From Thiorhodovibrio litoralis (GTDB lineage Bacteria > Pseudomonadota > Gammaproteobacteria > Chromatiales > Chromatiaceae): DNA of 64,000 nucleotides. Below the pieces are notes generated by a model that saw nothing but the letters and a program-made list of their open reading frames with translations, made no database searches and was not told the DNA's origin. Positions within the stretch are counted from its first letter, which is position 1. Each line of letters starts with the position of its first letter. The stretch is taken from assembly GCF_033954455.1 (NCBI RefSeq), contig NZ_CP121473.1:868001-932000 (forward strand), in the 5' to 3' direction. A program made the position numbers and the translations under genes. Positions 1 to 64,000 of the stretch are shown piece by piece.

Positions 1-906
<906 letters not shown>

Positions 907-1728
907 CTAGATGTCGCGCAGCAGCTCGTTGATGCCGACTTTGCCGCAGGTTTTCTCATCCACCTGCTTGATGATGACTGCGCAATACAGACTATGGGTG
1001 CCGTCTTTCGACGGTAAATTGCCGGGCACCACGACCGAGCCGGGCGGTACATGGCCGAATAGAATCTCGCCAGTCTCGCGGTTGTAGATCTTGGTGCTCT
1101 GGCCGATGTAGACGCCCATGGAGATGACCGCGCCCTCGCCGACGATCACGCCCTCGACAACCTCTGAGCGCGCGCCGATAAAGCAGTTGTCCTCAATGAT
1201 GGTCGGCGCCGCCTGCACTGGCTCCAGCACGCCGCCAATGCCCACACCGCCGGACAGATGCACGTTCTTGCCAATCTGCGCGCAGGAGCCGACCGTGGCC
1301 CAGGTATCGACCATGGTGCCAGAATCGACATAGGCGCCGATATTCACATAGCTCGGCATCAGCACGCAGCTTGGCGCGATATAGGACCCACGGCGCGCGG
1401 TGGCTGGCGGTACCACACGCACGCCGCCTTCGCGGAATTCGCGCGAATTGCTGTCCTGATATTTCGACGGCACCTTGTCGTAGTAATTGGTGAAGCCGCC
1501 CTTGATGAAGGCATTGTCCTCGATGCGAAACGAGAGCAGCACCGCCTTTTTGATCCAGTCGTTCACATGCCATTGGCCGTCGCGCTTCTCCGCCACCCGA
1601 GATTGGCCGCGGTCGAGCTGCTCGATGGTATCCATCACCGCATCCCGCACCAGTGTCTCCACATTGCGTGGGGTAATCTCGGCGCGGCGCTCAAAGGCTT
1701 GTTCGATAATCTGTTGCTGCTCGTTCAA
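907..1728 (-). CDS. dapD: 2,3,4,5-tetrahydropyridine-2,6-dicarboxylate N-succinyltransferase, TTG start
   Basis: Transfers succinyl from succinyl-CoA to tetrahydrodipicolinate, the step that commits DAP synthesis to the succinylase route. The protein has the left-handed beta-helix hexapeptide repeats of the family (for example [20 protein letters not shown] and [15 protein letters not shown]) and the conserved [20 protein letters not shown] segment. An upstream in-frame start at 1821 would give 304 residues. I prefer TTG at 1728, because GGAG sits 7 bases before it, the protein then begins [13 protein letters not shown] like other DapD proteins, and the length becomes 273 residues, the usual family size. 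It sits between dapC and dapE on the same strand. Its leader carries a long palindrome (1781-1883). Confidence 0.95.
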
Positions 1729-1780
1729 GGTCGGACTCCGGGAGGTGAATGTGCCTGAAACACATAGAGCTTTGGCGTGT

Positions 1781-1883
1781 TTTAGGTCGGGTGACGGGCG
1801 CGGGGGACGCCGTGAATACATCCCTGTAGGCTTCCCGGCGGCGTCCTGCCGCCGAGACCCCCGCGCCCGTCACCCGACCTAAA
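1781..1883. repeat. 103-bp palindromic element in the dapD leader (26-bp perfect inverted repeat)
   Basis: Bases 1781-1806 are the exact reverse complement of 1858-1883 (26 of 26). The 51-base core holds a second hairpin, CGGCGGC (1836-1842) pairing with GCCGCCG (1848-1854) over a 5-base loop. ACGCCG (1807-1812) could alternatively pair with CGGCGT (1839-1844). No coding frame is plausible inside. It lies between a TATAAT box at 1929-1934 and the dapD start, so it would be transcribed into the dapD leader. No T-run follows on either strand, so it is not a simple terminator. It looks like a dispersed REP- or MITE-type repeat; only one copy is in this window. Confidence 0.8.
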
Positions 1884-1928
1884 GCCGAGCGCTCATTTGT
1901 GGTTCTTAGAATCGCAATTTAGTGGCGC

Positions 1929-1934
1929 ATTATA
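1929..1934 (-). promoter_or_regulatory. Candidate -10 box for dapD
   Basis: Read on the minus strand this is TATAAT followed by GCGC, the same TATAATGCGC string found ahead of dapC. It lies about 200 bases upstream of the TTG start. No good -35 hexamer is seen at 16-18 bases, so the assignment is tentative. Confidence 0.35.
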
Positions 1935-2034
1935 CCCGAGGCGCTCTGGCAGGGGCGCAGGCTGGTCGTCGTTATAAGGTGGCCCATTGCCGCAGCTGCG
2001 GAGGTATCTCGGGGCCGCTATAGGCTGGGAGCCG

Positions 2035-3279
2035 TTATAAGGCAGCGCAGTAGCGGCGAATTCGCTCAGCGGCCTCGATGCAGTCTTTGAGTTCTGGCAC
2101 CAGGGCGATGCGGACATAGCCGCGGCCGGGATCATCGCCCTTGGCGCCATTCGGTCTGGAGCCATCGGGTCTGGACAGGAAGCGGCCGGGCAGCAGGGTG
2201 AGATGTTGGCTGGCGAACAGTTCACGGGCGAAGCGGGTTTCGTCTTGCTCCGGGGTGCGCGCCCAGAGGTAAAAGCCACCATCAGGCTGGCGGCAGTCGA
2301 GCACCCCGTTCAGAATCTCCAGCACGGTTTTGAACTTTTCGCGGTATTGCGCGCGGTTCTCGCGGACATGGGCCTCGTCGCTCCAGGCCGCGATGCTGGC
2401 ATGCTGGTGCTGCAGTGGCATGGCGCAGCCGTGGTAAGTGCGGTAAGCAAAGAATTGCTCGATCAACCTGGCATCGCCGGCGACGAAGCCCGAACGCAGC
2501 CCGGGCGCGTTGGAGCGCTTGGACAAGCTGTGAAAGACCAGGCAGCGGCGATAGTCGTCCAGGCCCATCGCGGCGGCCGCCTGGAGCAGGCCGACGGGCG
2601 GCTTTGACTCATCCGGGTAGATCTCGGAGTAGCACTCGTCGGCCGCGATGATGAAATCATGCCTTTGGGCGAGTTCGATCAGCCGTTGTAGGTTGGCCTG
2701 ATCCATCACAGCGCCGCTCGGGTTGCCGGGTGAGCACAAATACAGCAGTTGGCAGCGTTTCCAGCTGGAATCGTCGACGGCCTCGATATCCGGCAAAAAG
2801 CCATTGTCGGCGGTGCAGGGCAGATAGCGCGGCTCGGCACGCGCGAGCAGGGCGGCGCCTTCATAGATCTGATAGAAGGGATTGGGCATCATCACGAGCG
2901 GCTGTTCGCTCGGGTCGATCAGCGCCTGGGCGAGGGCGAACAGCGCCTCGCGGGTGCCGTTCACGGGCAGAATCTGGGTCGCCGGGTCGATGCCAGATCC
3001 AGACACGGCTCCTTTATTGGACCGGCCGAGCTGGAAGCGCAGCGTCAGCCAGCCGGCAATGGTCTCGCGCAGCTCAGGCAGTCCTCGCGTGCTTGGGTAG
3101 GTCGCCAGATGATGCAGATGCGCGATCAGCGCGTTGCGAATGATCGACGGCGTGGGATGCTTGGGCTCCCCAATCGAGAGCATGATCGGCTTGAGTTCGG
3201 CTGGCGGTGTCACGCCCTGCTTGAGGGCGGCGAGCCGCTCAAACGGATAGGGTTTGAGGAGGTCGAGCACGGGATTCAT
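2035..3279 (-). CDS. dapC: Succinyldiaminopimelate transaminase
   Basis: PLP-dependent class I/II aminotransferase that makes N-succinyl-LL-2,6-diaminopimelate from the keto precursor, using glutamate. The 414-residue protein starts MNPVLDLLKPYPFERLAAL and has the family segments LSIGEPKHPTPSII, YLCSPGNPSGAVMD, the ADECYSEIY aspartate region and the PLP-lysine stretch FHSLSKRSNAPGLRSGF. An upstream in-frame ATG at 3315 overlaps the likely -10 box and would add 12 residues, so 3279 is the better start. The gene heads the dapC-dapD-dapE cluster, which supports DapC over a generic aminotransferase. It is separated from dapD by about 300 bases containing a palindromic element, so dapD probably also has its own promoter. 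Confidence 0.92.
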   Translation of the reverse strand: MNPVLDLLKPYPFERLAALKQGVTPPAELKPIMLSIGEPKHPTPSIIRNALIAHLHHLATYPSTRGLPELRETIAGWLTLRFQLGRSNKGAVSGSGIDPATQILPVNGTREALFALAQALIDPSEQPLVMMPNPFYQIYEGAALLARAEPRYLPCTADNGFLPDIEAVDDSSWKRCQLLYLCSPGNPSGAVMDQANLQRLIELAQRHDFIIAADECYSEIYPDESKPPVGLLQAAAAMGLDDYRRCLVFHSLSKRSNAPGLRSGFVAGDARLIEQFFAYRTYHGCAMPLQHQHASIAAWSDEAHVRENRAQYREKFKTVLEILNGVLDCRQPDGGFYLWARTPEQDETRFARELFASQHLTLLPGRFLSRPDGSRPNGAKGDDPGRGYVRIALVPELKDCIEAAERIRRYCAAL

Positions 3280-3313
3280 CGCAGTTAATTGTTCAGTCTG
3301 TAATAGATTGCGC

Positions 3314-3319
3314 ATTATA
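3314..3319 (-). promoter_or_regulatory. Candidate -10 box for dapC
   Basis: TATAAT on the minus strand, 35 bases upstream of the dapC ATG at 3279, followed by GCGC as for dapD. The -35 region is weak. It lies in the short divergent space between dapC and the beta-barrel gene. Confidence 0.4.
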
Positions 3320-3375
3320 GGGATATGCGCTTCGGTTATGATGTGATTTGTTCATTCAGACCCTAAGTCTTCAAT

Positions 3376-4737
3376 ATGATCAGGTTTCAGTCCAGGGAAT
3401 TGATTTCGCGAGTCGGACAAGAGCGGTGGTCTGTGCGGTGGGTTCGGCGCCCCCTTCTAGCTGGCTGTCCCGCTCCTTGTTTGCTCGCGGGATTCATGTT
3501 GCTGTTCGGCACGCCAGGAACTTGGGCGGGCGAAGGCACCATTGGCAAGCCCAGGGTTCGGCTCAGCAGTTTCGGCACTTTAGGGATGGCTTATAGCAGC
3601 CAGGCTGATCTGCATGCGCAGCGGGACTGGGGGCAGCCTGATACCTTCCAGGGGGCCTGGTCCTGGAAACTGGATTCGATTTTCGGCGTGCAAGCAAACG
3701 CGCAACTGGCAGATACGCTGAATGCCGGGGTGCAGCTTGTTCTCAAAGACCGTCCCGCGGTGACGCTGGAAGAGAGTCTGCAGTGGGGCTTCCTGGCGTG
3801 GCAGCCGAGCGAAGGACTGGTGCTTCGCGGCGGACGCCTTGGTATTGATTTCTACATGCTCTCGGATTATCGCAACGTGGGTTTCGCCTATCTCTGGCAG
3901 CGCCCGCCGATCGAGTTCTACGGCCCTCTCCTGCCTTATCATGTCGATGGGTTCGATTTAACCTATCAACACCCCTTTGCCGACGGGATTGTGCTGGCCA
4001 AAGTATACGCTGGGACGACAAGGCAAGACGTCCAACTTGTCAGTGGCGTGAGCGCGGAACAGCTGGAATTGACTCCCATGTGGGGCGGCAGCCTGAGTTA
4101 CGAAAATGAGCGCTGGCGGCTGAAGGCGGGTTTTGGACACATCACCTTCGGGGATGATCTGTCCTACCTCGATTCCACTGGCTTGTTGCCGGGTCTGAGG
4201 GAGCCGCTGGTGCAATGGATTTGGCCCGCGGCTCAAGGCTATGCCGATGATGCGACAATGAAAGGAAAGAGCATCGGTTTCTATTCCCTGGGCGCATCCT
4301 TCGATGACAATACCTGGCTGATGTCCGGGGAATTGGGGTATTTGGACAGCGAGTGGGGGCCTGTGCAGGATTCCTTTAGTGCTTATCTGAGCATTGGGCG
4401 CCGTTGGGGGCATCTGACGCCTTATGTGCTGCTCGCGGCTATCGAACCGGTCGGCGAGGCCAAGTCGATTGACGCTCCGCCCCAGTTCGCCTTGAGCGAT
4501 CCGGCCTTGGCGGAGATTTATGCTGGGACCAAGGGTCTTTACTCTGATCTCTTATCGGATCAGCGCACGCTAAGCCTTGGGTTGCGTTGGGATGTGTCCA
4601 ACAACATGGCTATGAAGTTCCAGTGGGACCATAGTCAGGTCAGGGACGACGGGCTTTGGTGGAATACCTCCGGCGATAGTGATTTTACCGACACCCGTGT
4701 GAATGTTCTCTCGGCCAGTTTGAACTGGATGTTCTGA
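3376..4737 (+). CDS. Outer-membrane beta-barrel (porin-like) protein
   Basis: A 453-residue exported protein. The first 50 residues hold a basic stretch and then a hydrophobic segment ending GTPGTWAGEG, read as a signal peptide with an extended n-region. The rest alternates polar and hydrophobic residues with many aromatics and ends NVLSASLNWMF, a C-terminal phenylalanine typical of outer-membrane barrels. It is probably a passive or substrate-selective channel. Its stop codon overlaps the ATG of the next gene by one base (TGATG), so translation is coupled to the PstS-like protein and, 3 bases after that gene, to a diguanylate cyclase. This suggests a sensing or uptake unit. The substrate is not evident from the sequence. 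Confidence 0.75.
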   Translation: MIRFQSRELISRVGQERWSVRWVRRPLLAGCPAPCLLAGFMLLFGTPGTWAGEGTIGKPRVRLSSFGTLGMAYSSQADLHAQRDWGQPDTFQGAWSWKLDSIFGVQANAQLADTLNAGVQLVLKDRPAVTLEESLQWGFLAWQPSEGLVLRGGRLGIDFYMLSDYRNVGFAYLWQRPPIEFYGPLLPYHVDGFDLTYQHPFADGIVLAKVYAGTTRQDVQLVSGVSAEQLELTPMWGGSLSYENERWRLKAGFGHITFGDDLSYLDSTGLLPGLREPLVQWIWPAAQGYADDATMKGKSIGFYSLGASFDDNTWLMSGELGYLDSEWGPVQDSFSAYLSIGRRWGHLTPYVLLAAIEPVGEAKSIDAPPQFALSDPALAEIYAGTKGLYSDLLSDQRTLSLGLRWDVSNNMAMKFQWDHSQVRDDGLWWNTSGDSDFTDTRVNVLSASLNWMF

Positions 4738-5162
4738 TGAAGACGCAGGTCCTTGCGATTGTGGTCATCATGAGCCTGTGCCTGACGGGGCTGGCGCGGG
4801 CTGAGCTGGTCGTGGTCGTTAATTCGGAAAATCCGGTTACTGAATTGACGCGAGACCAAGTCGTGGATATCTACATGGGCCGACGGACGCGCTTTCCGGA
4901 TGGTCGCCCAGCGTTGCCCATCGATCTCGGCCCGGATTCGCCCCTGCGCGCGGCTTACTATCAGGAGCTGGTCGGTAAGACTGTCGCGCAAGTCAATGCC
5001 TATTGGGCGCGCCTGTTATTCACCGGGCGGGCAACACCGCCACGGGTGTTGCCCGATATCGAGGCGGTGCTCGACGTTGTGAACGCCAATCAGGACGCGC
5101 TGGCTTATCTCGACAGCCAGTCCCTGGATGATCAGGTGAAGATTGTCTACCGTCTGCACTAG
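4737..5162 (+). CDS. Small PstS-like periplasmic protein
   Basis: A 141-residue protein with a signal peptide (about residues 1-22, ending LARA before ELVVVV). The mature part, with VVNSENPVTELTRDQVVDIYMG and NAYWARLLFTG, resembles the N-terminal lobe of phosphate-binding PstS-family proteins, which are normally more than twice this long. It therefore has only one lobe and probably does not act as a classical ABC-transporter binding protein; no PstCAB genes lie nearby. It is translationally coupled to the upstream barrel and is followed 3 bases later by a membrane diguanylate cyclase. A ligand-presenting or sensory partner role is my inference. Confidence 0.75.
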   Translation: MKTQVLAIVVIMSLCLTGLARAELVVVVNSENPVTELTRDQVVDIYMGRRTRFPDGRPALPIDLGPDSPLRAAYYQELVGKTVAQVNAYWARLLFTGRATPPRVLPDIEAVLDVVNANQDALAYLDSQSLDDQVKIVYRLH

Positions 5163-5165
5163 GAA

Positions 5166-6761
5166 ATGGTGGTGAATGATCGCCTCTCCATCCGCATTGC
5201 CATCACCGTTGGTGTCCTTGCTCTGCTGGGAGCGGGCTTGGTTTCCTTTGTGTCTTACTGGCGCACCCATGCGGTGGAGGTGACCAGCGCTCAGCGCACC
5301 CTGAGCCAACTTGGTGCCACGGTCGAGCGCACGGCAATGATCGCAGCTTATCTGCAAAATCGCGAAATTGCCGAAGACGCCGTGCTTGGGCTGGCGAAGA
5401 ACGAGATTGTTGCCGCTGTCTCCCTGACCAGTCTCGACGGAACCTTCTCGGTCGATCACGGTCACCCGGCCAGTCAGTCAGCACAGGACGCGGTAAGGGT
5501 TGCGCTGGAATCCCCATTCACACCGGGCGAGCAAGTCGGCGAAATGACCATTTATCCGCGTCAGGAGTTGATTAACCTGAACGCGCGCAGCGCTGCGCTC
5601 GGTAATGCTGTGCTCCTTGGTGGCTACACCTTGCTGGTTGCCCTGTTGGTCATGGCGATTATTCAGTGGCAATTCGTTCCTGTGCTGCGGCAACTCGCCA
5701 GCGCCCTGCATGTGATCAACCCTGGCGGTCCGGAGCGACTGCAACTCCCGAGTCGACACCGGGATGACGAAATTGGCCGATTGGCCCTCGATATCAATCG
5801 ATTGCTGGATTTGGTCCAGTCCAAGCTCGATAATGAGCGTGGGCTGCGTCTGGAAATGCAGGATCTGGAACAGCGTTTTCGCCTGATCTTCGAGCGCGCC
5901 AGCGTGGGGATTTTTCTGCTCGATGAAGATGGCTGCCTGGTCATGGCCAACCAGGCATTTCGGGACATCCTGGGTCGGGATGGCATGAGCCAAATCCAAG
6001 GTCATCAGATCTGCCTCTACCAGCTGTTTGATGATGTCGAACGGGTGATTGCGATGCTGGAGGAGGCCACTGATCATGGCCAGTCGACGAGCGCCGATCT
6101 CAGCCTGGCCAATGATGCGTCGAGTACGCCGCGCTGGGTGCACTGTGTGCTGACACGCATCCGGTATAACAGTGATAATCACCTGGCAGGCAGAGCATTG
6201 GTTCAGGGTATCGTCACTGACATTACTGAACGTAAGCAGGCCGAGCGAATCATCCGCTTTCAGGCCGAGCGCGATCCACTTACGAACCTTGCCAATCGGC
6301 GTTCTGCCGAGGCTGAGCTGAATGCACGCCTGGAGCAGTCACGTCGTGAAGGGGTGTGCTTGGCCGTCTGTCTCATCGATCTCGATCAGTTCAAGCCAAT
6401 CAACGATACCTATGGCCATGACGTGGGTGACAAGGTATTGGTGGCGGTGGCTGAGCGCATTAGGGATTGTGTTCGACGGGCCGATCTGACCGCCCGTCTT
6501 GGTGGCGATGAGTTTCTGGTCGCGCTCCTGGATGTCTCCTGTCGCTCGACGATCGGGTCAGTGGCGCGCAAGCTCCTTGAATCCCTCGCCCGGCCTATCG
6601 ACCTGGGTGACGGGCTGGAACTCCGCGTTGGAGCCAGTTTGGGGATCAGCTTGTCCAACGAGCATGGCCATGATCTCCAACGCTTGCTGAGTCTGGCTGA
6701 TCAGGCAATGTATCAAGTCAAGCGGCACGGCAAGAATGCGTTTCGGGTCTATTCTGCGTAA
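5166..6761 (+). CDS. Membrane sensor diguanylate cyclase (HAMP-PAS-GGDEF)
   Basis: Makes cyclic di-GMP from two GTP. The 531-residue protein has a transmembrane segment at about 10-31, a periplasmic region of about 110 residues, a second membrane span at about 148-168, a HAMP-like linker, a PAS domain at about 235-355 ending GIVTDITERKQAE, and a GGDEF domain. The catalytic GGDEF is at 446-450. RRAD at 437-440 fits the RxxD inhibitory site five residues upstream, so product inhibition is expected. No EAL domain is present. ATG at 5166 is used here, but GTG at 5172 has AGGA 7 bases upstream and may be the real start. The periplasmic part probably senses a signal passed on by the coupled PstS-like protein. 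Confidence 0.9.
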   Translation: MVVNDRLSIRIAITVGVLALLGAGLVSFVSYWRTHAVEVTSAQRTLSQLGATVERTAMIAAYLQNREIAEDAVLGLAKNEIVAAVSLTSLDGTFSVDHGHPASQSAQDAVRVALESPFTPGEQVGEMTIYPRQELINLNARSAALGNAVLLGGYTLLVALLVMAIIQWQFVPVLRQLASALHVINPGGPERLQLPSRHRDDEIGRLALDINRLLDLVQSKLDNERGLRLEMQDLEQRFRLIFERASVGIFLLDEDGCLVMANQAFRDILGRDGMSQIQGHQICLYQLFDDVERVIAMLEEATDHGQSTSADLSLANDASSTPRWVHCVLTRIRYNSDNHLAGRALVQGIVTDITERKQAERIIRFQAERDPLTNLANRRSAEAELNARLEQSRREGVCLAVCLIDLDQFKPINDTYGHDVGDKVLVAVAERIRDCVRRADLTARLGGDEFLVALLDVSCRSTIGSVARKLLESLARPIDLGDGLELRVGASLGISLSNEHGHDLQRLLSLADQAMYQVKRHGKNAFRVYSA

Positions 6762-6804
6762 CAAGCTTTCGGTGGCCAACGGGCGCTAAGTTGGGGGAGG
6801 GAAG

Positions 6805-7179
6805 ATGATTCTCGGGATTCATCATGTCAGTCTGATTGTGGCTGACACCAAGCGGGCACTGGAGTTCTATCAGGATCTGCTTGGCTTGGCGATCGAACCA
6901 AGTCGCCCGGATCTGGGTTTTCCTGGGGCCTGGCTGCGGCTGGGGGATGGGCAGATTCATTTGCTGGAGCTGCCGAATCCCGACCCGACCATTGGGCGCC
7001 CGGCGCATGGCGGGCGCGACCGTCATCTCGCGGTGCGGGTGAGCGGACTCGATGGCCTGGCCGAGCGCTTGCAGGCGGCTGGTGTGGGCTTTACGCGCAG
7101 CAAGTCCGGTCGCAAGGCACTGTTCTGCCGCGACCCGGACGGCAATGCGCTGGAGCTGATCGATACCGAGCAGAGCTGA
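6805..7179 (+). CDS. VOC-family (glyoxalase/bleomycin-resistance fold) protein
   Basis: A 124-residue single VOC domain with both beta-alpha-beta-beta-beta halves. It starts [28 protein letters not shown], with a metal-ligand histidine in IHHVSL, and ends [15 protein letters not shown] with the usual metal-ligand glutamate. A second histidine in DRHLAVRV is also placed as in metal-dependent members. Such proteins catalyse isomerisation, thiol transfer or ring cleavage on small molecules, and the substrate cannot be read from the sequence. It stands alone between the diguanylate cyclase and gltX. Confidence 0.8.
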
Positions 7180-7223
7180 CGGGCGTCGAAGCGCATTCGA
7201 TCCGCCCTGTTCGCAGACCTGTC

Positions 7224-7244
7224 GGCGGCTGCTTGGAAGCCGCC
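7224..7244. other. Hairpin between VOC gene and gltX
   Basis: GGCGGCT (7224-7230) pairs with AGCCGCC (7238-7244) over a 7-base loop, 45 bases after the VOC stop codon. There is no T-run, so it is at best a weak or factor-dependent termination structure. Confidence 0.3.
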
Positions 7245-7266
7245 TGCGATCAGCGGCGCGCGGCTC

Positions 7267-7275
7267 TGCTACAAT
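7267..7275 (+). promoter_or_regulatory. Candidate extended -10 promoter of gltX
   Basis: TGC followed by TACAAT and then GCGC, about 95 bases before the gltX ATG at 7371. The TGN extension compensates for the poor -35 region. Confidence 0.4.
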
Positions 7276-7370
7276 GCGCCCCCGCGTCACGAGCTGACGG
7301 GACCAGACGAGGCCGGCCCTTGGCGGCCCCAGCCACTAATGACGAAACCCTAACAACTCACCACTCAGAC

Positions 7371-8789
7371 ATGACTACCGTCCGTACCCGTTTCGCTCCC
7401 TCGCCGACCGGATTTCTGCATGTCGGCGGCGCCCGTACTGCCTTGTTTTCCTATCTGTTCGCGCGCAAGCATGGCGGGCAGTTCATCCTGCGCATCGAGG
7501 ATACCGACCTGGAGCGCTCCACGCCCGAGTCGGTCAATGCCATCCTTGAAGGCATGACCTGGCTGGGGCTAGATTATGACGAGGGACCTTTCTATCAGAC
7601 ACAGCGCTTCGACCGTTATCACGCGGTGATCGATGAGTTGCTCGACAAAGGACTGGCCTACCGTTGCAGCTGCCCGAAAGAGCGTCTGGACAAGCTGCGC
7701 GAGCGGCAGATGGCGGCCAAGGTCAAGCCTCGTTATGACGGGCACTGTCGCGGTAAGACTGTCGATCCGTCCGAGCCGCATGTGGTGCGCTTTTCCAATC
7801 CTGTCGAAGGGCTGGTGGTGGTCGACGACCGGGTGCGCGGGAAGGTGCCGTTCAACAATAACGAGCTCGATGACCTGATCATCCGCCGCAGCGACGGCTC
7901 GCCCACCTACAATCTCACCGTGGTGGTCGACGATGCCGAGATGAACATTACCGATGTGATTCGAGGCGACGATCATCTTGGCAACACCGCTCGCCAGATC
8001 AACATCTTAAAGGCCTGGGGCAAAGAGCCGCCGCGCTATGCTCATCTGCCGATGATTCTCGGCGAGGACGGCAGCAGGCTGTCCAAACGCCATGGGGCGG
8101 TGAGCGTGATCGCCTTTCGCGATCAGGGCTATCTGCCCGAGGCGCTGCTGAATTATCTGGTGCGCCTGGGTTGGTCGCATGGCGATCAGGAAATTTTTTC
8201 CGTCGATGAGATGATCGCGCTCTTCGATCTGGAAGCGGTCAACAAGGCGGCGTCAGCCTTCGACTACAACAAGCTTGCATGGGTCAATCAGCATTACATC
8301 CAGCATGGCGATGCCAAGCGCATTGCTCACTTGCTGAGTCCGCATTTGGGACATTTGGGCATCGACCCGAGCACCGGGCCTGAGTTGACGGCCGTGGTGG
8401 AGGCGCAGGCGGCGCGCGCCAAGACGCTGAAGGAGCTGGCCGACATCAGTACCTTCATCTATCAGGATTTCGACGACTACGATGCCGCTTCAGCCAAGAA
8501 GCATCTGCGCCCCGTTGCGCTGGAGCCGCTCAAGCGTATGCGCGCTGCATTGGAAATGCTGGCGCTGGAGGACTGGCAGCCCGAGATGCTCCACCATCAG
8601 GTCGATCAGGTCGCGGCTGAGCTGGACCTGGCCATGGGCAAGGTCGCGCAGCCGCTGCGGGTCGCGGTGGTTGGGCGGGCGGCCTCGCCCGGTATTGATG
8701 TGACCCTGCATCTGATCGGCAAGGACGCAGTCCTGCGGCGTATCGACCGTGCCCTAGCCTTTATCGAGGCGCGTGCGGCGCAGGGTTGA
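7371..8789 (+). CDS. gltX: Glutamyl-tRNA synthetase
   Basis: Charges tRNA-Glu with glutamate in the cytoplasm; class I synthetase of 472 residues. The HIGH-type signature is at residues 8-20 ([13 protein letters not shown]) and the KMSKS-type signature at about 236-240 (RLSKR). Cysteines 99, 101 and 126 match the zinc-binding insert of bacterial GltX (YRCSCPKE and DGHCRG). The open frame extends upstream to 7233, but [14 protein letters not shown] at 7371 is the conserved start. The gene is monocistronic or the first of a unit with the downstream glycosyltransferase, 61 bases away. Confidence 0.97.
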
Positions 8790-8810
8790 TGGCTCAAGCT
8801 GATGAATCCC

Positions 8811-8834
8811 GCCCGGGCCTCCGGCTTTCCGGGC
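8811..8834 (+). terminator. Possible weak terminator hairpin after gltX
   Basis: GCCCGG (8811-8816) and CCGGGC (8829-8834) can pair over a 12-base loop, followed by only a few Ts (GGTTTTGC). It lies between gltX and the next gene on the same strand and would allow read-through. Confidence 0.25.
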
Positions 8835-8850
8835 TGCTCCGGTTTTGCTG

Positions 8851-9963
8851 ATGTCAGCCTGCCGACCAGAGCTGGCCGTCATCGTGCCGACCTACAACGA
8901 GGCGGCCAACATTCAGGCGGTCATCGACGGGCTGGAACAGGCGCTGACCGGCATCGACTGGGAGCTGATCGTCGTCGATGACGACTCCCCCGATGGCACT
9001 GCCGAACGGGTGCGTTCGCTGGCTTGCGAGCATCCGCGGGTGCGGGTGCTGCAGCGCATCGGCCGGCGCGGGCTGTCCTCGGCTTGCATCGAGGGCATGC
9101 TCGCCACCACCGCGCCCTATCTCGCGGTGATGGATGCCGATATGCAGCACGATGAGGCACTGTTGCCGCGCATGCTTGAGCGGGCAAAAGTCGCCGGGCT
9201 CGATCTGGTAGTCGGCAGCCGTTATGTTGCCGGCGGCGGTCTTGGGGACTGGAGTGAGCAGCGCCGCTCGATGAGCCGCCTGGCCGGCGCCATTGGTCGG
9301 CGGCTGATCAAGGCCGACCTGAAAGACCCCATGAGCGGCTTTTTTCTGCTGCGTGCCGAGGTGCTGCACCAGTGCGTGCGACGCCTGAGCGGGGTGGGCT
9401 TTAAGATTCTGCTCGATATCTTCGCCAGCCATCCGCGCCCGCTGCGCTTCGAGGAACTGCCCTACGAGTTTCGCGCACGTCAGGCCGGGGCAAGCAAGCT
9501 CGACAACGCGGTGCTGTGGGAGTACCTGCTGATGCTGTTACAGAAGCTCGCCGGGCCCTTGGTTCCGGCGCGCTTTATTGGCTTTTCGCTGATCGGCGGT
9601 TCTGGCGTGGTGGTGCACATGCTGGTGCTGTGGCTGCTTTACCGGGTGGCGGACACCAGCTTCCTGTTAGGGCAGTCGGTCGCCACTCTGGTCGCCATGA
9701 CCACCAATTTCTTCCTCAATAATATCCTGACCTACAGCGACATGCGCCTGCGCGGGCGCGAGTTGCTGCGCGGCTGGGTGTCGTTCGTGGTCGCCTGCAG
9801 TGTCGGGGCCTTTGCCAATGTCGGCGTCGCCAGCTATCTGTTCCAGGCCGATTCCTTCTGGGTGCTCTCGGCGCTCTCTGGGATTCTGGTCGGCGCGGTC
9901 TGGAACTATGCTGTCACCGCTGTCTATACCTGGAGAAAGCCGAGCGGGGCGCGGGCGCAGTGA
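8851..9963 (+). CDS. Polyprenol-phosphate glycosyltransferase with GtrA-like membrane domain
   Basis: Residues 1-230 form a family 2 glycosyltransferase like dolichol-phosphate mannosyltransferase: VIVPTYNEAANIQAVI, the nucleotide-sugar aspartates in VVDDDSPDGTAE, and MDADMQHDEALLPRM. Residues 230-370 form a GtrA-type domain of about four membrane spans (FIGFSLIGGSGVVVHMLVLW, then TNFFLNNILTY). Such DPM1-GtrA fusions load a sugar onto a polyprenyl phosphate and help present it across the inner membrane for envelope glycosylation. A TTG at 8845 is also in frame; ATG at 8851 is preferred. Its 3' end overlaps the convergent sulfotransferase gene by 50 bases. Confidence 0.88.
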   Translation: MSACRPELAVIVPTYNEAANIQAVIDGLEQALTGIDWELIVVDDDSPDGTAERVRSLACEHPRVRVLQRIGRRGLSSACIEGMLATTAPYLAVMDADMQHDEALLPRMLERAKVAGLDLVVGSRYVAGGGLGDWSEQRRSMSRLAGAIGRRLIKADLKDPMSGFFLLRAEVLHQCVRRLSGVGFKILLDIFASHPRPLRFEELPYEFRARQAGASKLDNAVLWEYLLMLLQKLAGPLVPARFIGFSLIGGSGVVVHMLVLWLLYRVADTSFLLGQSVATLVAMTTNFFLNNILTYSDMRLRGRELLRGWVSFVVACSVGAFANVGVASYLFQADSFWVLSALSGILVGAVWNYAVTAVYTWRKPSGARAQ

Positions 9964-10660
9964 AGAGCGCGCGGGTCTGCTCCGCTGGACGCGGCTCCTG
10001 CTCGGGATCGAACTGGTAGCCGAACCAGGCGATATCACGCGCGAAACGGCGCGCGATCCACTCGGCTGTTTCGTCGGTGTAATAGGAGCGGTAGTCGCGG
10101 CTGCGATCCTGAGCGCGGCGGTGATGGGGCAGGGGACGGATGTTTAGGCCCAAATGGCAGCAAACGTGCTGGAAGTCCGTCTCCAGTTGCTCATAGCGGC
10201 CGATGAAATCCACGCAGGGCTGGCCGTCAAGATCAATTAGATAATCGCTCTGCCGCTCGATGGAAGTATCGACGTGATACTGATAAGGGCGCTCAGGGTC
10301 GAGCTTCCAGCGCAGAAAGTCGCTGAAGTTGTCATGTCCGCCAAGATAGTGCGGGCGCTCGTGGCGAATGTGATGATAGGAGCTGACCTGCAGATCCCAG
10401 GGGTTGCGCACGAAGGCGAATTTGAACAGCTGCTGAAAAAACGCGTGCGGCAGCAACTCCTTGGCGGCGATGATCTTGGCATGGCGCGGCAGCTTGAGTG
10501 CCAGGCGGTGGCCGCTCAGATGACTGAAGCGCGCGCATAGAAACATCGGCCAATACCAGGGGTCGCGCCAGCGCTGGCGGCTGAGTGCCGCGCGCACGCT
10601 GGTGCCGCCCGTCTTGGCGATATGGACGAACAAAAAACCGTGGCCGGGCGAGAGCAGCAT
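9914..10660 (-). CDS. Sulfotransferase family protein
   Basis: A 248-residue cytosolic-type sulfotransferase domain. The PAPS 5'-phosphosulfate loop is near the N-terminus (FLFVHIAKTGGTSVRAAL), and the 3'-phosphate-binding segment is FAFVRNPWDLQVSSYHH. Such enzymes transfer sulfate from PAPS to hydroxyl groups of carbohydrates or small molecules. The acceptor is unknown, although the convergent glycosyltransferase next door makes a cell-surface glycan plausible. The coding ends overlap tail to tail by 50 bases. There is no signal peptide. Confidence 0.82.
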   Translation of the reverse strand: MLLSPGHGFLFVHIAKTGGTSVRAALSRQRWRDPWYWPMFLCARFSHLSGHRLALKLPRHAKIIAAKELLPHAFFQQLFKFAFVRNPWDLQVSSYHHIRHERPHYLGGHDNFSDFLRWKLDPERPYQYHVDTSIERQSDYLIDLDGQPCVDFIGRYEQLETDFQHVCCHLGLNIRPLPHHRRAQDRSRDYRSYYTDETAEWIARRFARDIAWFGYQFDPEQEPRPAEQTRALFTAPAPRSAFSRYRQR

Positions 10661-10811
10661 GGCGCTATTCTAGCCCGGCAAGCATGGCGGCGTCGCGATG
10701 CCAAGGGCGACACCCGCGTCGATTTGGGGAATGTCTACTCTGGGACCATGCTCCCGGACTCACGAACCCGCTAGTTGATGGTGTGTGAGAGGCGTGAGTA
10801 TGACTGGGGGC

Positions 10812-11624
10812 TCAGGTAGGATCAGACTCCCGCGGTACCAGGTCCCGATACGCATGCCAGGTGGCATGCCCGAGCAGCGGCATTGCGATCACCAAACCGA
10901 TGTACAAGGTGAGAAAACCCGCGCCTATGACCATCACGATGATGGCCGCCCAGAGTGCCATCGGCAGCCAGTTGGTGGTGACGGCTTTGACGCTGGTGCG
11001 AATGGCAGTGAAGCCATCGATATTGCGATCGACCAGCATGGGCACCGAAATGGCGCTGATCGCATAGGCAATGCCCGCCAGCACGAAGCCGACCAGCACA
11101 CTAGCAAAAACGAATGCATTGTTCTCGCCCGACAGGAACACAGTGCTGAAGAAGGTCTCCAAGGGCGGATTCAGGCTGGTGTAGAGCAGCGCGAACAGCA
11201 CGAAATTGGCCATCATCCAGAACTGCATGATGATGATGAGTCCGGCGGTGATGATGCTGAGCTGCCCCTGATTGCTTTTCCATGCCTCGAGTGCGTTGCA
11301 GAATTGCAGCGGCTCGTTTTTCTCGACATGGGCGCTCATCTGGTAGAGCCCGAGCCCGACGACCGGGGCGAGCAGGTAAAAGCCCGCCGCCAGGAAGGGC
11401 ACGATGAACACATAGCCTTCCGAGACCAGCGCCCAGGTGAGCACTGCGCTGATCAGCACGATGACGGCGCCATAGGTCAGGCTGTATTTGCGTGCCTGCT
11501 GCATGTCCTGCCAGCCCTTTCTCAGCCACTCCCAGGGTTGGTCAATCGTGATGCGGTTGACGCGGATGCCGTCGTCCGCTGTCTGCGGAGGGACGCTGAT
11601 CCGGTCGATGGTGGGGTTGTCCAT
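10812..11624 (-). CDS. DUF2189 integral membrane protein
   Basis: A 270-residue inner-membrane protein with about six hydrophobic spans after a soluble N-terminus of about 45 residues. The segments VNRITIDQPWEWLRKGWQDM and GFYLLAPVVGLGLYQMS match the DUF2189 family, often annotated as cytochrome c oxidase subunit I-like. No function is established. ATG at 11624 is preceded by GAGGAG with 6-base spacing, a strong ribosome-binding site. It stands alone with long flanking spacers. Confidence 0.8.
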   Translation of the reverse strand: MDNPTIDRISVPPQTADDGIRVNRITIDQPWEWLRKGWQDMQQARKYSLTYGAVIVLISAVLTWALVSEGYVFIVPFLAAGFYLLAPVVGLGLYQMSAHVEKNEPLQFCNALEAWKSNQGQLSIITAGLIIIMQFWMMANFVLFALLYTSLNPPLETFFSTVFLSGENNAFVFASVLVGFVLAGIAYAISAISVPMLVDRNIDGFTAIRTSVKAVTTNWLPMALWAAIIVMVIGAGFLTLYIGLVIAMPLLGHATWHAYRDLVPRESDPT

Positions 11625-12274
11625 GGTCTGCTCCTCGCTTGATGGTATTTCTTGATTTGGTGGCCTCTTTGATCGCTAGTCCGGGATCGACATTCAGGTA
11701 TCGATCTGCAGGCTTGCTGGTCGGCGCCCTGATGTGGTGCCGTCGTCAGCGAGAGGCTCATGTTGTTGTTGTACGAAAAATCGAACTCTTCAAGAACGTC
11801 ATGGAATCTGCGAAAAACCGAAAACTCATCCGCGATTTCGATGCGTCTTGATCGAGCGGATGCGCACTTGCGCTCGTCGTATCGGCCGGGCGGTCAGTCA
11901 GCCGAAAAAACCGAGTAATTTTGTCATCCACTCATTTCAATCATCGTGAAAGAATCCCGGAATATCAAGCGGGATTCGACCAGCGGTTGGCCGGCTCGGA
12001 CTTCGCTTGACTGACCGCATTGGTCCTGAGATCACGACGGGCGGGGCGGCTGGGCGGTGAAAGGTGGCCGGTACAAGGCGCTGAGAGTATGCGCTTGCGT
12101 GGTGCATTGGGTCCGTCGTATGGAGTGATCTGCACCATTTGGAGCGGCGCTCGGGCGTCTTAAAACCCGGTGCGATGCGCCGAGACCGGTGATTCCTGTC
12201 TACGTTCAGTGGGGCATGATTTGTGCTTATGGTTGCACTATGTTCTCCGTGGACGTCTTGCAAGGGCACCGAAG
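11625..12274. other. 650-base spacer with no credible gene
   Basis: This space between divergent genes is visibly richer in A and T than its surroundings. Short open frames here (for example 11639-11851 on the plus strand) have no recognisable domain or ribosome-binding site. The one clear structure is the 8-bp inverted repeat at 11952-11977. The promoters of both flanking genes should lie here, but no convincing -35/-10 pair was found. Confidence 0.5.
11952..11977. repeat. 8-bp perfect inverted repeat, possible operator or hairpin
   Basis: GAATCCCG (11952-11959) and CGGGATTC (11970-11977) are perfect inverse complements separated by 10 bases. No T-run follows. It is about 300 bases upstream of the ATP-grasp gene. 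Confidence 0.4.
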
Positions 12275-13441
12275 ATGGGACGCAGAATCCTCAACCACGA
12301 TATCATGAACTGCACGGCCGAGGGCGTGCTGGGCAATCACCTGTATTCCGGTCGGGCCGTTGGCATTAGCGACCCGGAGGATGTGGTGATGCTGCATCCC
12401 GCGCTCGAGGCGGATTGGGACGCGCTCTGCGCCCACTATGAGCGCATCGGTTTGAGCCACAGCCGGCAGCTTGTCTGGGACGTCTGCCGGGAGCGCTTGC
12501 GTGAGTTTCCGGATCATCAGCCCTCGGTGTTTTTCTTTGGTGCTGAGGAGCATCAGATGCGCCCCGACTCGGATTGGCATGGCGCGGTTGCCAGTGTCAA
12601 TTGCAAGAACGCCTTTATGACCCATGCCGAGAGGCTGGGTGTTCCGGTGCCGGTGACGCGTTGTTTCGAGGATGCGCAAGACATTGGCGAGGATGCCATC
12701 GCGACCACGATCTTTCCCTGTTATCTGAAAGCCTCGGTGTCGGTCTCTGGGGTCGGCATTTTTCGCTGCCAGGATGCCGATGCCCTGCGGCGTGCGTGCG
12801 GTGAGTTCGCACCAGGAACACCCGTGCAGATTCAGCGCGAGGTGAAGGCCGAGAGCTTTTTAAATCTGCAATACATCAACGACAACGGCCAGGTGGAGCG
12901 CCTGGCGGCGACCGAGCAGGTGCTCGATGGCTATGTGCATCAGGGCAACCGCCATCCGGCGGCGCATGCGCCTTGGGAGATGGTCGACCCGCTGGCCGAC
13001 TGGCTGGGCGAGACCGGCATGCGCGGCGTTTTCGCCTTCGATGTGGCTGTGGTCAGGGAGCCCGCAGCCCAGCTTTCCACAGGGCTTTCGAACAGGCTGG
13101 CCAATGGGCTTTCAAACGATCCTGCCAAAGCCCCCGCCGCTGATGCTAACGGTGTCGAGTATTTGGCCATCGAGTGCAATCCACGCTTCAACGGCGCATC
13201 CTACCCGACACTGGTCGCGGACAAGCTTGGGGTTTCCGAGTGGCTGGCAATCGCCTTTGGCACCCGGCATCGGTGCCTGGCCGATCTCGACCTCAATGGT
13301 CTGGAGTACAATCCGGACACCGGCACCGGCGTGGTGCTGGTCAATTGGGGGCCGATTCAAGTCGGCAAATTCCTTGCGCTGCTTGCCGGTGATCGCAACC
13401 AACAGGAAATGCTCGCAACAGAACTCGGCGCGCGCCTATAA
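12275..13441 (+). CDS. ATP-grasp ligase-like protein
   Basis: A 388-residue protein with a carbamoyl-phosphate-synthetase-type ATP-grasp fold at about residues 100-330. VNCKNAFMTHAERLGVPVP opens the domain, FPCYLKASVSVSGVGIF carries the nucleotide-binding lysine and loop, and YLAIECNPRFNGASYPTL has the Mg-binding Glu/Asn pair. ATP-grasp enzymes join a carboxylate to an amine or thiol via an acyl-phosphate. The substrate is unknown. A low-complexity insertion built on repeated LSNRLANGLSND lies at about residue 270. The frame is open upstream to 12170, and MGRRILNHDIMN at 12275 is the most likely start. The isoaspartyl peptidase gene starts 11 bases after its stop, so the two probably form an operon and may act on the same beta-aspartyl compound. 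Confidence 0.8.
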   Translation: MGRRILNHDIMNCTAEGVLGNHLYSGRAVGISDPEDVVMLHPALEADWDALCAHYERIGLSHSRQLVWDVCRERLREFPDHQPSVFFFGAEEHQMRPDSDWHGAVASVNCKNAFMTHAERLGVPVPVTRCFEDAQDIGEDAIATTIFPCYLKASVSVSGVGIFRCQDADALRRACGEFAPGTPVQIQREVKAESFLNLQYINDNGQVERLAATEQVLDGYVHQGNRHPAAHAPWEMVDPLADWLGETGMRGVFAFDVAVVREPAAQLSTGLSNRLANGLSNDPAKAPAADANGVEYLAIECNPRFNGASYPTLVADKLGVSEWLAIAFGTRHRCLADLDLNGLEYNPDTGTGVVLVNWGPIQVGKFLALLAGDRNQQEMLATELGARL

Positions 13442-13452
13442 GCCTCTTAAAG

Positions 13453-14385
13453 ATGACGTCCAACTCGAACTTCTCCCTGATGATCCACGGCGGCGCTGGC
13501 GCGCTCGATAATGTGCGCGACCAGGCCACGGCTGTGCGCTACCTCGAGAGCATGCGGCTGATTCTGGAATTCGGTCGCGAGATCCTCGCGCGCGGGGGCA
13601 GCGCGGTGGAGGCGGTGGAGAGCTGCGCCTCGGAGCTGGAAGACAATCCGCTGTTCAACGCCGGCTGCGGCTCGGTGCTGAACGAAGACGGCCAGGTGGA
13701 GATGGATGCCGGCATCATGGACGGCCGCGATCTGGCCGCCGGTGCCGTGGCTGGCGTGAGCGGCATCGCCAACCCGGTGCAACTCGCGCGCCTGATCATG
13801 GACGGCAGCGAGCATGTGCTGCTCTCCGGCGCCGGCGCGCTGCGCTATGCTGAGCACTGCAAGGTGCCGCTTGCGTCGGATGAGTATTTTCGCACCCCCG
13901 AGCGGGTCGCTCAGCTCGCACAGGCCAAGGCGCACAAGGCCATCATGCTCGATCATGACGACTCCGGCGAGGGGCAGAAATACGGCACCATCGGCGCCGT
14001 CGCGCGCGATCTCAACGGCAATCTGGCCGCTGCGACCTCCACCGGCGGCATCGTTAACAAGCGCCTCGGGCGCATTGGCGACTCTTGCCTGATTGGCGCC
14101 GGCGTCTATGCCGATAACGCCAACGGCGCCGTCTCCACCACCGGTTATGGCGAGGATTTCATCCGCACCGCACTGGCGAAGATGGTCGCGGACCTGATCG
14201 AATACCGCGGCCTTGATGCCCAAGGCGCGGTCGATTTCGCGCTGGAGCATTTCCGCCGCAAGGTCGGCGGTCGCGGTGGGCTTATATGCATCGACCACCA
14301 GGGCCGCTGCGCCAGCGCCATGACCACCAAGAAGATGATCCACGGCTGGATCGAGCAGGGCGGCGACAGTCACTGTCGGTTCTGA
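13453..14385 (+). CDS. Isoaspartyl peptidase / plant-type L-asparaginase (Ntn hydrolase)
   Basis: A 310-residue precursor of the threonine-type N-terminal nucleophile family. Autocleavage is expected at the GQKYGTIGAVARD segment, making Thr179 the N-terminal nucleophile of the beta subunit. Other family marks are MIHGGAGALDN at the N-terminus, PLFNAGCGSVLNEDG, ATSTGGIVNKRLGRIGDS and STTGYGEDF. These enzymes hydrolyse beta-aspartyl dipeptides and asparagine in the cytoplasm. No signal peptide is present. It follows the ATP-grasp gene by 11 bases on the same strand. Coupling of a ligase and a beta-aspartyl hydrolase recalls cyanophycin-type chemistry, but no cyanophycin synthetase is present in this window. 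Confidence 0.9.
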   Translation: MTSNSNFSLMIHGGAGALDNVRDQATAVRYLESMRLILEFGREILARGGSAVEAVESCASELEDNPLFNAGCGSVLNEDGQVEMDAGIMDGRDLAAGAVAGVSGIANPVQLARLIMDGSEHVLLSGAGALRYAEHCKVPLASDEYFRTPERVAQLAQAKAHKAIMLDHDDSGEGQKYGTIGAVARDLNGNLAAATSTGGIVNKRLGRIGDSCLIGAGVYADNANGAVSTTGYGEDFIRTALAKMVADLIEYRGLDAQGAVDFALEHFRRKVGGRGGLICIDHQGRCASAMTTKKMIHGWIEQGGDSHCRF

Positions 14386-14467
14386 TCATCCTGTCATTCG
14401 CTGCAGGGGCGGCTTCACTAACGCCCTTTGATGACGGTATGATGGCAGCTGGCGGCGGAGGGTGTTG

Positions 14468-16918
14468 ATGACTGTCTTCGACAAGGGATGGACCTTGAGT
14501 GGGTGGCGCCGGACTGCCTTTTGGGTGCGGCGCGGGCTGCCGTTCTGGCTGCTGATTTTGTTCTGGTTCATCACGGCCGCGGCTGTTGCGGCGGCGTCCG
14601 ATGCGGAGTTTCCCGAGGCGAGTGACGCGGAGGTGGTGACTGACCACCTGACCGCCCGGCTTATCCCGGAATTCCAGCATGTGATGCCGGGAGATCGCGT
14701 CGACCTGCTGCTTGTCTTCGACCTACAGCCGGGCTGGCACACCTACTGGCGCAACCCGGGCGATTCCGGCGAGCCGCCGCGGCTGACCTGGACGCTGCCC
14801 GACGGCGTGCGGGCTGGACCAATTCGCTGGCCCTATCCCGAGCGCATCCCGGTCGGCCCCTTGGCCAACTACGGCTATTCCGAGCAGGCGCTGCATCTGA
14901 TCGCGTTGCACATCGACCCCGACTGGCCCGCCGGGCAGCCGATCCCGATTCTGCTCGACGCCAACTGGCTGGTTTGCGCCGAGCACTGTATTCCTGAGTC
15001 TGGCCGCTTCGCACTGACGCTGACAGCGCAGCTCGGCGCTTCGGGCGGGGGCGCGGTGTCTGGCGATGCCGAGGGGCTTGGTGATGCCGAGGCGAACGCG
15101 CTTTTCGCGCAGGCGCGCGCCGCCGTGCCGCAGCCGTTTGGCGCTCCAGTGCTGCTTGATCGCGATGGCAGTCCGTTGCGCCTGCGTCTGCCATGGGCGA
15201 AATTGTCTGGTCAGCCCATTGAGCCCAACGAACCCATTGAGCCCGTGGAGTCCAACCAGTCAAATCAGTCCGTTCAGCTAAAGCAGCCTGATGCGATCAA
15301 GCAACTCGAGTTCTTCGCCGATGAGTGGGGGATGATTGAGCACGCTGCTGCGCAAACCTGGCAGCTGCGGGGCGACTGGCTGGAACTCGCGCTCAGTCCT
15401 GGCGCGACGCCTGCGTCCGTGGCGCCGTCGGGCGTGCTAGTGGCAACCACCGCTGACGGAGTGCGCGCCTGGGAATTGTCCGCGACCCCGCAATCTCTGC
15501 CGCCGCTAGCTGCGAGCGCTGATGCAATACCCGGCGCAATGCCCAAAGCAGGGCAGCATTCAGGGCCGGACGCGACTCTGGGTCTTCCGCTGGCGCTGCT
15601 GTTTGCGTTCCTCGGCGGTCTGGCGCTCAACCTGATGCCCTGCGTTTTTCCGGTGCTGGCTATTAAGCTCATGGGGCTGGCCGAGCAGCGCGGGCTCGCT
15701 CTGGCAGCGCGCGCCTGGCATGGACTCATGTATAGCAGCGGTGTGCTGGTGTTCTTCGGTTTGCTTGGCGGCGGGCTGCTGGGCTTGCGTGCCGCCGGTG
15801 CGGCTGTCGGCTGGGGGTTCCAGCTGCAGTCGCCGGTGTTCGTGGCGCTGATGGCCGGGCTCTTTCTCGTGCTGGGGCTCAGTTTGTCCGGCGCCCTCAC
15901 CTTGGGCAGCGGTCTGATGGGACTCGGCGCCGGCGGTCGCTTGCTGAATGCTGGCCCGAATACTGGCCCGCCCGATCGGGTGCGGCTGGATCGCGCGGCG
16001 CTGGCTGCGTTCGGCACCGGCGCGCTGGCCGCGCTGGTCGCAGCACCCTGCACCGCGCCCTTCATGGGGGCGGCCATCGGCTATGCGCTCACCCAGCCGT
16101 GGTTTGCTGCCCTGGCAGTGATCCTGACGCTCGGCCTCGGTATGGCCTTCCCTTTCGCGCTGCTCAGCCTGTTCCCAGCCTGGACGCGCAGGCTACCCCG
16201 TCCGGGTCCCTGGATGGAACGGCTGAAGCAACTGCTCGCGTTCCCGCTGTTCGCCACCACCGCCTGGCTGCTGTGGGTGCTGACGCAGCAAACCGGCCCC
16301 AATGGCCTGGCGCAGACGCTGATCAGTCTGCTGGTGCTGGCATTCGGGCTCTGGTTGCTGGACGTTGTGCGTCAGGACGGGCATCGCTGGCAGCGCCCGG
16401 CGCGGCTTGGGCTGCGCCTGCTGGGTTTCGCCAGTCTGCTGATGGCTATCGTTCTCGCTGCCCAGCTAGGCACGCTGATTGACGCGGACACGAGTACAAG
16501 CGCCGGCGACGGCCGCCAGCAGGCAATACAGCAGGCAACACAGCAGGCGCAAGCTCAGGGTGTGTTGCCGTCAATGCCTTATTCCGCCGCGACGCTCGAT
16601 GCCGCTCTCGCTGAGGGGCGGTCGGTGTTCGTCAACATGACCGCTGCCTGGTGCATTACCTGCCTGGTCAACGAGCGCGTTGCGCTTACCAGCGATCGGG
16701 TCGCCCAGGCGTTCGCCGAGCGTGACGTGCTCTATCTGAAAGGCGACTGGACCAATCATGATTCAGACATCTCGGCCTATCTAAGTGACTTTGGGCGCGA
16801 CGGTGTTCCGCTCTACGTTTATTATCCGCTCGGCGCCGAGCCTCAGGTCCTACCGCAGTTGCTAACGCCAGGACTGGTCCTGGAAGCTCTTGAAACGCCT
16901 GGTGGCGGCAGCAACTGA
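14468..16918 (+). CDS. DsbD/ScsB-family protein-disulfide reductase
   Basis: An inner-membrane protein of 816 residues that moves reducing power from cytoplasmic thioredoxin to periplasmic thiols. After a signal-anchor (about 20-42) comes a periplasmic DsbD-corrector-like domain (PEFQHVMPGDRVDLLLVF, WLVCAEHCIPESG), a long low-complexity linker, a DsbD beta domain of about eight spans with the redox cysteines in LNLMPCVFPVLAIK and AAPCTAPFMGAAIG, and a C-terminal thioredoxin domain with AAWCITC. GGAGG with 6-base spacing supports ATG at 14468 over the upstream GTG/TTG. The redoxin gene follows 31 bases later, consistent with a periplasmic redox pair. ScsB is the closest layout I recognise. Confidence 0.88.
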   Translation: MTVFDKGWTLSGWRRTAFWVRRGLPFWLLILFWFITAAAVAAASDAEFPEASDAEVVTDHLTARLIPEFQHVMPGDRVDLLLVFDLQPGWHTYWRNPGDSGEPPRLTWTLPDGVRAGPIRWPYPERIPVGPLANYGYSEQALHLIALHIDPDWPAGQPIPILLDANWLVCAEHCIPESGRFALTLTAQLGASGGGAVSGDAEGLGDAEANALFAQARAAVPQPFGAPVLLDRDGSPLRLRLPWAKLSGQPIEPNEPIEPVESNQSNQSVQLKQPDAIKQLEFFADEWGMIEHAAAQTWQLRGDWLELALSPGATPASVAPSGVLVATTADGVRAWELSATPQSLPPLAASADAIPGAMPKAGQHSGPDATLGLPLALLFAFLGGLALNLMPCVFPVLAIKLMGLAEQRGLALAARAWHGLMYSSGVLVFFGLLGGGLLGLRAAGAAVGWGFQLQSPVFVALMAGLFLVLGLSLSGALTLGSGLMGLGAGGRLLNAGPNTGPPDRVRLDRAALAAFGTGALAALVAAPCTAPFMGAAIGYALTQPWFAALAVILTLGLGMAFPFALLSLFPAWTRRLPRPGPWMERLKQLLAFPLFATTAWLLWVLTQQTGPNGLAQTLISLLVLAFGLWLLDVVRQDGHRWQRPARLGLRLLGFASLLMAIVLAAQLGTLIDADTSTSAGDGRQQAIQQATQQAQAQGVLPSMPYSAATLDAALAEGRSVFVNMTAAWCITCLVNERVALTSDRVAQAFAERDVLYLKGDWTNHDSDISAYLSDFGRDGVPLYVYYPLGAEPQVLPQLLTPGLVLEALETPGGGSN

Positions 16919-16949
16919 CTCCAGCAACACCTCACCTAAGGAGAATCCC

Positions 16950-17567
16950 ATGCAACAAGCTCAACACCCACTGCTCACCATCGGCCTGACGCTCTGTGCT
17001 GCTCTGTTTAGCCTGAATCTGGCTGCAGCGCCTGAGGTTGGCGCGCCCGCCCCGGATTTCTCAGTGATCGACACCAAAGGCGAGGTCTGGACACTCGATC
17101 ATTTAAAGGGCAAAACAACCATTCTCGAATGGACCAATCACGACTGTCCCTATGTGCGCAAGCACTACGACAGCCGCAACATGCAGCGACTGCAGCACAA
17201 GGCCGCGGAGGAGGGAGTGGTTTGGCTGACGGTCATTTCCTCGGCGCCCGGCAAGCAAGGCCATGTCAGCCCCGAACAGGCCGATGAGCTGACCGCCTCG
17301 CGCGAGGCCGCGCCGGTCGCCGTGTTGCTTGATGAAAGCGGTGAGATGGGCGGTGCCTATGGTGCGAGCACCACACCGCATCTGTTCATGATCGACCCCG
17401 AGGGTACCCTGATCTACATGGGCGGTATCGACGACCGCCCGACCTCGGATGTGGCCGACATCGATGGCGCCACCAACTATGTCGACCAAGCCTTGGCCGA
17501 GCTGGCCGCCGGCGAGGCGTTGTCGACGCCGGTCACCCGACCTTACGGCTGCTCGATCAAATATTGA
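16950..17567 (+). CDS. Periplasmic thioredoxin-like redoxin
   Basis: A 205-residue exported protein with a signal peptide ending LAAAPEVG. The mature part has an AhpC/TSA-redoxin fold: GAPAPDFSVIDTKGEVW, TILEWTNHDCPYVRKHY with a single peroxidatic-type cysteine, and the cis-proline segment ASTTPHLFMIDPEG. AAGGAG precedes ATG at 16950; the frame open from 16890 overlaps the upstream gene. It sits directly behind the DsbD-family gene and is probably reduced by it. Whether it is a peroxidase or a thiol oxidoreductase is not decided by the sequence, as only one cysteine lies in the active-site region. A second cysteine is at the extreme C-terminus (YGCSIKY). Confidence 0.85.
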   Translation: MQQAQHPLLTIGLTLCAALFSLNLAAAPEVGAPAPDFSVIDTKGEVWTLDHLKGKTTILEWTNHDCPYVRKHYDSRNMQRLQHKAAEEGVVWLTVISSAPGKQGHVSPEQADELTASREAAPVAVLLDESGEMGGAYGASTTPHLFMIDPEGTLIYMGGIDDRPTSDVADIDGATNYVDQALAELAAGEALSTPVTRPYGCSIKY

Positions 17568-17623
17568 GTGAAGCTACGGCCCGGTGTGCAGACGGCAGCG
17601 CAGTCCGGATGCGAACGGGTCAG

Positions 17624-19186
17624 CTATTCGGCATCGCCGGCCGTCTGCCCGACCTCATCCCCGCAGCGCTTGACGCCGTTTAGCGAGGCTACCCCGTCCT
17701 GCTGCAACCCGGAGCGTAAGCGCTCGCAAAGGGTCGAGAGTACCTTGATGCGCGCGAAAGGCTTGTCGTCGCCTTCCACGAGCGTCCAAGGTGCATACTC
17801 GGTGCTGGTGCGTGCGACCATCTCGTTGACGGCAGCCTTGTACTGATCGGCTTTCTCGCGATTGCGCCAGTCCTCGTCGGTAATCTTGTACTGTTTGTAA
17901 GGCGTGTTCTCACGGTCGCGGAAGCGGCGCAGTTGTTCGTCGTCGCTGACTTGCAGCCAAAACTTCATCAAAATCGCGCCCTGCTCGACCAGCTGCTCCT
18001 CGAAGTCATTGATCTCGCTGTAAGCGCGACGCCATTCGGACTCGCTGGCAAAGCCCTCGACGCGTTCCACCAGTACCCGGCCGTACCAGGAGCGGTCGTA
18101 GATGATCATGTAGCCTGCGCGTGGAATGTGGCGCCAGAAGCGCCACAGATAATGGTGGGCCTTTTCTTCGTCAGTTGGCGCTGCCACCGGAATGGCACGA
18201 TACAGCCTGGCATCCACCGCGCTGGTGATGCGGCGGATGGCGCCACCCTTGCCGCCGGCGTCCATGCCCTCGAACACCAACACCGTCGTGCGCTTTTTCT
18301 TGTAAGCGGTCCAGGCCAGCTCGTTGAGCTCCGTCTGCAGGCGCTTGAGCTCGGACTTGTAGATGTTGCGCTCGAGCTTCTGGTCGAGATCGAGCTGGTC
18401 GAGCAGGGTGATCTGCGCCGGCGCGCTGTCGGGCAGGTCAAGCGGATCAGCGGTCGGCGGCGGCTCCATCGGCAGCGGCTGTTGCAGCCGGGCGCGAATT
18501 GCCTGCAATAGCGTTTTGCCCACGGTCAGATCGCGATAGCGGTTGTCGGTCGCCTCAATCAGATACCAGGGCGCGATGCCGCGGTCAGTCTGGCGAATTA
18601 CGCGCTCGGCAACATGCTCGAACTGCTGATACTGCTCGGAGAACTTCGATTTTTCCGGCAGCATCTTCCAGCGGCTGCGGTCATCGCGCGAGAGCTCCTT
18701 CAGCCGCCGCTTCTGGTCCTTCTCGGTGAGATGGAACCAGAACTTCACCACCAGCGCACCGTCGTGCGTCAGCATGCGCTCAAAATCAACAATGCGTCCG
18801 AGCCCGGCATCAAGCGCCGCGTCGTCGCACAGCCCCTGAAACCGGTGCTCGATCGGCGCCAGATACCAGCCGCCGAACAACACCGCCATCTCCCCGCGCG
18901 GCGGCAGATTGCGCCAGAAGCGCCAATAGCGCGGGCGCTCGCGCTCCTCGTCGCTCAGATCCCAGTAGGCAAAGGTCTGCAAACCGCGGCTGTCGAGCCA
19001 CTCGTTCAGCCGATTGACCACCTCGCCCTTGCCGGCCGCCTCCACCCCGGAGACGATCACCACCACCGGGATTTCTGCGTCGCGCATCTGCCGCTGCACC
19101 TCCAGCAACTGCGTGCGCAGCTCATCGCGCTGCTCCTTAAACTCGCTCTTGCTGACCGAGCGACCGACTTTGGTGGCCTCGAACAT
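17624..19186 (-). CDS. pap: Polyphosphate:AMP phosphotransferase (class II PPK2, two domains)
   Basis: Phosphorylates AMP to ADP using polyphosphate. The 520-residue protein is a tandem of two PPK2 domains. The first has VVVIVSGVEAAGKGEVVNRL and the second, catalytic one has VLVFEGMDAGGKGGAIRRI (Walker A), followed by the PPK2 lid segment HHYLWRFWRHIPRAGYMIIY and YDRSWYGRVLVERVEGF. Two fused domains are the mark of the AMP-phosphorylating class. The start is ATG at 19186 (MFEATKVGRSVSKSEF); the frame upstream to 19294 reads as non-conserved sequence. The gene converges on the redoxin gene and has no clear partner here. Confidence 0.92.
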   Translation of the reverse strand: MFEATKVGRSVSKSEFKEQRDELRTQLLEVQRQMRDAEIPVVVIVSGVEAAGKGEVVNRLNEWLDSRGLQTFAYWDLSDEERERPRYWRFWRNLPPRGEMAVLFGGWYLAPIEHRFQGLCDDAALDAGLGRIVDFERMLTHDGALVVKFWFHLTEKDQKRRLKELSRDDRSRWKMLPEKSKFSEQYQQFEHVAERVIRQTDRGIAPWYLIEATDNRYRDLTVGKTLLQAIRARLQQPLPMEPPPTADPLDLPDSAPAQITLLDQLDLDQKLERNIYKSELKRLQTELNELAWTAYKKKRTTVLVFEGMDAGGKGGAIRRITSAVDARLYRAIPVAAPTDEEKAHHYLWRFWRHIPRAGYMIIYDRSWYGRVLVERVEGFASESEWRRAYSEINDFEEQLVEQGAILMKFWLQVSDDEQLRRFRDRENTPYKQYKITDEDWRNREKADQYKAAVNEMVARTSTEYAPWTLVEGDDKPFARIKVLSTLCERLRSGLQQDGVASLNGVKRCGDEVGQTAGDAE

Positions 19187-19478
19187 GGTATGGCGTCCCC
19201 TGTGAAAGACAGAATTCGATAGCCCCGCAGATGCCGAGTGGCACCTCCGGTGAGGCTGCCGCGACCGGATACCGGCCAAGTGTGAGCACTGCAAGCAGCG
19301 GGGTCAATGCCCGTGGGCGCGCCGCCCACGACCACCGATCCATGCTGGGCGGATTGAAACTCAGCAGCGATCTGCTGCTGGTCGAAGGGAGCAATCCCGA
19401 ATGGCCGCGCGCGGCCTAGGGATGAAATCGGCGAGAGGTGGCATGGATGTGGAAAGATTCGACAGAACCCGGATCAAT

Positions 19479-20645
19479 TTAAGATGCTGACTGGATGAGC
19501 GAGCAAAACTCGCGCAGGCCGATGACCGTGATTCCTCCAGGTTTTCGGTAGCGATCCTCGCCGCTGTAAATGATCCAGGCTTGGTCTGGTGTCAAATCCG
19601 CCAGGGCATGGTGGAATCCGCGATCCGGGGTCGGAGTAAGCCCGCGCTTGATTTCGATGGCCCAGGTTTCACTGTTCGGTAGCTCAAGCACGAGATCGAT
19701 CTCGGCCCCCGCAGCGGTGCGATAGAAGCTGGCCTGAGTGCCATCGGGCGCGCATTGGAGCAGGTTTTCGAGCACGAAGCCCTCCCAGCTGCCACCCACC
19801 ACCGGGTGACCGAGCAGCGTCTCGCGGTCGCGCAACCGCAACAGTATGTGAACCAAGCCTGAGTCGCGAATATAGATTTTGGGCGAACGCACCAAGCGTT
19901 TGCCGACGTTGGCGTGGTAGGGCGGCAAGCGCCTGACCAACAATAGATCGACCAGAAGATCGAGATAGCGTCCCACCGTGCGACCGTCGAGTGCGAGGCC
20001 GCGGGCCAGTTGCGCCGTATTCAACAGTCCGCCTTGGTGGTGGGCTAGCATGGTCCACAAGCGTCGCAAGGTTTCGGCTGGCGTGCGGGCTCCGAGTTGC
20101 GGAATGTCCCGCTCCAAATAGGTGCGGACAAAGTTTTCTCGCCACAGCAGGCTGGTCCGATCGCTGCTTGCAAGGAAACTTTCCGGGAGACCGCCGCGCA
20201 CCCATAAGGCATCGCGGGCATCGGGCGCGATTTCCAGCACATCAAAGGGGGCGAGCTCGACATAGGCGATCCGCCCCGCGAGCGTTTCGCTCGACTGGGC
20301 GATGAGGTCGATCGATGCCGAGCCAAGCAGCAGGAACTGTCCCGCCGCGCGACCGTTGCGCCGCCCCTGGTCGATCAATCCGCGCAGGGCTTGGAAGATC
20401 TCTGGTATGCGCTGGATTTCGTCCAGGATGACGAGCTTATCGGCATGACTGGACAGATAATCGACCGGGTCTTGAAGCTTGTCACGATCCGGTGGGGATT
20501 CGAGATCAAGGTAGAGACTAGGGTGCGCGTTCTCAATGGAACGTGCGAGCGTGGTCTTGCCGACCTGTCTGGGGCCGAGCATGGCGACAGCCGGGAACTG
20601 AAAAAGGCGTTCACGCAGAATGGGCGCGAGGCGACGGGGAATCAT
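19479..20645 (-). CDS. AAA ATPase of the AAA_14/DUF4143 family
   Basis: A 388-residue protein with an N-terminal P-loop ATPase (PAVAMLGPRQVGKTTLARSI, Walker A near residue 24; KLVILDEIQRIPEIFQ, Walker B) and a C-terminal DUF4143 region (VGRYLDLLVDLLLVRRLPPY, then the PD-D/E-XK-like ETWAIEIKRGLTPTPDRGFH). Members are widespread, often mobile, and of uncertain role, sometimes linked to toxin-antitoxin-like modules. No antitoxin gene is next to it. The start has no well-spaced ribosome-binding site, as AAGG abuts the ATG. The region just upstream is A/T-rich and carries nested palindromes (20648-20681), which may be an operator. Confidence 0.88.
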   Translation of the reverse strand: MIPRRLAPILRERLFQFPAVAMLGPRQVGKTTLARSIENAHPSLYLDLESPPDRDKLQDPVDYLSSHADKLVILDEIQRIPEIFQALRGLIDQGRRNGRAAGQFLLLGSASIDLIAQSSETLAGRIAYVELAPFDVLEIAPDARDALWVRGGLPESFLASSDRTSLLWRENFVRTYLERDIPQLGARTPAETLRRLWTMLAHHQGGLLNTAQLARGLALDGRTVGRYLDLLVDLLLVRRLPPYHANVGKRLVRSPKIYIRDSGLVHILLRLRDRETLLGHPVVGGSWEGFVLENLLQCAPDGTQASFYRTAAGAEIDLVLELPNSETWAIEIKRGLTPTPDRGFHHALADLTPDQAWIIYSGEDRYRKPGGITVIGLREFCSLIQSAS

Positions 20646-20647
20646 CC

Positions 20648-20681
20648 TTGTAAAAATAGCATCATGCTGTAACTTTTACAA
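20648..20681. promoter_or_regulatory. Nested palindromes just upstream of the AAA/DUF4143 gene
   Basis: TTGTAAAA (20648-20655) and TTTTACAA (20674-20681) are perfect inverse complements. Nearly concentric inside is AGCAT-C-ATGCT (20658-20668). The outer arm starts 3 bases before the ATG on the minus strand, so a bound protein or an RNA hairpin here would block translation or transcription start. This suggests autoregulation. Confidence 0.5.
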
Positions 20682-20783
20682 TGTTATGTTGCTGAGAGAC
20701 CTTTGCGCTGCCGCGTTTTTTGGACAATCACAACGCCTGTCTGCTTGAAACCGCATCCACAATTGTGGTTTCTTGTGTTCATC

Positions 20784-21944
20784 TTAGGAGCGGATGCTCA
20801 ATGCTCTTTCTGCAGTTAGTGCCACCGCCTGCTCAAGATGCTCAATGGGCGTGTGGAAATGCGGTGAGAAGCGGATGCCGCCGCCGCGTGCGGCGCAGAG
20901 CAGGTTCTGCTCCATCAGTTTGCGCCAGAGGGGTTGGTGGTCGTCCAGGCCGGGAATGCGGAAGGTGAGGATGCCGGCGCGGTGCTCGGGCGCGCGCGGG
21001 GAGAGCAGCTCAAAGCCTTGAGCGTCGATCAGCTCGATCAGGTGGTCGATGCGCTCGGCGATGGCCAGTTCGATCTGGTCCAGGCCGGCTTCTTCGAGCA
21101 GTGACAGGCTGGCTTCGAAGGCGTGGGTGCCGAGCATGTTGGGGCTGCCGCATTCGAAGCGCCGAGCGCTGGCGGCTGGTTGCCAGTCGGCGCGGTCGAA
21201 GTCGCCCATGTGCTCGACCATGTGCCAACCGAACTGGTGCAGCTTGAGCGTTTCGCGCAGCTCGGGGCGGCAGTAGAAGAGTGCAATGCCTTCGGGGCCG
21301 AGCATCCATTTGTGGGCATCGGCGACGATGAAATCGGCCGGCATGCGCGCGAGGTCATAGGGGATGGCGCCCAGGCCCTGGATGGCGTCGACGCACAGCA
21401 GGATGCCGCGCGCGCGACAAGCTTGGCCGAGGCGTTGCAGATCCAACCGCCGCCCGCGCGCGTATTGCACCCAGCTGACGGCGATCATCCGGGTGCGGGC
21501 GTCGCAATGCGCGAGCAGGTCATCCTCGGGGGACTCGGATTCCGCAAGCTTGAGCGCTCGCCACTCCACACCTAGATCGCCGTGTTTGGGGTCGGCCAGG
21601 GACTCCCAAACAATGCGGTTGGACGGGAATTCCTCGGCGATGCCGACGATGTTGTCGCCGGGCTGCCAGTCGAGCCCGTAAGCGATGACCGACAGCGCCT
21701 CCGAGGTGCTTTTCGCCAGTGCAATGTCATCGGCCGATGCCGCGCCTATCAGTCGCGCCAGGCGCTCACGCAGCCGTTGTTCGGTGGCCTGCCAGTGCGG
21801 ATAGCGGAGCGAGCCCTGGGTGGCGTTCTCCTCGGCGAAGCGACACACGGCATCGCGGGTGCGCAGGGGCCAGGGGCCGATGGCCGCGTGGTTGAGGTGC
21901 AGCAGGGACGGGGATAGGTCGAATTCCGATAGCAGGGCGTTCAT
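20784..21944 (-). CDS. Class V aminotransferase (cysteine desulfurase-like)
   Basis: A 386-residue PLP enzyme. It starts MNALLSEFDLSPSLLHLNHAAIGPWP, has the cofactor-contacting segments LAKSTSEALSVIAYGL and CVDAIQGLGAIPYDL, and the PLP lysine in VADAHKWMLGPEGIALFY. It belongs to the isopenicillin-N epimerase/selenocysteine-lyase-like branch of class V rather than IscS or SufS, since no mobile catalytic-cysteine loop of IscS type is evident. The exact substrate is unknown. ATG at 21944 is chosen over an upstream TTG. It is transcribed divergently from the 1530-residue membrane protein. Confidence 0.85.
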   Translation of the reverse strand: MNALLSEFDLSPSLLHLNHAAIGPWPLRTRDAVCRFAEENATQGSLRYPHWQATEQRLRERLARLIGAASADDIALAKSTSEALSVIAYGLDWQPGDNIVGIAEEFPSNRIVWESLADPKHGDLGVEWRALKLAESESPEDDLLAHCDARTRMIAVSWVQYARGRRLDLQRLGQACRARGILLCVDAIQGLGAIPYDLARMPADFIVADAHKWMLGPEGIALFYCRPELRETLKLHQFGWHMVEHMGDFDRADWQPAASARRFECGSPNMLGTHAFEASLSLLEEAGLDQIELAIAERIDHLIELIDAQGFELLSPRAPEHRAGILTFRIPGLDDHQPLWRKLMEQNLLCAARGGGIRFSPHFHTPIEHLEQAVALTAERALSIRS

Positions 21945-22112
21945 GGTCAAATTCGCGCGATGATGTGCTGGAGGTTTTGCCGGTCATTATGCAGACCTTG
22001 ATCATTGCCCGCTCAGTTGGCGAGCGGTCTTGGACGTGCACCGATCAAATCACGCATGATTGAAGCGCGGCCCCGCGCGTTATAGTCTCGACTCCTGTGC
22101 TTGTCGCGCACT

Positions 22113-22168
22113 GAGAAATGCGCGAATTCTTCCCGCGAGCTCAGAAATGCGCGAATTCTTGCCGCGAA
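22113..22168. repeat. Two direct repeats of about 27 bases, period 29, upstream of the large membrane-protein gene
   Basis: Bases 22113-22139 and 22142-22168 share AGAAATGCGCGAATTCTT exactly and most of the following CCGCGA. A shorter, degenerate third copy begins near 22166. Each copy contains GCGCGAATTC. They lie 95-150 bases before the start at 22263 and could be tandem regulator sites. The rest of the 318-base spacer shows no gene. Confidence 0.5.
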
Positions 22169-22262
22169 ATGCAGGAATGTGCAAAAGCACCCCGAGATCG
22201 GCATCAGCACCACCATCATCGCCAACTGGGTCTTCGCCGCCAGCGTGGTTGAGGAGCGACAC

Positions 22263-25200
22263 ATGAAACCTGTTCGAGGACTTGCTCATTTCTGCCATTC
22301 GTCAGGCGCGAGGGGCTGGCTGGTGGGATGTTTGCTGGCTCTGGGAGCTCTGGCGACGGTGACAGGCGCAGCCGGGGCCGCTGACGGGGCCGGTGCCAGT
22401 GCAAATCTCAGCGCCAATCTCAGCGACAGCACCAGCGCTTCGAGCCTGAGCGATGTTCCGCCCATGCTGGCACCCTGGGTGCCATGGGTGCTGCGTGATG
22501 CCGACTGGCGCGATTGTCCGCTGGCACCGATGGGGACATCGCCCGCGCGGGCTCTGTCGTCGCAGGTGGCTGAGCAGGAGAAAGGCCGGCTGTGCCTTTG
22601 GCCTGGCGCCTTGACGCTCAACGCTAATGAAGCGGGTGGGCGTTTCGCCCAGACCTGGCGTCTGTATGCGCCGCGTTGGGTGCCCTTGCCGGGGGATGCC
22701 AAGACCTGGCCGCAGCAGGTGGAGGTCGATGGTGACTTCCAACCGGTGCTGGATCAACAGGGGCGGCCGGCGGTGTTCTTGCAGGCCGGGGAGCACGACG
22801 TCGAGGGCCGCTTTGTCTGGTCGCGGCTGCCTGATGGCTTGCAGTTGCCGGAGATTCGCGCGCGGGTGAATCTGCGCTTGGGGAACAAGGACATCCAGGC
22901 ACCGCGCATCGACGCCGACGGGCGTTTGTGGCTCGGCACGGGGCCGGTGAAAGGGCAGGGGCCGGACGCGGCAGAGGCAGGTCGCGGCGACACCCTGGCG
23001 CTGGATGTTACCCGGCTGCTCGCCGATGGTGTGCCGGTGCGCTTGACCACCCGTTTGGAGCTCGAGGTGTCCGGTCAGCCGCGCGAGCTGCGCCTGACTG
23101 GCGCCGTGCCGCCCGAGGCGCTCGCGCTGCAGATCGACAGTCCGCTGCCGAGCCATCTCGATGATCAGGGGCAATTACGATTGCAGGTTCAGCCGGGCCG
23201 CTGGGTGGTGCAGGTGCAGGCGCAATATCCCGGACGCCCGACGCGCTTCGCGCTGGCAGGAATCGAGGCCCCCTGGCCGACGCGGGAAGTCTGGGCCTTC
23301 CGTGCCGATCCGGAACTGCGCCAGGTCGAGGTGCAGGGTGCCCCGGCGGTCGATCCGCGCCAGACACGTCTGCCGCCGGATTGGCAGAGTCTTCCCGCTT
23401 ATGGCATGCAGGCTGGCGATACCTTGGTGCTCGAGCCCATGTCCGCCGCCCAAGCCGGGCGCGCGCGGCTGCGCCTGGAGCGCGATCTATGGCTCGACTT
23501 CAGTGGTCGCGGCTATAGCCTGCGCGACCGTATCGACGGAGAGCTTGCGGGTCTGACGCGACTGGATGCCCGCTCGCCCCTGCACCTGGGGCAGGTGCGG
23601 GTTGATGACCAGCCACGCCTGATTACCCGGTTGCCGGCGCCAAACCAGCCCAATTCGGACCAATCTCATTCAGATCAGCCAGATTCGGATCAGTCCAATT
23701 CGTCCGGCGTCGAGGTGCGCGGCGAACTACTGTCCCTGTTGGCTGATGGCCGCCTTGACGCTCTGCGCGCCAAACTGCCGGCTTCGGGCTGGGCGGTGCC
23801 CTTCGAGCGCATTAGCACCAGGCTCTATCTGCCGCCAGGCTGGGACCTGCTTGCGGTAACAGGCGCGGACAACCTGCCAGGCAGCTGGCTTGCGCGCTGG
23901 TCGCTGCTGGACCTCTTTCTGGTGCTGGTCGCGGCCTTGGCTTGCGCTCGCCTGTGGGGCTGGCGCTGGGGTGTCCTGGCGCTGCTTACCCTGGTGCTGA
24001 TTTGGCAGGAGCCGGATGCGCCCCTGGCTGTCTGGTTGCACTTGATCGCCGCCGCCGCGCTGTTGCGTCTGTTGCCAGCAACGCGCGCGCCCGATGACAC
24101 TCAACCGCGCGCATTGCAGCGCGCGCGGGTGCTGGTGCAGTTGTACTTTCGCGCCGCTTTGCTGGTGCTGGTGCTAATCGCGATCCCTTTTCTGGTGCAG
24201 CAGATGCGCGACGGGCTCTATCCGCAGTTGAATATCAGTCCGACAACCGCCTTCAGTGCGGTGTCTCGCAATCAGGCGCCCGCATCGCTGATGGACGAGG
24301 CCGATGGCATGGTGCAGGCTGAGTTGGCGCGGTCGGCGCCTGCGCCCGAGCCCTATGCCAACCGCTCCGGCGGCGTATCCTCGATGGCCAAGTCCAAGGC
24401 ACCGGATTGGAACGCCCCTCCGCCGGGTGCTGTGTTGCAGACCGGAGCTGGGGTGCCCGATTGGCGCTGGAATGCCTTTGATCTGCAATGGAATGGCCCG
24501 GTCGCATCCGATCATTCCATCCGTCTATGGCTGGTGCCGCCAATCGCCGCGCTGGTGCTGGCCGTTGCGTCTTTGCTGCTGGTGCCGGCCTTGGCGCTAA
24601 GAATCGCTGATCTGTGGCCGCCCGCCCGCGGGCTTGGACGTGGCCCGGGACACCCTGGAGCCAGTGGCGCTGGCAAAGTTGCCGGTAATGGCGCTGATAA
24701 TGATGCTGGCAAGGGCGCGATAATTGCACCGGCCCTGGCGCTGATGCTGCCCTTGCTCGCAGCTCCCTGGCTGTTGCCGCAGCCAGCGCAGGCGGCGGAA
24801 GCGCCGAATGTATCGACGGCCACCGGCGCCCCGCGGCCAGCGTCTGCATCGATAGCAGCGGCCCCGGCCCCCGGCGTGTCGGTCGACACTTCTGCTTTTC
24901 CGCCGTCCGGCCTGCTCGATGCGCTGCGCGAGCACCTGCTGGAAGCGCCGGAGTGCTGGCCGGATTGCGTCACGCTGACGCGCCTGCATCTCGAGGTCGG
25001 CGATGACCAGCTGCGCTTGCTGCTGACGGTGTCCGCGGGTACCGACGCATCCTTGGCGCTGCCCGGTGGCGATTCGACCTGGTCACCGCAAGAGGTGTCG
25101 ATCGATGGGGCTGAGCTGCCGCTGGCGCGTCGCACCCAAGACGGCCATCTGCTGGTGCCGGTTACCGATGGACGCCATCAGCTTGAGCTGGTTGGGCCGC

Positions 25201-26855
25201 TCGATGGAGCCGTGCGGGTTGAGTTGCCACTGCCCTTGATGCCGCGCCTGGTCACGACCGATCTCGACCCGGCCTGGCAGCTCGAAGGGCTGCGGGCCGA
25301 TGGGCAAGCCGGCTCGCAGCTGCGCTTGGTGCGGGTTGCGACCTCATCGGGTGCGCAGCAGGCGCGGCAGGCACAACAGGAGCCGGAAACGGCGCTCACA
25401 CCGCTGCTGCGCCTGGAGCGCGACCTTAACCTCGGGCTGACCTGGGAGCTGCGCAGTCGCGTGCGGCGCTTGTCCCCGGCCGATACCTCGGTGAGCTTGT
25501 GGCTGCCGCTGCTCCCCGGCGAGGCCGTGACCAGCGCCGAGACGCAGGTGGTGGAGGGTCGCTTGCTACTGTCGCTGGCACCCGGCCAACGCGAATTGGC
25601 CTGGTCATCGCGCCTGGCACCGTCGCAGCAGTTGGAATTGCAGGCAAGTGTTGACTCGCGCCTGGTCGAGACCTGGTGCATTGGCGTCAGCCCGTTTTGG
25701 CATTTGCAGACCGAGGGTATCGCGCCTGTCGGTCGCGACTGCGGTGATGCCGGGCGCTCTGCAGCTGGCAGGGCAACGCCAGCGCGGCTTTGGCGGCCTT
25801 GGCCCGGAGAGCATCTCGGGCTCGATCTGGTGCGACCGGGCGCGGTGCCCGGCCCGACGCTGACGCTGGATCAGACGCGCTATGAGTTGACGCCGGGACG
25901 ACGGGCGAGCGAGGCATCGCTCAATCTCAAAATCCGCAGCAGTCAGGGCGGGCAGCATGAAATACGCCTGCCAGAGGGCGCCGAGCGCCTCGAAGTCCGC
26001 ATCGACGGCGATGTGCGCGGACTGGCACTGAAAGACGGCCGGGTCGATCTGCCGCTGGTGCCTGGCGTGCAACAGGTGGCGCTGGCCTGGCAGCAGCCGG
26101 GGGGCATGGCGCTCAGCTATCAGCCGGCGCCGGTCGATGTCGGTGCAGCCAGTGTCAATGCCAGTACCGAGGTCAAGCTTGGCGCGGACCGCTGGGTGCT
26201 CTGGGTCCAGGGCGCCGGCGTTGGGCCGGCGGTGCTGTTCTGGAGTCTGCTCGCGGTGCTGGTGGTGCTGGCCTGGGGCCTGGGGCGGTTGCGCCTGACG
26301 CCGCTCGGCTGGGTGGATTGGCTGCTGCTCGGCATCGGGCTGAGTCAGGCGGATCTCTGGGTGGGCCTGCTCGTGGCCGGCTGGCTGTTGGTGCTGGGCT
26401 GGCGCCGGCGCCTGGATGGCGAACATCTGCAGGCCATGCCGGCCTGGCGTTTCGACCTGGCACAGATCGCGCTAGTGGTCTGGACGCTGCTGGCGCTAAT
26501 GGGCCTGTTGGCGGCTATTCAGCAGGGGCTGCTCGGGCCGCCGCGCATGCAGATTGCCGGCAATGGCTCGGATGCCGGGCTGCTGCGCTGGTATCTCGAC
26601 CGCAGCGGGCCGCAGTTGGGCGAGGTACTGGTCCTGTCGGTGCCTATGTTGGTCTACCGGCTACTGATGCTGGCCTGGGCACTGTGGCTCGCGCTGCGTC
26701 TGCTGGCTTGGCTACGCTGGGGCTGGCAGTCCTTCTCCCAACCGCTGTTGTGGCGGGCGCTGCCGTCGCGCAGCAAGAACAAAGCCGCCACGCCCTCCGG
26801 GCGCCCGGGTGAGCCTGGCACGGGGGCGGATGCGTCTTTGAGTCTGGATATCTGA
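22263..26855 (+). CDS. Very large membrane protein of unknown function with duplicated halves
   Basis: 1530 residues, no family recognised. ATG at 22263 has GAGGAG at 6-base spacing and opens a signal peptide (about residues 18-40, ending TGAAGAA). Residues 50-540 look like beta-rich extracytoplasmic domains. A cluster of four or five spans follows at about 540-830. A signal-peptide-like segment (LLAAPWLLPQPAQAAEAPN, about 830-850) then restarts an exported region at about 850-1310 whose WPDCVTLTRLHLEV and HLLVPVTDGRHQLELVG segments echo CLWPGALTLNA and VFLQAGEHDVEGRFVW of the first half. About six C-terminal spans complete the protein. This points to duplication or fusion of two exported membrane proteins. 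The convergent neighbour is a TPR protein. An envelope role is the most that can be inferred. Confidence 0.75.
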   Translation: MKPVRGLAHFCHSSGARGWLVGCLLALGALATVTGAAGAADGAGASANLSANLSDSTSASSLSDVPPMLAPWVPWVLRDADWRDCPLAPMGTSPARALSSQVAEQEKGRLCLWPGALTLNANEAGGRFAQTWRLYAPRWVPLPGDAKTWPQQVEVDGDFQPVLDQQGRPAVFLQAGEHDVEGRFVWSRLPDGLQLPEIRARVNLRLGNKDIQAPRIDADGRLWLGTGPVKGQGPDAAEAGRGDTLALDVTRLLADGVPVRLTTRLELEVSGQPRELRLTGAVPPEALALQIDSPLPSHLDDQGQLRLQVQPGRWVVQVQAQYPGRPTRFALAGIEAPWPTREVWAFRADPELRQVEVQGAPAVDPRQTRLPPDWQSLPAYGMQAGDTLVLEPMSAAQAGRARLRLERDLWLDFSGRGYSLRDRIDGELAGLTRLDARSPLHLGQVRVDDQPRLITRLPAPNQPNSDQSHSDQPDSDQSNSSGVEVRGELLSLLADGRLDALRAKLPASGWAVPFERISTRLYLPPGWDLLAVTGADNLPGSWLARWSLLDLFLVLVAALACARLWGWRWGVLALLTLVLIWQEPDAPLAVWLHLIAAAALLRLLPATRAPDDTQPRALQRARVLVQLYFRAALLVLVLIAIPFLVQQMRDGLYPQLNISPTTAFSAVSRNQAPASLMDEADGMVQAELARSAPAPEPYANRSGGVSSMAKSKAPDWNAPPPGAVLQTGAGVPDWRWNAFDLQWNGPVASDHSIRLWLVPPIAALVLAVASLLLVPALALRIADLWPPARGLGRGPGHPGASGAGKVAGNGADNDAGKGAIIAPALALMLPLLAAPWLLPQPAQAAEAPNVSTATGAPRPASASIAAAPAPGVSVDTSAFPPSGLLDALREHLLEAPECWPDCVTLTRLHLEVGDDQLRLLLTVSAGTDASLALPGGDSTWSPQEVSIDGAELPLARRTQDGHLLVPVTDGRHQLELVGPLDGAVRVELPLPLMPRLVTTDLDPAWQLEGLRADGQAGSQLRLVRVATSSGAQQARQAQQEPETALTPLLRLERDLNLGLTWELRSRVRRLSPADTSVSLWLPLLPGEAVTSAETQVVEGRLLLSLAPGQRELAWSSRLAPSQQLELQASVDSRLVETWCIGVSPFWHLQTEGIAPVGRDCGDAGRSAAGRATPARLWRPWPGEHLGLDLVRPGAVPGPTLTLDQTRYELTPGRRASEASLNLKIRSSQGGQHEIRLPEGAERLEVRIDGDVRGLALKDGRVDLPLVPGVQQVALAWQQPGGMALSYQPAPVDVGAASVNASTEVKLGADRWVLWVQGAGVGPAVLFWSLLAVLVVLAWGLGRLRLTPLGWVDWLLLGIGLSQADLWVGLLVAGWLLVLGWRRRLDGEHLQAMPAWRFDLAQIALVVWTLLALMGLLAAIQQGLLGPPRMQIAGNGSDAGLLRWYLDRSGPQLGEVLVLSVPMLVYRLLMLAWALWLALRLLAWLRWGWQSFSQPLLWRALPSRSKNKAATPSGRPGEPGTGADASLSLDI

Positions 26856-26882
26856 GGCGAATTGATCGAACGGTGGGAGAAT

Positions 26883-27653
26883 TTAGTGTGCCGTCGCCGG
26901 GGTGCCTGTCATGAGCGATTGGGCCACCGCGCGGCTGCGGTTGGCTTCCTGCTCGTTGCCGTTGGCGGTTTGCACCTCGGCCAGGATCTGCCAAGCGTTC
27001 GGGTCGGTCGGACTGAGACGCACGGCGTGCTCCAGAATGGTTACGGCATCTTCGCTCTTACCGCTCTGTGCCAGTAGCCGGCCGAGGTTGTTGTAGGCGC
27101 CGGCGTATTGCGGGTCGAGCTTGATGGCGGTCAGAAAGGCTGCGGTGGCGGCATCTGTCTGCTCTTGCATCATCAGCATGGCGCCGAGGTTGTTGCAGGC
27201 GGCGGCATTGCTGGGGTCGAGTTCCAGGCAGCGGTCGAACGCCATGCCGGCTTCCTCGATGCGCTCGAGTTGGGCGAGCGCGACGCCGAGGTTGTAATGG
27301 TATTCGGATGCGTCCGGCTCCGAGGCCAGGCCACGGCGGATGAAGGTCAGCGCGGCTTCCGGATCGCCGCTGGTAATCTTGAGTACGCCGAGCTGATTCA
27401 GAGTGATGGGCTCGTACGGGTCCTGGTTCAGCACGTCGCGATACAGGGCCTCGGCCTCGTCGAGCCGCCCCTGCTCGTGCAATTCATCGGCCTGGCTGAT
27501 CATCTCCGCAAGCTCGGTGGGGATTTGTCGCTCTTTCGCGACCCGCGCGGCATCGTCGCTCAGCCCGGTGGCGGCGTCGCGACCGGAATCGCTGCCCTGC
27601 GTATCGGCTTGGCCGTCGGGCAAGGCATCTTTGGGCATGAAAATTTCAGCCAT
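26883..27653 (-). CDS. TPR-repeat protein
   Basis: A 256-residue, probably cytoplasmic protein. After a polar N-terminus of about 50 residues come five consecutive tetratricopeptide repeats at about 52-235, for example ADELHEQGRLDEAEALYRDV, YHYNLGVALAQLERIEEAG and AYNNLGRLLAQSGKSEDAV. TPR arrays mediate protein-protein contacts; the partner is unknown. The ATG at 27653 has no strong ribosome-binding site, and an ATG at 27638 (MPKDALPDG) is an alternative. It is divergent from yajC-secD-secF. Confidence 0.85.
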   Translation of the reverse strand: MAEIFMPKDALPDGQADTQGSDSGRDAATGLSDDAARVAKERQIPTELAEMISQADELHEQGRLDEAEALYRDVLNQDPYEPITLNQLGVLKITSGDPEAALTFIRRGLASEPDASEYHYNLGVALAQLERIEEAGMAFDRCLELDPSNAAACNNLGAMLMMQEQTDAATAAFLTAIKLDPQYAGAYNNLGRLLAQSGKSEDAVTILEHAVRLSPTDPNAWQILAEVQTANGNEQEANRSRAVAQSLMTGTPATAH

Positions 27654-27884
27654 AGTCAGGGGTCCTCGGGAGCTCTGGTGGCGCGGCGATCATTGCGCGC
27701 CTTAAGATTTGGTTCCGTGCTTAACATCAGTCTGTGCGAATTCAGCTGATATTTCCAGCATTAACGCCCGGGAAACCAAAAAACTTGACGCTGGGCACTT
27801 TTTTGTGGCGCCCGCTGTGCGGCCGGATTGCGCCCTGAATGCGACCGGAATGCAATTGGGGTCTGCCGAGCGTTTGCAGACCTG

Positions 27885-27893
27885 TGCTATAGT
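27885..27893 (+). promoter_or_regulatory. Candidate extended -10 promoter of yajC-secD-secF
   Basis: TGC followed by TATAGT, 52 bases before the yajC start. The -35 region is poor, as is typical for extended -10 promoters. Confidence 0.4.
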
Positions 27894-27944
27894 CGGGGGC
27901 TGATTTTTCGCTGACCAGTGCGTGGCGCTGTGGAGAAGATGAAT

Positions 27945-28277
27945 ATGAGCTTTTTCATTTCCGATGCGATGGCCCAAGCGGGGGGCGCGGCTCCAGCAGG
28001 CCAGTCTCTGTTAGGGCTGCTGTTTCCGATCGGCCTGATCATCATTTTGTATTTCCTGATGATTCGCCCGCAGATCAAGCGCCAAAAAGAGCACAAGGCG
28101 CTGGTGGAAGGGTTGAGCAAGGGCGATGAGGTCGTCACCATGGGCGGGGTGGCCGGTCGCATTGTTGACATTGGCGATAACTTCGCGCAGTTGGAAGTTG
28201 CCGATGGTGTGACCATCAAGATTCGCCGCCCCTCGGTCGAAGCGGTGCTGCCGAAGGGGTCCCTGAAAGAGCTCTGA
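27945..28277 (+). CDS. yajC: Sec translocase accessory subunit YajC
   Basis: A small single-span inner-membrane protein that joins SecD and SecF in the holotranslocon. It has 110 residues: MSFFISDAMAQAGG at the N-terminus, a membrane span at about 22-42 (LFPIGLIIILYFLMIRPQ) and the conserved cytoplasmic segment LSKGDEVVTMGGVAGRIVDI. Of two in-frame ATGs (27939, 27945) the second has GGAG at 9 bases and matches the usual MSFFISDA start. secD begins 7 bases after the stop. Confidence 0.95.
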   Translation: MSFFISDAMAQAGGAAPAGQSLLGLLFPIGLIIILYFLMIRPQIKRQKEHKALVEGLSKGDEVVTMGGVAGRIVDIGDNFAQLEVADGVTIKIRRPSVEAVLPKGSLKEL

Positions 28278-28284
28278 TTTTGCA

Positions 28285-30141
28285 ATGAATCATTATCCGC
28301 TGTGGAAGAATCTTTCGATTCTGGCCGTGATTCTGGTCGGGCTGCTGCTTGCGCTGCCCAATCTGTTCTCGCAAGACCCGTCAATTGAGATTACCGCCGA
28401 GCGCGGTGTCGAGATGACCGACGGCAGCATCGCCGAAGTGCGGGCGGTGTTTGAGAACGCCGAGGTGCCGGTCAAGGACGTCGAGCGGCTGGAAGGCGAT
28501 CGCCTGCTGGCGCGCTTTCGCAGCTCAGGCGAGCAGCTGCGCGGGCTCGAGGTGCTGCAAAATACCCTGGGAGACCGCTACCGGGGTGCGCTGACCTTGT
28601 CGCCCGACCTGCCTGGCTGGCTGGATGCGATGGGACTTGAGCCAATGTTCCTTGGGCTCGACCTGCGCGGTGGTATTCACGTGCTGATCGATGTCGACAT
28701 GGACGCTGCGGTGGCGCAGGCGCTCGAGCGCTATACCGGCGACATCCGCACCGATTTGCGCAAGGCCAAGATTCGCTACCTGACGGTGCTGCGCGAGGGT
28801 GAAGGCGTGGAGGTGCGCTTTAAGGACGAGGCGAGCCGGGATGAAGCGGCCAAGCGCATTCGCGGCGAGTTTCCCAATCTCACCGTCGCGACCTCGGAGC
28901 GCGACGGCAATTTCTATGTCATCGGCAGCCTGCCGCCGGCGCAGCAAGAAGAGGTCAAACGCTTCGCGCTGCAGCAGAACATCACCACGCTGCGTAATCG
29001 CGTCAATGCCCTTGGCGTGGCCGAGCCTATCATCCAGCGCCAGGGTGAGCGGCGCATCGTGGTGCAGCTGCCTGGTGCTCAGGATCCTGGCCGGCTCAAG
29101 GAGCTGCTCGGCGCCACCGCGACGCTGGAGTACCGCCTGGTCGATACCGAGCACAGTGTGCAGGATGCCCTCGACGGGCGCGTGCCGGTCGGCGCGGCAC
29201 TTTACAAAGAGCGCAATGGCCAGCCGATTCTTCTCAAGCGCCGGGTGATTGTGACTGGTGACCAGATCACCGACGCATCGGCCGGGTTCGATCAGCAATC
29301 CGGCTCCCCAGCGGTCTTCGTCAGCCTCGATGGCCCGGGCGCGCGGCGCATGCGCAATGTGACGACCGAAAACGTCAGCAAGCCGATGGCGGTGGTTTTT
29401 ATCGAAAACCGTACCGTCACCCGTATGGTTGATGGCGAGCCGGTCAAGGCGCGCGAGCGCACCGAGGAAGTCATCAGCGTCGCCAACATCCTTGAGCCCT
29501 TCGGTCGGCGTTTCCAGACCACTGGGCTCGATAGCAGTGAGGAAGCGCACAATCTTGCGCTGCTGCTGCGCGCCGGTGCCCTGGCCGCGCCGATTGAGAT
29601 CGTAGAAGAACGCACCGTGGGCCCGAGCCTGGGGCAGGACAATATCGACCAGGGCTTTCTCTCGGTCATGGTCGGCCTGGCCGCAGTTGTGGTCTTTATG
29701 GCCCTTTACTACCGCTTGTTCGGGCTGGTGGCTGACCTGGTGCTGGTGGTGAACCTGATTATGATCGTCGCCGTGCTGTCGTTCTTGCAGGCCACGCTCA
29801 CTCTGCCGGGTATTGCCGGCATTGTGCTGACGGTAGGCATGGCCGTGGACGCCAATGTCCTGATCTTCGAGCGCATTCGCGAGGAGATCCGCAACGGCAG
29901 TTCGCCGCAGGCCAGTATTCACGCGGGCTATGACAAGGCGCTCTCGACCATTGTCGATGCTAATGTCACCACCCTGATTGCCGCCGTGGTGCTGTTCAGC
30001 TTCGGCACCGGTCCCATCAAAGGCTTCGCGGTAACGCTCTTCGTCGGTATCGTGACGTCCATGTTCACTGCCATTCTTGGCTCGCGCGCGCTGATCAACC
30101 TGATCTACGGTGGGCGTCGGGTGAAGAAGCTGGCGATTTAA
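28285..30141 (+). CDS. secD: Protein translocase subunit SecD
   Basis: Inner-membrane RND-type subunit that uses the proton gradient to pull exported proteins from SecYEG. At 618 residues it matches the family. It has an N-terminal span (about 8-27), a large periplasmic region with FLGLDLRGGIHVLIDVD and the P1 head domain, and five C-terminal spans from about residue 455 including the conserved GIAGIVLTVGMAVDANVLIFERI. It is in tight order with yajC (7 bases) and secF (16 bases), the standard operon. Confidence 0.98.
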   Translation: MNHYPLWKNLSILAVILVGLLLALPNLFSQDPSIEITAERGVEMTDGSIAEVRAVFENAEVPVKDVERLEGDRLLARFRSSGEQLRGLEVLQNTLGDRYRGALTLSPDLPGWLDAMGLEPMFLGLDLRGGIHVLIDVDMDAAVAQALERYTGDIRTDLRKAKIRYLTVLREGEGVEVRFKDEASRDEAAKRIRGEFPNLTVATSERDGNFYVIGSLPPAQQEEVKRFALQQNITTLRNRVNALGVAEPIIQRQGERRIVVQLPGAQDPGRLKELLGATATLEYRLVDTEHSVQDALDGRVPVGAALYKERNGQPILLKRRVIVTGDQITDASAGFDQQSGSPAVFVSLDGPGARRMRNVTTENVSKPMAVVFIENRTVTRMVDGEPVKARERTEEVISVANILEPFGRRFQTTGLDSSEEAHNLALLLRAGALAAPIEIVEERTVGPSLGQDNIDQGFLSVMVGLAAVVVFMALYYRLFGLVADLVLVVNLIMIVAVLSFLQATLTLPGIAGIVLTVGMAVDANVLIFERIREEIRNGSSPQASIHAGYDKALSTIVDANVTTLIAAVVLFSFGTGPIKGFAVTLFVGIVTSMFTAILGSRALINLIYGGRRVKKLAI

Positions 30142-30157
30142 TCCGGAGTTCGCGGCA

Positions 30158-31120
30158 ATGGCAGAAAAACAGATGGCGCACACTCAACTGATCAAAGAGC
30201 TCAATATCGACTTCATCGGCAAGCGGCGCATCGCGGTGATCGCCTCCGGTGTGCTGATTGCCCTTTGCCTGGTCTCGATGTTGGTGCGCGGGTTTAATTT
30301 CGGGCTCGACTTCACCGGCGGTACCGTGATCGAGGTGGGTTATGAGCAGCCGATGGAGCTTGCTGACATCAACCAGGCACTGGCCGATGAGAACTTTACC
30401 GACGCCGTGGTGCAGCACTTCGGCTCGCGCCAGGATGTGCTGATTCGTTTGGCGCCGCGAGATGATGAGGGAGCCAGCGCCGAGGTCAGCGATCAGGTCT
30501 TTCGCGCACTGAGCGCCCAGGTCGAGACTCCAGTCGATCTGCGCCGGGTGGAGTTCGTCGGCCCGCAGGTGGGTGAGGAGTTGCGCGAGCAGGGCGGGCT
30601 CGCGGTGCTGTTCTCACTGATCGGCATCCTGATCTATGTGGCGCTGCGCTTTGAGTGGCGTTTCGCCGCTGGTGCCGTGGTGGCCATCATCCATGACGTG
30701 ATTTTTACCCTTGGTATGTTCTCGATTTTCGCCATCCCTTTCGATCTCACCGTGCTGGCCGCCGTCCTTGCCGTGATTGGCTACTCGCTGAACGACACCA
30801 TCGTCATTTTCGATCGCATCCGCGAGAACTTCCGCCGGATGCGCAAGGGCACGGTCATCGAAATCACCAACCGCTCCATCAACCAGACCCTGTCGCGCAC
30901 CATCGTCACCTCCGGCACCACGCTGATTGTGCTGCTGGCGCTTTACTTCCTCGGTGGCGCAGCGATCAGCGGCTTCTCGCTGGCGCTGCTCATTGGCGTT
31001 GTAGTGGGTACCTACTCGACCATCTATGTGGCCACCGCCATGGTGATCTGGCTCGGCATCAGCCGCACCGATCTGATGCCGACCGTGAAGGAAGGTGAGG
31101 TGCTCGACGACCGGCCCTGA
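30158..31120 (+). CDS. secF: Protein translocase subunit SecF
   Basis: Partner of SecD in the inner membrane. It has 320 residues with the first span at about 24-44, the periplasmic FGLDFTGGTVIEVGYEQP segment, and five further spans containing VLAVIGYSLNDTIVIFDRIREN and SINQTLSRTIVTSGTTLIVL. It ends the yajC-secD-secF operon and converges on the DamX-like gene, with a 47-base gap and no strong terminator hairpin between them. Confidence 0.98.
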   Translation: MAEKQMAHTQLIKELNIDFIGKRRIAVIASGVLIALCLVSMLVRGFNFGLDFTGGTVIEVGYEQPMELADINQALADENFTDAVVQHFGSRQDVLIRLAPRDDEGASAEVSDQVFRALSAQVETPVDLRRVEFVGPQVGEELREQGGLAVLFSLIGILIYVALRFEWRFAAGAVVAIIHDVIFTLGMFSIFAIPFDLTVLAAVLAVIGYSLNDTIVIFDRIRENFRRMRKGTVIEITNRSINQTLSRTIVTSGTTLIVLLALYFLGGAAISGFSLALLIGVVVGTYSTIYVATAMVIWLGISRTDLMPTVKEGEVLDDRP

Positions 31121-31167
31121 TGATGAGCCGAGCCTGATAGGCTGCGCGCTGCGGTTGAATGTGCCGT

Positions 31168-33348
31168 TTATCTGCGCGCGTCTGCCTGCACGTCGCCGAT
31201 GCTGCGGATCCAATAGCCCTGCGCCACGATGTCGATAGGTAGCTGCGAGAGCCCGGTCATCGCGCTCGCCATGTCCGGGAAGCTGCCGAACACCGCGATC
31301 ACGACGGGACCGGTCGCGATGACATTGGCCCCCTCGAGCTGGTGAGATTGCAGGTAAGCCTCGACTGCCGCGAACTTTTTCAGTGCAATGAGCTGAATGG
31401 TCAGGTGGGACGGATTCTGTTCCGCCAGCCAGAGAAGATCCTCGCGGGTGCGAGCCTTTTGGTAGGTGACAGGCGCTTGGGAAGGTCCACTTGCGGACAC
31501 TGGCGTATCCGTGGCTGCAGGAGCCTCCGGCGGACGCCTTTCCGATGCCGCAGGATTCTGAGTTTCCGATAGAGTTTGAGCGCGCGCTGTCGGCTGTTGA
31601 TCCGGCCGTGGCGGGCTGGTTGCCTGATCAGTGGCCGGCGCGGATGCTTGGCCGGTTGCGGGCGCAGGCTCTGACCCGAGCTCGGGCTCTGCTTCTTTCT
31701 TGGAATCTGCTTCTGTTTTGGAATCTGCTTCTGTTTTGGAATCTGCTTCGGTCTCGGAATCTGCTTCGGTCTCTGCCTCGGGCGCAGTTTGGGGCCGGGG
31801 CTCGGTTTCTGGCGGCTCAGATGGCAACGCTGGCGGCTGCTCGGTTTGATGCTCGACGGGGGCGCCTACCGAAGGAATCGCGATCCCTGTGTCGGGCGGT
31901 TGCATTTCCGCTGAAGGCGGCTGGCCAGGATCGCCAGATGGGTCTTCGTTCGGGTTCTCTGCGATCATCTCCTCTGTGATCACGGGCTCTGTGGTCGCCG
32001 TTTCTGGGATCACCGTATCTGGGATCGCAGTCTCTGGGGGGGGTGCCGCAGCTGCGGGCGCCTCACTGTTGGGCGCATCGCCGGGCGCTTGAGTCGCTTC
32101 GATAGAATCTGGCTCGGGCTGCGGCGCCTGTGATGCGGGTGGCATGCCTGGGGCTTGGGTGTCGGGCGGTAGCAGCCGCGGAGGCCGCGTCGAGCCGCTT
32201 GCGGGCCGATTCAGCGCGTTTTCGTCCTCGGGCAGGTTGAGGGCGATGCTCAGAATGATCGCGACAAGACCTGCGCCGGTGGCGGTTGGCAGGAACCAGG
32301 GTTGCTTCCAGAAGGCAAGGGCTAGCTTGCGGCGCTTCGGTTCGGGTTTTTGTGTTTGTTCCTCTGGCTCGAGCGCGCTCGTCGGCTCAGATTCGGCGCG
32401 CGGCTCCTCGCTGGTGGGTGCATCTTCCGGCTCTGGGGGTTCTGCAGACTCCGGGCTTTCAGGACCCTCTGGGGGCTGCTCGGTCTCCTGGTCCTCCTGG
32501 GGGCTGTCGTCCTCGGCGGGCTCGTCTATGAGTGCATCAGGCAGTTCATCAGGCAGCTCATCAGGCGCTGGGCCGGTCTGGCTCTTGTGCTCAACCGCCT
32601 CGCAGTAATCGCTCAGCCATTCTTCGGCGAGCTCGTTCAGATCGCCTGGTAGCCCACGGCTGCGCTTGTGTAGATTGGCGATAATCTCTGGCTTGAACAG
32701 GCTCGCAATTTCGGCATTTCCGGCCGCCGCGAGCCGCTGGCGCAGATAGGCAGCGGTTTGCTCCTGGTTGAAGGCAAGCAGGCCAATGTGCTGGACTTGG
32801 CGATCATTCTCGGTCTCGAAAATCCGCTGGTAATTGCGCCCGAGCACGGCGTCTCCCATCAGCAGCAGTCGCGGGCCGATGGGGCTGGCGGCGCTGACAT
32901 CCTCGCCGAGCTTGAGCAACTCGCGCAGGATGCCGGAGCCAAGCAGATGGGCGTCATCAACCGCGATCAGCATGTCGATGCCGCGCTTTCCGCGCTCGAC
33001 CAGCAGCTCGTTCAGTCTCCGGCTGCGATCGTCCTCACCGCGCGCGGCCAGGTGCTTGCGAATGGTCACGTCGACGGACGCGAAGGTGGTATTGCTGCGT
33101 CCGCGAAAGGCGACGATCTCGAAATAGCGCGGCATGGCGCCAAGCAGCCGCATCAGCTGGGTGCTGCGACCGGCGCCGCTGCTTGCGCTGAGCAGGAGAA
33201 TGGCGCCCGGCTTCTCGAGCGCGCTCAGCATCCGTTCGATCTGTGTGTCGAGTAGGGTGTCTTTGTAAAGGAACGCCTCCCGCGCACCCGGCGCGAAGGG
33301 CTGATCCTGCAGCTGCAAGCGTTCGAGACACTCGGGCGTTAGTGCCAT
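31168..33348 (-). CDS. DamX-like protein: AAA ATPase domain, disordered repeat linker and SPOR domain
   Basis: A 726-residue bitopic inner-membrane protein. Residues 1-250 form an ExeA/AAA_22-like ATPase (ILLLSASSGAGRSTQLMRLL as a modified Walker A, DMLIAVDDAHLLGSGIL as Walker B). An acidic Pro/Glu-rich linker follows. A single span (PTATGAGLVAIILSIAL) lies near residue 355, then a long periplasmic low-complexity region with (E/K)TEADS hexapeptide repeats, and a C-terminal SPOR domain (about 640-720) that should bind denuded septal peptidoglycan. This matches DamX-type division proteins, which usually sit near aroB. Here it converges on secF and no aro genes are adjacent. Confidence 0.85.
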   Translation of the reverse strand: MALTPECLERLQLQDQPFAPGAREAFLYKDTLLDTQIERMLSALEKPGAILLLSASSGAGRSTQLMRLLGAMPRYFEIVAFRGRSNTTFASVDVTIRKHLAARGEDDRSRRLNELLVERGKRGIDMLIAVDDAHLLGSGILRELLKLGEDVSAASPIGPRLLLMGDAVLGRNYQRIFETENDRQVQHIGLLAFNQEQTAAYLRQRLAAAGNAEIASLFKPEIIANLHKRSRGLPGDLNELAEEWLSDYCEAVEHKSQTGPAPDELPDELPDALIDEPAEDDSPQEDQETEQPPEGPESPESAEPPEPEDAPTSEEPRAESEPTSALEPEEQTQKPEPKRRKLALAFWKQPWFLPTATGAGLVAIILSIALNLPEDENALNRPASGSTRPPRLLPPDTQAPGMPPASQAPQPEPDSIEATQAPGDAPNSEAPAAAAPPPETAIPDTVIPETATTEPVITEEMIAENPNEDPSGDPGQPPSAEMQPPDTGIAIPSVGAPVEHQTEQPPALPSEPPETEPRPQTAPEAETEADSETEADSKTEADSKTEADSKKEAEPELGSEPAPATGQASAPATDQATSPPRPDQQPTARAQTLSETQNPAASERRPPEAPAATDTPVSASGPSQAPVTYQKARTREDLLWLAEQNPSHLTIQLIALKKFAAVEAYLQSHQLEGANVIATGPVVIAVFGSFPDMASAMTGLSQLPIDIVAQGYWIRSIGDVQADARR
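31691..31780. repeat. 18-bp tandem repeat, five units, inside the DamX-like gene
   Basis: Units start at 31691, 31709, 31727, 31745 and 31763. Units 2 and 3 are identical and the outer ones diverge. Read on the minus strand they encode (E/K)TEADS in frame, so gain or loss of units would alter only linker length. Confidence 0.85.
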
Positions 33349-33412
33349 TGCGACGCTATGACCTCAGTGCCCAGCATGGATGTTTTTCTGTCCTGGTGGC
33401 AGGGGCGCATCG

Positions 33413-34270
33413 CTAGTACAGCCCCAGGTCGTCTAGCGATGGCAATGCCTCGGTGTCCTCTTCCGTCGAAGGCTCCGGGGTGTCGGTCAATACCATGGTT
33501 TCTTCGGCAATCTCCGGGAATCGCTCACGCAATTCCTTGCGCAGCAGGGTGAGGCCCTCAGCCTGGTAGTCGAAAACCGAGAAATGCGTTGCAAAGGCTC
33601 CCATGGGACGGAAGACGACGCCATTGACGCGCGCCTTGGCATGAACGGAAAAGATTTCTGGCTCGCCAGCAAGAACGACCGGGATATCAAGTCCATGCAC
33701 CGAATTTTTCTCAAGCTTTTCGGACAGGGCGACGCGCATCTTTGTTGGTGTGACGTCCTCTGTCCAGCCTACAAGATTGCCACCTCCGGCGAGCGCGAGC
33801 TTGACTCGCCTGTGCAGCGGAAAGCTCATTGCGTGCGCTACGCTTGGCCGTTCGTCATAGCGAACCTGTGTTTCTGTCATCAGTGGCGCGGACAGCTGGT
33901 CGACCTGTGCTTGGAAGAGCGATTCCGCTTCGCCAACAAACTCTTCCACTTGCAAGGCAAGGCGGAAATCTGTCGTACTGGTGTCAAGTACGCAGCTAAC
34001 AACTCTTGTGGTTACCTCTGCCTGGACTTCCTTTCCCCGGCGATGGTTGAACATGAACACAAGCACCCGCAATCGCACCCCCACGCGCTGCGGCTTGTCG
34101 GCATGAATGCTCAGCCCGCTGCAGGAGATATCCTCCGCCCACAGAAGTTCTGTGTGCCCATCGGGGAACAGAACGCCAGTTCTGAGCTTGCAGCGGAATC
34201 TGGGGTGTTGGCGTCGATCTTCCACTTGGTGCTCTATCTTGCGTCGGGGTCGCGTCCATCGCGGGCGCAT
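33413..34270 (-). CDS. PilZ-domain protein (probable c-di-GMP receptor)
   Basis: A 285-residue cytoplasmic protein. The N-terminal PilZ domain shows the c-di-GMP signature: the arginine-rich start EDRRQHPRFRCKLRTGVLF and, about 30 residues later, AEDISCSGLSIHAD (the D/NxSxxG motif). A second, degenerate PilZ-like unit may follow (LHRRVKLALAGGGNLVGWTEDVT). It could respond to the diguanylate cyclase at 5166-6761, but no physical link exists. ATG at 34270 is preceded by GGAGG only 3 bases away. A TTG at 34300 is in frame, so the start is uncertain. It is divergent from lptF. Confidence 0.85.
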   Translation of the reverse strand: MRPRWTRPRRKIEHQVEDRRQHPRFRCKLRTGVLFPDGHTELLWAEDISCSGLSIHADKPQRVGVRLRVLVFMFNHRRGKEVQAEVTTRVVSCVLDTSTTDFRLALQVEEFVGEAESLFQAQVDQLSAPLMTETQVRYDERPSVAHAMSFPLHRRVKLALAGGGNLVGWTEDVTPTKMRVALSEKLEKNSVHGLDIPVVLAGEPEIFSVHAKARVNGVVFRPMGAFATHFSVFDYQAEGLTLLRKELRERFPEIAEETMVLTDTPEPSTEEDTEALPSLDDLGLY

Positions 34271-34429
34271 CGACCTCCGTTGCGATTCCAGTCCAAACAA
34301 GTCTAGCGCATTCCGGTTGCGGCAGGGTTCTTTCCTCCCGCCCGAGCCAGGACTTGCTCGATTGATCAGAGGCTTCCAGAATGCTCAGCATTCGAGATGT
34401 TGCGATTGATGTCCCAAGGGCTCGAGCCG

Positions 34430-35560
34430 ATGCTAACTGTTATCGACCGCTATGTGCTGTTGGAGGCCGCGAAAGTCTTTGCGGCGATTACCCTGACGCT
34501 GTTTTTGATCACGGCGAGCGTGCTTTTTCTGCGCAGCCTTGAGGAAGTGAATATCGGTGCGCTCAGTACCGAGGTGGCCTTTCGTTATCTTGGTTACCAA
34601 CTGCTGCGTGATAGTGGCCACCTGGTCCCACCGGCGTTCTTTCTGGCGTCATTGGTGGCGCTCGGGCGCATGGCGCGCGACAGCGAGCTGATTGCCCTGC
34701 AGGCATGTGGTGTCGGCCCGGTGCGTATCTACCGGGCTTTGCTCTATTTGGCGCTGCCGCTCGCGCTTATCACAGCCTGGCTGGCCCTGGTGGTCCAGCC
34801 CGATGCAGCGGCGAAAATTCAGGTTATCCGCGAACTCCAGGGGGAGCAGGCCACCCAGGTTGCCGGTTTGCAGGCGGGTCGCTTTTATCAGCAGTTGGGT
34901 GGCGATGTGACCTTTTACGCCGCGCACTTCGATGCCGAGAAGCGCTTGCACGGCATTTTCCTCTACGATCGCCGCGACCCAAGCAGGCCAAGCTTGGTGT
35001 TGTCAGACGTTGGCTACTATCAGGAAACGCGCGATGCCGGGGGACGTTACATTGTGCTAAACCGCGGGCGGCGCTACGATGGCGCGCCTGGCATGGCAGA
35101 TTTCAGCATCGGCGAGTTCGATCGCTACCAGTTGCAATTGGATGCGCCAGCGTCCGCAGCCATGGCGCGTAATAAGCGCTCGACGCGCAAGACTGCTGAG
35201 CTCTTAGGCTCGGACAATCGCGGCGACTGGGCCGAACTGCAGCATCGCTTCGCGAACCCTCTGGCCTTGTTCGCACTGGCGCTTATCGCCATTCCACTAA
35301 CGGCAACATCGCCCCGGCAGACGGGAAGCGGGCGGCTGATCTTGGCACTCTTCACATATTTCGCCTTTTTCAACCTGCAACGCCTGGCCGAGAGTTGGCT
35401 CGAGTTTGGCATCTTGCCAGCCTGGCTCGGGAGCCTGTGGTATCAGCCGTTATTGGTTGTTCTGGTGTTTGCGATTCTCGCGCCCAGGTCGTTCTGGATG
35501 GAGCGCAAGCGCGCGCTGCAATGGATTCCAAGAAGGCTGGAAGTGCTGAGCCGGAAATGA
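34430..35560 (+). CDS. lptF: LPS export ABC transporter permease LptF
   Basis: An inner-membrane permease that with LptG and LptB2 extracts lipopolysaccharide and feeds it to LptC. It has 376 residues with six spans in a 3+3 arrangement around a periplasmic jellyroll (about 120-265). Family marks include MLTVIDRYVLLEAAKVFAAI at the N-terminus, YQLLRDSGHLVPPAFFLASL, and the coupling-helix region LVALGRMARDSELIALQACG. The frame is open from 34397; the ATG at 34430 has AAGGG 9 bases upstream and gives the conserved start. lptG, normally the next gene, is absent here: a HisHF fusion follows instead. Confidence 0.9.
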   Translation: MLTVIDRYVLLEAAKVFAAITLTLFLITASVLFLRSLEEVNIGALSTEVAFRYLGYQLLRDSGHLVPPAFFLASLVALGRMARDSELIALQACGVGPVRIYRALLYLALPLALITAWLALVVQPDAAAKIQVIRELQGEQATQVAGLQAGRFYQQLGGDVTFYAAHFDAEKRLHGIFLYDRRDPSRPSLVLSDVGYYQETRDAGGRYIVLNRGRRYDGAPGMADFSIGEFDRYQLQLDAPASAAMARNKRSTRKTAELLGSDNRGDWAELQHRFANPLALFALALIAIPLTATSPRQTGSGRLILALFTYFAFFNLQRLAESWLEFGILPAWLGSLWYQPLLVVLVFAILAPRSFWMERKRALQWIPRRLEVLSRK

Positions 35561-35650
35561 AAAATCTGCGCGGCTTCCAAATTCGGGGCCGAGGCTTCAA
35601 ACTCTCGGCTTCAAAGTCCAATCTCTGTAACTGCCAACCCGCAACTGTCC

Positions 35651-37276
35651 ATGATTGCCCTTCTTGATTATGGTGCCGGCAATGTGCGTAGCGTGCGCAA
35701 TGCCGTGGCCGCACTCGGTTATCCGCTCACCGATGTTCGCAAGCCAGCCGATATTTTGGCGGCCGAGCAGCTCATTTTCCCCGGCGTGGGCGCCTTCGGG
35801 CCCGCGATGGAGCGCCTGCGCGAACTGGGCTTCGAGGAGCCTCTGCGCAAGTATTTGCTTGCTGGACGGCCTTTTCTCGGTATTTGCATCGGCTTGCAGT
35901 CGCTGTTTGAGGGTAGCGAGGAATCGCCCGGCGTGCCCGGACTTGGGCTGATTCCGGGAATTGTCCGGCGTTTTGACAACACTCGCCTGTCGGTGCCGCA
36001 CATGGGCTGGAACGGTCTACGCCTGCAACGCGACTGCGAGTTGCTGGAAGACGCTGAAGAGCGGCGCTTTTACTTTGTGCATTCTTACTTTGCCGAGCCC
36101 AATGCGAGCAACCGCGATTGGGTACTGGCACAGACGGATTACGGGCGGCCGTTTATCAGCGCCGTGCAACGCGGTGAGGTTGCTGCGGTGCAATTCCATC
36201 CGGAGAAAAGCGGTGCGCCGGGGCTCGAAGTCCTGCGGCGTTTCCTCGCCGGACAGTGCACCCTGGACGAGTCGTCCGCTGGAGATGCCTCGGGTGCTGA
36301 GCCAGAGCAAGTCGCCACCTCGGCGCAAGAGCCGACATGTCTGGCCAAGCGCGTCATTGCCTGTCTCGATGTGCGCACCAACGACCAAGGCGACCTGGTG
36401 GTCACCAAGGGAGATCAGTACGACGTGCGCGAGCAAGGCGAGGTGCGCAACCTCGGCAAGCCAGTCGAGTTGGCCAAACGCTACTATGACGAGGGTGCTG
36501 ACGAGATCACCTTTCTCAACATCACCGCCTTCAGAGACTTTCCGCTCGCTGACCAACCCATGCTTGAAGTGCTGCGCCTCGCTTCGGAGCAGATTTTCGT
36601 GCCGCTTACCATCGGCGGTGGCATCCGCGCCTTTACGGACAGCGACGGGCGCGACCATTCCGCATTGGATGTTGCGTCCGAATACTTCCGTTCCGGGGCC
36701 GATAAGGTCTCGATCGGCTCCGAGGCCGTGCTGGTTGCCGAGGCCTTTTACGCGCGCGGCGGGCGCGGCGATGGCAGCAGCGCCATCGAGCAGATCGCGC
36801 GCGTCTACGGCAGCCAGGCGGTAGTCATATCAGTCGATCCGCGTCGCGTCTATGTGGATGCGCCGGATGCGACCTCGCATCGCTGTGTTCAGACGGCAGA
36901 GCCTGGCCCCAATGGCGAGGGTTACTGCTGGTTTCAGTGCACCATCAAGGGCGGGCGCGAGGGGCGCGATCTGGATGTGGCGCAGCTGGTGCAAGCCTGC
37001 GAGCAGCTTGGCGCCGGGGAGATTCTGGTCAACTCCATCGACCGCGACGGCAGCGGCCGTGGCTTCGACCTAGAGCTGCTTGAAATGGTCCGCGCCTGTG
37101 TGCGCATCCCGGTCATTGCCTCAAGCGGCGCCGGCTGCCCCGATCACTTCAGCGCGCTTTTTGCAGCCGTCGATGTAGACGCAGCCTTGGCCGCCGGGAT
37201 TTTCCATCGGCGCGAGGTCCCCATCGAAGCAGTCAAGAGCGACCTACGCGACCACGAGGTTATGATTCGCGGCTAA
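35651..37276 (+). CDS. hisHF: Imidazole glycerol phosphate synthase, HisH-HisF fusion
   Basis: A 541-residue bifunctional enzyme. The N-terminal glutaminase (HisH, 1-205) has the nucleophile Cys79 in FLGICIGLQSL and the His183/Glu185 pair in VQFHPEKSG. A linker of about 25 residues follows. The C-terminal cyclase (HisF, from about 231) has the catalytic Asp in RVIACLDVR and a second in VVISVDPRRV. Ammonia is channelled between them to make IGP and AICAR. The HisF half carries insertions (ASEYFRSGADKVSIGSEAV, EAFYARGGRGDGSSAIEQIA, GYCWFQCTIKGGREGRDL) that I remember from yeast HIS7 and not from ordinary bacterial HisF. No other his genes are nearby. Confidence 0.93.
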   Translation: MIALLDYGAGNVRSVRNAVAALGYPLTDVRKPADILAAEQLIFPGVGAFGPAMERLRELGFEEPLRKYLLAGRPFLGICIGLQSLFEGSEESPGVPGLGLIPGIVRRFDNTRLSVPHMGWNGLRLQRDCELLEDAEERRFYFVHSYFAEPNASNRDWVLAQTDYGRPFISAVQRGEVAAVQFHPEKSGAPGLEVLRRFLAGQCTLDESSAGDASGAEPEQVATSAQEPTCLAKRVIACLDVRTNDQGDLVVTKGDQYDVREQGEVRNLGKPVELAKRYYDEGADEITFLNITAFRDFPLADQPMLEVLRLASEQIFVPLTIGGGIRAFTDSDGRDHSALDVASEYFRSGADKVSIGSEAVLVAEAFYARGGRGDGSSAIEQIARVYGSQAVVISVDPRRVYVDAPDATSHRCVQTAEPGPNGEGYCWFQCTIKGGREGRDLDVAQLVQACEQLGAGEILVNSIDRDGSGRGFDLELLEMVRACVRIPVIASSGAGCPDHFSALFAAVDVDAALAAGIFHRREVPIEAVKSDLRDHEVMIRG

Positions 37277-37413
37277 TGCTCTACCGGCCCATCATCGGCC
37301 CAGACTATAGGGTTAGGGTTGCCCGGCAGTTGCGGGTTTCGTTCAGGCCAACCGTCTTGCAACGAAAACTGATGATCAGCCGCTCATCGCAGAGCGATAC
37401 GGAGGGGAGGCAT

Positions 37414-37444
37414 AAAAAAACCGGCATCGAAGCCGGTTTTTTTT
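37414..37444. terminator. Strong bidirectional rho-independent terminator
   Basis: Seven As and CCGGC (37414-37425), a six-base loop, then GCCGG and eight Ts (37432-37444). It reads as a terminator on both strands, serving hisHF (138 bases upstream) and the minus-strand tRNA-fMet gene, which ends 49 bases away. Confidence 0.92.
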
Positions 37445-37492
37445 GATTTGCGATATCCGATCAGGTATATCGGGCATCGCTAACTGGAAAAT

Positions 37493-37569
<77 letters not shown>

Positions 37570-37786
37570 ACTGAGCCAACCATAATACCGCAGTCATCCG
37601 GGCTTTGCAACTGACGAATGAATGCGGACGCACGTTGAGTCTGGCGTGTTCTGTGTCAGATGATGTCATTGATGCCCGCCAGGCCGCAGCGCGACCCGCT
37701 GTTGTCAGGCAGGATTTGCTTTCACCCCAAGCGGCGTCGATGATGCAGGGGTAGAAGTTGATACGCGCCCAAAGAGTTGCGAAACC

Positions 37787-39541
37787 ATGCCTGTCTTCCG
37801 CCTGATTCTGCTCAAGCCATCCCACTACGACGACGAGGGCTACGTCATCCAATGGTGGCGCTCCGGCATTCCGTCGAACACCTTGGCCGCGCTTTACGGC
37901 ATGGCCCACGACGCCGCCGAGCGGCGCGTTCTCGGTGACGATGTCGAGCTGCGTATCAGTGCGATTGACGAGACCAACACCCGTATCCGCGTGGAAAAAC
38001 TCGCGCGCATGATCGAGCGCGATGGCGGCGCCGGGTTAGTCTGCCTTGTCGGGGTCCAGTCGAACCAGTTCCCGCGAGCCATGGACATCGCCCGCGGGCT
38101 GCGAGCGCGCGGCATCCAAGTGGGCATGGGCGGCTTCCATGTCAGCGGCACCCTGGCAATGCTGCCCGAGATCACCCCCGAGTTGCGCGAGGCCATGGAC
38201 TTAAGCGTGTCCCTCTACGCCGGTGAGACCGAAGGACGCTTCGATGAGTTTCTGCTCGATGCCTATGCCGGGCGTCTCAAGCCGCTCTACAACTACCTGA
38301 ACGACTTGCCGAATATCGAAGGCGTCGCGCCGCCATTCATGCCGCGCGAATACGTCGAGCGCACCGTCGGCACCCTGAGCAGCTTCGACGCTGGCCGCGG
38401 CTGTCCCTTCGTCTGCAGCTTCTGCACCATCATCAATGTGCATGGGCGCAAGTCGCGCTTCAGAAGCCCCGACGACATCGAGCGCATCGTCCGCGACAAC
38501 GCTGCCCAGGGAATCAAACGCTTCTTTGTCACCGACGACAACTTCGCCCGCAACAAAAACTGGGAGGCGATCTTCGACCGGCTGATCGCGCTCAAAGAGC
38601 GCGAGGGCCTTGGCGTCCATCTAACACTTCAGGTCGACACCCAGTGCCATCGTATCCCCCGCTTTATCGATAAGGCCGCCCGGGCTGGGACCAAGCGCAT
38701 CTTCATCGGCCTTGAAAACATCAACCCGGATAACCTGGCTGCCGCGAACAAGAAGCAGAACAAGATCACCGAGTTTCGCAAGATGTTGCTGGCTTGGCGC
38801 GCCCACCGCGTCTTTATCGATAGCGGCTACATCCTCGGCTTCCCCGGCGACACTCCCGAGAGCATCCGCCGCGACATCGAGATCATCAAGCGCGAGTTGC
38901 CGCTGGATCGGCTGCAGTTTTACTGCCTGACCCCGCTGCCGGGCTCGGCCGACCACAAAGCCATGCACGAGCGCGGCGAGTACATGGACCCGGACCTGAA
39001 CAACTACGAGCTCAATCACGTCACCACCCGTCACCCCAAGATGAGCGCCGCGGAATGGCATGGCATCTACCGCGAGGCCTGGCGCCGCTTCTACTCCCTG
39101 GAGCACATTAAGACACTGATGCGCCGAGGGTGCGCCACCGGCGTCAGCCCCGGCAAGATCATGAGCTCCTGCATTGTTGTCTACCTGTTCGGCGCCATTG
39201 AGGGCATACAGCCCCTAGAAGCGGGACTGTTACGGCGGCGGGTGCGTCGCGATCGCCGTGCCGGCTTGCCGATCGAGAATCCGTTCCTGTTCTATCCGAA
39301 ATACCTGGCACGCGGCCTTCATATGTTGTTCGCGGCCGCACGGCTGCTAATCCCGCTGGCGATCCTGCGCGTCCGGCTCAAGCGCAACCCCAGATCAAAA
39401 GACTATGTGGATCAGTCTCTCATCCCGGTTGACGACGCCGAGATGGACGCGATGGAGATGTACCGCAACAGCGACGCGGCGACCACGGCTGTCGCGACCC
39501 ACAGGCGCAAACTGGCCGAGCGGGCAAGCAAACCCATTTAG
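37787..39541 (+). CDS. B12-binding-type radical SAM protein
   Basis: 584 residues. The N-terminal region (about 1-150) is a cobalamin-binding-type Rossmann fold with VQVGMGGFHVSGT-like loops but no DxHxxG motif, as in many class B radical SAM methylases and cyclases. The radical SAM core follows with the cluster cysteines 206, 210 and 213 in GRGCPFVCSFC, then FVTDDNFARNKNWEAIF, IFIGLENINPDN and YILGFPGDTPESIRRDIEII. A basic, partly hydrophobic tail (about 480-545) suggests membrane association. The substrate is unknown. BchE- or hopanoid-type roles are conceivable in such an organism but are not supported by neighbours. The fMet tRNA is divergent upstream. Confidence 0.85.
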   Translation: MPVFRLILLKPSHYDDEGYVIQWWRSGIPSNTLAALYGMAHDAAERRVLGDDVELRISAIDETNTRIRVEKLARMIERDGGAGLVCLVGVQSNQFPRAMDIARGLRARGIQVGMGGFHVSGTLAMLPEITPELREAMDLSVSLYAGETEGRFDEFLLDAYAGRLKPLYNYLNDLPNIEGVAPPFMPREYVERTVGTLSSFDAGRGCPFVCSFCTIINVHGRKSRFRSPDDIERIVRDNAAQGIKRFFVTDDNFARNKNWEAIFDRLIALKEREGLGVHLTLQVDTQCHRIPRFIDKAARAGTKRIFIGLENINPDNLAAANKKQNKITEFRKMLLAWRAHRVFIDSGYILGFPGDTPESIRRDIEIIKRELPLDRLQFYCLTPLPGSADHKAMHERGEYMDPDLNNYELNHVTTRHPKMSAAEWHGIYREAWRRFYSLEHIKTLMRRGCATGVSPGKIMSSCIVVYLFGAIEGIQPLEAGLLRRRVRRDRRAGLPIENPFLFYPKYLARGLHMLFAAARLLIPLAILRVRLKRNPRSKDYVDQSLIPVDDAEMDAMEMYRNSDAATTAVATHRRKLAERASKPI

Positions 39542-39958
39542 CTCGGGCGCTGCTGTTGAGACCGTCTACCACAGTCGCAACGCCACGCCCGAATACCAAG
39601 TTTCGGAAGATGGCAATGCCATTGAATAAACTCATCTTTTCGTTGGTATAAGAACACGATATATGCGCAATGGCCGTGGGCAGTGGCTAGGTACCTACTC
39701 TCTCCCTCACTATTGATCCCTCTCCGAAAAGTGCGACCGATCCCGCGCTGCCGAGCTCCCGGCTTCGCTCGCGCCCGTTGCCAAGTGATGCCAAACTCTT
39801 TGCGGCTACTGGGTTCACCTTGCTTCGGCAAATTATGCTTGACCCGGGCAGTTGCTGCGTCAAACTAAGAGTTCTCCGCGATTCCCAACAGCCTGTTGCG
39901 CGAATAGTCTGCAAAGGCCCTGCTGGCCATTAACAAAAACAACCATAGCGTAATCACC
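39542..39958. other. 417-base spacer without a credible gene
   Basis: This stretch between the radical SAM gene and the serine-hydrolase gene is clearly less GC-rich than its left neighbour. I see no conserved frame, no tRNA and no strong terminator. TTGACC near 39840 could be part of a promoter for the downstream gene, but a matching -10 box is not convincing. Confidence 0.4.
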
Positions 39959-42088
39959 ATGCCCCAACTCAAATTCCGCCTGCCGCGAGCCATCTTGACG
40001 CAGTGGCTCGGTCTGACCGTCATTATCATAGTGGGCTTCAGCCTTAGCGCCTGCGACGAGTCTACCGACAACCTTCCGGCCCCTGCATATCAAAATGCCA
40101 TTGCCGAAACCACCCGCTATATTGAAGAGCAGCTGCCGCTTGTAGATGGTGTTGGTTTGAGTATCGCTCTGGTTGATCAGCAGGGCGTGGCCTGGGCTCA
40201 GGGCTTTGGCTTGGCCGACCGCGAAACAGGCAGACCGGTGGATGCAGACACCGCCTTTATGATCGGGTCGGTCACTAAAACCCTAACGACAGCCATGCTG
40301 CTGCGCGCCGTCGATCAGGAACTGGTGCAGCTTGATGCCCCGGTGCAGGAGTATCTGCCCGAGTTCAGTCTGCTCGAGCGCTATGCGGACCAGGACGAGC
40401 AAATCACGCTGCGGCGGCTGCTCAATCACCACTCCGGAGTGCCGGGAGATATCTACAACGGCATGTTCATCAACTTTCAACCCCTGGAACAATGGGATTG
40501 CGGGCTCTACAACGACTGGCTGTTCGATTACCTGGCTTTCGACTATCCCAGCCACCGGCCGGGCTCAGTGGCGTCGTACTCCAATACCGGTTTTATCCTG
40601 GCCGGTGAGATTGCCCTGCGTCTGCTTGGGCGCCCGGATGAGAGCTTCCGCGACTTCATGCAGCGTGAACTCTTCACCCCGCTTGGGATGAATCGTACCT
40701 CTCTGTCGCCAATCACCGAAAACCGGGCCACGGGCTATGTGGATGGCCAGGCCATGGCTTCGCAAGAATTCAACTGTACATCAGGCGCCACTGGCGGCGC
40801 CTACAGTACGGCGAAAGACATGGGCCGTTTTGTGGCCATGCTGCTGAACCAGGGGCGCACGCTTGACGGGCTTGCTTATCTGCAAGCGGACACTCTGGCC
40901 CGAATGGGTGAAGCGGAGAGAACGCCTTTGGACATCAGCTCTTTCTTCCAACCCGGACTTGGGCTCGACAGTGTTGCCTATCCGCCTCTGCACTACGCGG
41001 GGCCAGCCTGGATCAAGACCGGCGGCACGGGTGATTTTAATGCATGGATCGGCGTGCTGCCTGAGCGAGGCATCGGATGCGTGGTACTGACAAACTTCGA
41101 CCAGGGCGGCATGCTGGCCCCGGCGGTCACGCGACAATGCCTGCAAGCGGCGCTCGAGGACAGGGACGGACTGATGCCCTCCGCCCCCGCGCTCCCTGAG
41201 TACACTACCGAGACCGATGTGGACGTCCTTGTCGGCCTCTATGCCAAGCAAACGGGTTACGATCTCATTGCCGACAATGGCGATGGCACTCTGACATGGA
41301 CAGTGAATGCGCACAGCGAGGTGTCTGAAACCCGCAAACTCTTCTACCAGGATGGCGCTTACAAGCACGATGATGGCACGGAGCGGATTGTCTTTAACAA
41401 TCTGCGAGACCAGGGTGAGAACTATTTCGTCATGATTCAGGCGAGTGGTTCTGGATCAAAAGAAGAACAATACGTGCTTGACGGCTATATGCAGCAGATC
41501 ATCGGCCAGAAGGTCGAACCCGTCGAAATCGCAGATCTTTGGCAAGAGCGTGCCGGCACTTACATGCTGAACAATATGCCCTGGCATGATGCCTTGTGGC
41601 AATTCGGAGCGCCCTTGTCAGATCTCTCGATTCAAGACGGCATCCTGCTCATCGACGACAGTGTCGCATTGCCGGCTGATGAGACTCTTGCCTTCCTCGC
41701 CGGTATCAACAACCGGGCGGATAGCCGTCTTCTTATAGAGCCCCGTGACGGCGTCGAGCATATCGTCATCAATGGCTACACCGGCCTGCCGCTCGATGCT
41801 ATTGCCATGCTGAAGCCGGGTGAAACCGTCAGCGCGGAAGCTGGGGTCTTTAAAAACCAATGGTATCGGTTTGAGGCACCAGTGCCTGGGCAGTCCCTGA
41901 CCCTCGAGTTCACTGCCGAGCAGGATAACTACTTTTTGATCCTCTACAACGAGGCGTTTGAATTCATCGATCGCGTCCCCGGTCGAATGACCATCGAAAA
42001 TGCTGAGGGGACTTACTACCTCGCCGTTGCCGCCACACCGGATGCCTCAGGACGCTTTTCGCTGACACTGAGAGTGGCGGCTCCGTAA
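39959..42088 (+). CDS. Lipoprotein serine hydrolase, beta-lactamase/class C family
   Basis: 709 residues. The N-terminus is a lipoprotein signal (span about 12-28, lipobox FSLSAC with Cys32). Residues 45-400 form a beta-lactamase-class-C/penicillin-binding-type serine hydrolase: the nucleophile motif SVTK (Ser104, Lys107), YSNTG as the Tyr-x-Asn element, and a KTGGTGDF segment as the third motif. The C-terminal 300 residues carry a domain of unknown role ending in a bacterial pre-peptidase-like module (FEAPVPGQSLTLEFTAEQDNYFL). It may act on peptidoglycan, peptides or esters; it is not evidence of drug resistance. A truncated Rpn-family remnant follows, so this area may be acquired DNA. Confidence 0.82.
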   Translation: MPQLKFRLPRAILTQWLGLTVIIIVGFSLSACDESTDNLPAPAYQNAIAETTRYIEEQLPLVDGVGLSIALVDQQGVAWAQGFGLADRETGRPVDADTAFMIGSVTKTLTTAMLLRAVDQELVQLDAPVQEYLPEFSLLERYADQDEQITLRRLLNHHSGVPGDIYNGMFINFQPLEQWDCGLYNDWLFDYLAFDYPSHRPGSVASYSNTGFILAGEIALRLLGRPDESFRDFMQRELFTPLGMNRTSLSPITENRATGYVDGQAMASQEFNCTSGATGGAYSTAKDMGRFVAMLLNQGRTLDGLAYLQADTLARMGEAERTPLDISSFFQPGLGLDSVAYPPLHYAGPAWIKTGGTGDFNAWIGVLPERGIGCVVLTNFDQGGMLAPAVTRQCLQAALEDRDGLMPSAPALPEYTTETDVDVLVGLYAKQTGYDLIADNGDGTLTWTVNAHSEVSETRKLFYQDGAYKHDDGTERIVFNNLRDQGENYFVMIQASGSGSKEEQYVLDGYMQQIIGQKVEPVEIADLWQERAGTYMLNNMPWHDALWQFGAPLSDLSIQDGILLIDDSVALPADETLAFLAGINNRADSRLLIEPRDGVEHIVINGYTGLPLDAIAMLKPGETVSAEAGVFKNQWYRFEAPVPGQSLTLEFTAEQDNYFLILYNEAFEFIDRVPGRMTIENAEGTYYLAVAATPDASGRFSLTLRVAAP

Positions 42089-42132
42089 GTGCGTTAGCTG
42101 GCGACTCGACGGGGGACTCTAAGGGTGCGCCG

Positions 42133-42792
42133 GTGGCCAGCCTGGCGGTGCTGGCCGATACCGACCGAGGCTTCCGCCCCCAAGGCTACAGCGCCGCGCT
42201 GTGGGACTGTCGGGTGCAATTCGACTTCCCGATGGTCAAACTGCTCGACTACACCACCCCCGAGCGCTGGGCCGAACTGGAAGCAAGCGACAACGTTTTC
42301 GCCCTGGTGGTGATGGCGCAGATCCGCGCCAAGGTCACCGACGATGCCGAGACAATGAAACGCTGGAAATTCTGCCTGATGCGGCTGATGTACGAGCGCG
42401 GCTACGAGCGGTCGCTGATTGTCGACCTCTTCCGGCTGATCGACTGGATGATCCGTCTGCCTGAAGCGCTAGAAGCCGAATTCCGCCAAGAACTCTATGC
42501 CTACGAGGAGCAATACCAAATGCCTTATGTCACAACTGTTGAGAGAGCAGGAATTGAAAAGGGGAAAGCGCTGGGATTGCAGCAGGGTATGCAGCAGGGT
42601 ATGCAGCGGGGTATGCAGCGGGGTATGCAGCAGGGCGAAGCCGCGATCTTGATGATGCAGCTAGAAGAAAAATTCGGCTCAGATTCGCTCGAAGCGCACC
42701 GCGAGCGCATCGTGGCAGCCGACCATGAAGAACTCCTGCAATGGTCCAAACGCATCCTCACCGCCGAGACGCCCGAGACCATCTTCCACTGA
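42133..42792 (+). pseudogene. C-terminal remnant of an Rpn-family nuclease/putative transposase
   Basis: The frame encodes only the C-terminal part of a PD-(D/E)XK Rpn/transposase_31-type protein: DRGFRPQGYSAALWDCRVQF, MVKLLDYTTPERWAELEASD, the helical WKFCLMRLMYERGYERSLIV region and the MPYVTTVERAGIEKGKALGL tail. The N-terminal catalytic nuclease domain is missing. The preceding bases join directly to the 3' end of the serine-hydrolase gene, about 45 bases away. There is no good start codon context (GTG at 42133). The Gln-Gly-Met tandem repeats at 42580-42636 are typical of this family. It is most likely an inactive fragment. Confidence 0.8.
42580..42636 (+). repeat. 12-bp coding tandem repeat (Q-Q/R-G-M)
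   Basis: About 4.75 copies of CAGCAGGGTATG, two with CGG in place of the second CAG, encoding repeated QQGM/QRGM in the Rpn-family remnant. Tandem repeats at this spot are usual in the family. Confidence 0.85.
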
Positions 42793-43172
42793 TGAGGCTC
42801 TCGGGCCGCGCTGGCAGCATCAACCCGCCGCCCTCATCTCCGCCGTATCCGTCACAAAATCAATTAAAGGGGCCGTGTTTGAATTAATTTTCGAGCCCGC
42901 CGGGCAAGGACGCCGAGTCCCCTAAACTAACCAATTCCATCTGATCTCAGGTTTCACCTTCCAGCCCCCCGGGGGTTCGCCCAACGGGGCTTTTTTGCGT
43001 CCATCAGTGAAAGAAGATCTGGGAATCTCTGAATCACGAGTGAAATTCATTATGAGGTTGCCAAGGACGCCGCCAGCAACGCCGTTCTTAAAGACTTCAA
43101 GGGCATGATTCAAGGCGATTGAACGGTTCGCTTGACGCCTGCCGGCCCGACTGACGGAACTGGTCGGGTCGG
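42793..43172. other. 380-base spacer: terminator and coding remnant
   Basis: Between the Rpn remnant and deaD. It holds the terminator at 42963-42996 and, at 43033-43122, an open stretch ending AVLKDFKGMIQGD and a stop but lacking any start codon. The stretch looks like the tail of a lost gene. No intact gene is visible. Confidence 0.45.
42963..42996 (+). terminator. Rho-independent terminator
   Basis: AGCCCC (42963-42968) pairs with GGGGCT (42986-42991), with an inner GC-rich stretch that can fold alternatively, and is followed by a run of Ts to 42996. No intact plus-strand gene ends directly before it, so it may be left over from lost DNA. Confidence 0.65.
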
Positions 43173-44933
43173 TCAGCGTCCGCGCGGATTGCCGCGAGGC
43201 TTTTTCGGGCCTGAGCGCGGGCCGGGTCGTGGGCGGCTTGGGGGCTCATCGGACGGGCGGATGCGCAGGGCTTGGCCGCAGACATAGACTCGCTGCAGGT
43301 GCTGGAAGATGTCGTTCGGCATGCCGGGGGGCAGGTCGACGATGGAGTGGTCGTCGCGGATCTCGATGCGGCCGATGCGTCGTCCGTCGAGCCCGGCCTC
43401 GTTGGCGATGGCGCCGACGATTTCGCGCGGGCTGGCGCCGTGTGCATGGCCGACTTCGATGCGGTAGCTGGTGAGTTGGTCATCCTGGTCGCGACGCGAT
43501 GGGCGGTCGCGGCCGCCGCGCGGGCCGTCTCGATCGGGACGGCGGTCGTTCCCGTCCCTGCCACGCGGCGGCGGGCTGAGGCGCTTTTCTTCCACTTCCA
43601 GCGGACGCTCGCGCTGCAGCATAAAGCACAGGGCCGCGGAGATGTCCATGAGCTCGAGCTCTTGCTCCTTGCTCAGATTGGCGACCAGGCGGTAGAAAAA
43701 GTCCAGGTCCTGCTCGCTCAGTGTTTGGCGCAGGTCCTTGGTGAAGCGCTCAATGCGCGAGGCGCTGAGCGCTTCGGCCGAGGGCGGGTCCATGGCCGGG
43801 ATGTTGCGGCGGATGGTGCGCTCGATGGCGCGCAGCAGGCTGCGCTCGCGTGGCTCGATCAGCAGGATGGCACGGCCGGTGCGCCCGGCGCGGCCGGTGC
43901 GGCCGATGCGATGCACATAGGAGGCTGGATCAGTCGGGATGTCGTAGTTGATCACATGGCTCAGGCGTTCGACGTCGAGTCCGCGAGCGGCCACGTCGGT
44001 GGCAATCAGGATGTCGAGCTGGCCGTCCTTCAGCCTTCCGATGGTGCGCTCGCGCATTTCTTGGTTCATGTCACCGTTGAGCGCCTCGGCGGCGAACCCG
44101 TGCGCTTTCAGCTTGTCGGCCAGCTCGGTGGTGGCGTTCTTGGTGCGCACGAAGATGGCCATGCCGTCAAAGTTTTCCATCTCGAGCAGGCGCGTCAGGG
44201 CATCGAGCTTGTGACCGCGCGCGACCATGCAGTGGTGCTGGTCGATGGTGTCGACCGTCTCGGCTGATGCGCGCACCCGGACTTCGATCGGGTCTTTAAG
44301 GCGCAGACGGGCGACGCGCTTGATGGCCTCCGGCATGGTGGCCGAGAACAAAGCGATCTGCAGTTGGTCCGGGCAGTGCTCGAAGATCCAGTCAATATCC
44401 TCGGCGAAGCCCATGTTGAGCATTTCGTCGGCTTCGTCGAGCACCATGGCCTGCAGACCGTCGAGCGACAGATTGCCGCGGCGCATGTGGTCCATGACCC
44501 GCCCCGGGGTGCCGACGATGACCTGCGGGCGCCGCTTGAGCTGGCGAATCTGCAGACTGGAGCTCTGTCCGCCGTAGATGGGCAGGATGTGGAACTGGCT
44601 GAGCTGTGCGGCATAGTCCTGAAAGGCTTCGGCCACCTGCAAGGCCAGCTCGCGGGTTGGGGTCAGAACCAGCAGTTGCGGCAGGTTCAGGTCCGGGCGC
44701 ATGCGGCACAGCAGGGGCAGCGCGAAGGCGGCGGTCTTGCCGGTGCCGGTCTGTGCCTGTCCGAGCAGATCGCGCCCGCCGAGCAGGTGCGGAATGCACT
44801 GCGACTGAATGGGTGTGGGGGTCTCGTAGCCGAGGTTGGCAACGGCGCGGAAGATGGGCTCGCACAGGCCGAGATCGGCAAAGCTGAGCGTTGGCTCTTC
44901 GCTGGCGGGGTCCTTGGGGGCGTTTTGGTCCAT
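43173..44933 (-). CDS. deaD: DEAD-box ATP-dependent RNA helicase DeaD/CsdA
   Basis: Unwinds RNA duplexes in ribosome assembly and mRNA decay, especially in the cold. The 586-residue protein has the Q motif (TPTPIQSQCIPHLL), Walker A AQTGTGKT at 60-67, PTRELALQVAEAF, VLDEADEMLNMGF, SATMPEAI, and the helicase C motifs IATDVAARGLDVERL and YVHRIGRTGRAGRTG. A basic RG-rich linker leads to a C-terminal DbpA-type RNA-binding domain (about 488-560; YRIEVGHAHGASPREIVGAI), then a basic tail. It lies 100 bases downstream of the GH13 gene on the same strand. Confidence 0.95.
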   Translation of the reverse strand: MDQNAPKDPASEEPTLSFADLGLCEPIFRAVANLGYETPTPIQSQCIPHLLGGRDLLGQAQTGTGKTAAFALPLLCRMRPDLNLPQLLVLTPTRELALQVAEAFQDYAAQLSQFHILPIYGGQSSSLQIRQLKRRPQVIVGTPGRVMDHMRRGNLSLDGLQAMVLDEADEMLNMGFAEDIDWIFEHCPDQLQIALFSATMPEAIKRVARLRLKDPIEVRVRASAETVDTIDQHHCMVARGHKLDALTRLLEMENFDGMAIFVRTKNATTELADKLKAHGFAAEALNGDMNQEMRERTIGRLKDGQLDILIATDVAARGLDVERLSHVINYDIPTDPASYVHRIGRTGRAGRTGRAILLIEPRERSLLRAIERTIRRNIPAMDPPSAEALSASRIERFTKDLRQTLSEQDLDFFYRLVANLSKEQELELMDISAALCFMLQRERPLEVEEKRLSPPPRGRDGNDRRPDRDGPRGGRDRPSRRDQDDQLTSYRIEVGHAHGASPREIVGAIANEAGLDGRRIGRIEIRDDHSIVDLPPGMPNDIFQHLQRVYVCGQALRIRPSDEPPSRPRPGPRSGPKKPRGNPRGR

Positions 44934-45033
44934 GGGCTTTCAGGGGTTAATGATGGAGGCTCAATGAGCAGGGCTGTCGGTTGGTGTAAAGCGAATGATC
45001 CGGCGCTGTCAACCCCGCCGGCTGGGAGTGAAC

Positions 45034-46350
45034 TCAGGCACCGCCCGCGGGGCTTGCCGCGGGTGTGGCCTTGTCCTGCCTCGCGATGGCCTCGGTTGTC
45101 AGCACGCGCGCCATGCCTGGGCCGAGGTCGAACTCGAAGGGCGTGGGCAAATAATCCATGGGCCAGTCCGGGGATAGATCATAAAGTGGCGGCGGGCTGT
45201 CGATGAGTGCATAGAGGTCGTCGAGACGCAGGTGCTGGTTGTGGTGCGAGTCCTTGTTCAGGATCAGCAGCGCCTCCGCTCGGCCTTTCGCGGCCTTCTT
45301 GTGCAGGATCAGAATGGCCTCGTTGGGGTGGGGCCGCTGCGCGATGGGACCCTCGCCGCTGAAGACCGTACTTGCTTTCTTGATGCCATTGATCTCGGTG
45401 ATGAAGTCAGTCAGGTCGATGTTCGCCGGCTCCCAGTCTTGCAGGCGGGTGTTGACCACATGCAGGCGTTTGCGAAAGCCGTACTCGAAGCCCATCGGCA
45501 TCATCACATGGCTTGAGAAGAGCGCGGTGAACAGATAAAGCTGGCGCATGGCATTGACATTGCCGTGGGTCTCGCTGAACAGCCGCTCGGTATCGTGGCT
45601 TTCGGGAAAGCCGATGGAGCCCAGCATGGAACGAGTGAGCGCGTACTGGGTCATCAGCCAGGGGCTGGAGAAATCCCACCATTTGGCGCTGTTGTAGATG
45701 GCATCGAAGCCGGCCGCCGCCGTGGACTTGGTTTGCTTGGGCGTGCAGCCCAGAGTCTCGGCGACAAAGACCAGGTCGGGATGCTTGGCGCGGCAGCGAC
45801 TGATCAGGCTCTTCCAGAACTCAGCGGGCAATTGATAGGCCGCGTCGCAGCGAAAGCCGCGGAAGCCGAGCTCAACCAGATGCTCGACCACGCGGACGAA
45901 ATAATCCTGCATGCCGGCCTTGTCGGGCGACTTGCGATGATCGAACTGGGCCAGATCGCGCCAGATGACCTTGCTACCGTCAGGCTCGAGGCAGAAGGGA
46001 TTGGCCGGTTTGCCGCGCTTCATCACGAACCAGTCCGGGTGCTCCTTGACCAGGGGGCTGTCGACGGCGCAGTGGTTGATGACCAGGTCGGTCATCATGC
46101 CAAGCCCGAGTTTCTCCGCGCTGGCGCAGGCGGCGCGCAGTTGTTTCTCGCCGGGACCGCCTTTAGGATCGACCAGCGCTGAGTTGATGCCGAAGTAATC
46201 GCGGATGGAATACAGGCTGCCGGACTCGCCGGGCGGCTGCACCGGATTGACGAAAATCCAGTCGAAGCCCATGCCAGCGGCGCGCGCGAAGTGCTGGTTC
46301 CAGCCGGGAAAAGGTCCGGCGAGCAAGGGGAACAGGTTGTAGATGATCAT
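45034..46350 (-). CDS. GH13-family alpha-glucan-active enzyme
   Basis: A 438-residue cytoplasmic (beta/alpha)8-barrel enzyme of the alpha-amylase family. Conserved regions are visible: MTDLVINHCAVDSPL (region I), GFRGFRCDAAYQLP with the nucleophile Asp (region II), VFVAETLGCTPKQ with the acid/base Glu (region III), and GFPESHDTERLF (region IV). It lacks the extra N-terminal domains of GlgB, GlgX or GlgE. The substrate is unknown; a transferase or hydrolase acting on maltosides or storage glucan is plausible. The frame is open to 46470, but MIIYNLFPLLAGPFPGW at 46350 is the sensible start. No other glycogen genes are nearby. Confidence 0.8.
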   Translation of the reverse strand: MIIYNLFPLLAGPFPGWNQHFARAAGMGFDWIFVNPVQPPGESGSLYSIRDYFGINSALVDPKGGPGEKQLRAACASAEKLGLGMMTDLVINHCAVDSPLVKEHPDWFVMKRGKPANPFCLEPDGSKVIWRDLAQFDHRKSPDKAGMQDYFVRVVEHLVELGFRGFRCDAAYQLPAEFWKSLISRCRAKHPDLVFVAETLGCTPKQTKSTAAAGFDAIYNSAKWWDFSSPWLMTQYALTRSMLGSIGFPESHDTERLFSETHGNVNAMRQLYLFTALFSSHVMMPMGFEYGFRKRLHVVNTRLQDWEPANIDLTDFITEINGIKKASTVFSGEGPIAQRPHPNEAILILHKKAAKGRAEALLILNKDSHHNQHLRLDDLYALIDSPPPLYDLSPDWPMDYLPTPFEFDLGPGMARVLTTEAIARQDKATPAASPAGGA

Positions 46351-46661
46351 TGGCGCTTGAGGCTCCGGTAACCGCGTGTTGCGGTTGGGGTGGCGGCGAT
46401 GGTGCCGGCTTGGGGTAAGCTGTGGTCGAGTTGGCACTCTAGCGAAGCGCTGGCGTTGCCGCAATGGCATTACGCGGTCTTGCGAATGCTGCGATGGAAA
46501 CCGATCTTTGTGCGGACGCTGTCAACTCTGGCTGTGAGAGCCCGAAACAAGATTGGATCTGTGCGCTTTTCCCCATTCGCGGTCAGCGCGAGCCAAAATG
46601 TGCCGGCCAGTTGTCCCAAATCTGATGTTCCAACCAGACATTTCAATCGGAAAATTTACCC
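46351..46661. other. 311-base divergent spacer
   Basis: Separates the GH13 gene (minus) from the methyltransferase gene (plus). No conserved frame, hairpin or convincing promoter was found, although promoters for both genes should lie here. Confidence 0.35.
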
Positions 46662-47765
46662 ATGATTAGCGCTCTCGACAACGCGATTGCTGCCATTATC
46701 TCCGCCGGTATTGCCGTGGCCGAGCGCGGCTGGCTGCCCGATGCCCTGCTGCGCGCCGGTATTCGCTCGCGGCTGCGCGACACTCTCAGGGAACTGCCAC
46801 TCAAGGATTGCGAAGCCGCCGTCAGATCGGAACAGGCGTTCCTTGAGATGATGCGCGACTCGCCCGTCGCCGCGCTGCCCGAGCGCGCCAACGAGCAGCA
46901 TTATGAGGTTCCGGCAGACTTCTACCAGCTCGTGTTGGGCCCGCGCCGCAAGTATAGCGCCTGCTGCTGGCCGGCGGGCGTCGACTCGCTGAAACAGGCC
47001 GAGGAGGCGTCGCTCGAGGTCACGGCCGAGCGTGCCGGCATTGGCGACGGTCAGCGGGTGCTGGAGCTCGGCTGCGGTTGGGGCTCCTTCAGCCTGTGGG
47101 CAGCCGAGCGCTTCCCTGGTAGTGAGTTCGTCGCGGTGTCCAACTCCCATTCCCAGAAAGCCTTCATCGATGCCCAGGCGGCGAGTCTGGGGCTTGAGAA
47201 TCTGCGGGTGCTGACGGCCGACATGAACGACTTTCAGGCGCCGGGGGCCTTTGATCGCATCGTCTCAATCGAGATGTTCGAGCACATGCGCAACTGGTTC
47301 AAGCTGTTCGATCGTCTGCACGACTGGCTGAACCCCGGCGGGCGTTTCTTCATGCACATCTTTTGTCACCGCGCCCATCCTTATCCCTACGAGGAGAGTG
47401 GCGGCGATGACTGGATGACGCGCTTTTTCTTCGCCGGCGGCATCATGCCCCACGATGCGCTGCCGCTGCATTTTCAGTCCCGCTTGCACCTGGTTAACCG
47501 CTGGCGCTGGGACGGTCGCCACTATGAGCGCACGCTCAATGCCTGGCTGGAACGCATGGATGCCAACAAAGCACGGGTCTTGCCGATCCTCGAGCAAGCC
47601 TATGGTAGCGACCCCAGCGCCGGTGACCCTGCCCGTGCCGCGGCCCTGTGGTGGATGCGCTGGCGGCTTTTCCTTATGGCATGCGCCGAGCTGTTTGGCT
47701 TTCGCGACGGGCAGGAATGGTGGGTTGGGCATTATTTGTTCGAGCGCCCGCGTGCCGAAAGCTAG
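46662..47765 (+). CDS. Cyclopropane-fatty-acid-synthase-like SAM methyltransferase
   Basis: A 367-residue class I SAM-dependent methyltransferase of the CFA/mycolic-acid family. HYEVPADFYQLVLGPRRKYS is the pre-domain substrate segment, ERAGIGDGQRVLELGCGWGS the SAM-binding motif I, and IVSIEMFEHMRNWFKLFDRL the CFA-type bicarbonate/acid region. It is close to the Coprinopsis Cfa/eukaryotic-type proteins that lack the extra N-terminal domain of bacterial CfaS. It may methylenate unsaturated phospholipid acyl chains; the actual product is unproven. It converges with the beta-propeller/di-haem gene, with an 18-base gap. Confidence 0.82.
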   Translation: MISALDNAIAAIISAGIAVAERGWLPDALLRAGIRSRLRDTLRELPLKDCEAAVRSEQAFLEMMRDSPVAALPERANEQHYEVPADFYQLVLGPRRKYSACCWPAGVDSLKQAEEASLEVTAERAGIGDGQRVLELGCGWGSFSLWAAERFPGSEFVAVSNSHSQKAFIDAQAASLGLENLRVLTADMNDFQAPGAFDRIVSIEMFEHMRNWFKLFDRLHDWLNPGGRFFMHIFCHRAHPYPYEESGGDDWMTRFFFAGGIMPHDALPLHFQSRLHLVNRWRWDGRHYERTLNAWLERMDANKARVLPILEQAYGSDPSAGDPARAAALWWMRWRLFLMACAELFGFRDGQEWWVGHYLFERPRAES

Positions 47766-47783
47766 CCCGAGCATAGCTGCCAC

Positions 47784-50513
47784 TTAGGGCACGCTCTCCG
47801 GATTGCTTGGATTCGAGCCTGCATCGAGTTCGTCGCCATCGTAAAAACCGTCCTCGTCTCGGTCGAGTGCCATTCGCTCGCCCGAGCCGGGTGGGACACA
47901 TGTGAAGGTTATTACATTGCCTGGAGGAGCAGTGAGCCTCAATAGTCGGGACATTGTGAGCGGTGGTTCATGAAGCCTGTCGCTATAAAATAGGCTGTCA
48001 TCCCGCATGAGCAGTCCTCGCGACTGCCCGCCAATGGTACCTTTCGCAATCAGCTCGCATTCGCCGGCAAGAGATCTTGTCTGCAGTAGTCGTAAACGTC
48101 TAGTCCTCTCGGACATTGGAGCTTCTGAATTCCACTTAAAGGTCATCTGCTGGCCAACGATGGGAAAGAGATTGCTGTCAGAAGCCAGGACGAACGAGCT
48201 AACCTCTCTGCGTTCGCGCTCCGCGACTAAGGGGTTATTAGAGAATACCCCCACGAAGCTGCGGTGAAAATTCGGTAACGTATCGCGTGCGCCGTCGTGA
48301 GTATAGCCAAATCCACGCACCACCCCTCCTACATTCGGGGCATCGGCAAGATCGTCGCTCACGCCGCCTCCGTTAAAGCCAACCTTGGTGTACATGTTGC
48401 GAAGATGAGGCACCTTGATTGCCTGTTCCTGTGGTGTATCCCGAACAGTGTTTCCACCCAGGCCATTTGTTCCGAAAAACCCCTCACTGCGGTCGAAAAC
48501 GTGGCAGTCGTTGCACACGAGTCCATTAACGTCGGGGCGTTCGAAGAAGATCTCCGCTCCGGCAGCTTCGTCTTCCGTTAGGCTGTTGTCTAATGCGCGC
48601 ACTGGATTGGGTGGGTAGCTTATTTCAAGAGCGAAGTTAGTAAACGCCAGCATCTCTTCATCGCTCAGCGGTTCGGTTCGCCCGAGCAGATGTTTGAAAG
48701 CCCCGTTAAACGCCATGAACGCCGCTTCCTCGTCCATCGGGTCGCCACCGGTGCTACTACCACCGGTGCGGTCACCTCTCCAGTGCATGGGACCTTGCCC
48801 AGCCATTCCCCGCAGGCTTTGGGTGGTCATGGGGCCTTTCATCGGGTGGAAGTCTGTGGCAGGTGGGTTACCAACGTTCACGGGATTGGGGTTTTCCTCG
48901 ACTTCCCCATCAGGATTGCCCAGATCCCACCCCAAATGATCCGTGTCACCAAAAATGTGGCAGCCAGCACAGGAAGAGTCCCCGCGGCTAGAGGTATAGG
49001 AGGCATCGTATAGGAATGGGCGCCCTTTGACGACTTCAGGGGGCTCTGGGTTAAACATCGCTACGCTACCGACCTCAACACCGGGGCTGGTGGAAAGGTC
49101 GACAATCGCGATAGCATTGTTGAAACGGGTGAGTACATAAAGCCTTTTTCGAAGCTCGTCCAACGCGATGCCACTGGGGCCACCCCCGCTTAGCAGTATC
49201 TGTTTCTCTGCGCTGGGCAGGAAGGTGTCAGCTTCAAGCGCTTCAGCATCGTAGACAGCAATTTTGCTGGAACCAAAGGCTGCCAAATATAAGGTCGCTC
49301 CATCATTGCTGAGGACCATCTGGGTGGGGGTAGCGACGCTGATTGCATTTTCTTGGGGAGTACCGGGAAACGTTTCGTAGTTGATGTGCTTGTTCAAATG
49401 TCGGGTTTTCACAGTGCTTCCCTGAATGACGGAAATCCGGTTTTCGATGAAGTGACCGCGTACCGTGCTACCACCTCCACCAGGTCCTTCGAAGCGAATA
49501 TGATTTCTCGCTTCGATGTTAGAGACGTAAATGGCACCAGTTGCAGGATTCGTCACCATATTGAACAGTGTCGTTCCCACTCCTCTCACCCGACTGTTGT
49601 CGAGTTCCACCGGCGGATCGGCCATGGCGTCGATCGCGAAGACGTCAAAGTCGGGTAAGCTCATCCGCACGTTGTCACTCCACACCTTGCCGCCAGCATC
49701 CACCCAATCGGTTCCGTTGTATTTGATGATCTGACCAACATCGGGTGCTGGTACATCGTCAACATTCATCAGTGGGGGCGGCATGCGTCCATCTACGGTG
49801 TCGGCACCGACTACTGAAGTCTGATTGCCAGAGTGGAGTATGCCTGCGTAAACGACGCTGCCCTCTGCATTGGTCGCTAGGGGGCGAGGTGTATCGCCAA
49901 ACAGTGTGACGATGTCCGGCTTCTCCTGCGGATTCTTTGCATCAATCACCCAAACATCGGCTCTGCCTTCGATATCAAGCGGCTTGTATTCGAGAGGAGA
50001 ATTTTGCCCCCGATGGGCAGTCGTAACGAATGCCTTTCCGTTGTTTGGCCCAGCAAACACGATATCCCGAGGCTCGTCGCCGACATGAACCGTTTCGATC
50101 ACGACCGCCTGGACTGGCTGGGGGGCTCCGACGGGGGGGAACCACACAATACTCACACTATCGGACAGATGATTCACGACCCATGCTTGATTGTCGGAAA
50201 ATGCAGCAACTGCCACTGGCTCCATGCCAACGGGCACCGAGTAAGCATGCTCGAGCCCTTCGGCGGTTATGTCGTAAATCTCCAGACGGTTATCAGGGGT
50301 ATTGGTGACCAACAGCCGCTGACCATTCGGAGTCAGGACGATAGGCCGCGCCTGCCCCGATTCGAACGTCACAAAACTCTCAGCATGGATCGAGCCAGCG
50401 CACAGGCCGAGGGAAATAAGGAGAAAAAACTGGATAAAAAGACCGGGAAGCCCTTGCTGAACGGGAGCCAGCGATGGGAGTGGTTTTATCAAATTACGAG
50501 TTGTCGACTTCAT
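47784..50513 (-). CDS. Secreted beta-propeller / di-haem cytochrome c peroxidase-like protein
   Basis: 909 residues with a signal peptide (about 24-44, FFLLISLGLCAGSIHA). Residues 45-480 form a YVTN/lactonase-type beta-propeller (RPIVLTPNGQRLLVTNTPDN, PTQMVLSNDGATLYLAAFGS). A MauG/CCP-like di-haem domain follows, with CAGCH near residue 514 and CNDCH near 666, plus the bridging PHLRNMYTKVGFNGGG segment. The C-terminus (DRDEDGFYDGDELDAG) is a calcium-binding EF-hand-like motif of thrombospondin type 3 style. It probably works outside the inner membrane in peroxide reduction or cofactor/protein oxidation. Base composition is noticeably less GC-rich than in flanking genes, which hints at transfer. 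It stands alone. Confidence 0.85.
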   Translation of the reverse strand: MKSTTRNLIKPLPSLAPVQQGLPGLFIQFFLLISLGLCAGSIHAESFVTFESGQARPIVLTPNGQRLLVTNTPDNRLEIYDITAEGLEHAYSVPVGMEPVAVAAFSDNQAWVVNHLSDSVSIVWFPPVGAPQPVQAVVIETVHVGDEPRDIVFAGPNNGKAFVTTAHRGQNSPLEYKPLDIEGRADVWVIDAKNPQEKPDIVTLFGDTPRPLATNAEGSVVYAGILHSGNQTSVVGADTVDGRMPPPLMNVDDVPAPDVGQIIKYNGTDWVDAGGKVWSDNVRMSLPDFDVFAIDAMADPPVELDNSRVRGVGTTLFNMVTNPATGAIYVSNIEARNHIRFEGPGGGGSTVRGHFIENRISVIQGSTVKTRHLNKHINYETFPGTPQENAISVATPTQMVLSNDGATLYLAAFGSSKIAVYDAEALEADTFLPSAEKQILLSGGGPSGIALDELRKRLYVLTRFNNAIAIVDLSTSPGVEVGSVAMFNPEPPEVVKGRPFLYDASYTSSRGDSSCAGCHIFGDTDHLGWDLGNPDGEVEENPNPVNVGNPPATDFHPMKGPMTTQSLRGMAGQGPMHWRGDRTGGSSTGGDPMDEEAAFMAFNGAFKHLLGRTEPLSDEEMLAFTNFALEISYPPNPVRALDNSLTEDEAAGAEIFFERPDVNGLVCNDCHVFDRSEGFFGTNGLGGNTVRDTPQEQAIKVPHLRNMYTKVGFNGGGVSDDLADAPNVGGVVRGFGYTHDGARDTLPNFHRSFVGVFSNNPLVAERERREVSSFVLASDSNLFPIVGQQMTFKWNSEAPMSERTRRLRLLQTRSLAGECELIAKGTIGGQSRGLLMRDDSLFYSDRLHEPPLTMSRLLRLTAPPGNVITFTCVPPGSGERMALDRDEDGFYDGDELDAGSNPSNPESVP

Positions 50514-50633
50514 TTTGGGTTTCGCTCATACCTAGCTGATAATCGTTGGAAAAGTCCTCGGACTGGCGGCTTTCAGAAATGCAAGCAGCTGGCGGATAAG
50601 GAACTAAAAATTTGGCGATGATCGATATCAATC

Positions 50634-50987
50634 TTAACCCCGGTGGCTTGCGCAGGTCAGGCGAATCGTTTCTAAGGTTGTTGAGCAAGAGCCGGCGCCG
50701 ATTCGGTTTCTGACTGACCTTAACGTTACCGGGATTTCCTCGGCCACGAGGGCCTCCGCGGCATCAATGATGTCTTGCGGTTGAACGCTTATAGCAAGTC
50801 CTCGCGCGGGAATCTTCAAAATCCATAGCGGGATTGTCGTCGAAAAAGGCTGAAAAGCGGGAAATCTTACACGAAAAATGGCGTCTGCTGATATGTGTGG
50901 CGCGAACTTGCGCAACCACGCGAGTTTCTCCTTGCTAGCCCGAGGGTCACGAACCCAGGTAAAGTGCCCGGTTAAACTGGCAGTCAT
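50634..50987 (-). CDS. Small protein with KfrA_N-like DNA-binding segment, possibly a gene fragment
   Basis: 117 residues. ATG at 50987 has GGGAG 6 bases upstream, a good ribosome-binding site. The C-terminal part (QDIIDAAEALVAEEIPVTLR, then SVRNRIGAGSCSTTLETIRL) resembles the helix-turn-helix N-terminal domain of plasmid KfrA proteins. In KfrA this domain is followed by a long coiled coil that is absent here. The first 60 residues are unrelated to KfrA, as far as I can see. It may be a stranded or frameshifted plasmid-derived remnant that is still translated. The area is A/T-rich. Confidence 0.45.
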   Translation of the reverse strand: MTASLTGHFTWVRDPRASKEKLAWLRKFAPHISADAIFRVRFPAFQPFSTTIPLWILKIPARGLAISVQPQDIIDAAEALVAEEIPVTLRSVRNRIGAGSCSTTLETIRLTCASHRG

Positions 50988-51263
50988 AAGATACTCCCGT
51001 GGTTATTTCTCGATAGACTGTCGCAACTTTATCGATATTTGAACTTTTATTCCGCTCGCCCTGCGCCAGCGCACCGAAAGCTAGCCCGAAGTGCAAACAC
51101 CCGGCTATAGTAAGGGTGACGAATGTCGGGAGCCACTCGGCAGGCCATCACAAGTGGTCAGTAGAGCACGAGATGTGACAAATTGGCAGTATTGCCATAA
51201 CACAAGAGCCAAAATTCCAGATGGTTTTGGTGAACTGGATTAGCGATGAAGGGGGAACCAGCG

Positions 51264-51791
51264 ATGAAGGCTCTGAGGATCATTTTCGGTTGTGCGCTGC
51301 TGGCAATAGCCGGTTGCTCGTCATCGCCCAAGAACATCGACTACGACCTGGTAACGACTGACATCAAGCCCTTCGAATACGGCGAGGTGCTTTGCCACGG
51401 CGTGTCAATGGATGTGCGACATACCTGTGTCACCTTGGCAATGCAGCACTATCGTGAGCGGGTGCGCATGGAAAGTCCCCCTGCGGAGGCTACGCAAGGG
51501 CCTTTCGCAATGGTTTTCGCCGATGGTGATTTCTATACCGGGCGCTATACCTCGGACCCTTTCGCCGCGGCCTTTAACGTGCGCAACGCGGGCGGTGAGC
51601 GGTGCCGCGGCCGCTACAATGCCTTCCACGGCGATAAGGACCCCATTTTCAAAATCCGCTGCGATGGCGGGGTGAGCGGGCAGGGCAATATCATTCTCGA
51701 TCTCGGTGGGCGCAACGGGCTTGGCGAGTTCAAGCTCGACGATGGTCGCTACGGCCGCATCGCCTTCGGCTATGCGGCAGTGGATGCCTGA
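51264..51791 (+). CDS. Lipoprotein of unknown function
   Basis: A 175-residue lipoprotein: MKALRIIFGCALLAIAGCSS has a clear lipobox (AIAGC). The mature part includes four cysteines in LCHGVSMDVRHTC, ERCRGRY and IRCDGGVSG, suggesting two disulfides, and a C-terminal glycine-rich beta region (GNIILDLGGRNGLGEFKLDD). No family is recognised. An in-frame ATG at 51246 would put six residues before the signal; 51264 is preferred. It converges on rimO. Confidence 0.75.
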   Translation: MKALRIIFGCALLAIAGCSSSPKNIDYDLVTTDIKPFEYGEVLCHGVSMDVRHTCVTLAMQHYRERVRMESPPAEATQGPFAMVFADGDFYTGRYTSDPFAAAFNVRNAGGERCRGRYNAFHGDKDPIFKIRCDGGVSGQGNIILDLGGRNGLGEFKLDDGRYGRIAFGYAAVDA

Positions 51792-51832
51792 TCGGCGCAG
51801 CTGCGCTCACCTTATCGGCGCAGCCGCGCTTG

Positions 51833-53161
51833 CTAAGGCCTATAGTCCGTCGGTTCGCCGATCAAATCATGCTCGGTGCTGTCGGTGATGCGCACCATGA
51901 TGAAATCACCCGGCTCGACCTCCCAGGCGCCGGGGATGATCACCTCGCCGTCGATCTCCGGAGCGTCGGCATGGCTGCGGGCGATACAGCGGTTGGGCTC
52001 GATGCGGTCGATCATCACGATCATGTCCTGGTCTACCCGGCCTCGCAGTTTGGCGCGGCTGATCACGGCCTGGTGGGCCATGAAGCGCTCGAGCCGTTCC
52101 TGCTTGACCTCATCTGCAACCGCATCAGGCAGCGCGTTGGCCGCGGCTCCGGTCACCGGCGAGTAAGCGAAGCAGCCGACCCGGTCGAGTTGGGCTTCGC
52201 TCATAAACGCGAGGAGCTGCGCGAAATCCTCCTCCGTCTCGCCAGGAAAGCCGACGATAAAGGTGCTGCGGATCGCAAGCGTCGGGCACTGCTCGCGCCA
52301 TTGGGTCAAGCGCTCCAACATGCGTTCGGTGGCGGCCGGGCGGCGCATGGCGCGCAGAACAGCAAGGCTTGCATGCTGTAGCGGCATGTCCAGATACGGC
52401 AGAATCAGCTCCTGCGCCATCAGCGGAATGAGCTGGTCGACCGAGGGGTAAGGGTAGACATAGTGCAGGCGCACCCAGGGGGCGATCTCGCCGAACACCT
52501 GGGCGAGGGAGGTCAGATCGGTGCGCAACGGGCGCCCGCGCCAGAAGTCCAGCTTGTGGTTCAGGTCGCGCCCATAGGCGCTGGTGTCCTGGGAGATGAC
52601 CAGCAGCTCGCGCACGCCGTGATCGACCAGTCGCTGGGCCTCTTCAAGCACCTCTCCGATGGGCCGGCTGCGCAGGGGGCCGCGCAGGCTGGGGATCACG
52701 CAGAAGCTGCATCTGTGATCGCAGCCCTCGGCGATCTTGATGTAAGCCGTATGCGCGGGGGTCAGTTTAACGCCCTGGGGCGGGATCAACCGGTCGAAGG
52801 GATGATCCGGCGGCGGCAGGTGCTGGTGCACGGCGGCCATGACCGCGTCATCCTGCTCCGGACCGGTGATGGCGAGCAGGTCAGGATAGGCGTCGCGAAT
52901 CACGGCTTCCCGGGCACCCAGGCAGCCGGTGACGATCACCCGACCGCAGGCGGCCATGGCCTCGCCGATGGTCTCGAGCGATTCGCTGACCGCGTCCTCG
53001 ATGAAGCCGCAGGTGTTGATGACCACCAAATTGGCTGCCTCGTAGCTCGGTGCCATCTGGTAGCCGTCGGCGCGCAGCCGGGTGAGCAGGCGCTCGGAGT
53101 CAACCGTGGCTTTGGGACACCCCAGGCTGATAAACCCGACACTTGGAATCATGACACGCAT
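51833..53161 (-). CDS. rimO: Ribosomal protein S12 methylthiotransferase RimO
   Basis: A radical SAM methylthiotransferase that modifies Asp88 of ribosomal protein S12. At 442 residues it has the N-terminal MTTase domain with three cluster cysteines ([37 protein letters not shown]), the radical SAM CxxxCxxC in [17 protein letters not shown], and a C-terminal TRAM domain. ATG at 53161 is used; ATG at 53152 ([12 protein letters not shown]) is equally possible. It is divergent from ispH across a short spacer that holds both promoters. Confidence 0.96.
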
Positions 53162-53343
53162 CCGTAACGGCAAGGTGAAGAAGCGACGCTGAAACTATAG
53201 CGTTTCTGTCGGATTTTATCTTGATGGGCGACGGATTTCCGGTAGGATTAGCGCATCGCAATCGCGGGTCCCGCCCTGGCGCAAGCGCGGGTTTGGACCT
53301 GGCCCGTAGCCCGCGCCCGCTCAAGAATCGACATCGCACAGAC

Positions 53344-54357
53344 ATGACCACCGTATTTTCCGCCCAATCCTCTCCCGACGCGACTTCCAATGCTGCCCCG
53401 CCTGCCATGGACGTTTTGCTCGCCAATCCGCGCGGCTTTTGTGCCGGTGTCGATCGCGCCATCGCGATTGTCGAACGGGTGCTGGAGCAGCACGGCGCGC
53501 CCCTGTATGTGCGCCACGAGGTGGTCCATAACCGCTACATTGTCGAATCCCTGAAAGCGCGCGGAGTGATCTTTATTGAGGATGTCGCCGAGGTGCCTGA
53601 AGGTGCGGTCTGCGTCTTCAGCGCCCATGGGGTGTCGCTGGATGTTCGCCGCCAGGCCGAGGAACGCAACCTGCAGCTGTATGACGCGACCTGCCCGCTG
53701 GTGACCAAAGTGCATCTGGAGGTGGCACGGCACTGCCGGGACGGCGCCGATGTGGTGCTGATCGGCCATCGCGGACACCCGGAGGTGGAAGGCACCATGG
53801 GACAATGCCCCGGCGGCGAGGGACCGGGTGGCGAGGGACAGGTCCACCTGATCGAATCGGTCGCCGATATCCCGGAGCTTGCGGTGCGCGATCCGAATAA
53901 CGTCTGCTATGTGACCCAGACTACCCTCTCGGTCGATGACAGTCGCGCGATGATCGATGCGCTCAAAGCCCGATTTCCGGCGCTGAAGGGGCCGAAAAAA
54001 AGCGATATCTGCTACGCCACCCAAAACCGCCAGGATGCGGTGCGCAAGCTGGCGGCGGATGCGGATCTGATGCTGGTGGTCGGCTCGGTAACCAGCTCTA
54101 ACTCCAACCGCCTGCGCGAGCTGGCCGAAAAACAGGGCATCGCGGCTTATCTGATCGATGGCGCCGATGAGATCGACCCGCAATGGCTGGCCGGCAAACC
54201 ACGGGTAGCGGTGACCGCCGGCGCCTCGGCACCGGAGCTGCTGGTGCAACAAGTGATTGAGCGCCTGCGCGAGCTCGGTGCGGCGCAGGTGCAGGAGTGC
54301 GACGGCGTTGCCGAAGAGGTTGTCTTTGCGTTGCCCAAATCCCTAATGACTGAATGA
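53344..54357 (+). CDS. ispH: 4-hydroxy-3-methylbut-2-enyl diphosphate reductase
   Basis: Last step of the non-mevalonate isoprenoid pathway: an iron-sulfur enzyme making IPP and DMAPP from HMBPP. It has 337 residues with the cluster cysteines in [24 protein letters not shown] and [11 protein letters not shown], and the catalytic Glu/Thr segment [12 protein letters not shown]. An insertion built on a duplicated 10-base unit (GGEG-P-GGEG) lies in the loop after VEGTMGQCP. The frame is open upstream to 53221. ATG at 53344 is taken, although [14 protein letters not shown] at 53407 is also possible. thiO follows 128 bases later. Confidence 0.96.
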
Positions 54358-54485
54358 TGGCCGAATGATGGCCGAATCCCCTGTGACGGAATCGAACAAT
54401 AGACCCATATCCGGGCCTCCAGCCTGAGCAACTAGCGCTGCCGGTGGCGGCCTGAGATGCGACGCCCAAGCGAGCGAAACAGACT

Positions 54486-55577
54486 ATGAGCGATTATCTA
54501 ATTGTCGGCGGCGGCGTGATCGGCTTGATGACCGCCTATGAATTGGCCAAGACTGAAGCCTCGGTAACCCTGATCGAGATGCGCGATACCGGGCGTCAGT
54601 CCTCCTGGGCCGGCGGCGGCATCCTCTCGCCGCTCTATCCCTGGCACTATCCGGCCTCGGTCAATGCGCTCGCGTTCTGGAGTCAGGCCTACTATCCGCA
54701 GTTCATCCAGGAGCTGCTGGATAAAACAGGTGTCGATCCGGAATATCGCGCCTCCGGGTTGATGATTCTGGATGCCGCGGAACGCGATCTCGGCCTGGCC
54801 TGGGGCGAACGCCACAGCATTCCAGTCGAGTTGCTGGACCGCGCCGGTGTTGCGGCCCAGGAGCCCAATCTGGAACTTGAGCTGGATAATGCGCTCTGGC
54901 TGCCGAGCATCGCCCAGGTGCGCAATCCGCGCTTGACGCGTTCTCTGCGCGCGGCTATCGACAAGAAGGTGAAGATTCGCGAGAACGAGGAAGTCATCGA
55001 CCTGCGCATTCAAAACGGGCGGGTCGAGGGTGTGCGCACCACGGCCGGACAGGTGGCGGCTGATCGCGTCGTGGTTTGCGCCGGCGCCTGGACCGCGCAA
55101 CTGCTCGAGCACATCGGCCAAGCCCCGAATATTCGCCCGGTCCGCGGGCAGATGATGCTGTTCTTTGCCAAGCCGGATCAGATCCGGCACGTCACCCTCT
55201 ACCGCGAGCGCTACATCATCCCGCGGCAGGACGGCCGCGTGCTGATCGGCAGCACGCTTGCGGAAGAAGCCGGTTTCAACAAGAGCACCACCAGCCAGGC
55301 CAAGGAGGAGCTCTACCGCTTTGCTGTCGAGCTCTACCCGCTGCTAAAACGCGCCCCGATCGAAGACCACTGGGCCGGCCTGCGCCCCGGCTCGCCCAAA
55401 GGTGTGCCCTACATCGGTGCCTACCCGGGAGTCGAGGGCCTGTTCGTCAATGCCGGCCACTTCAGCACTGGCCTGGTCACAGGCCCGGCCTCGGCGCGTC
55501 TGATCAGCGATCTCATGCTTGAGCGCTCGCCCATTGTGTCGCCCGAGCCTTATGCGCTCGAGACCGAGCGCGACTGA
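54486..55577 (+). CDS. thiO: Glycine oxidase ThiO (FAD-dependent)
   Basis: Oxidises glycine to dehydroglycine for the thiazole ring of thiamine. It has 363 residues: the FAD Rossmann motif DYLIVGGGVIGLMTAYELA at the N-terminus, GRQSSWAGGGILSPLYPW, VVVCAGAWTAQLL, and the C-terminal FVNAGHFSTGLVTGPASARL flavin contact. The family also contains other D-amino-acid oxidases, but the GGGILSPLYPW and GHFSTGLV segments fit ThiO. It follows ispH on the same strand, and no THI-box riboswitch precedes it. It converges with the LOV gene. Confidence 0.9.
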   Translation: MSDYLIVGGGVIGLMTAYELAKTEASVTLIEMRDTGRQSSWAGGGILSPLYPWHYPASVNALAFWSQAYYPQFIQELLDKTGVDPEYRASGLMILDAAERDLGLAWGERHSIPVELLDRAGVAAQEPNLELELDNALWLPSIAQVRNPRLTRSLRAAIDKKVKIRENEEVIDLRIQNGRVEGVRTTAGQVAADRVVVCAGAWTAQLLEHIGQAPNIRPVRGQMMLFFAKPDQIRHVTLYRERYIIPRQDGRVLIGSTLAEEAGFNKSTTSQAKEELYRFAVELYPLLKRAPIEDHWAGLRPGSPKGVPYIGAYPGVEGLFVNAGHFSTGLVTGPASARLISDLMLERSPIVSPEPYALETERD

Positions 55578-55601
55578 AGCCCGATCTTTACAGCGCCTGG
55601 G

Positions 55602-56069
55602 TCAGTCATCGTCTGGCGGCGTGCCGGCTTTCGTCAGCAGGGCATTAAGCCGCGCCAGTTCCTCCTTGGCCTTGACCTGTTCAGTCACGTCGTACTGAAT
55701 GCCAAGATAGTAGATCAGCTTATCTTCGCGATCGAACAGCGGGCGGATGGTGAACTGGTTGTAGAACAGGGAGCCGTCCTTGCGATAATTGCGCAAAGTG
55801 ATAGTGACCGACTTCTGCTCCTCGAGCGCCTCGCGGATGCGCCCAAGCTCTGGCTGGTCGTGGTCCTCGCCCTGCAGAAAGCGGCAGTTGCGACCGAGAA
55901 TCTCGTTGCGGTCATAGCCGGTGATCAGCTCGAATGCCTCATTGGCGTAGACGATGGGATTGTCCGGCTGGTCGGGGTCGGACAATGTGACCCCGTTGAC
56001 GACCGTATCCAAAATCTGTGACAGCACAAAGGGGATGAGCCCCGGGTCTTTGTCGGCGGTGAATTCCAT
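55602..56069 (-). CDS. Short LOV photoreceptor protein
   Basis: A 155-residue protein that is essentially one flavin-binding LOV domain. The photoadduct cysteine is Cys62 in GRNCRFLQG (59-67). Asn94 (LRNYRKDG) and Asn104 (FYNQFTIRP) are the flavin-contacting asparagines, and Gln125 (YLGIQYDVT) the signalling glutamine. A C-terminal helix of about 20 residues (VKAKEELARLNALL) would be the J-alpha helix or dimer interface. There is no kinase, GGDEF or HTH output domain, so it should signal through a partner. Blue-light sensing is inferred from these residues. It is separated from its SRPBCC neighbour by 166 bases. Confidence 0.92.
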   Translation of the reverse strand: MEFTADKDPGLIPFVLSQILDTVVNGVTLSDPDQPDNPIVYANEAFELITGYDRNEILGRNCRFLQGEDHDQPELGRIREALEEQKSVTITLRNYRKDGSLFYNQFTIRPLFDREDKLIYYLGIQYDVTEQVKAKEELARLNALLTKAGTPPDDD

Positions 56070-56235
56070 GGTCGGCTCCTGAGCATTGGGGCTTGCGCCT
56101 GAGTAGCGTCATCTTGTCTTGACGGGGTTATCGCCATCACACATTGGTTTTTCGGTTTCGGGCCGAATTTCCACCTGATTTTGATTAAGCCGCAGCCACA
56201 AGATGGCTCTGTGTCTGTTTAGTCGGGCACGGGCT

Positions 56236-56694
56236 TCAGTCCGCGGCCTCGCTTGCGAGCTCGCGCTCTGCGAGAGTCTTGATATTGCGCACCACCCGCT
56301 CGGCTCCATCCTGAATGGCGACGCGAATCAGTTTTTCGAACGGGCGCATGTAAAGCTCCAAGCGCCGCAGCTCGAATCCGAACTCCAGCCGAGTCTGCTC
56401 ACCCGCGGGCTCCAGCCAATAGCCGGTCCGGAACAGATCCGTGCTTTCGGCAAACTCCAGCCGCTGGGGGCTATCCAGTGCGGTGACCGCAAAACTGTTC
56501 TCGCTGCGTCGCCCCTGATCGACCCGCACCTGGCGCATGCGACTGCCAACGCCAATCGGGCCAGGCGTCAGTGGCTCGAGTTGTTTGACCTCTGGCGACC
56601 AGCGCGCATAGTTTTCGACGAAATTATCGGCGACAAAGCCAAACACCTGCTCCGGTCGCCGTTCGATCACAATGTTCGCTCTGGCTTTCACCAT
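56236..56694 (-). CDS. SRPBCC-fold (polyketide cyclase/START-like) protein
   Basis: A 152-residue helix-grip domain: ANIVIERRPEQVFGFVADNFVENYARWSP at the N-terminus and a long C-terminal helix (MRPFEKLIRVAIQDGAERVV). Such proteins bind hydrophobic ligands or act as cyclases; no catalytic residue set is evident. GAGGAC precedes the ATG at 56694. It is 73 bases downstream of fccB on the same strand and could be cotranscribed with the sulfide-oxidation genes, though a functional link is not established. Confidence 0.8.
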   Translation of the reverse strand: MVKARANIVIERRPEQVFGFVADNFVENYARWSPEVKQLEPLTPGPIGVGSRMRQVRVDQGRRSENSFAVTALDSPQRLEFAESTDLFRTGYWLEPAGEQTRLEFGFELRRLELYMRPFEKLIRVAIQDGAERVVRNIKTLAERELASEAAD

Positions 56695-56767
56695 GATGCT
56701 GTCCTCGCGGTTAATCCTCTTGCCCGAGGGTGGTTAGGTATCAAGCTCCGAGAAATGATCAGAATGC

Positions 56768-58102
56768 CTATTCCATCATGTCATTGATGACGTTCTTGAA
56801 CCAGCTATGGGCGTAGCTGACCTCGCGCTTGCGGATCTCCGGGCTGGCGTTGGCCGGTGAGACGCCGCCAGAGCCGGGGATGGGCTCAATGGTGTTGGTG
56901 TCGCTGTCGAGGCTATAAACGGCGGCAACCGAGATACCGAAGTCTTCGCCGACGACGCTGTAGCAGGTGTTGACGAAGGTGGGGTCGCCCGGCTCCTTGT
57001 CCTGAAAGCGGGCGATAATGGCCGCCGCGGCGACCTTGGCCTGCGAGTTAGCGGCATAGGCGGACTTGGGCATTTTCGAGGCACTGGAAGCGTCGCCCAG
57101 CACATAGATGCCGGGGTGGCGGCTCGATTCGAAGGTGAGTTTGTCCACTGGGCACCAGTCTCCATCCACCAGGTCGGCGGCGAAGGCAATTTCCCCCGCT
57201 TTTTGCGGCGGGATGATGTTGACCACATCGCCTTGAAATTCCTCGACCAGGCCGATCAGGGTGCGCGTTTGCGGATCGAGTTCTTCCACCGCACCTCCCG
57301 CGGCCGCGCTGATCCATTGAATCATGCTGTTGTCGGTGCCGTAGCCGTAGAGCTTGGTCCAGCCCTCGATGTACAGCCCCTGCTTGGAGAAGGCGTCCTT
57401 GGCGTCGAGGATGGTGATCTTGGCCTTCGGCTTGTGATGCTGGCAGTACATCGCGATTTGCGAGGCACGCTCATAGGGGCCGGGCGGACATTTGAAGGGG
57501 TTGGGCGGGGCGACGATGATCACATGCCCACCCTCGGGCATGGAGGTGAGCTGGTTGCGCAGCAGTTGGGTTTGCGGGCCGGCGAACCAGGCATGGGGGA
57601 TACTTTCGTTGGCGATCTCTTCGTTGTAGCCGGCGATGGCACCCCATTTGAAGCCGACGCCGGGGGAGACCACGCAAGCGTCATAGTCGAAGCGGTTGCC
57701 GCTCTTGGTTGTCACCTGTCGGGTGTCCGGGTCGATCCCGACGACCCAGTCCTGCACCACGTCGACACCATAGCCGCGCAGGCCGTCATAGCCGAAGGTC
57801 AGCGATTGCAGCGTGCGCTCGCCACTGAGCACCTCGTTGCTCATGAAGCAGGAGGTGTAGTCCGCTTCCGGCTCGATCAGGGTCACGTTCAGACTCGGAT
57901 CGAGCTTGCGCAGGTACTTGGCCGCGGTGCAGCCACCCACGCCACCGCCGACGACCACGACCCGGCGCACGGCCCCCAGGACAAGGGATGGAAAGCCCAG
58001 GGTGCCTGCGATGGTGCCCCCCAGTGTGCCACCTAGTGTGCTAAGCGTGGCGGTCGCACCGCCGGCGATGCCCAGAAAGGTTCTGCGTTTCATCTCAGTC
58101 AT
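56768..58102 (-). CDS. fccB: Flavocytochrome c sulfide dehydrogenase, flavoprotein subunit
   Basis: Periplasmic FAD subunit that oxidises sulfide and passes electrons to the haem subunit FccA. It has 444 residues. KRRTFLGIAGG is a twin-arginine signal. The FAD motif is VVVVGGGVGGCTAAKYL (about 48-64). Cys85 in YTSCFMSNEVLSG matches the cysteine that covalently holds FAD in the Allochromatium vinosum enzyme. Cys205 (FKCPPGPYERAS) and Cys317 (WCPVDKLTFESS) match its redox-active disulfide. GAGGAG 7 bases before ATG at 58102 decides the start. It overlaps the end of fccA by 8 bases, so the subunits are translationally coupled. Confidence 0.95.
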   Translation of the reverse strand: MTEMKRRTFLGIAGGATATLSTLGGTLGGTIAGTLGFPSLVLGAVRRVVVVGGGVGGCTAAKYLRKLDPSLNVTLIEPEADYTSCFMSNEVLSGERTLQSLTFGYDGLRGYGVDVVQDWVVGIDPDTRQVTTKSGNRFDYDACVVSPGVGFKWGAIAGYNEEIANESIPHAWFAGPQTQLLRNQLTSMPEGGHVIIVAPPNPFKCPPGPYERASQIAMYCQHHKPKAKITILDAKDAFSKQGLYIEGWTKLYGYGTDNSMIQWISAAAGGAVEELDPQTRTLIGLVEEFQGDVVNIIPPQKAGEIAFAADLVDGDWCPVDKLTFESSRHPGIYVLGDASSASKMPKSAYAANSQAKVAAAAIIARFQDKEPGDPTFVNTCYSVVGEDFGISVAAVYSLDSDTNTIEPIPGSGGVSPANASPEIRKREVSYAHSWFKNVINDMME

Positions 58103-58721
58103 GATTCGGCTCCTCGGCATCGATGTCGGACTGGCTCGCGTAGTAATTGAGCAGCGCCGGGATAGCCTCGTCCCCAGCTTCGTCAATCGCGGCGTCGACT
58201 TTGCGCTTCATCTTGCGCGGCCATTTCCGTTTGCCGTCGATGAAGTCCTCCATGGTGAAGTGCAGATAGGGCATCCATTGCCCGGCAAGGGTGCCGGCAT
58301 CACCGGGGCGGCCGCCGTTCTCGTGGCATTTCTCGCAGTACTCATCGTGCAGTTGCGCGCCCTGCTCGGCCAGCGCGGCGTCGTAGTCTTGTGGGAAGAC
58401 CTGCAAGCGCTGACTGGCGAAGAACCAGCCCATGTCCTTGAGCTGCTCGTCGCTGTAAGCCTTGGCGATGCGGTTCATGATGCTGGGGTTGCGCTTGTCC
58501 TCCCGGTAGGCCGTCATGGCGTCGACAAAGACTTCAGGGTCCATCCCGGCGATGGCGGGCATGGATGGCCCGACACTGGAACCATCGGTGCCGTGACAGC
58601 CGGCGCAGGTGAAGGCCATAGCCTGTCCGGATGGCCCGGCCGCGCCGGTCGCCGGCAGGGCGACGAGCGCGGCGAGCAGCAGGTTGCGAAGGTGCTTCGG
58701 CGTGTTTTTGTAGTTTTTCAT
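58095..58721 (-). CDS. fccA: Di-haem cytochrome c subunit of flavocytochrome c sulfide dehydrogenase
   Basis: A 208-residue exported cytochrome with a signal peptide (about 10-28, LLLAALVALPATGAAG) and two CxxCH haem sites: CAGCH at 39-43 (class I cytochrome start FTCAGCHGTDG) and CEKCH at 129-133. The two-domain layout is that of FccA, which takes electrons from the FAD of FccB. It lies between a multihaem cytochrome c-cytochrome b gene (14 bases upstream) and fccB (8-base overlap), all on the minus strand. Without fccB next to it the family call would be only di-haem c-type cytochrome. Confidence 0.9.
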   Translation of the reverse strand: MKNYKNTPKHLRNLLLAALVALPATGAAGPSGQAMAFTCAGCHGTDGSSVGPSMPAIAGMDPEVFVDAMTAYREDKRNPSIMNRIAKAYSDEQLKDMGWFFASQRLQVFPQDYDAALAEQGAQLHDEYCEKCHENGGRPGDAGTLAGQWMPYLHFTMEDFIDGKRKWPRKMKRKVDAAIDEAGDEAIPALLNYYASQSDIDAEEPNHD

Positions 58722-58735
58722 CGTCTCAATCCCCC

Positions 58736-60727
58736 TCAGTTTGGCGCGGTGACCAGGCCGATCAGCACCAGGGTGAGCAAGGCCAGGCCAGCCATAATCA
58801 GCACCGTGGTGATGAACGAGGCCGCCAGCGAGGCGCGGCGCGACGGACGCTGAACCAGATGTTTCTCGAGTTCGCCGCTGGCCACCAGCCGGTCGTATTC
58901 GAGTCGATGGTCGTGCTTGAACTCATCGATGGGGATCACGCCGGTGAAGATGGCAGTGCTCATCGGGAAGCGCTCGGGGCGGAAATGCACGTTAAAGAAG
59001 TGCACCGAGTTCAGGAAGATAGCCGCCAGGAGCGCCTCTTCGGCATGCACCAGATTGGCGATATTGAAGGTCCAGCCCGGCAGGATCAGGGACGTCTTAT
59101 CCGGCATGAACAGGATCAGGCCCGAAGTGCCGATGACTGTGGCGCCCCAGAAGGGTGCCCAGTAGTCGAACTTCTGCCAGTAGGTCCAGTGGCTGAACTC
59201 GGGACGCGGTCCGCGGCCGAGGAACCACTTGAACATGTCTTTCAGGTCCTGCCAGTCCTTCCAGTTCGGCAACAGGGAGGTGCTGCCGAACCACTTGAAG
59301 GTCTTGCGATTGCGCCAGATATTGCTGGTCGCAATCGAGAGGTGGACGAAGAAGATCCCCAGCCAGATGGTGGCAGCCGTGCGGTGGATGATGCCCTCCA
59401 TGCGGATGCCGCCGATGAAGCCCACCACTGCCTTGGCCCAGGCGGTATGGGAGAACAGCAGCGTGGTGCCGGTCAGGATCAGTGTCATGGTGGCGACGGC
59501 GAACAAGAAATGAATCCAGCGCCAGACGACCGGGAAGCGGCGGAAGTAAACCACGTCAGGCGTGCTCAGGTCTTCAATGAAGCCCTTGCCCTGGATGCGT
59601 TCCATGACCTCGCGGTAGAGCCACAGGATCACGTGGACCCAGAAGAAGCCCATGACCGCGAAGATCAGGGTGTCCATAAAGACCTTGAAGCCCCACAGGC
59701 CCGGGTAATTCTCGCGGTCGTGGGCGTCGCCATGGGGCCAAAAGCTGAGGAAGTTCTCGTTGGCGTCCTCATGGCACTGGCGGCAGTTCTCCAGGCGATT
59801 GTTGGCGTGGATTTCCGACGTCGGGTCATCCTCGCTCTTGACCAAATGCCCGCCATGGCAGTCATGGCACTTGGCCGCTGCGGTGTAACCCAGGCGGTGG
59901 ACCTGGCCGTGGTAGGACGCAAAATAGGTGCGTTGGGCCTCCTCGTGACAGTTGCCGCAGTTCTCGGTGATCTGCAATTTGGCCTTGTCCGTCTCGGGGG
60001 AGGCAATCTCGTGGGTGGTATGGCAATCGGAGCAAACCGCCGCCTCGCTGTCGCCTTCCTCCATCACCGCCTTGCCGTGATCTGAGGTGCGATAGTCTGC
60101 GAGTTCCTGTTCATGACAGGCACCGCAGATTTCGGGGTTTTTCAGCCGGTGCTCGGCGCGCTGGATGCTGCCAAGTTCGCCGATGTTGTGCCCGTCGTGG
60201 CAGTCGTAGCAGGTGGCGTTGGTGCGCGACTGGTCCAGTTCACTGGGCTTGGCGTGGACCGAGTGCATGAAGTTGTCGATTTGCTCGTTGACAACCTCAA
60301 GGCGCGCGTACTTGCCGTCGGGATCATCCTTGTGCGCTTCCCATGTCTCGCGGTGGCACTCGATGCAGCCGACAATGACGGACGGCGCCTTGCGATGCGG
60401 GACCCGATCGATGGTGACGTGGCAACTGGTGCACTTCTGCCCGCCATGAACGCTGGCCTTGATCTGCCCGCTGTCGACCAATATCTCCACTGGTGAGCCG
60501 TCGTCGCGCACATCCATCGGATGCTGCTCATCGCCGTGGCAGGTCAGGCAACGCTCGTTGGGGATGATGCGCTTGCCGGTCTCAGGATCGAAGTGGTCGA
60601 TCATGAGCTCCGTCGTGGCCCCTGGGGCAGGGTCCGTCGTCGTGCTATAGGCGACGGGATGGATGATAAGACCGAGCAGCGCCAGCCATAGGCAGGCCAC
60701 TCGTTTGGTCTCGATGCGGCTTGGCAT
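58736..60727 (-). CDS. Nonahaem cytochrome c fused to a membrane cytochrome b
   Basis: 663 residues. A signal segment (about 10-28) leads to a periplasmic part with nine CxxCH motifs starting at residues 60, 99, 121, 173, 201, 232, 257, 287 and 315. The C-terminal half (350-660) has about six membrane spans with histidines at 406, 448, 462, 561 and 577 placed like b-haem ligands of cytochrome b561/formate-dehydrogenase-gamma-type proteins. It should exchange electrons between periplasmic redox proteins and the quinone pool. A strong GGAGGAG ribosome-binding site precedes the ATG. fccA starts 14 bases after its stop and fccB follows, so I infer that it links sulfide oxidation to quinone. I know no named family with this exact layout. 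Confidence 0.88.
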   Translation of the reverse strand: MPSRIETKRVACLWLALLGLIIHPVAYSTTTDPAPGATTELMIDHFDPETGKRIIPNERCLTCHGDEQHPMDVRDDGSPVEILVDSGQIKASVHGGQKCTSCHVTIDRVPHRKAPSVIVGCIECHRETWEAHKDDPDGKYARLEVVNEQIDNFMHSVHAKPSELDQSRTNATCYDCHDGHNIGELGSIQRAEHRLKNPEICGACHEQELADYRTSDHGKAVMEEGDSEAAVCSDCHTTHEIASPETDKAKLQITENCGNCHEEAQRTYFASYHGQVHRLGYTAAAKCHDCHGGHLVKSEDDPTSEIHANNRLENCRQCHEDANENFLSFWPHGDAHDRENYPGLWGFKVFMDTLIFAVMGFFWVHVILWLYREVMERIQGKGFIEDLSTPDVVYFRRFPVVWRWIHFLFAVATMTLILTGTTLLFSHTAWAKAVVGFIGGIRMEGIIHRTAATIWLGIFFVHLSIATSNIWRNRKTFKWFGSTSLLPNWKDWQDLKDMFKWFLGRGPRPEFSHWTYWQKFDYWAPFWGATVIGTSGLILFMPDKTSLILPGWTFNIANLVHAEEALLAAIFLNSVHFFNVHFRPERFPMSTAIFTGVIPIDEFKHDHRLEYDRLVASGELEKHLVQRPSRRASLAASFITTVLIMAGLALLTLVLIGLVTAPN

Positions 60728-61088
60728 CGCAACTCCTCCTAAGATTTGTGCTCCCCGTCACCCCGCGGAATGACTCCCACGAGACTCAAGGAAGTCCCAG
60801 CGTTTTTTCTGGTTGATAATTATCGTTTCCACCTTGGCGAGGTGACTTTAGCACTTCTCACAAGGGATAGGGAATGCAAACGACGGCCGCCTTGGTCGCT
60901 GTTTTGCAAGAAGGGCAAGTCAAGGAGCCTGACGTGCCGGGGTGGTTGCTAGACAGCGAGTGAGAGGGCGGCGTTTCGCCGCTGCTGCCGAAGGCGCGAG
61001 TCGCCGCGCGCTGAGATCTATCGACAAATGCTTTAAGATCGTCAATCAAAGAACCACACGCGGCGCCCGCTGCTCTTGGAGGATATGG
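60728..61088. other. 361-base divergent spacer between the cytochrome operon and the DUF302 gene
   Basis: No gene is visible. It holds a GATAATTATC palindrome (60815-60824, see separate entry) and a short hairpin GCGGCG-TTT-CGCCGC at 60968-60982. Promoters for both directions should lie here. Confidence 0.45.
60813..60826. promoter_or_regulatory. FNR/Anr-like palindrome upstream of the cytochrome-fccAB operon
   Basis: TTGAT-AATT-ATCGT matches the FNR half-site TTGAT fully and the second half ATCAA at three of five positions. The core GATAATTATC is a perfect 10-base palindrome. It is centred about 92 bases upstream of the multihaem cytochrome start codon, a credible place for an activator site. 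A Fur-like reading is also possible. Confidence 0.4.
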
Positions 61089-61667
61089 ATGAAAATTATT
61101 CGCAATCTGCTCGCCATCATCGGTCTTGTCTCGGTGCTTGCACTTGGCTACGGCTATGTCCGCTTTAGTTCGGCTGTGGCCGGTTTTGACCCCGAGTTCA
61201 GTCGCTTCTATGGTGAGCTTGCTCAGCGCCTGCTTGAAACCGGTGATCCCGGAGTCGCCATGATGTGGTCGGTTCCGGTCGAGGACGGACTGACTGCCGA
61301 GGACGTGATTGAGTCGATGAAAAGCATCGCAATCTCTAAAAACTTGCTTTTTGTCGGCGAATCGCCCTTCTACAAGCAGATTGAGGCCATCACTGGCGAG
61401 GAGTATCGCTACGTTAACTTTCTCTCCTTCTGCGATGCGCGCGTCGGGCGCATGATGCTGGAGTATCGCAACGAATACAGCGGTTTTATGCCGTGCCGGA
61501 TTGCGTTGGTGGAAGACGCTGAAGGCAATTTGAAGCTCTACAGCATGAATCTCGACTTGATGATCTACGGTGGAACGGAGCTGCCGCCGGATCTGAAAGA
61601 ATCAGCGATTCAGGTGCGCAATACGCTTCGTGCCATCATGGAAGGTGGAGCCGCTGGCGAATTTTGA
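61089..61667 (+). CDS. DUF302-domain membrane-anchored protein
   Basis: 192 residues. An N-terminal span (MKIIRNLLAIIGLVSVLALG, about 5-22) anchors or exports it. The rest is a DUF302-type domain (about 50-180) with ESPFYKQIEAITGEEYRYVN, FLSFCDARVGRMMLEYRNEY and the LDLMIYGG ending. The domain's function is unproven, though copies are frequent near sulfur-oxidation genes in such bacteria. GGAGG 6 bases before ATG at 61089 settles the start over the long upstream open frame. It is divergent from the multihaem cytochrome operon. Confidence 0.78.
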   Translation: MKIIRNLLAIIGLVSVLALGYGYVRFSSAVAGFDPEFSRFYGELAQRLLETGDPGVAMMWSVPVEDGLTAEDVIESMKSIAISKNLLFVGESPFYKQIEAITGEEYRYVNFLSFCDARVGRMMLEYRNEYSGFMPCRIALVEDAEGNLKLYSMNLDLMIYGGTELPPDLKESAIQVRNTLRAIMEGGAAGEF

Positions 61668-61874
61668 CTTGCGCGGCGGGCGCTGATGCGCATTGTACAA
61701 ATTTTGTATGGCAAGCCGTCATAAATTGTCTTTTCGCTCGCTGAGGTTTTGCGGCAGGGCGCTCTGAGGTGGACGGTAAGTTATTGACAAAAAGAGGGAA
61801 TCAGCGCTAACAGGAAACTGGCACGCTTACTGACATGCATGAAATGCCATTCGCAATTCATCGAGGAGCATGTC

Positions 61875-62597
61875 ATGTCATTGATCAAACGTTTCACTGT
61901 CGCCGTCTCGACTCGGCTCGATCGGCTGGTCGGGGATCTGGAAAACCATGATGCCGTGGTTGAAGTCGGCATCCGCGAAAGCCGGCGGCTCTATGCACAA
62001 GCCAAGGTGCGTTATCAGCGCTTGCAGCGCGACGGCGAGGCGCTGCGCCGTCAGCTCGAGGAGCGGCGCACCGACGAGCGCAACTGGCGCGAGCGTGCGC
62101 TATCTTGCGAACCCAATGCCGCCGGCGAGGAGAAAGCCCTGCAGTGCCTGAAGCGCGCGCGTCAAGCAGCGCGCGAGGCGGCATCGCTGGAGCAGGCCTG
62201 GCAGCAGCATCAATCGGTCGAGCGACGGCTGGCAGCGGACATCGACGCCCTGCGCGAGCGGGTCGCTCAGCTCGCCCATCGGCGCTCGCTGATGCGCAGT
62301 CGCGAGGCGACCGCGGACGCCGCGGTGCGGGTGCGCGAGGCCGAGTGCGATCCGCAACTGGATTTGGATGAGACCTTCGAGCGTTGGGAGATTCGCCTGA
62401 CCGAGGCGGAAATGGCTGCAGATCAGTCGGCCCAATTGAATGCTGTGGGGCTGCATGCGGTGGGGAGTGACCCTTTTGAAGAGGAATTCCTGGTCGCCGA
62501 AGAGCGCGCTGCCTTGCACGCGGAGCTTACCGCGCTGCGCCGTGGTCATGCCGATGCCAATGCAGCGGCGGCCGCGCCTGCGGGAGGTGTGCAATGA
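61875..62597 (+). CDS. PspA/IM30-family coiled-coil protein
   Basis: 240 residues, nearly all helical: MSLIKRFTVAVSTRLDRLVGD starts with an amphipathic helix typical of membrane-binding PspA/Vipp1 proteins, followed by a long coiled coil (about 25-180) rich in Ala, Arg, Glu and Gln. Such proteins polymerise on the inner membrane and protect it under envelope stress. Sequence drift from classical PspA is large, so the call is at family level. GGAG with 6-base spacing supports ATG at 61875. The next gene, a polytopic membrane protein, starts inside its stop codon (ATGA), so the two are coupled. Confidence 0.78.
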   Translation: MSLIKRFTVAVSTRLDRLVGDLENHDAVVEVGIRESRRLYAQAKVRYQRLQRDGEALRRQLEERRTDERNWRERALSCEPNAAGEEKALQCLKRARQAAREAASLEQAWQQHQSVERRLAADIDALRERVAQLAHRRSLMRSREATADAAVRVREAECDPQLDLDETFERWEIRLTEAEMAADQSAQLNAVGLHAVGSDPFEEEFLVAEERAALHAELTALRRGHADANAAAAAPAGGVQ

Positions 62598-64000
62598 GCG
62601 CCTTCGCCGTGACTCGCAATGAAGCCCTTTGTCTGGATGCCGATGCCCTGGACATTGCTGAGGAGGAGGCGGTCAATCGCGCAGCGACATCCGCACCCGC
62701 TCAGTCATGGTCGGCTACCGCGCCCGGCGCAGTCTCCGGTGGTGCCGCGCCGATGCGCTCCCCGCGCCTGACCTTGTCCCTGTTGCTGCGCAGTCTTGGT
62801 GGACTGGTCATCGTCGCCGCCTTCGTGCTTTACCTGTTCGAGGGCTGGCGCGACAGCGATGATCTGAGCCGCAGCCTGCTGCTGCTCGGCCATACCCTGG
62901 CGCTGACCCTGGCCGGACTGGCCAGCGGCCACTGGCTGCGTGAGAACAAAGGGGCACGCCTGTTCATCGCCCTGGCGTTGGCCGCTGTGCCGGTGAATTT
63001 CGCCTTTCTCGGCGGCTTGACCTATCCCTTCCTGAGCTGGGATGCCCCGGCCGGCATGGCTGCTGCCGCGTCCATCTGGACCCAGTCCCAAGGCCATCTC
63101 GCGATGGGACCGGCGCTGCTGCTGAGCGGTGCCAGTCTGCTGGTGCTCGTGCTGTCGGTGTGGCTGGGCTTTCGCGTCATGGCAAGGGACTCGGTTGCGG
63201 GCTTGAGCGGGCTTTATCTGTTGAGCAATGCCGCCCTGCTGATACCGACCCGCAGTGATGCCATGATCTCCGCCTTGTTGGTCGGGCTGGCATTGACCTT
63301 GGGGCTGCTCGGCTTGCAGTTGCGCCGGCGCGATCCGGCCCTGGCAACCGCCGAGGGCCGCTTTGCGCGCGCGGTGCTGTTGCTGCCCTTGCTGATTCTC
63401 GGCGGGCGCAGCCTGTGGCTCTATGCGCCGGACACGCTCTTTGTCACCACCCTGAGCCTGCTCGGCTACCTGGCGCTGCGCTTCTTGCTGGTGAGCATGG
63501 CACCCGGCAGCGCCTGGCGTGGCCTGGTGGAGGCGCTGGCGGTGGCGATGGCCGTGATGGTCACCGCGCTGGCGGGCGCTTCCCTGCTGCCGGCCTGGTC
63601 GCTGGCCGAGGTCGTTTACCTGCCCCTGAGTGCCGCCATCCTTGGTGCCCTGCTGCTCGACCTCTCGCGCCTGACCGGATCGCGCAGCTGCGGCTACCAG
63701 AGCACTGCGGTTATGCTCATGAGCTTAAGCCTTCTGCTCGATCTGGGTATCCATGGTGGCTTTGGCCTGGCCCTGGTAGCCTTGCTCGCGGGCGTGGCCG
63801 CGCTCGGCTTCGGTTATGTCATCAAGGGCCGCCTGCTGTTCGCTACCGGCCTGATCACCGCGCTGGCGGCACTGGCTACGCTGGCGACTGAAGCGCTCGA
63901 GCACTTCAGCCTCGGCGGCTGGAGTGCCCTGGTGCTGCTCGGCATCGCTATCATCATCGCCGGCTCTGCGCTTGAGCGGCATGGTGAGCGGCTCAAGACC
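62594..64000 (+). CDS. Polytopic membrane protein coupled to the PspA-like gene, 3' end cut by window edge
   Basis: ATG at 62594 overlaps the stop of the PspA-like gene (ATGA). The frame stays open for 469 codons to the window edge. After a polar N-terminus of about 55 residues come at least twelve hydrophobic spans in near-continuous succession (for example LTLSLLLRSLGGLVIVAAFV and HTLALTLAGLASGHWL). No family is recognised and no catalytic motif is seen. Translational coupling suggests that it is the membrane partner of the PspA-like protein. Confidence 0.75.
   Translation, partial: MSAFAVTRNEALCLDADALDIAEEEAVNRAATSAPAQSWSATAPGAVSGGAAPMRSPRLTLSLLLRSLGGLVIVAAFVLYLFEGWRDSDDLSRSLLLLGHTLALTLAGLASGHWLRENKGARLFIALALAAVPVNFAFLGGLTYPFLSWDAPAGMAAAASIWTQSQGHLAMGPALLLSGASLLVLVLSVWLGFRVMARDSVAGLSGLYLLSNAALLIPTRSDAMISALLVGLALTLGLLGLQLRRRDPALATAEGRFARAVLLLPLLILGGRSLWLYAPDTLFVTTLSLLGYLALRFLLVSMAPGSAWRGLVEALAVAMAVMVTALAGASLLPAWSLAEVVYLPLSAAILGALLLDLSRLTGSRSCGYQSTAVMLMSLSLLLDLGIHGGFGLALVALLAGVAALGFGYVIKGRLLFATGLITALAALATLATEALEHFSLGGWSALVLLGIAIIIAGSALERHGERLKT

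Follow-up and report, generated by a model that had tools for sequence, protein, structure and literature searches.

The CbcL, MtrH and MtoC proteins have been proposed to function as inner-membrane quinone oxidoreductases in iron respiration or oxidation, and members of this family combine an N-terminal part with 3–23 CX2CH motifs (nine in CbcL) with six membrane helices and a b domain resembling HydC and FdnI (PMC6295460). MtoC of Gallionella ES-2 is a nonahaem protein (PMC5566968), and CbcL of Geobacter sulfurreducens is a proposed quinol oxidase, a direction opposite to that from sulfide to quinone (PMC6295460). Flavocytochrome c sulfide dehydrogenase (FccAB) is in its classical form a soluble enzyme with soluble c-type cytochromes as acceptors in vitro, and its role in vivo was described in the A. 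vinosum genome paper as 'still not resolved' (PMC3368242). Here we analysed a locus of Thiorhodovibrio litoralis in which genes for these two kinds of protein are joined.

In the 64,000-nucleotide stretch of DNA that was analysed (the window), a cbcL-like gene, fccA and fccB follow one another on the minus strand from 60727 to 56768 (Table 1). The ORF coordinates agree with the three-gene unit and the junctions of 14 and -8 bases that had been described in a sequence-only reading of this DNA. For fccB, a longer ORF with a TTG start at 58186 is an alternative to the ATG. An AGGAGG-like site was seen by eye 5' of the cbcL-like gene (about 60740–60735), and a sigma-70 promoter scan reported no site in the upstream region listed in Table 1. 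The gap between the cbcL-like gene and fccA has a median of 14 bases over 94 triplet loci, with genomes that occur in both of our collections counted twice.

Table 1. Features of the cbcL-like–fccA–fccB locus (positions within the window)
Feature	Position	Strand	Basis
Nonahaem c-cytochrome b fusion (CbcL/MtrH/MtoC-like), 663 aa	58736..60727	minus	ORF and domain/fold matches
FccA, di-haem cytochrome of the sulfide dehydrogenase FccAB, 208 aa	58095..58721	minus	1fcd_C match
FccB, FAD subunit, Tat-like motif, 444 aa from ATG	56768..58102	minus	3vrd_B match
Junction of cbcL-like gene and fccA, 14 bases, purine-rich (by eye)	58722..58735	minus	coordinates
Stop of fccA overlapping the start of fccB, 8 bases, ATGACTGA	58095..58102	minus	coordinates
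Region upstream of cbcL-like gene, expected place of promoter	60728..60941	minus	position

The CbcL-like protein has nine CXXCH motifs (first cysteines at residues 60, 99, 121, 173, 201, 232, 257, 287 and 315) behind an N-terminus that by eye is of Sec type, and divides into a c domain (about residues 57–341) and a b domain (about 342–660). Domain searches gave Cytochrome_C7 above the cut-off and Ni_hydr_CYTB slightly below it (E 3e-6). In an alignment of 35 sequences, which includes the window's protein and extends down to 37% identity, the haem half holds exactly nine more invariant histidines beyond the nine CXXCH motifs; together with a gene order that is repeated in many genomes, this argues that the nine-motif pattern is not due to chance. 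In the AlphaFold model, six long helices are predicted in the C-terminal half (342–378, 400–424, 441–472, 516–540, 552–573 and 630–660), and the nine haem sites and roughly six cytochrome-b-like spans that had been claimed for a single protein were thus recovered, the former by count and the latter by prediction. The model has a mean pLDDT of 64 and is unreliable at residues 183–319 or so, where the score is under 50.

In comparisons with the PDB, FdnI (1kqf_C) was the only significant match, both by fold (E 2.6e-4; TM 0.73 by target) and with a b-domain profile (E 3.5e-5); a profile of the whole fusion gave haem-domain and chance-like matches only among PDB sequences (best E 8e-5). The columns of FdnI His18, His57, His155 and His169 are occupied by H406, H448, H561 and H576, all invariant in the alignment, so that the domain first read as b-type from its spans also has the haem-ligand histidines in place. 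FdnI is an electrogenic quinone-reducing subunit with four helices; the window's protein shares its fold and the four histidine columns, but has two more predicted helices and a fused nonahaem domain that replaces the iron-sulfur partner. Likened to the family description rather than to a reference sequence, the fusion has the CbcL/MtrH/MtoC architecture, comprising an N-terminal half with nine CX2CH, six predicted helices and an FdnI-like b domain with conserved histidines, and the idea of a novel kind of c–b fusion was rejected on this ground. However, the described proteins are encoded beside genes for porin-cytochrome or other c-type cytochromes, whereas this lineage lies beside fccAB. Since the architecture is already known, the novelty lies in the pairing with FccAB, of which no description was found in the open-licence literature searched; the earlier statement that no named complex has such a composition therefore holds for the pairing but not for the c–b fusion.

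FccA has two CXXCH motifs and matches 1fcd_C (E 1.2e-45). FccB matches 3vrd_B (E 3.4e-143), contains FCSD_central (151.1 bits; cut-off 27) and FCSD-flav_bind (92.3 bits; cut-off 26) domains, and carries RRTFLG as its Tat-like motif. Its residues Cys85, Cys205 and Cys380, which we take to be the FAD-linking cysteine and the redox cysteine pair, align with cysteines of the solved FccB (3vrd_B), in agreement with the intact FAD-linking and redox cysteines previously claimed. An SQR disguised as FccB was ruled out, as SQR chains were matched at E of about 1e-12 versus about 1e-143 for FccB chains, and the FccB-like score and the adjoining gene for a di-haem partner speak against an SQR-type flavoprotein acting alone. 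Both subunits, with their haem sites and aligned cysteines, thus resemble classical FccAB (A. vinosum 1fcd; 3vrd); the difference from the soluble enzyme is that in the family sample this FccB type accompanies a membrane c–b cytochrome.

The notion that this triplet occurs only here is refuted by its recurrence across gamma-, beta- and alphaproteobacteria. Among 146 genomes of the same family, a close cbcL-like orthologue (at least 75% identity) is present in 22, and FccB at 67% identity or above is found in those same 22 and in one genome of the same genus that has a deletion remnant, the next FccB below that type being 61% identical. In 21 of the 22 genomes fccA and fccB lie downstream of the orthologue, in one case with an insertion of about 1.5 kb between them, and in the 22nd a contig end cuts the locus; the neighbours flanking the triplet are conserved only among close kin. 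Among the best 80 of 145 relatives in named records, whose genomes overlap with the loci of the other collection, fccB lies downstream on the same strand in 49 and is divergent in 11, and these loci span all three proteobacterial classes. Ten more of these 80 have no fccB within at least 6.5 kb upstream and 3–7 kb downstream, and a further eight were unjudged. Two genomes carry two triplets each (L139 and L147; L142 and L148). Genome G455 has a triplet-type FccB (69%), placed inside the triplet FccB clade, and FccA, with no CbcL-like match at E 1e-60, and G311/L196 has an orthologue at 69–71% with no fccAB within 7 kb downstream. Judged over the genomes compared, the pairing of the cbcL-like gene with fccAB is real. 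A plasmid-borne gene was rejected, as a search of 72,556 plasmid records, from which near records of the window's genome have possibly been left out, yielded nothing for the cbcL-like gene at E 1e-20.

In the FccB tree (104 of 122 rows after removal of near-copies), the CbcL-linked FccB proteins of gammaproteobacteria and those of alpha- and betaproteobacteria form separate starred clades; in the CbcL-like tree (103 rows after removal of near-copies, short pieces and rows interrupted by stops), 52 of the 59 FccAB-linked rows fall into one starred clade. Rows whose flanks were too short were labelled unknown. Both trees are quick searches for which the program issued a long-branch warning, and within this limit the combination of FccB lineages that are far apart with mostly one cytochrome lineage suggests that partners have been exchanged while the pairing was kept.

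It had been assumed that FccAB normally hands its electrons to small soluble cytochromes, which now appears too narrow. FccAB is encoded twice more in the Thiorhodovibrio genome, behind a NapC/NirT tetrahaem cytochrome in one case and near an octahaem cytochrome in the other, so that FccAB adjoins a multihaem cytochrome in three settings within this genome. Among 22 other FccB loci (two from this genome and 20 hand-picked rather than random), a NapC/NirT tetrahaem cytochrome is encoded ahead of FccB in 13, and none of the three multihaem partner kinds is nearby in five. The window-type FccB is 51–57% identical to 19 NapC-linked FccB proteins. The NapC/NirT–ankyrin–fccA–fccB cluster, present in one copy in this genome, resembles the triplet in that fccAB is preceded by the gene for a multihaem cytochrome from a family linked to quinol; however, this cytochrome is a tetrahaem protein, of a family with one membrane anchor, rather than a nonahaem–cytochrome b fusion, and the cluster includes an ankyrin protein. 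NapC/NirT proteins belong to a quinol dehydrogenase family (PMC6295460), and judging from gene order rather than sequence, Alvin_1095-1092 of A. vinosum, with its annotated 4-haem protein (PMC11267869), may be a cluster of this type.

We consider it probable that the three genes encode a sulfide:quinone electron conduit leading from FccAB through the CbcL-like protein to quinone. This function is suggested by the tight gene coupling, the co-occurrence with one FccB type, the pairing kept over FccB lineages, the FdnI histidine columns and the quinone-linked family, whose members are proposed to pass electrons to or from quinone (PMC6295460). FccB would oxidize sulfide in the periplasm and FccA would accept the electrons, both in keeping with known family chemistry; the nine c haems of the CbcL-like protein, probably bis-histidine, would then relay the electrons to two b haems, at which quinone would be reduced. 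With an FdnI-like layout, H448 and H561 would bind the periplasm-side haem and H406 and H576 the cytoplasm-side haem, so that quinone reduction would take place near the cytoplasm, with electrons passing through the membrane, and, as a weaker part of the proposal, proton-motive force might be gained. SQR is a single monotopic flavoprotein without haem, and would share the net reaction with the conduit but not this possible gain. We counted against the conduit the proposed quinol-oxidase direction of CbcL, genome G455, G311/L196, the 10 of 80 loci without fccAB, the low pLDDT and the observation that A. vinosum fccAB mutants oxidize sulfide at wild-type rates (PMC3368242), although the fccAB of that species appears to differ in type from the one in the window's triplet. 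With the pairing recurrent and the haem-ligand histidine columns invariant, the dedicated link between FccAB and quinone put forward in the sequence-only reading is nevertheless the best reading, the assembly of a single complex being putative.

More tentatively, and as a possibility that we do not hold to be probable, FccAB may be the in vivo catalytic head of interchangeable sulfide:quinone complexes, of which the CbcL-like version would be electrogenic and gain proton-motive force directly from the step from sulfide to sulfur, something that SQR is unable to do, the NapC- and octahaem-linked FccAB being sister versions. The recurring partnership offers an answer, open to testing, to the long-standing question of the in vivo role of FccAB. 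If dedicated membrane cytochromes link FccAB to the quinone pool, several isoforms per genome could explain silent single mutants, and energy could already be conserved in the first step of sulfide oxidation. CbcL/MtrH/MtoC proteins, which have so far been placed in the context of iron respiration, would then also have a part in the sulfur oxidation of purple sulfur bacteria, lucinid-clam symbionts and sulfur-oxidizing beta- and alphaproteobacteria.

Electrons might also run in reverse, in line with the direction proposed for CbcL (PMC6295460), with the CbcL-like protein oxidizing quinol and FccAB reducing sulfur or polysulfide in the periplasm, as an electron sink for stored sulfur in darkness. 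Relatives at 37–41% identity adjoin octahaem cytochromes (PF13447), which are possible reductases, and Photo_RC genes are present in the genome. Purple sulfur bacteria can indeed use stored sulfur as a dark electron sink; however, ubiquinol is far too oxidizing for sulfur reduction without energy input, the known activity of FccAB is sulfide oxidation, and the carriers of the triplet, by the names in their records, include lucinid symbionts and others that are presumably sulfide oxidizers by physiology. We therefore regard a reverse module as unlikely. It is rather improbable that FccAB and the nonahaem protein serve extracellular or solid-phase electron uptake, as the inner section of a pathway from mineral or polymeric sulfur of the kind suggested for A. 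vinosum with pyrite. MtoC and MtrH have been linked to extracellular electron transfer (PMC6295460) and Alvin_1092-1095, encoding FccAB and the 4-haem cytochrome, is strongly upregulated on pyrite (PMC11267869), but no porin-cytochrome gene is found in the cluster or recurs among its neighbours, and a whole-genome search, which covered the DmsE/MtrA kind only, gave no match above the cut-off (best 39.7 versus 192.2 bits). On these grounds membership of a porin-cytochrome conduit was rejected; a genetic link to extracellular electron transfer is common in the CbcL/MtrH/MtoC family but not obligatory. The A. vinosum haem counts listed in the pyrite study include no nine-haem cytochrome (PMC11267869). 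That FccAB simply feeds small soluble cytochromes, with the cbcL-like gene as a separate, co-regulated electron hub, would suit the five FccB loci without a multihaem partner and the partnerless FccB type of G455, but is very unlikely given that FccB type and cbcL-like gene co-occur exactly among the family genomes searched except for the deletion remnant, and that the pairing exists in two gene arrangements and has outlasted a switch of FccB lineage. As a separate observation, an ammonium transporter gene lies between the CbcL-like relative and the octahaem cytochrome in three loci.

The sequence-only reading had proposed that the window's flavocytochrome c sulfide dehydrogenase (FccAB) is coupled to the quinone pool by a nonahaem cytochrome c-cytochrome b fusion, and the gene arrangement behind that proposal is confirmed by the open reading frames: three consecutive minus-strand genes (see table), with a 14-base gap at the first junction and an 8-base overlap at the second. 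The window is part of the complete 5.47-Mb chromosome of G000 (C1:868001-932000), which also carries two photosynthetic reaction-centre genes. FccA carries two CXXCH motifs and aligns with 1fcd_C at E 1.2e-45. FccB matches 3vrd_B at E 3.4e-143, with both FCSD domains above their cut-off and three aligned cysteines present, whereas SQR chains match it at about 1e-12 only. The flanking polyketide-cyclase-like, PAS, DUF302 and PspA-like proteins (the PspA-like match lying below its cut-off) show no family kinship with the triplet in the domain search. Another protein of the window has a weak lactonase-propeller match, a C-terminal TSP3-like repeat below the cut-off and, by eye, two CXXCH motifs.

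Genes of the triplet and one further gene of the window
Feature	Position	Strand	Product
cbcL-like fusion gene	60727-58736	minus	663 aa
fccA	58721-58095	minus	208 aa
fccB	58102-56768	minus	444 aa
lactonase-propeller-like (weak match)	47784-50513	minus	909 aa

The pairing of a cbcL-like gene with fccAB is a real and conserved union of two known families, and the triplet recurs well beyond the window. When 146 genomes of the family were queried with the fusion protein and FccB, close fusion orthologues (75-100% identity) were found in 22, and in 21 of these the fusion gene is followed on its own strand by fccA and fccB, in one case (G004) with an insertion of about 1.5 kb between these two; in the 22nd (G054) the contig stops within fccA. 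The genes around the triplet vary between genomes, close kin excepted. An FccB at least 67% identical to that of the window occurs, among the 146, in exactly these 22 genomes and in G028, the next-best FccB being 61% identical. G028, a member of the same genus, retains a remnant of the triplet (L055) that has lost the 3' part of the cbcL-like gene, all of fccA and the beginning of fccB; about the first 199 fusion residues abut the final 370 encoded by fccB. Two genomes, G179 and G180, have two triplets apiece, with fusions of about 76% and 61-62% identity. Outside the family, 25 of 369 genomes of the class gave a fusion match at E 1e-60; the triplet is present in G307 and G334 (76-78% fusion identity), and fccAB is divergent in G426 and G526.

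From named genome records, which overlap with the genomes above, the best 80 of 145 loci were kept. Among these 80, fccB lies downstream on the same strand in 49, is divergent in 11 and is absent in 10 (at least 6.5 kb upstream and 3-7 kb downstream examined); two show fccA and then the contig end, and eight are not judgeable. The same-strand carriers in this set include Thiocystis minor, Thiocystis violacea, Thiorhodococcus minor and Thiorhodococcus mannitoliphagus as well as Sedimenticola selenatireducens, Thiodiazotropha clam symbionts, Thiohalomonas, Rhodocyclaceae, Hydrogenophilus and Rhodospirillaceae. Divergent fccB occurs in records of Thiobacillus, Gallionellaceae, Tepidiphilus and Thiotrichales, and further records of the last three groups have no fccB in the stretch examined. 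By fusion protein, the closest named relatives are Thiorhodococcus and further Chromatiaceae (named-record scan and tree). Among the open-licence papers searched, none mentions CbcL together with fccAB and we found no description of the pairing, which is apparently unreported. At the level of sequence, these data point strongly to a functional coupling of the CbcL-like protein with FccAB.

Trees of FccB (104 rows) and of the fusion (103 rows) both came from short searches, were supported by SH-aLRT values alone and drew a long-branch warning from the program. In the former, 36 rows make up a starred clade of gammaproteobacterial triplet FccB, of which 34 have the partner and two are of unknown setting; 18 alpha- and betaproteobacterial FccB that also have this kind of partner group in a separate, distant clade, and the four gammaproteobacterial FccB whose partner is divergent branch elsewhere again. 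On the starred branches, the same-strand label must have changed at least three times. In the fusion tree, 52 of the 59 FccAB-linked fusions (gamma, beta and alpha) fall into one starred clade of 55. The separation of the FccB clades, together with this single fusion clade, suggests that mostly one cytochrome lineage retained FccAB while the FccAB lineage changed.

There are exceptions to the pairing. G455, whose FccB is one of the two rows of unknown setting, has a triplet-type FccB (69%) and FccA and gave no fusion match at E 1e-60; its FccB and FccA are encoded downstream of ferredoxin-type and nitrate-reductase-delta-like proteins (L307, C6:1260000-1278000). The Methylophaga-like G311 (named record L196) has a 69-71% fusion orthologue with no fccAB within 7 kb downstream, on a contig that begins 167 bases upstream of it. 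In tubeworm symbionts (fusion 57-60%) fccAB was not found in the stretch examined; an ankyrin protein is encoded nearby and, where examined, a di-haem cytochrome too.

The nine CXXCH motifs counted in the sequence-only reading are present in the fusion, and across 35 aligned sequences, the window's included and down to 37% identity, exactly nine other histidines of the haem half are invariant (H94, H111, H158, H180, H217, H239, H273, H294 and H332); two of these rows (L114 and L115) have eight CXXCH by pattern. A tenth, H307, is also invariant in a closer alignment of 54 sequences (A3). Nine motifs and nine histidines would fit nine bis-histidine c haems. The C-terminal half is predicted to form six long helices, in a model whose membrane-half blocks mostly reach pLDDT 70-85, with residues ~183-319 below 50 and a mean of 64. 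FdnI, the cytochrome b of formate dehydrogenase-N, is the sole significant PDB fold match (1kqf_C, E 2.6e-4, TM 0.73 by target), and again the sole one for a b-domain-only profile of 26 rows (E 3.5e-5 for the whole chain). Candidates for the paired haem-ligand histidines expected of a b-type domain are in place in the alignment: the columns of FdnI His18, His57, His155 and His169, which we take to be the ligands of its two haems, hold H406, H448, H561 and H576, all invariant in the 35- and 54-row alignments. The architecture is like that published for the CbcL/MtrH/MtoC family, with nine CX2CH in CbcL, six membrane helices, a HydC/FdnI-like b domain and conserved histidines (PMC6295460), and it is on architecture that we place the fusion there; the same source gives the family's quinone role as a proposal, not a measurement.

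According to the mechanism that we propose, FccB would oxidise sulfide in the periplasm and pass electrons to FccA, as is known for the FccAB family, and FccA would hand them to the nine c haems of the CbcL-like protein, from which they would reach quinone through the two b haems. Redox values favour ubiquinone as acceptor for electrons from sulfide and speak against flow the other way; the sulfide-to-quinone direction, rather than the reverse-electron module also considered earlier, is held with moderate confidence. Lysine and arginine make up 20 of 128 residues in loops assigned as cytoplasmic and two of 27 in periplasmic loops, a weak signal as the latter are short. Given this charge and the FdnI-like layout of the b-haem histidines, a quinone site close to the cytoplasm and, in contrast to SQR, electrogenic electron flow would be expected. 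Sulfide oxidation in fccAB mutants of Allochromatium vinosum runs at a rate similar to that of the wild type, and the role of FccAB in vivo is termed unresolved (PMC3368242).

FccAB seems to be tied to the quinone level repeatedly. G000 has three fccAB copies, the window's included: the copy in L164 (C1:376000-388000) is preceded by a NapC/NirT tetrahaem cytochrome and an ankyrin protein, and an NnrS-family gene separates the one in L165 (C1:1878000-1891000) from a nearby octahaem cytochrome (PF13447). Among 22 non-triplet FccB loci (these two and 20 hand-picked), 13 show the order NapC-ankyrin-fccA-fccB (L164, L309, L310, L312-L317, L319, L323-L325), four an octahaem cytochrome in either orientation (L165, L318, L320, L321) and five neither. 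Since NapC/NirT proteins are described as quinol dehydrogenases and CbcL-like proteins as proposed quinone oxidoreductases (PMC6295460), the NapC and the CbcL-like settings apparently both tie FccAB to quinone. In A. vinosum grown on pyrite, Alvin_1092-1095, reported as fccAB, an uncharacterised protein and a 4-haem cytochrome, rise jointly (PMC11267869); we infer that this is the NapC-ankyrin order.

More distant relatives of the fusion (37-41% identity) have an octahaem cytochrome alongside in 17 of 18 fetched loci, the exception being L118. In L045, L046 and L050 an octahaem cytochrome, an ammonium transporter (PF00909, checked in L046 alone) and a CbcL-like gene are consecutive, a row that hints at a quinol-driven ammonium-forming reductase. 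G000 itself has a second FdnI-like cytochrome b (L166, C1:2083926-2084705; 282 aa, PF01292), which is without a haem c domain and is adjoined by separate multihaem stretches.
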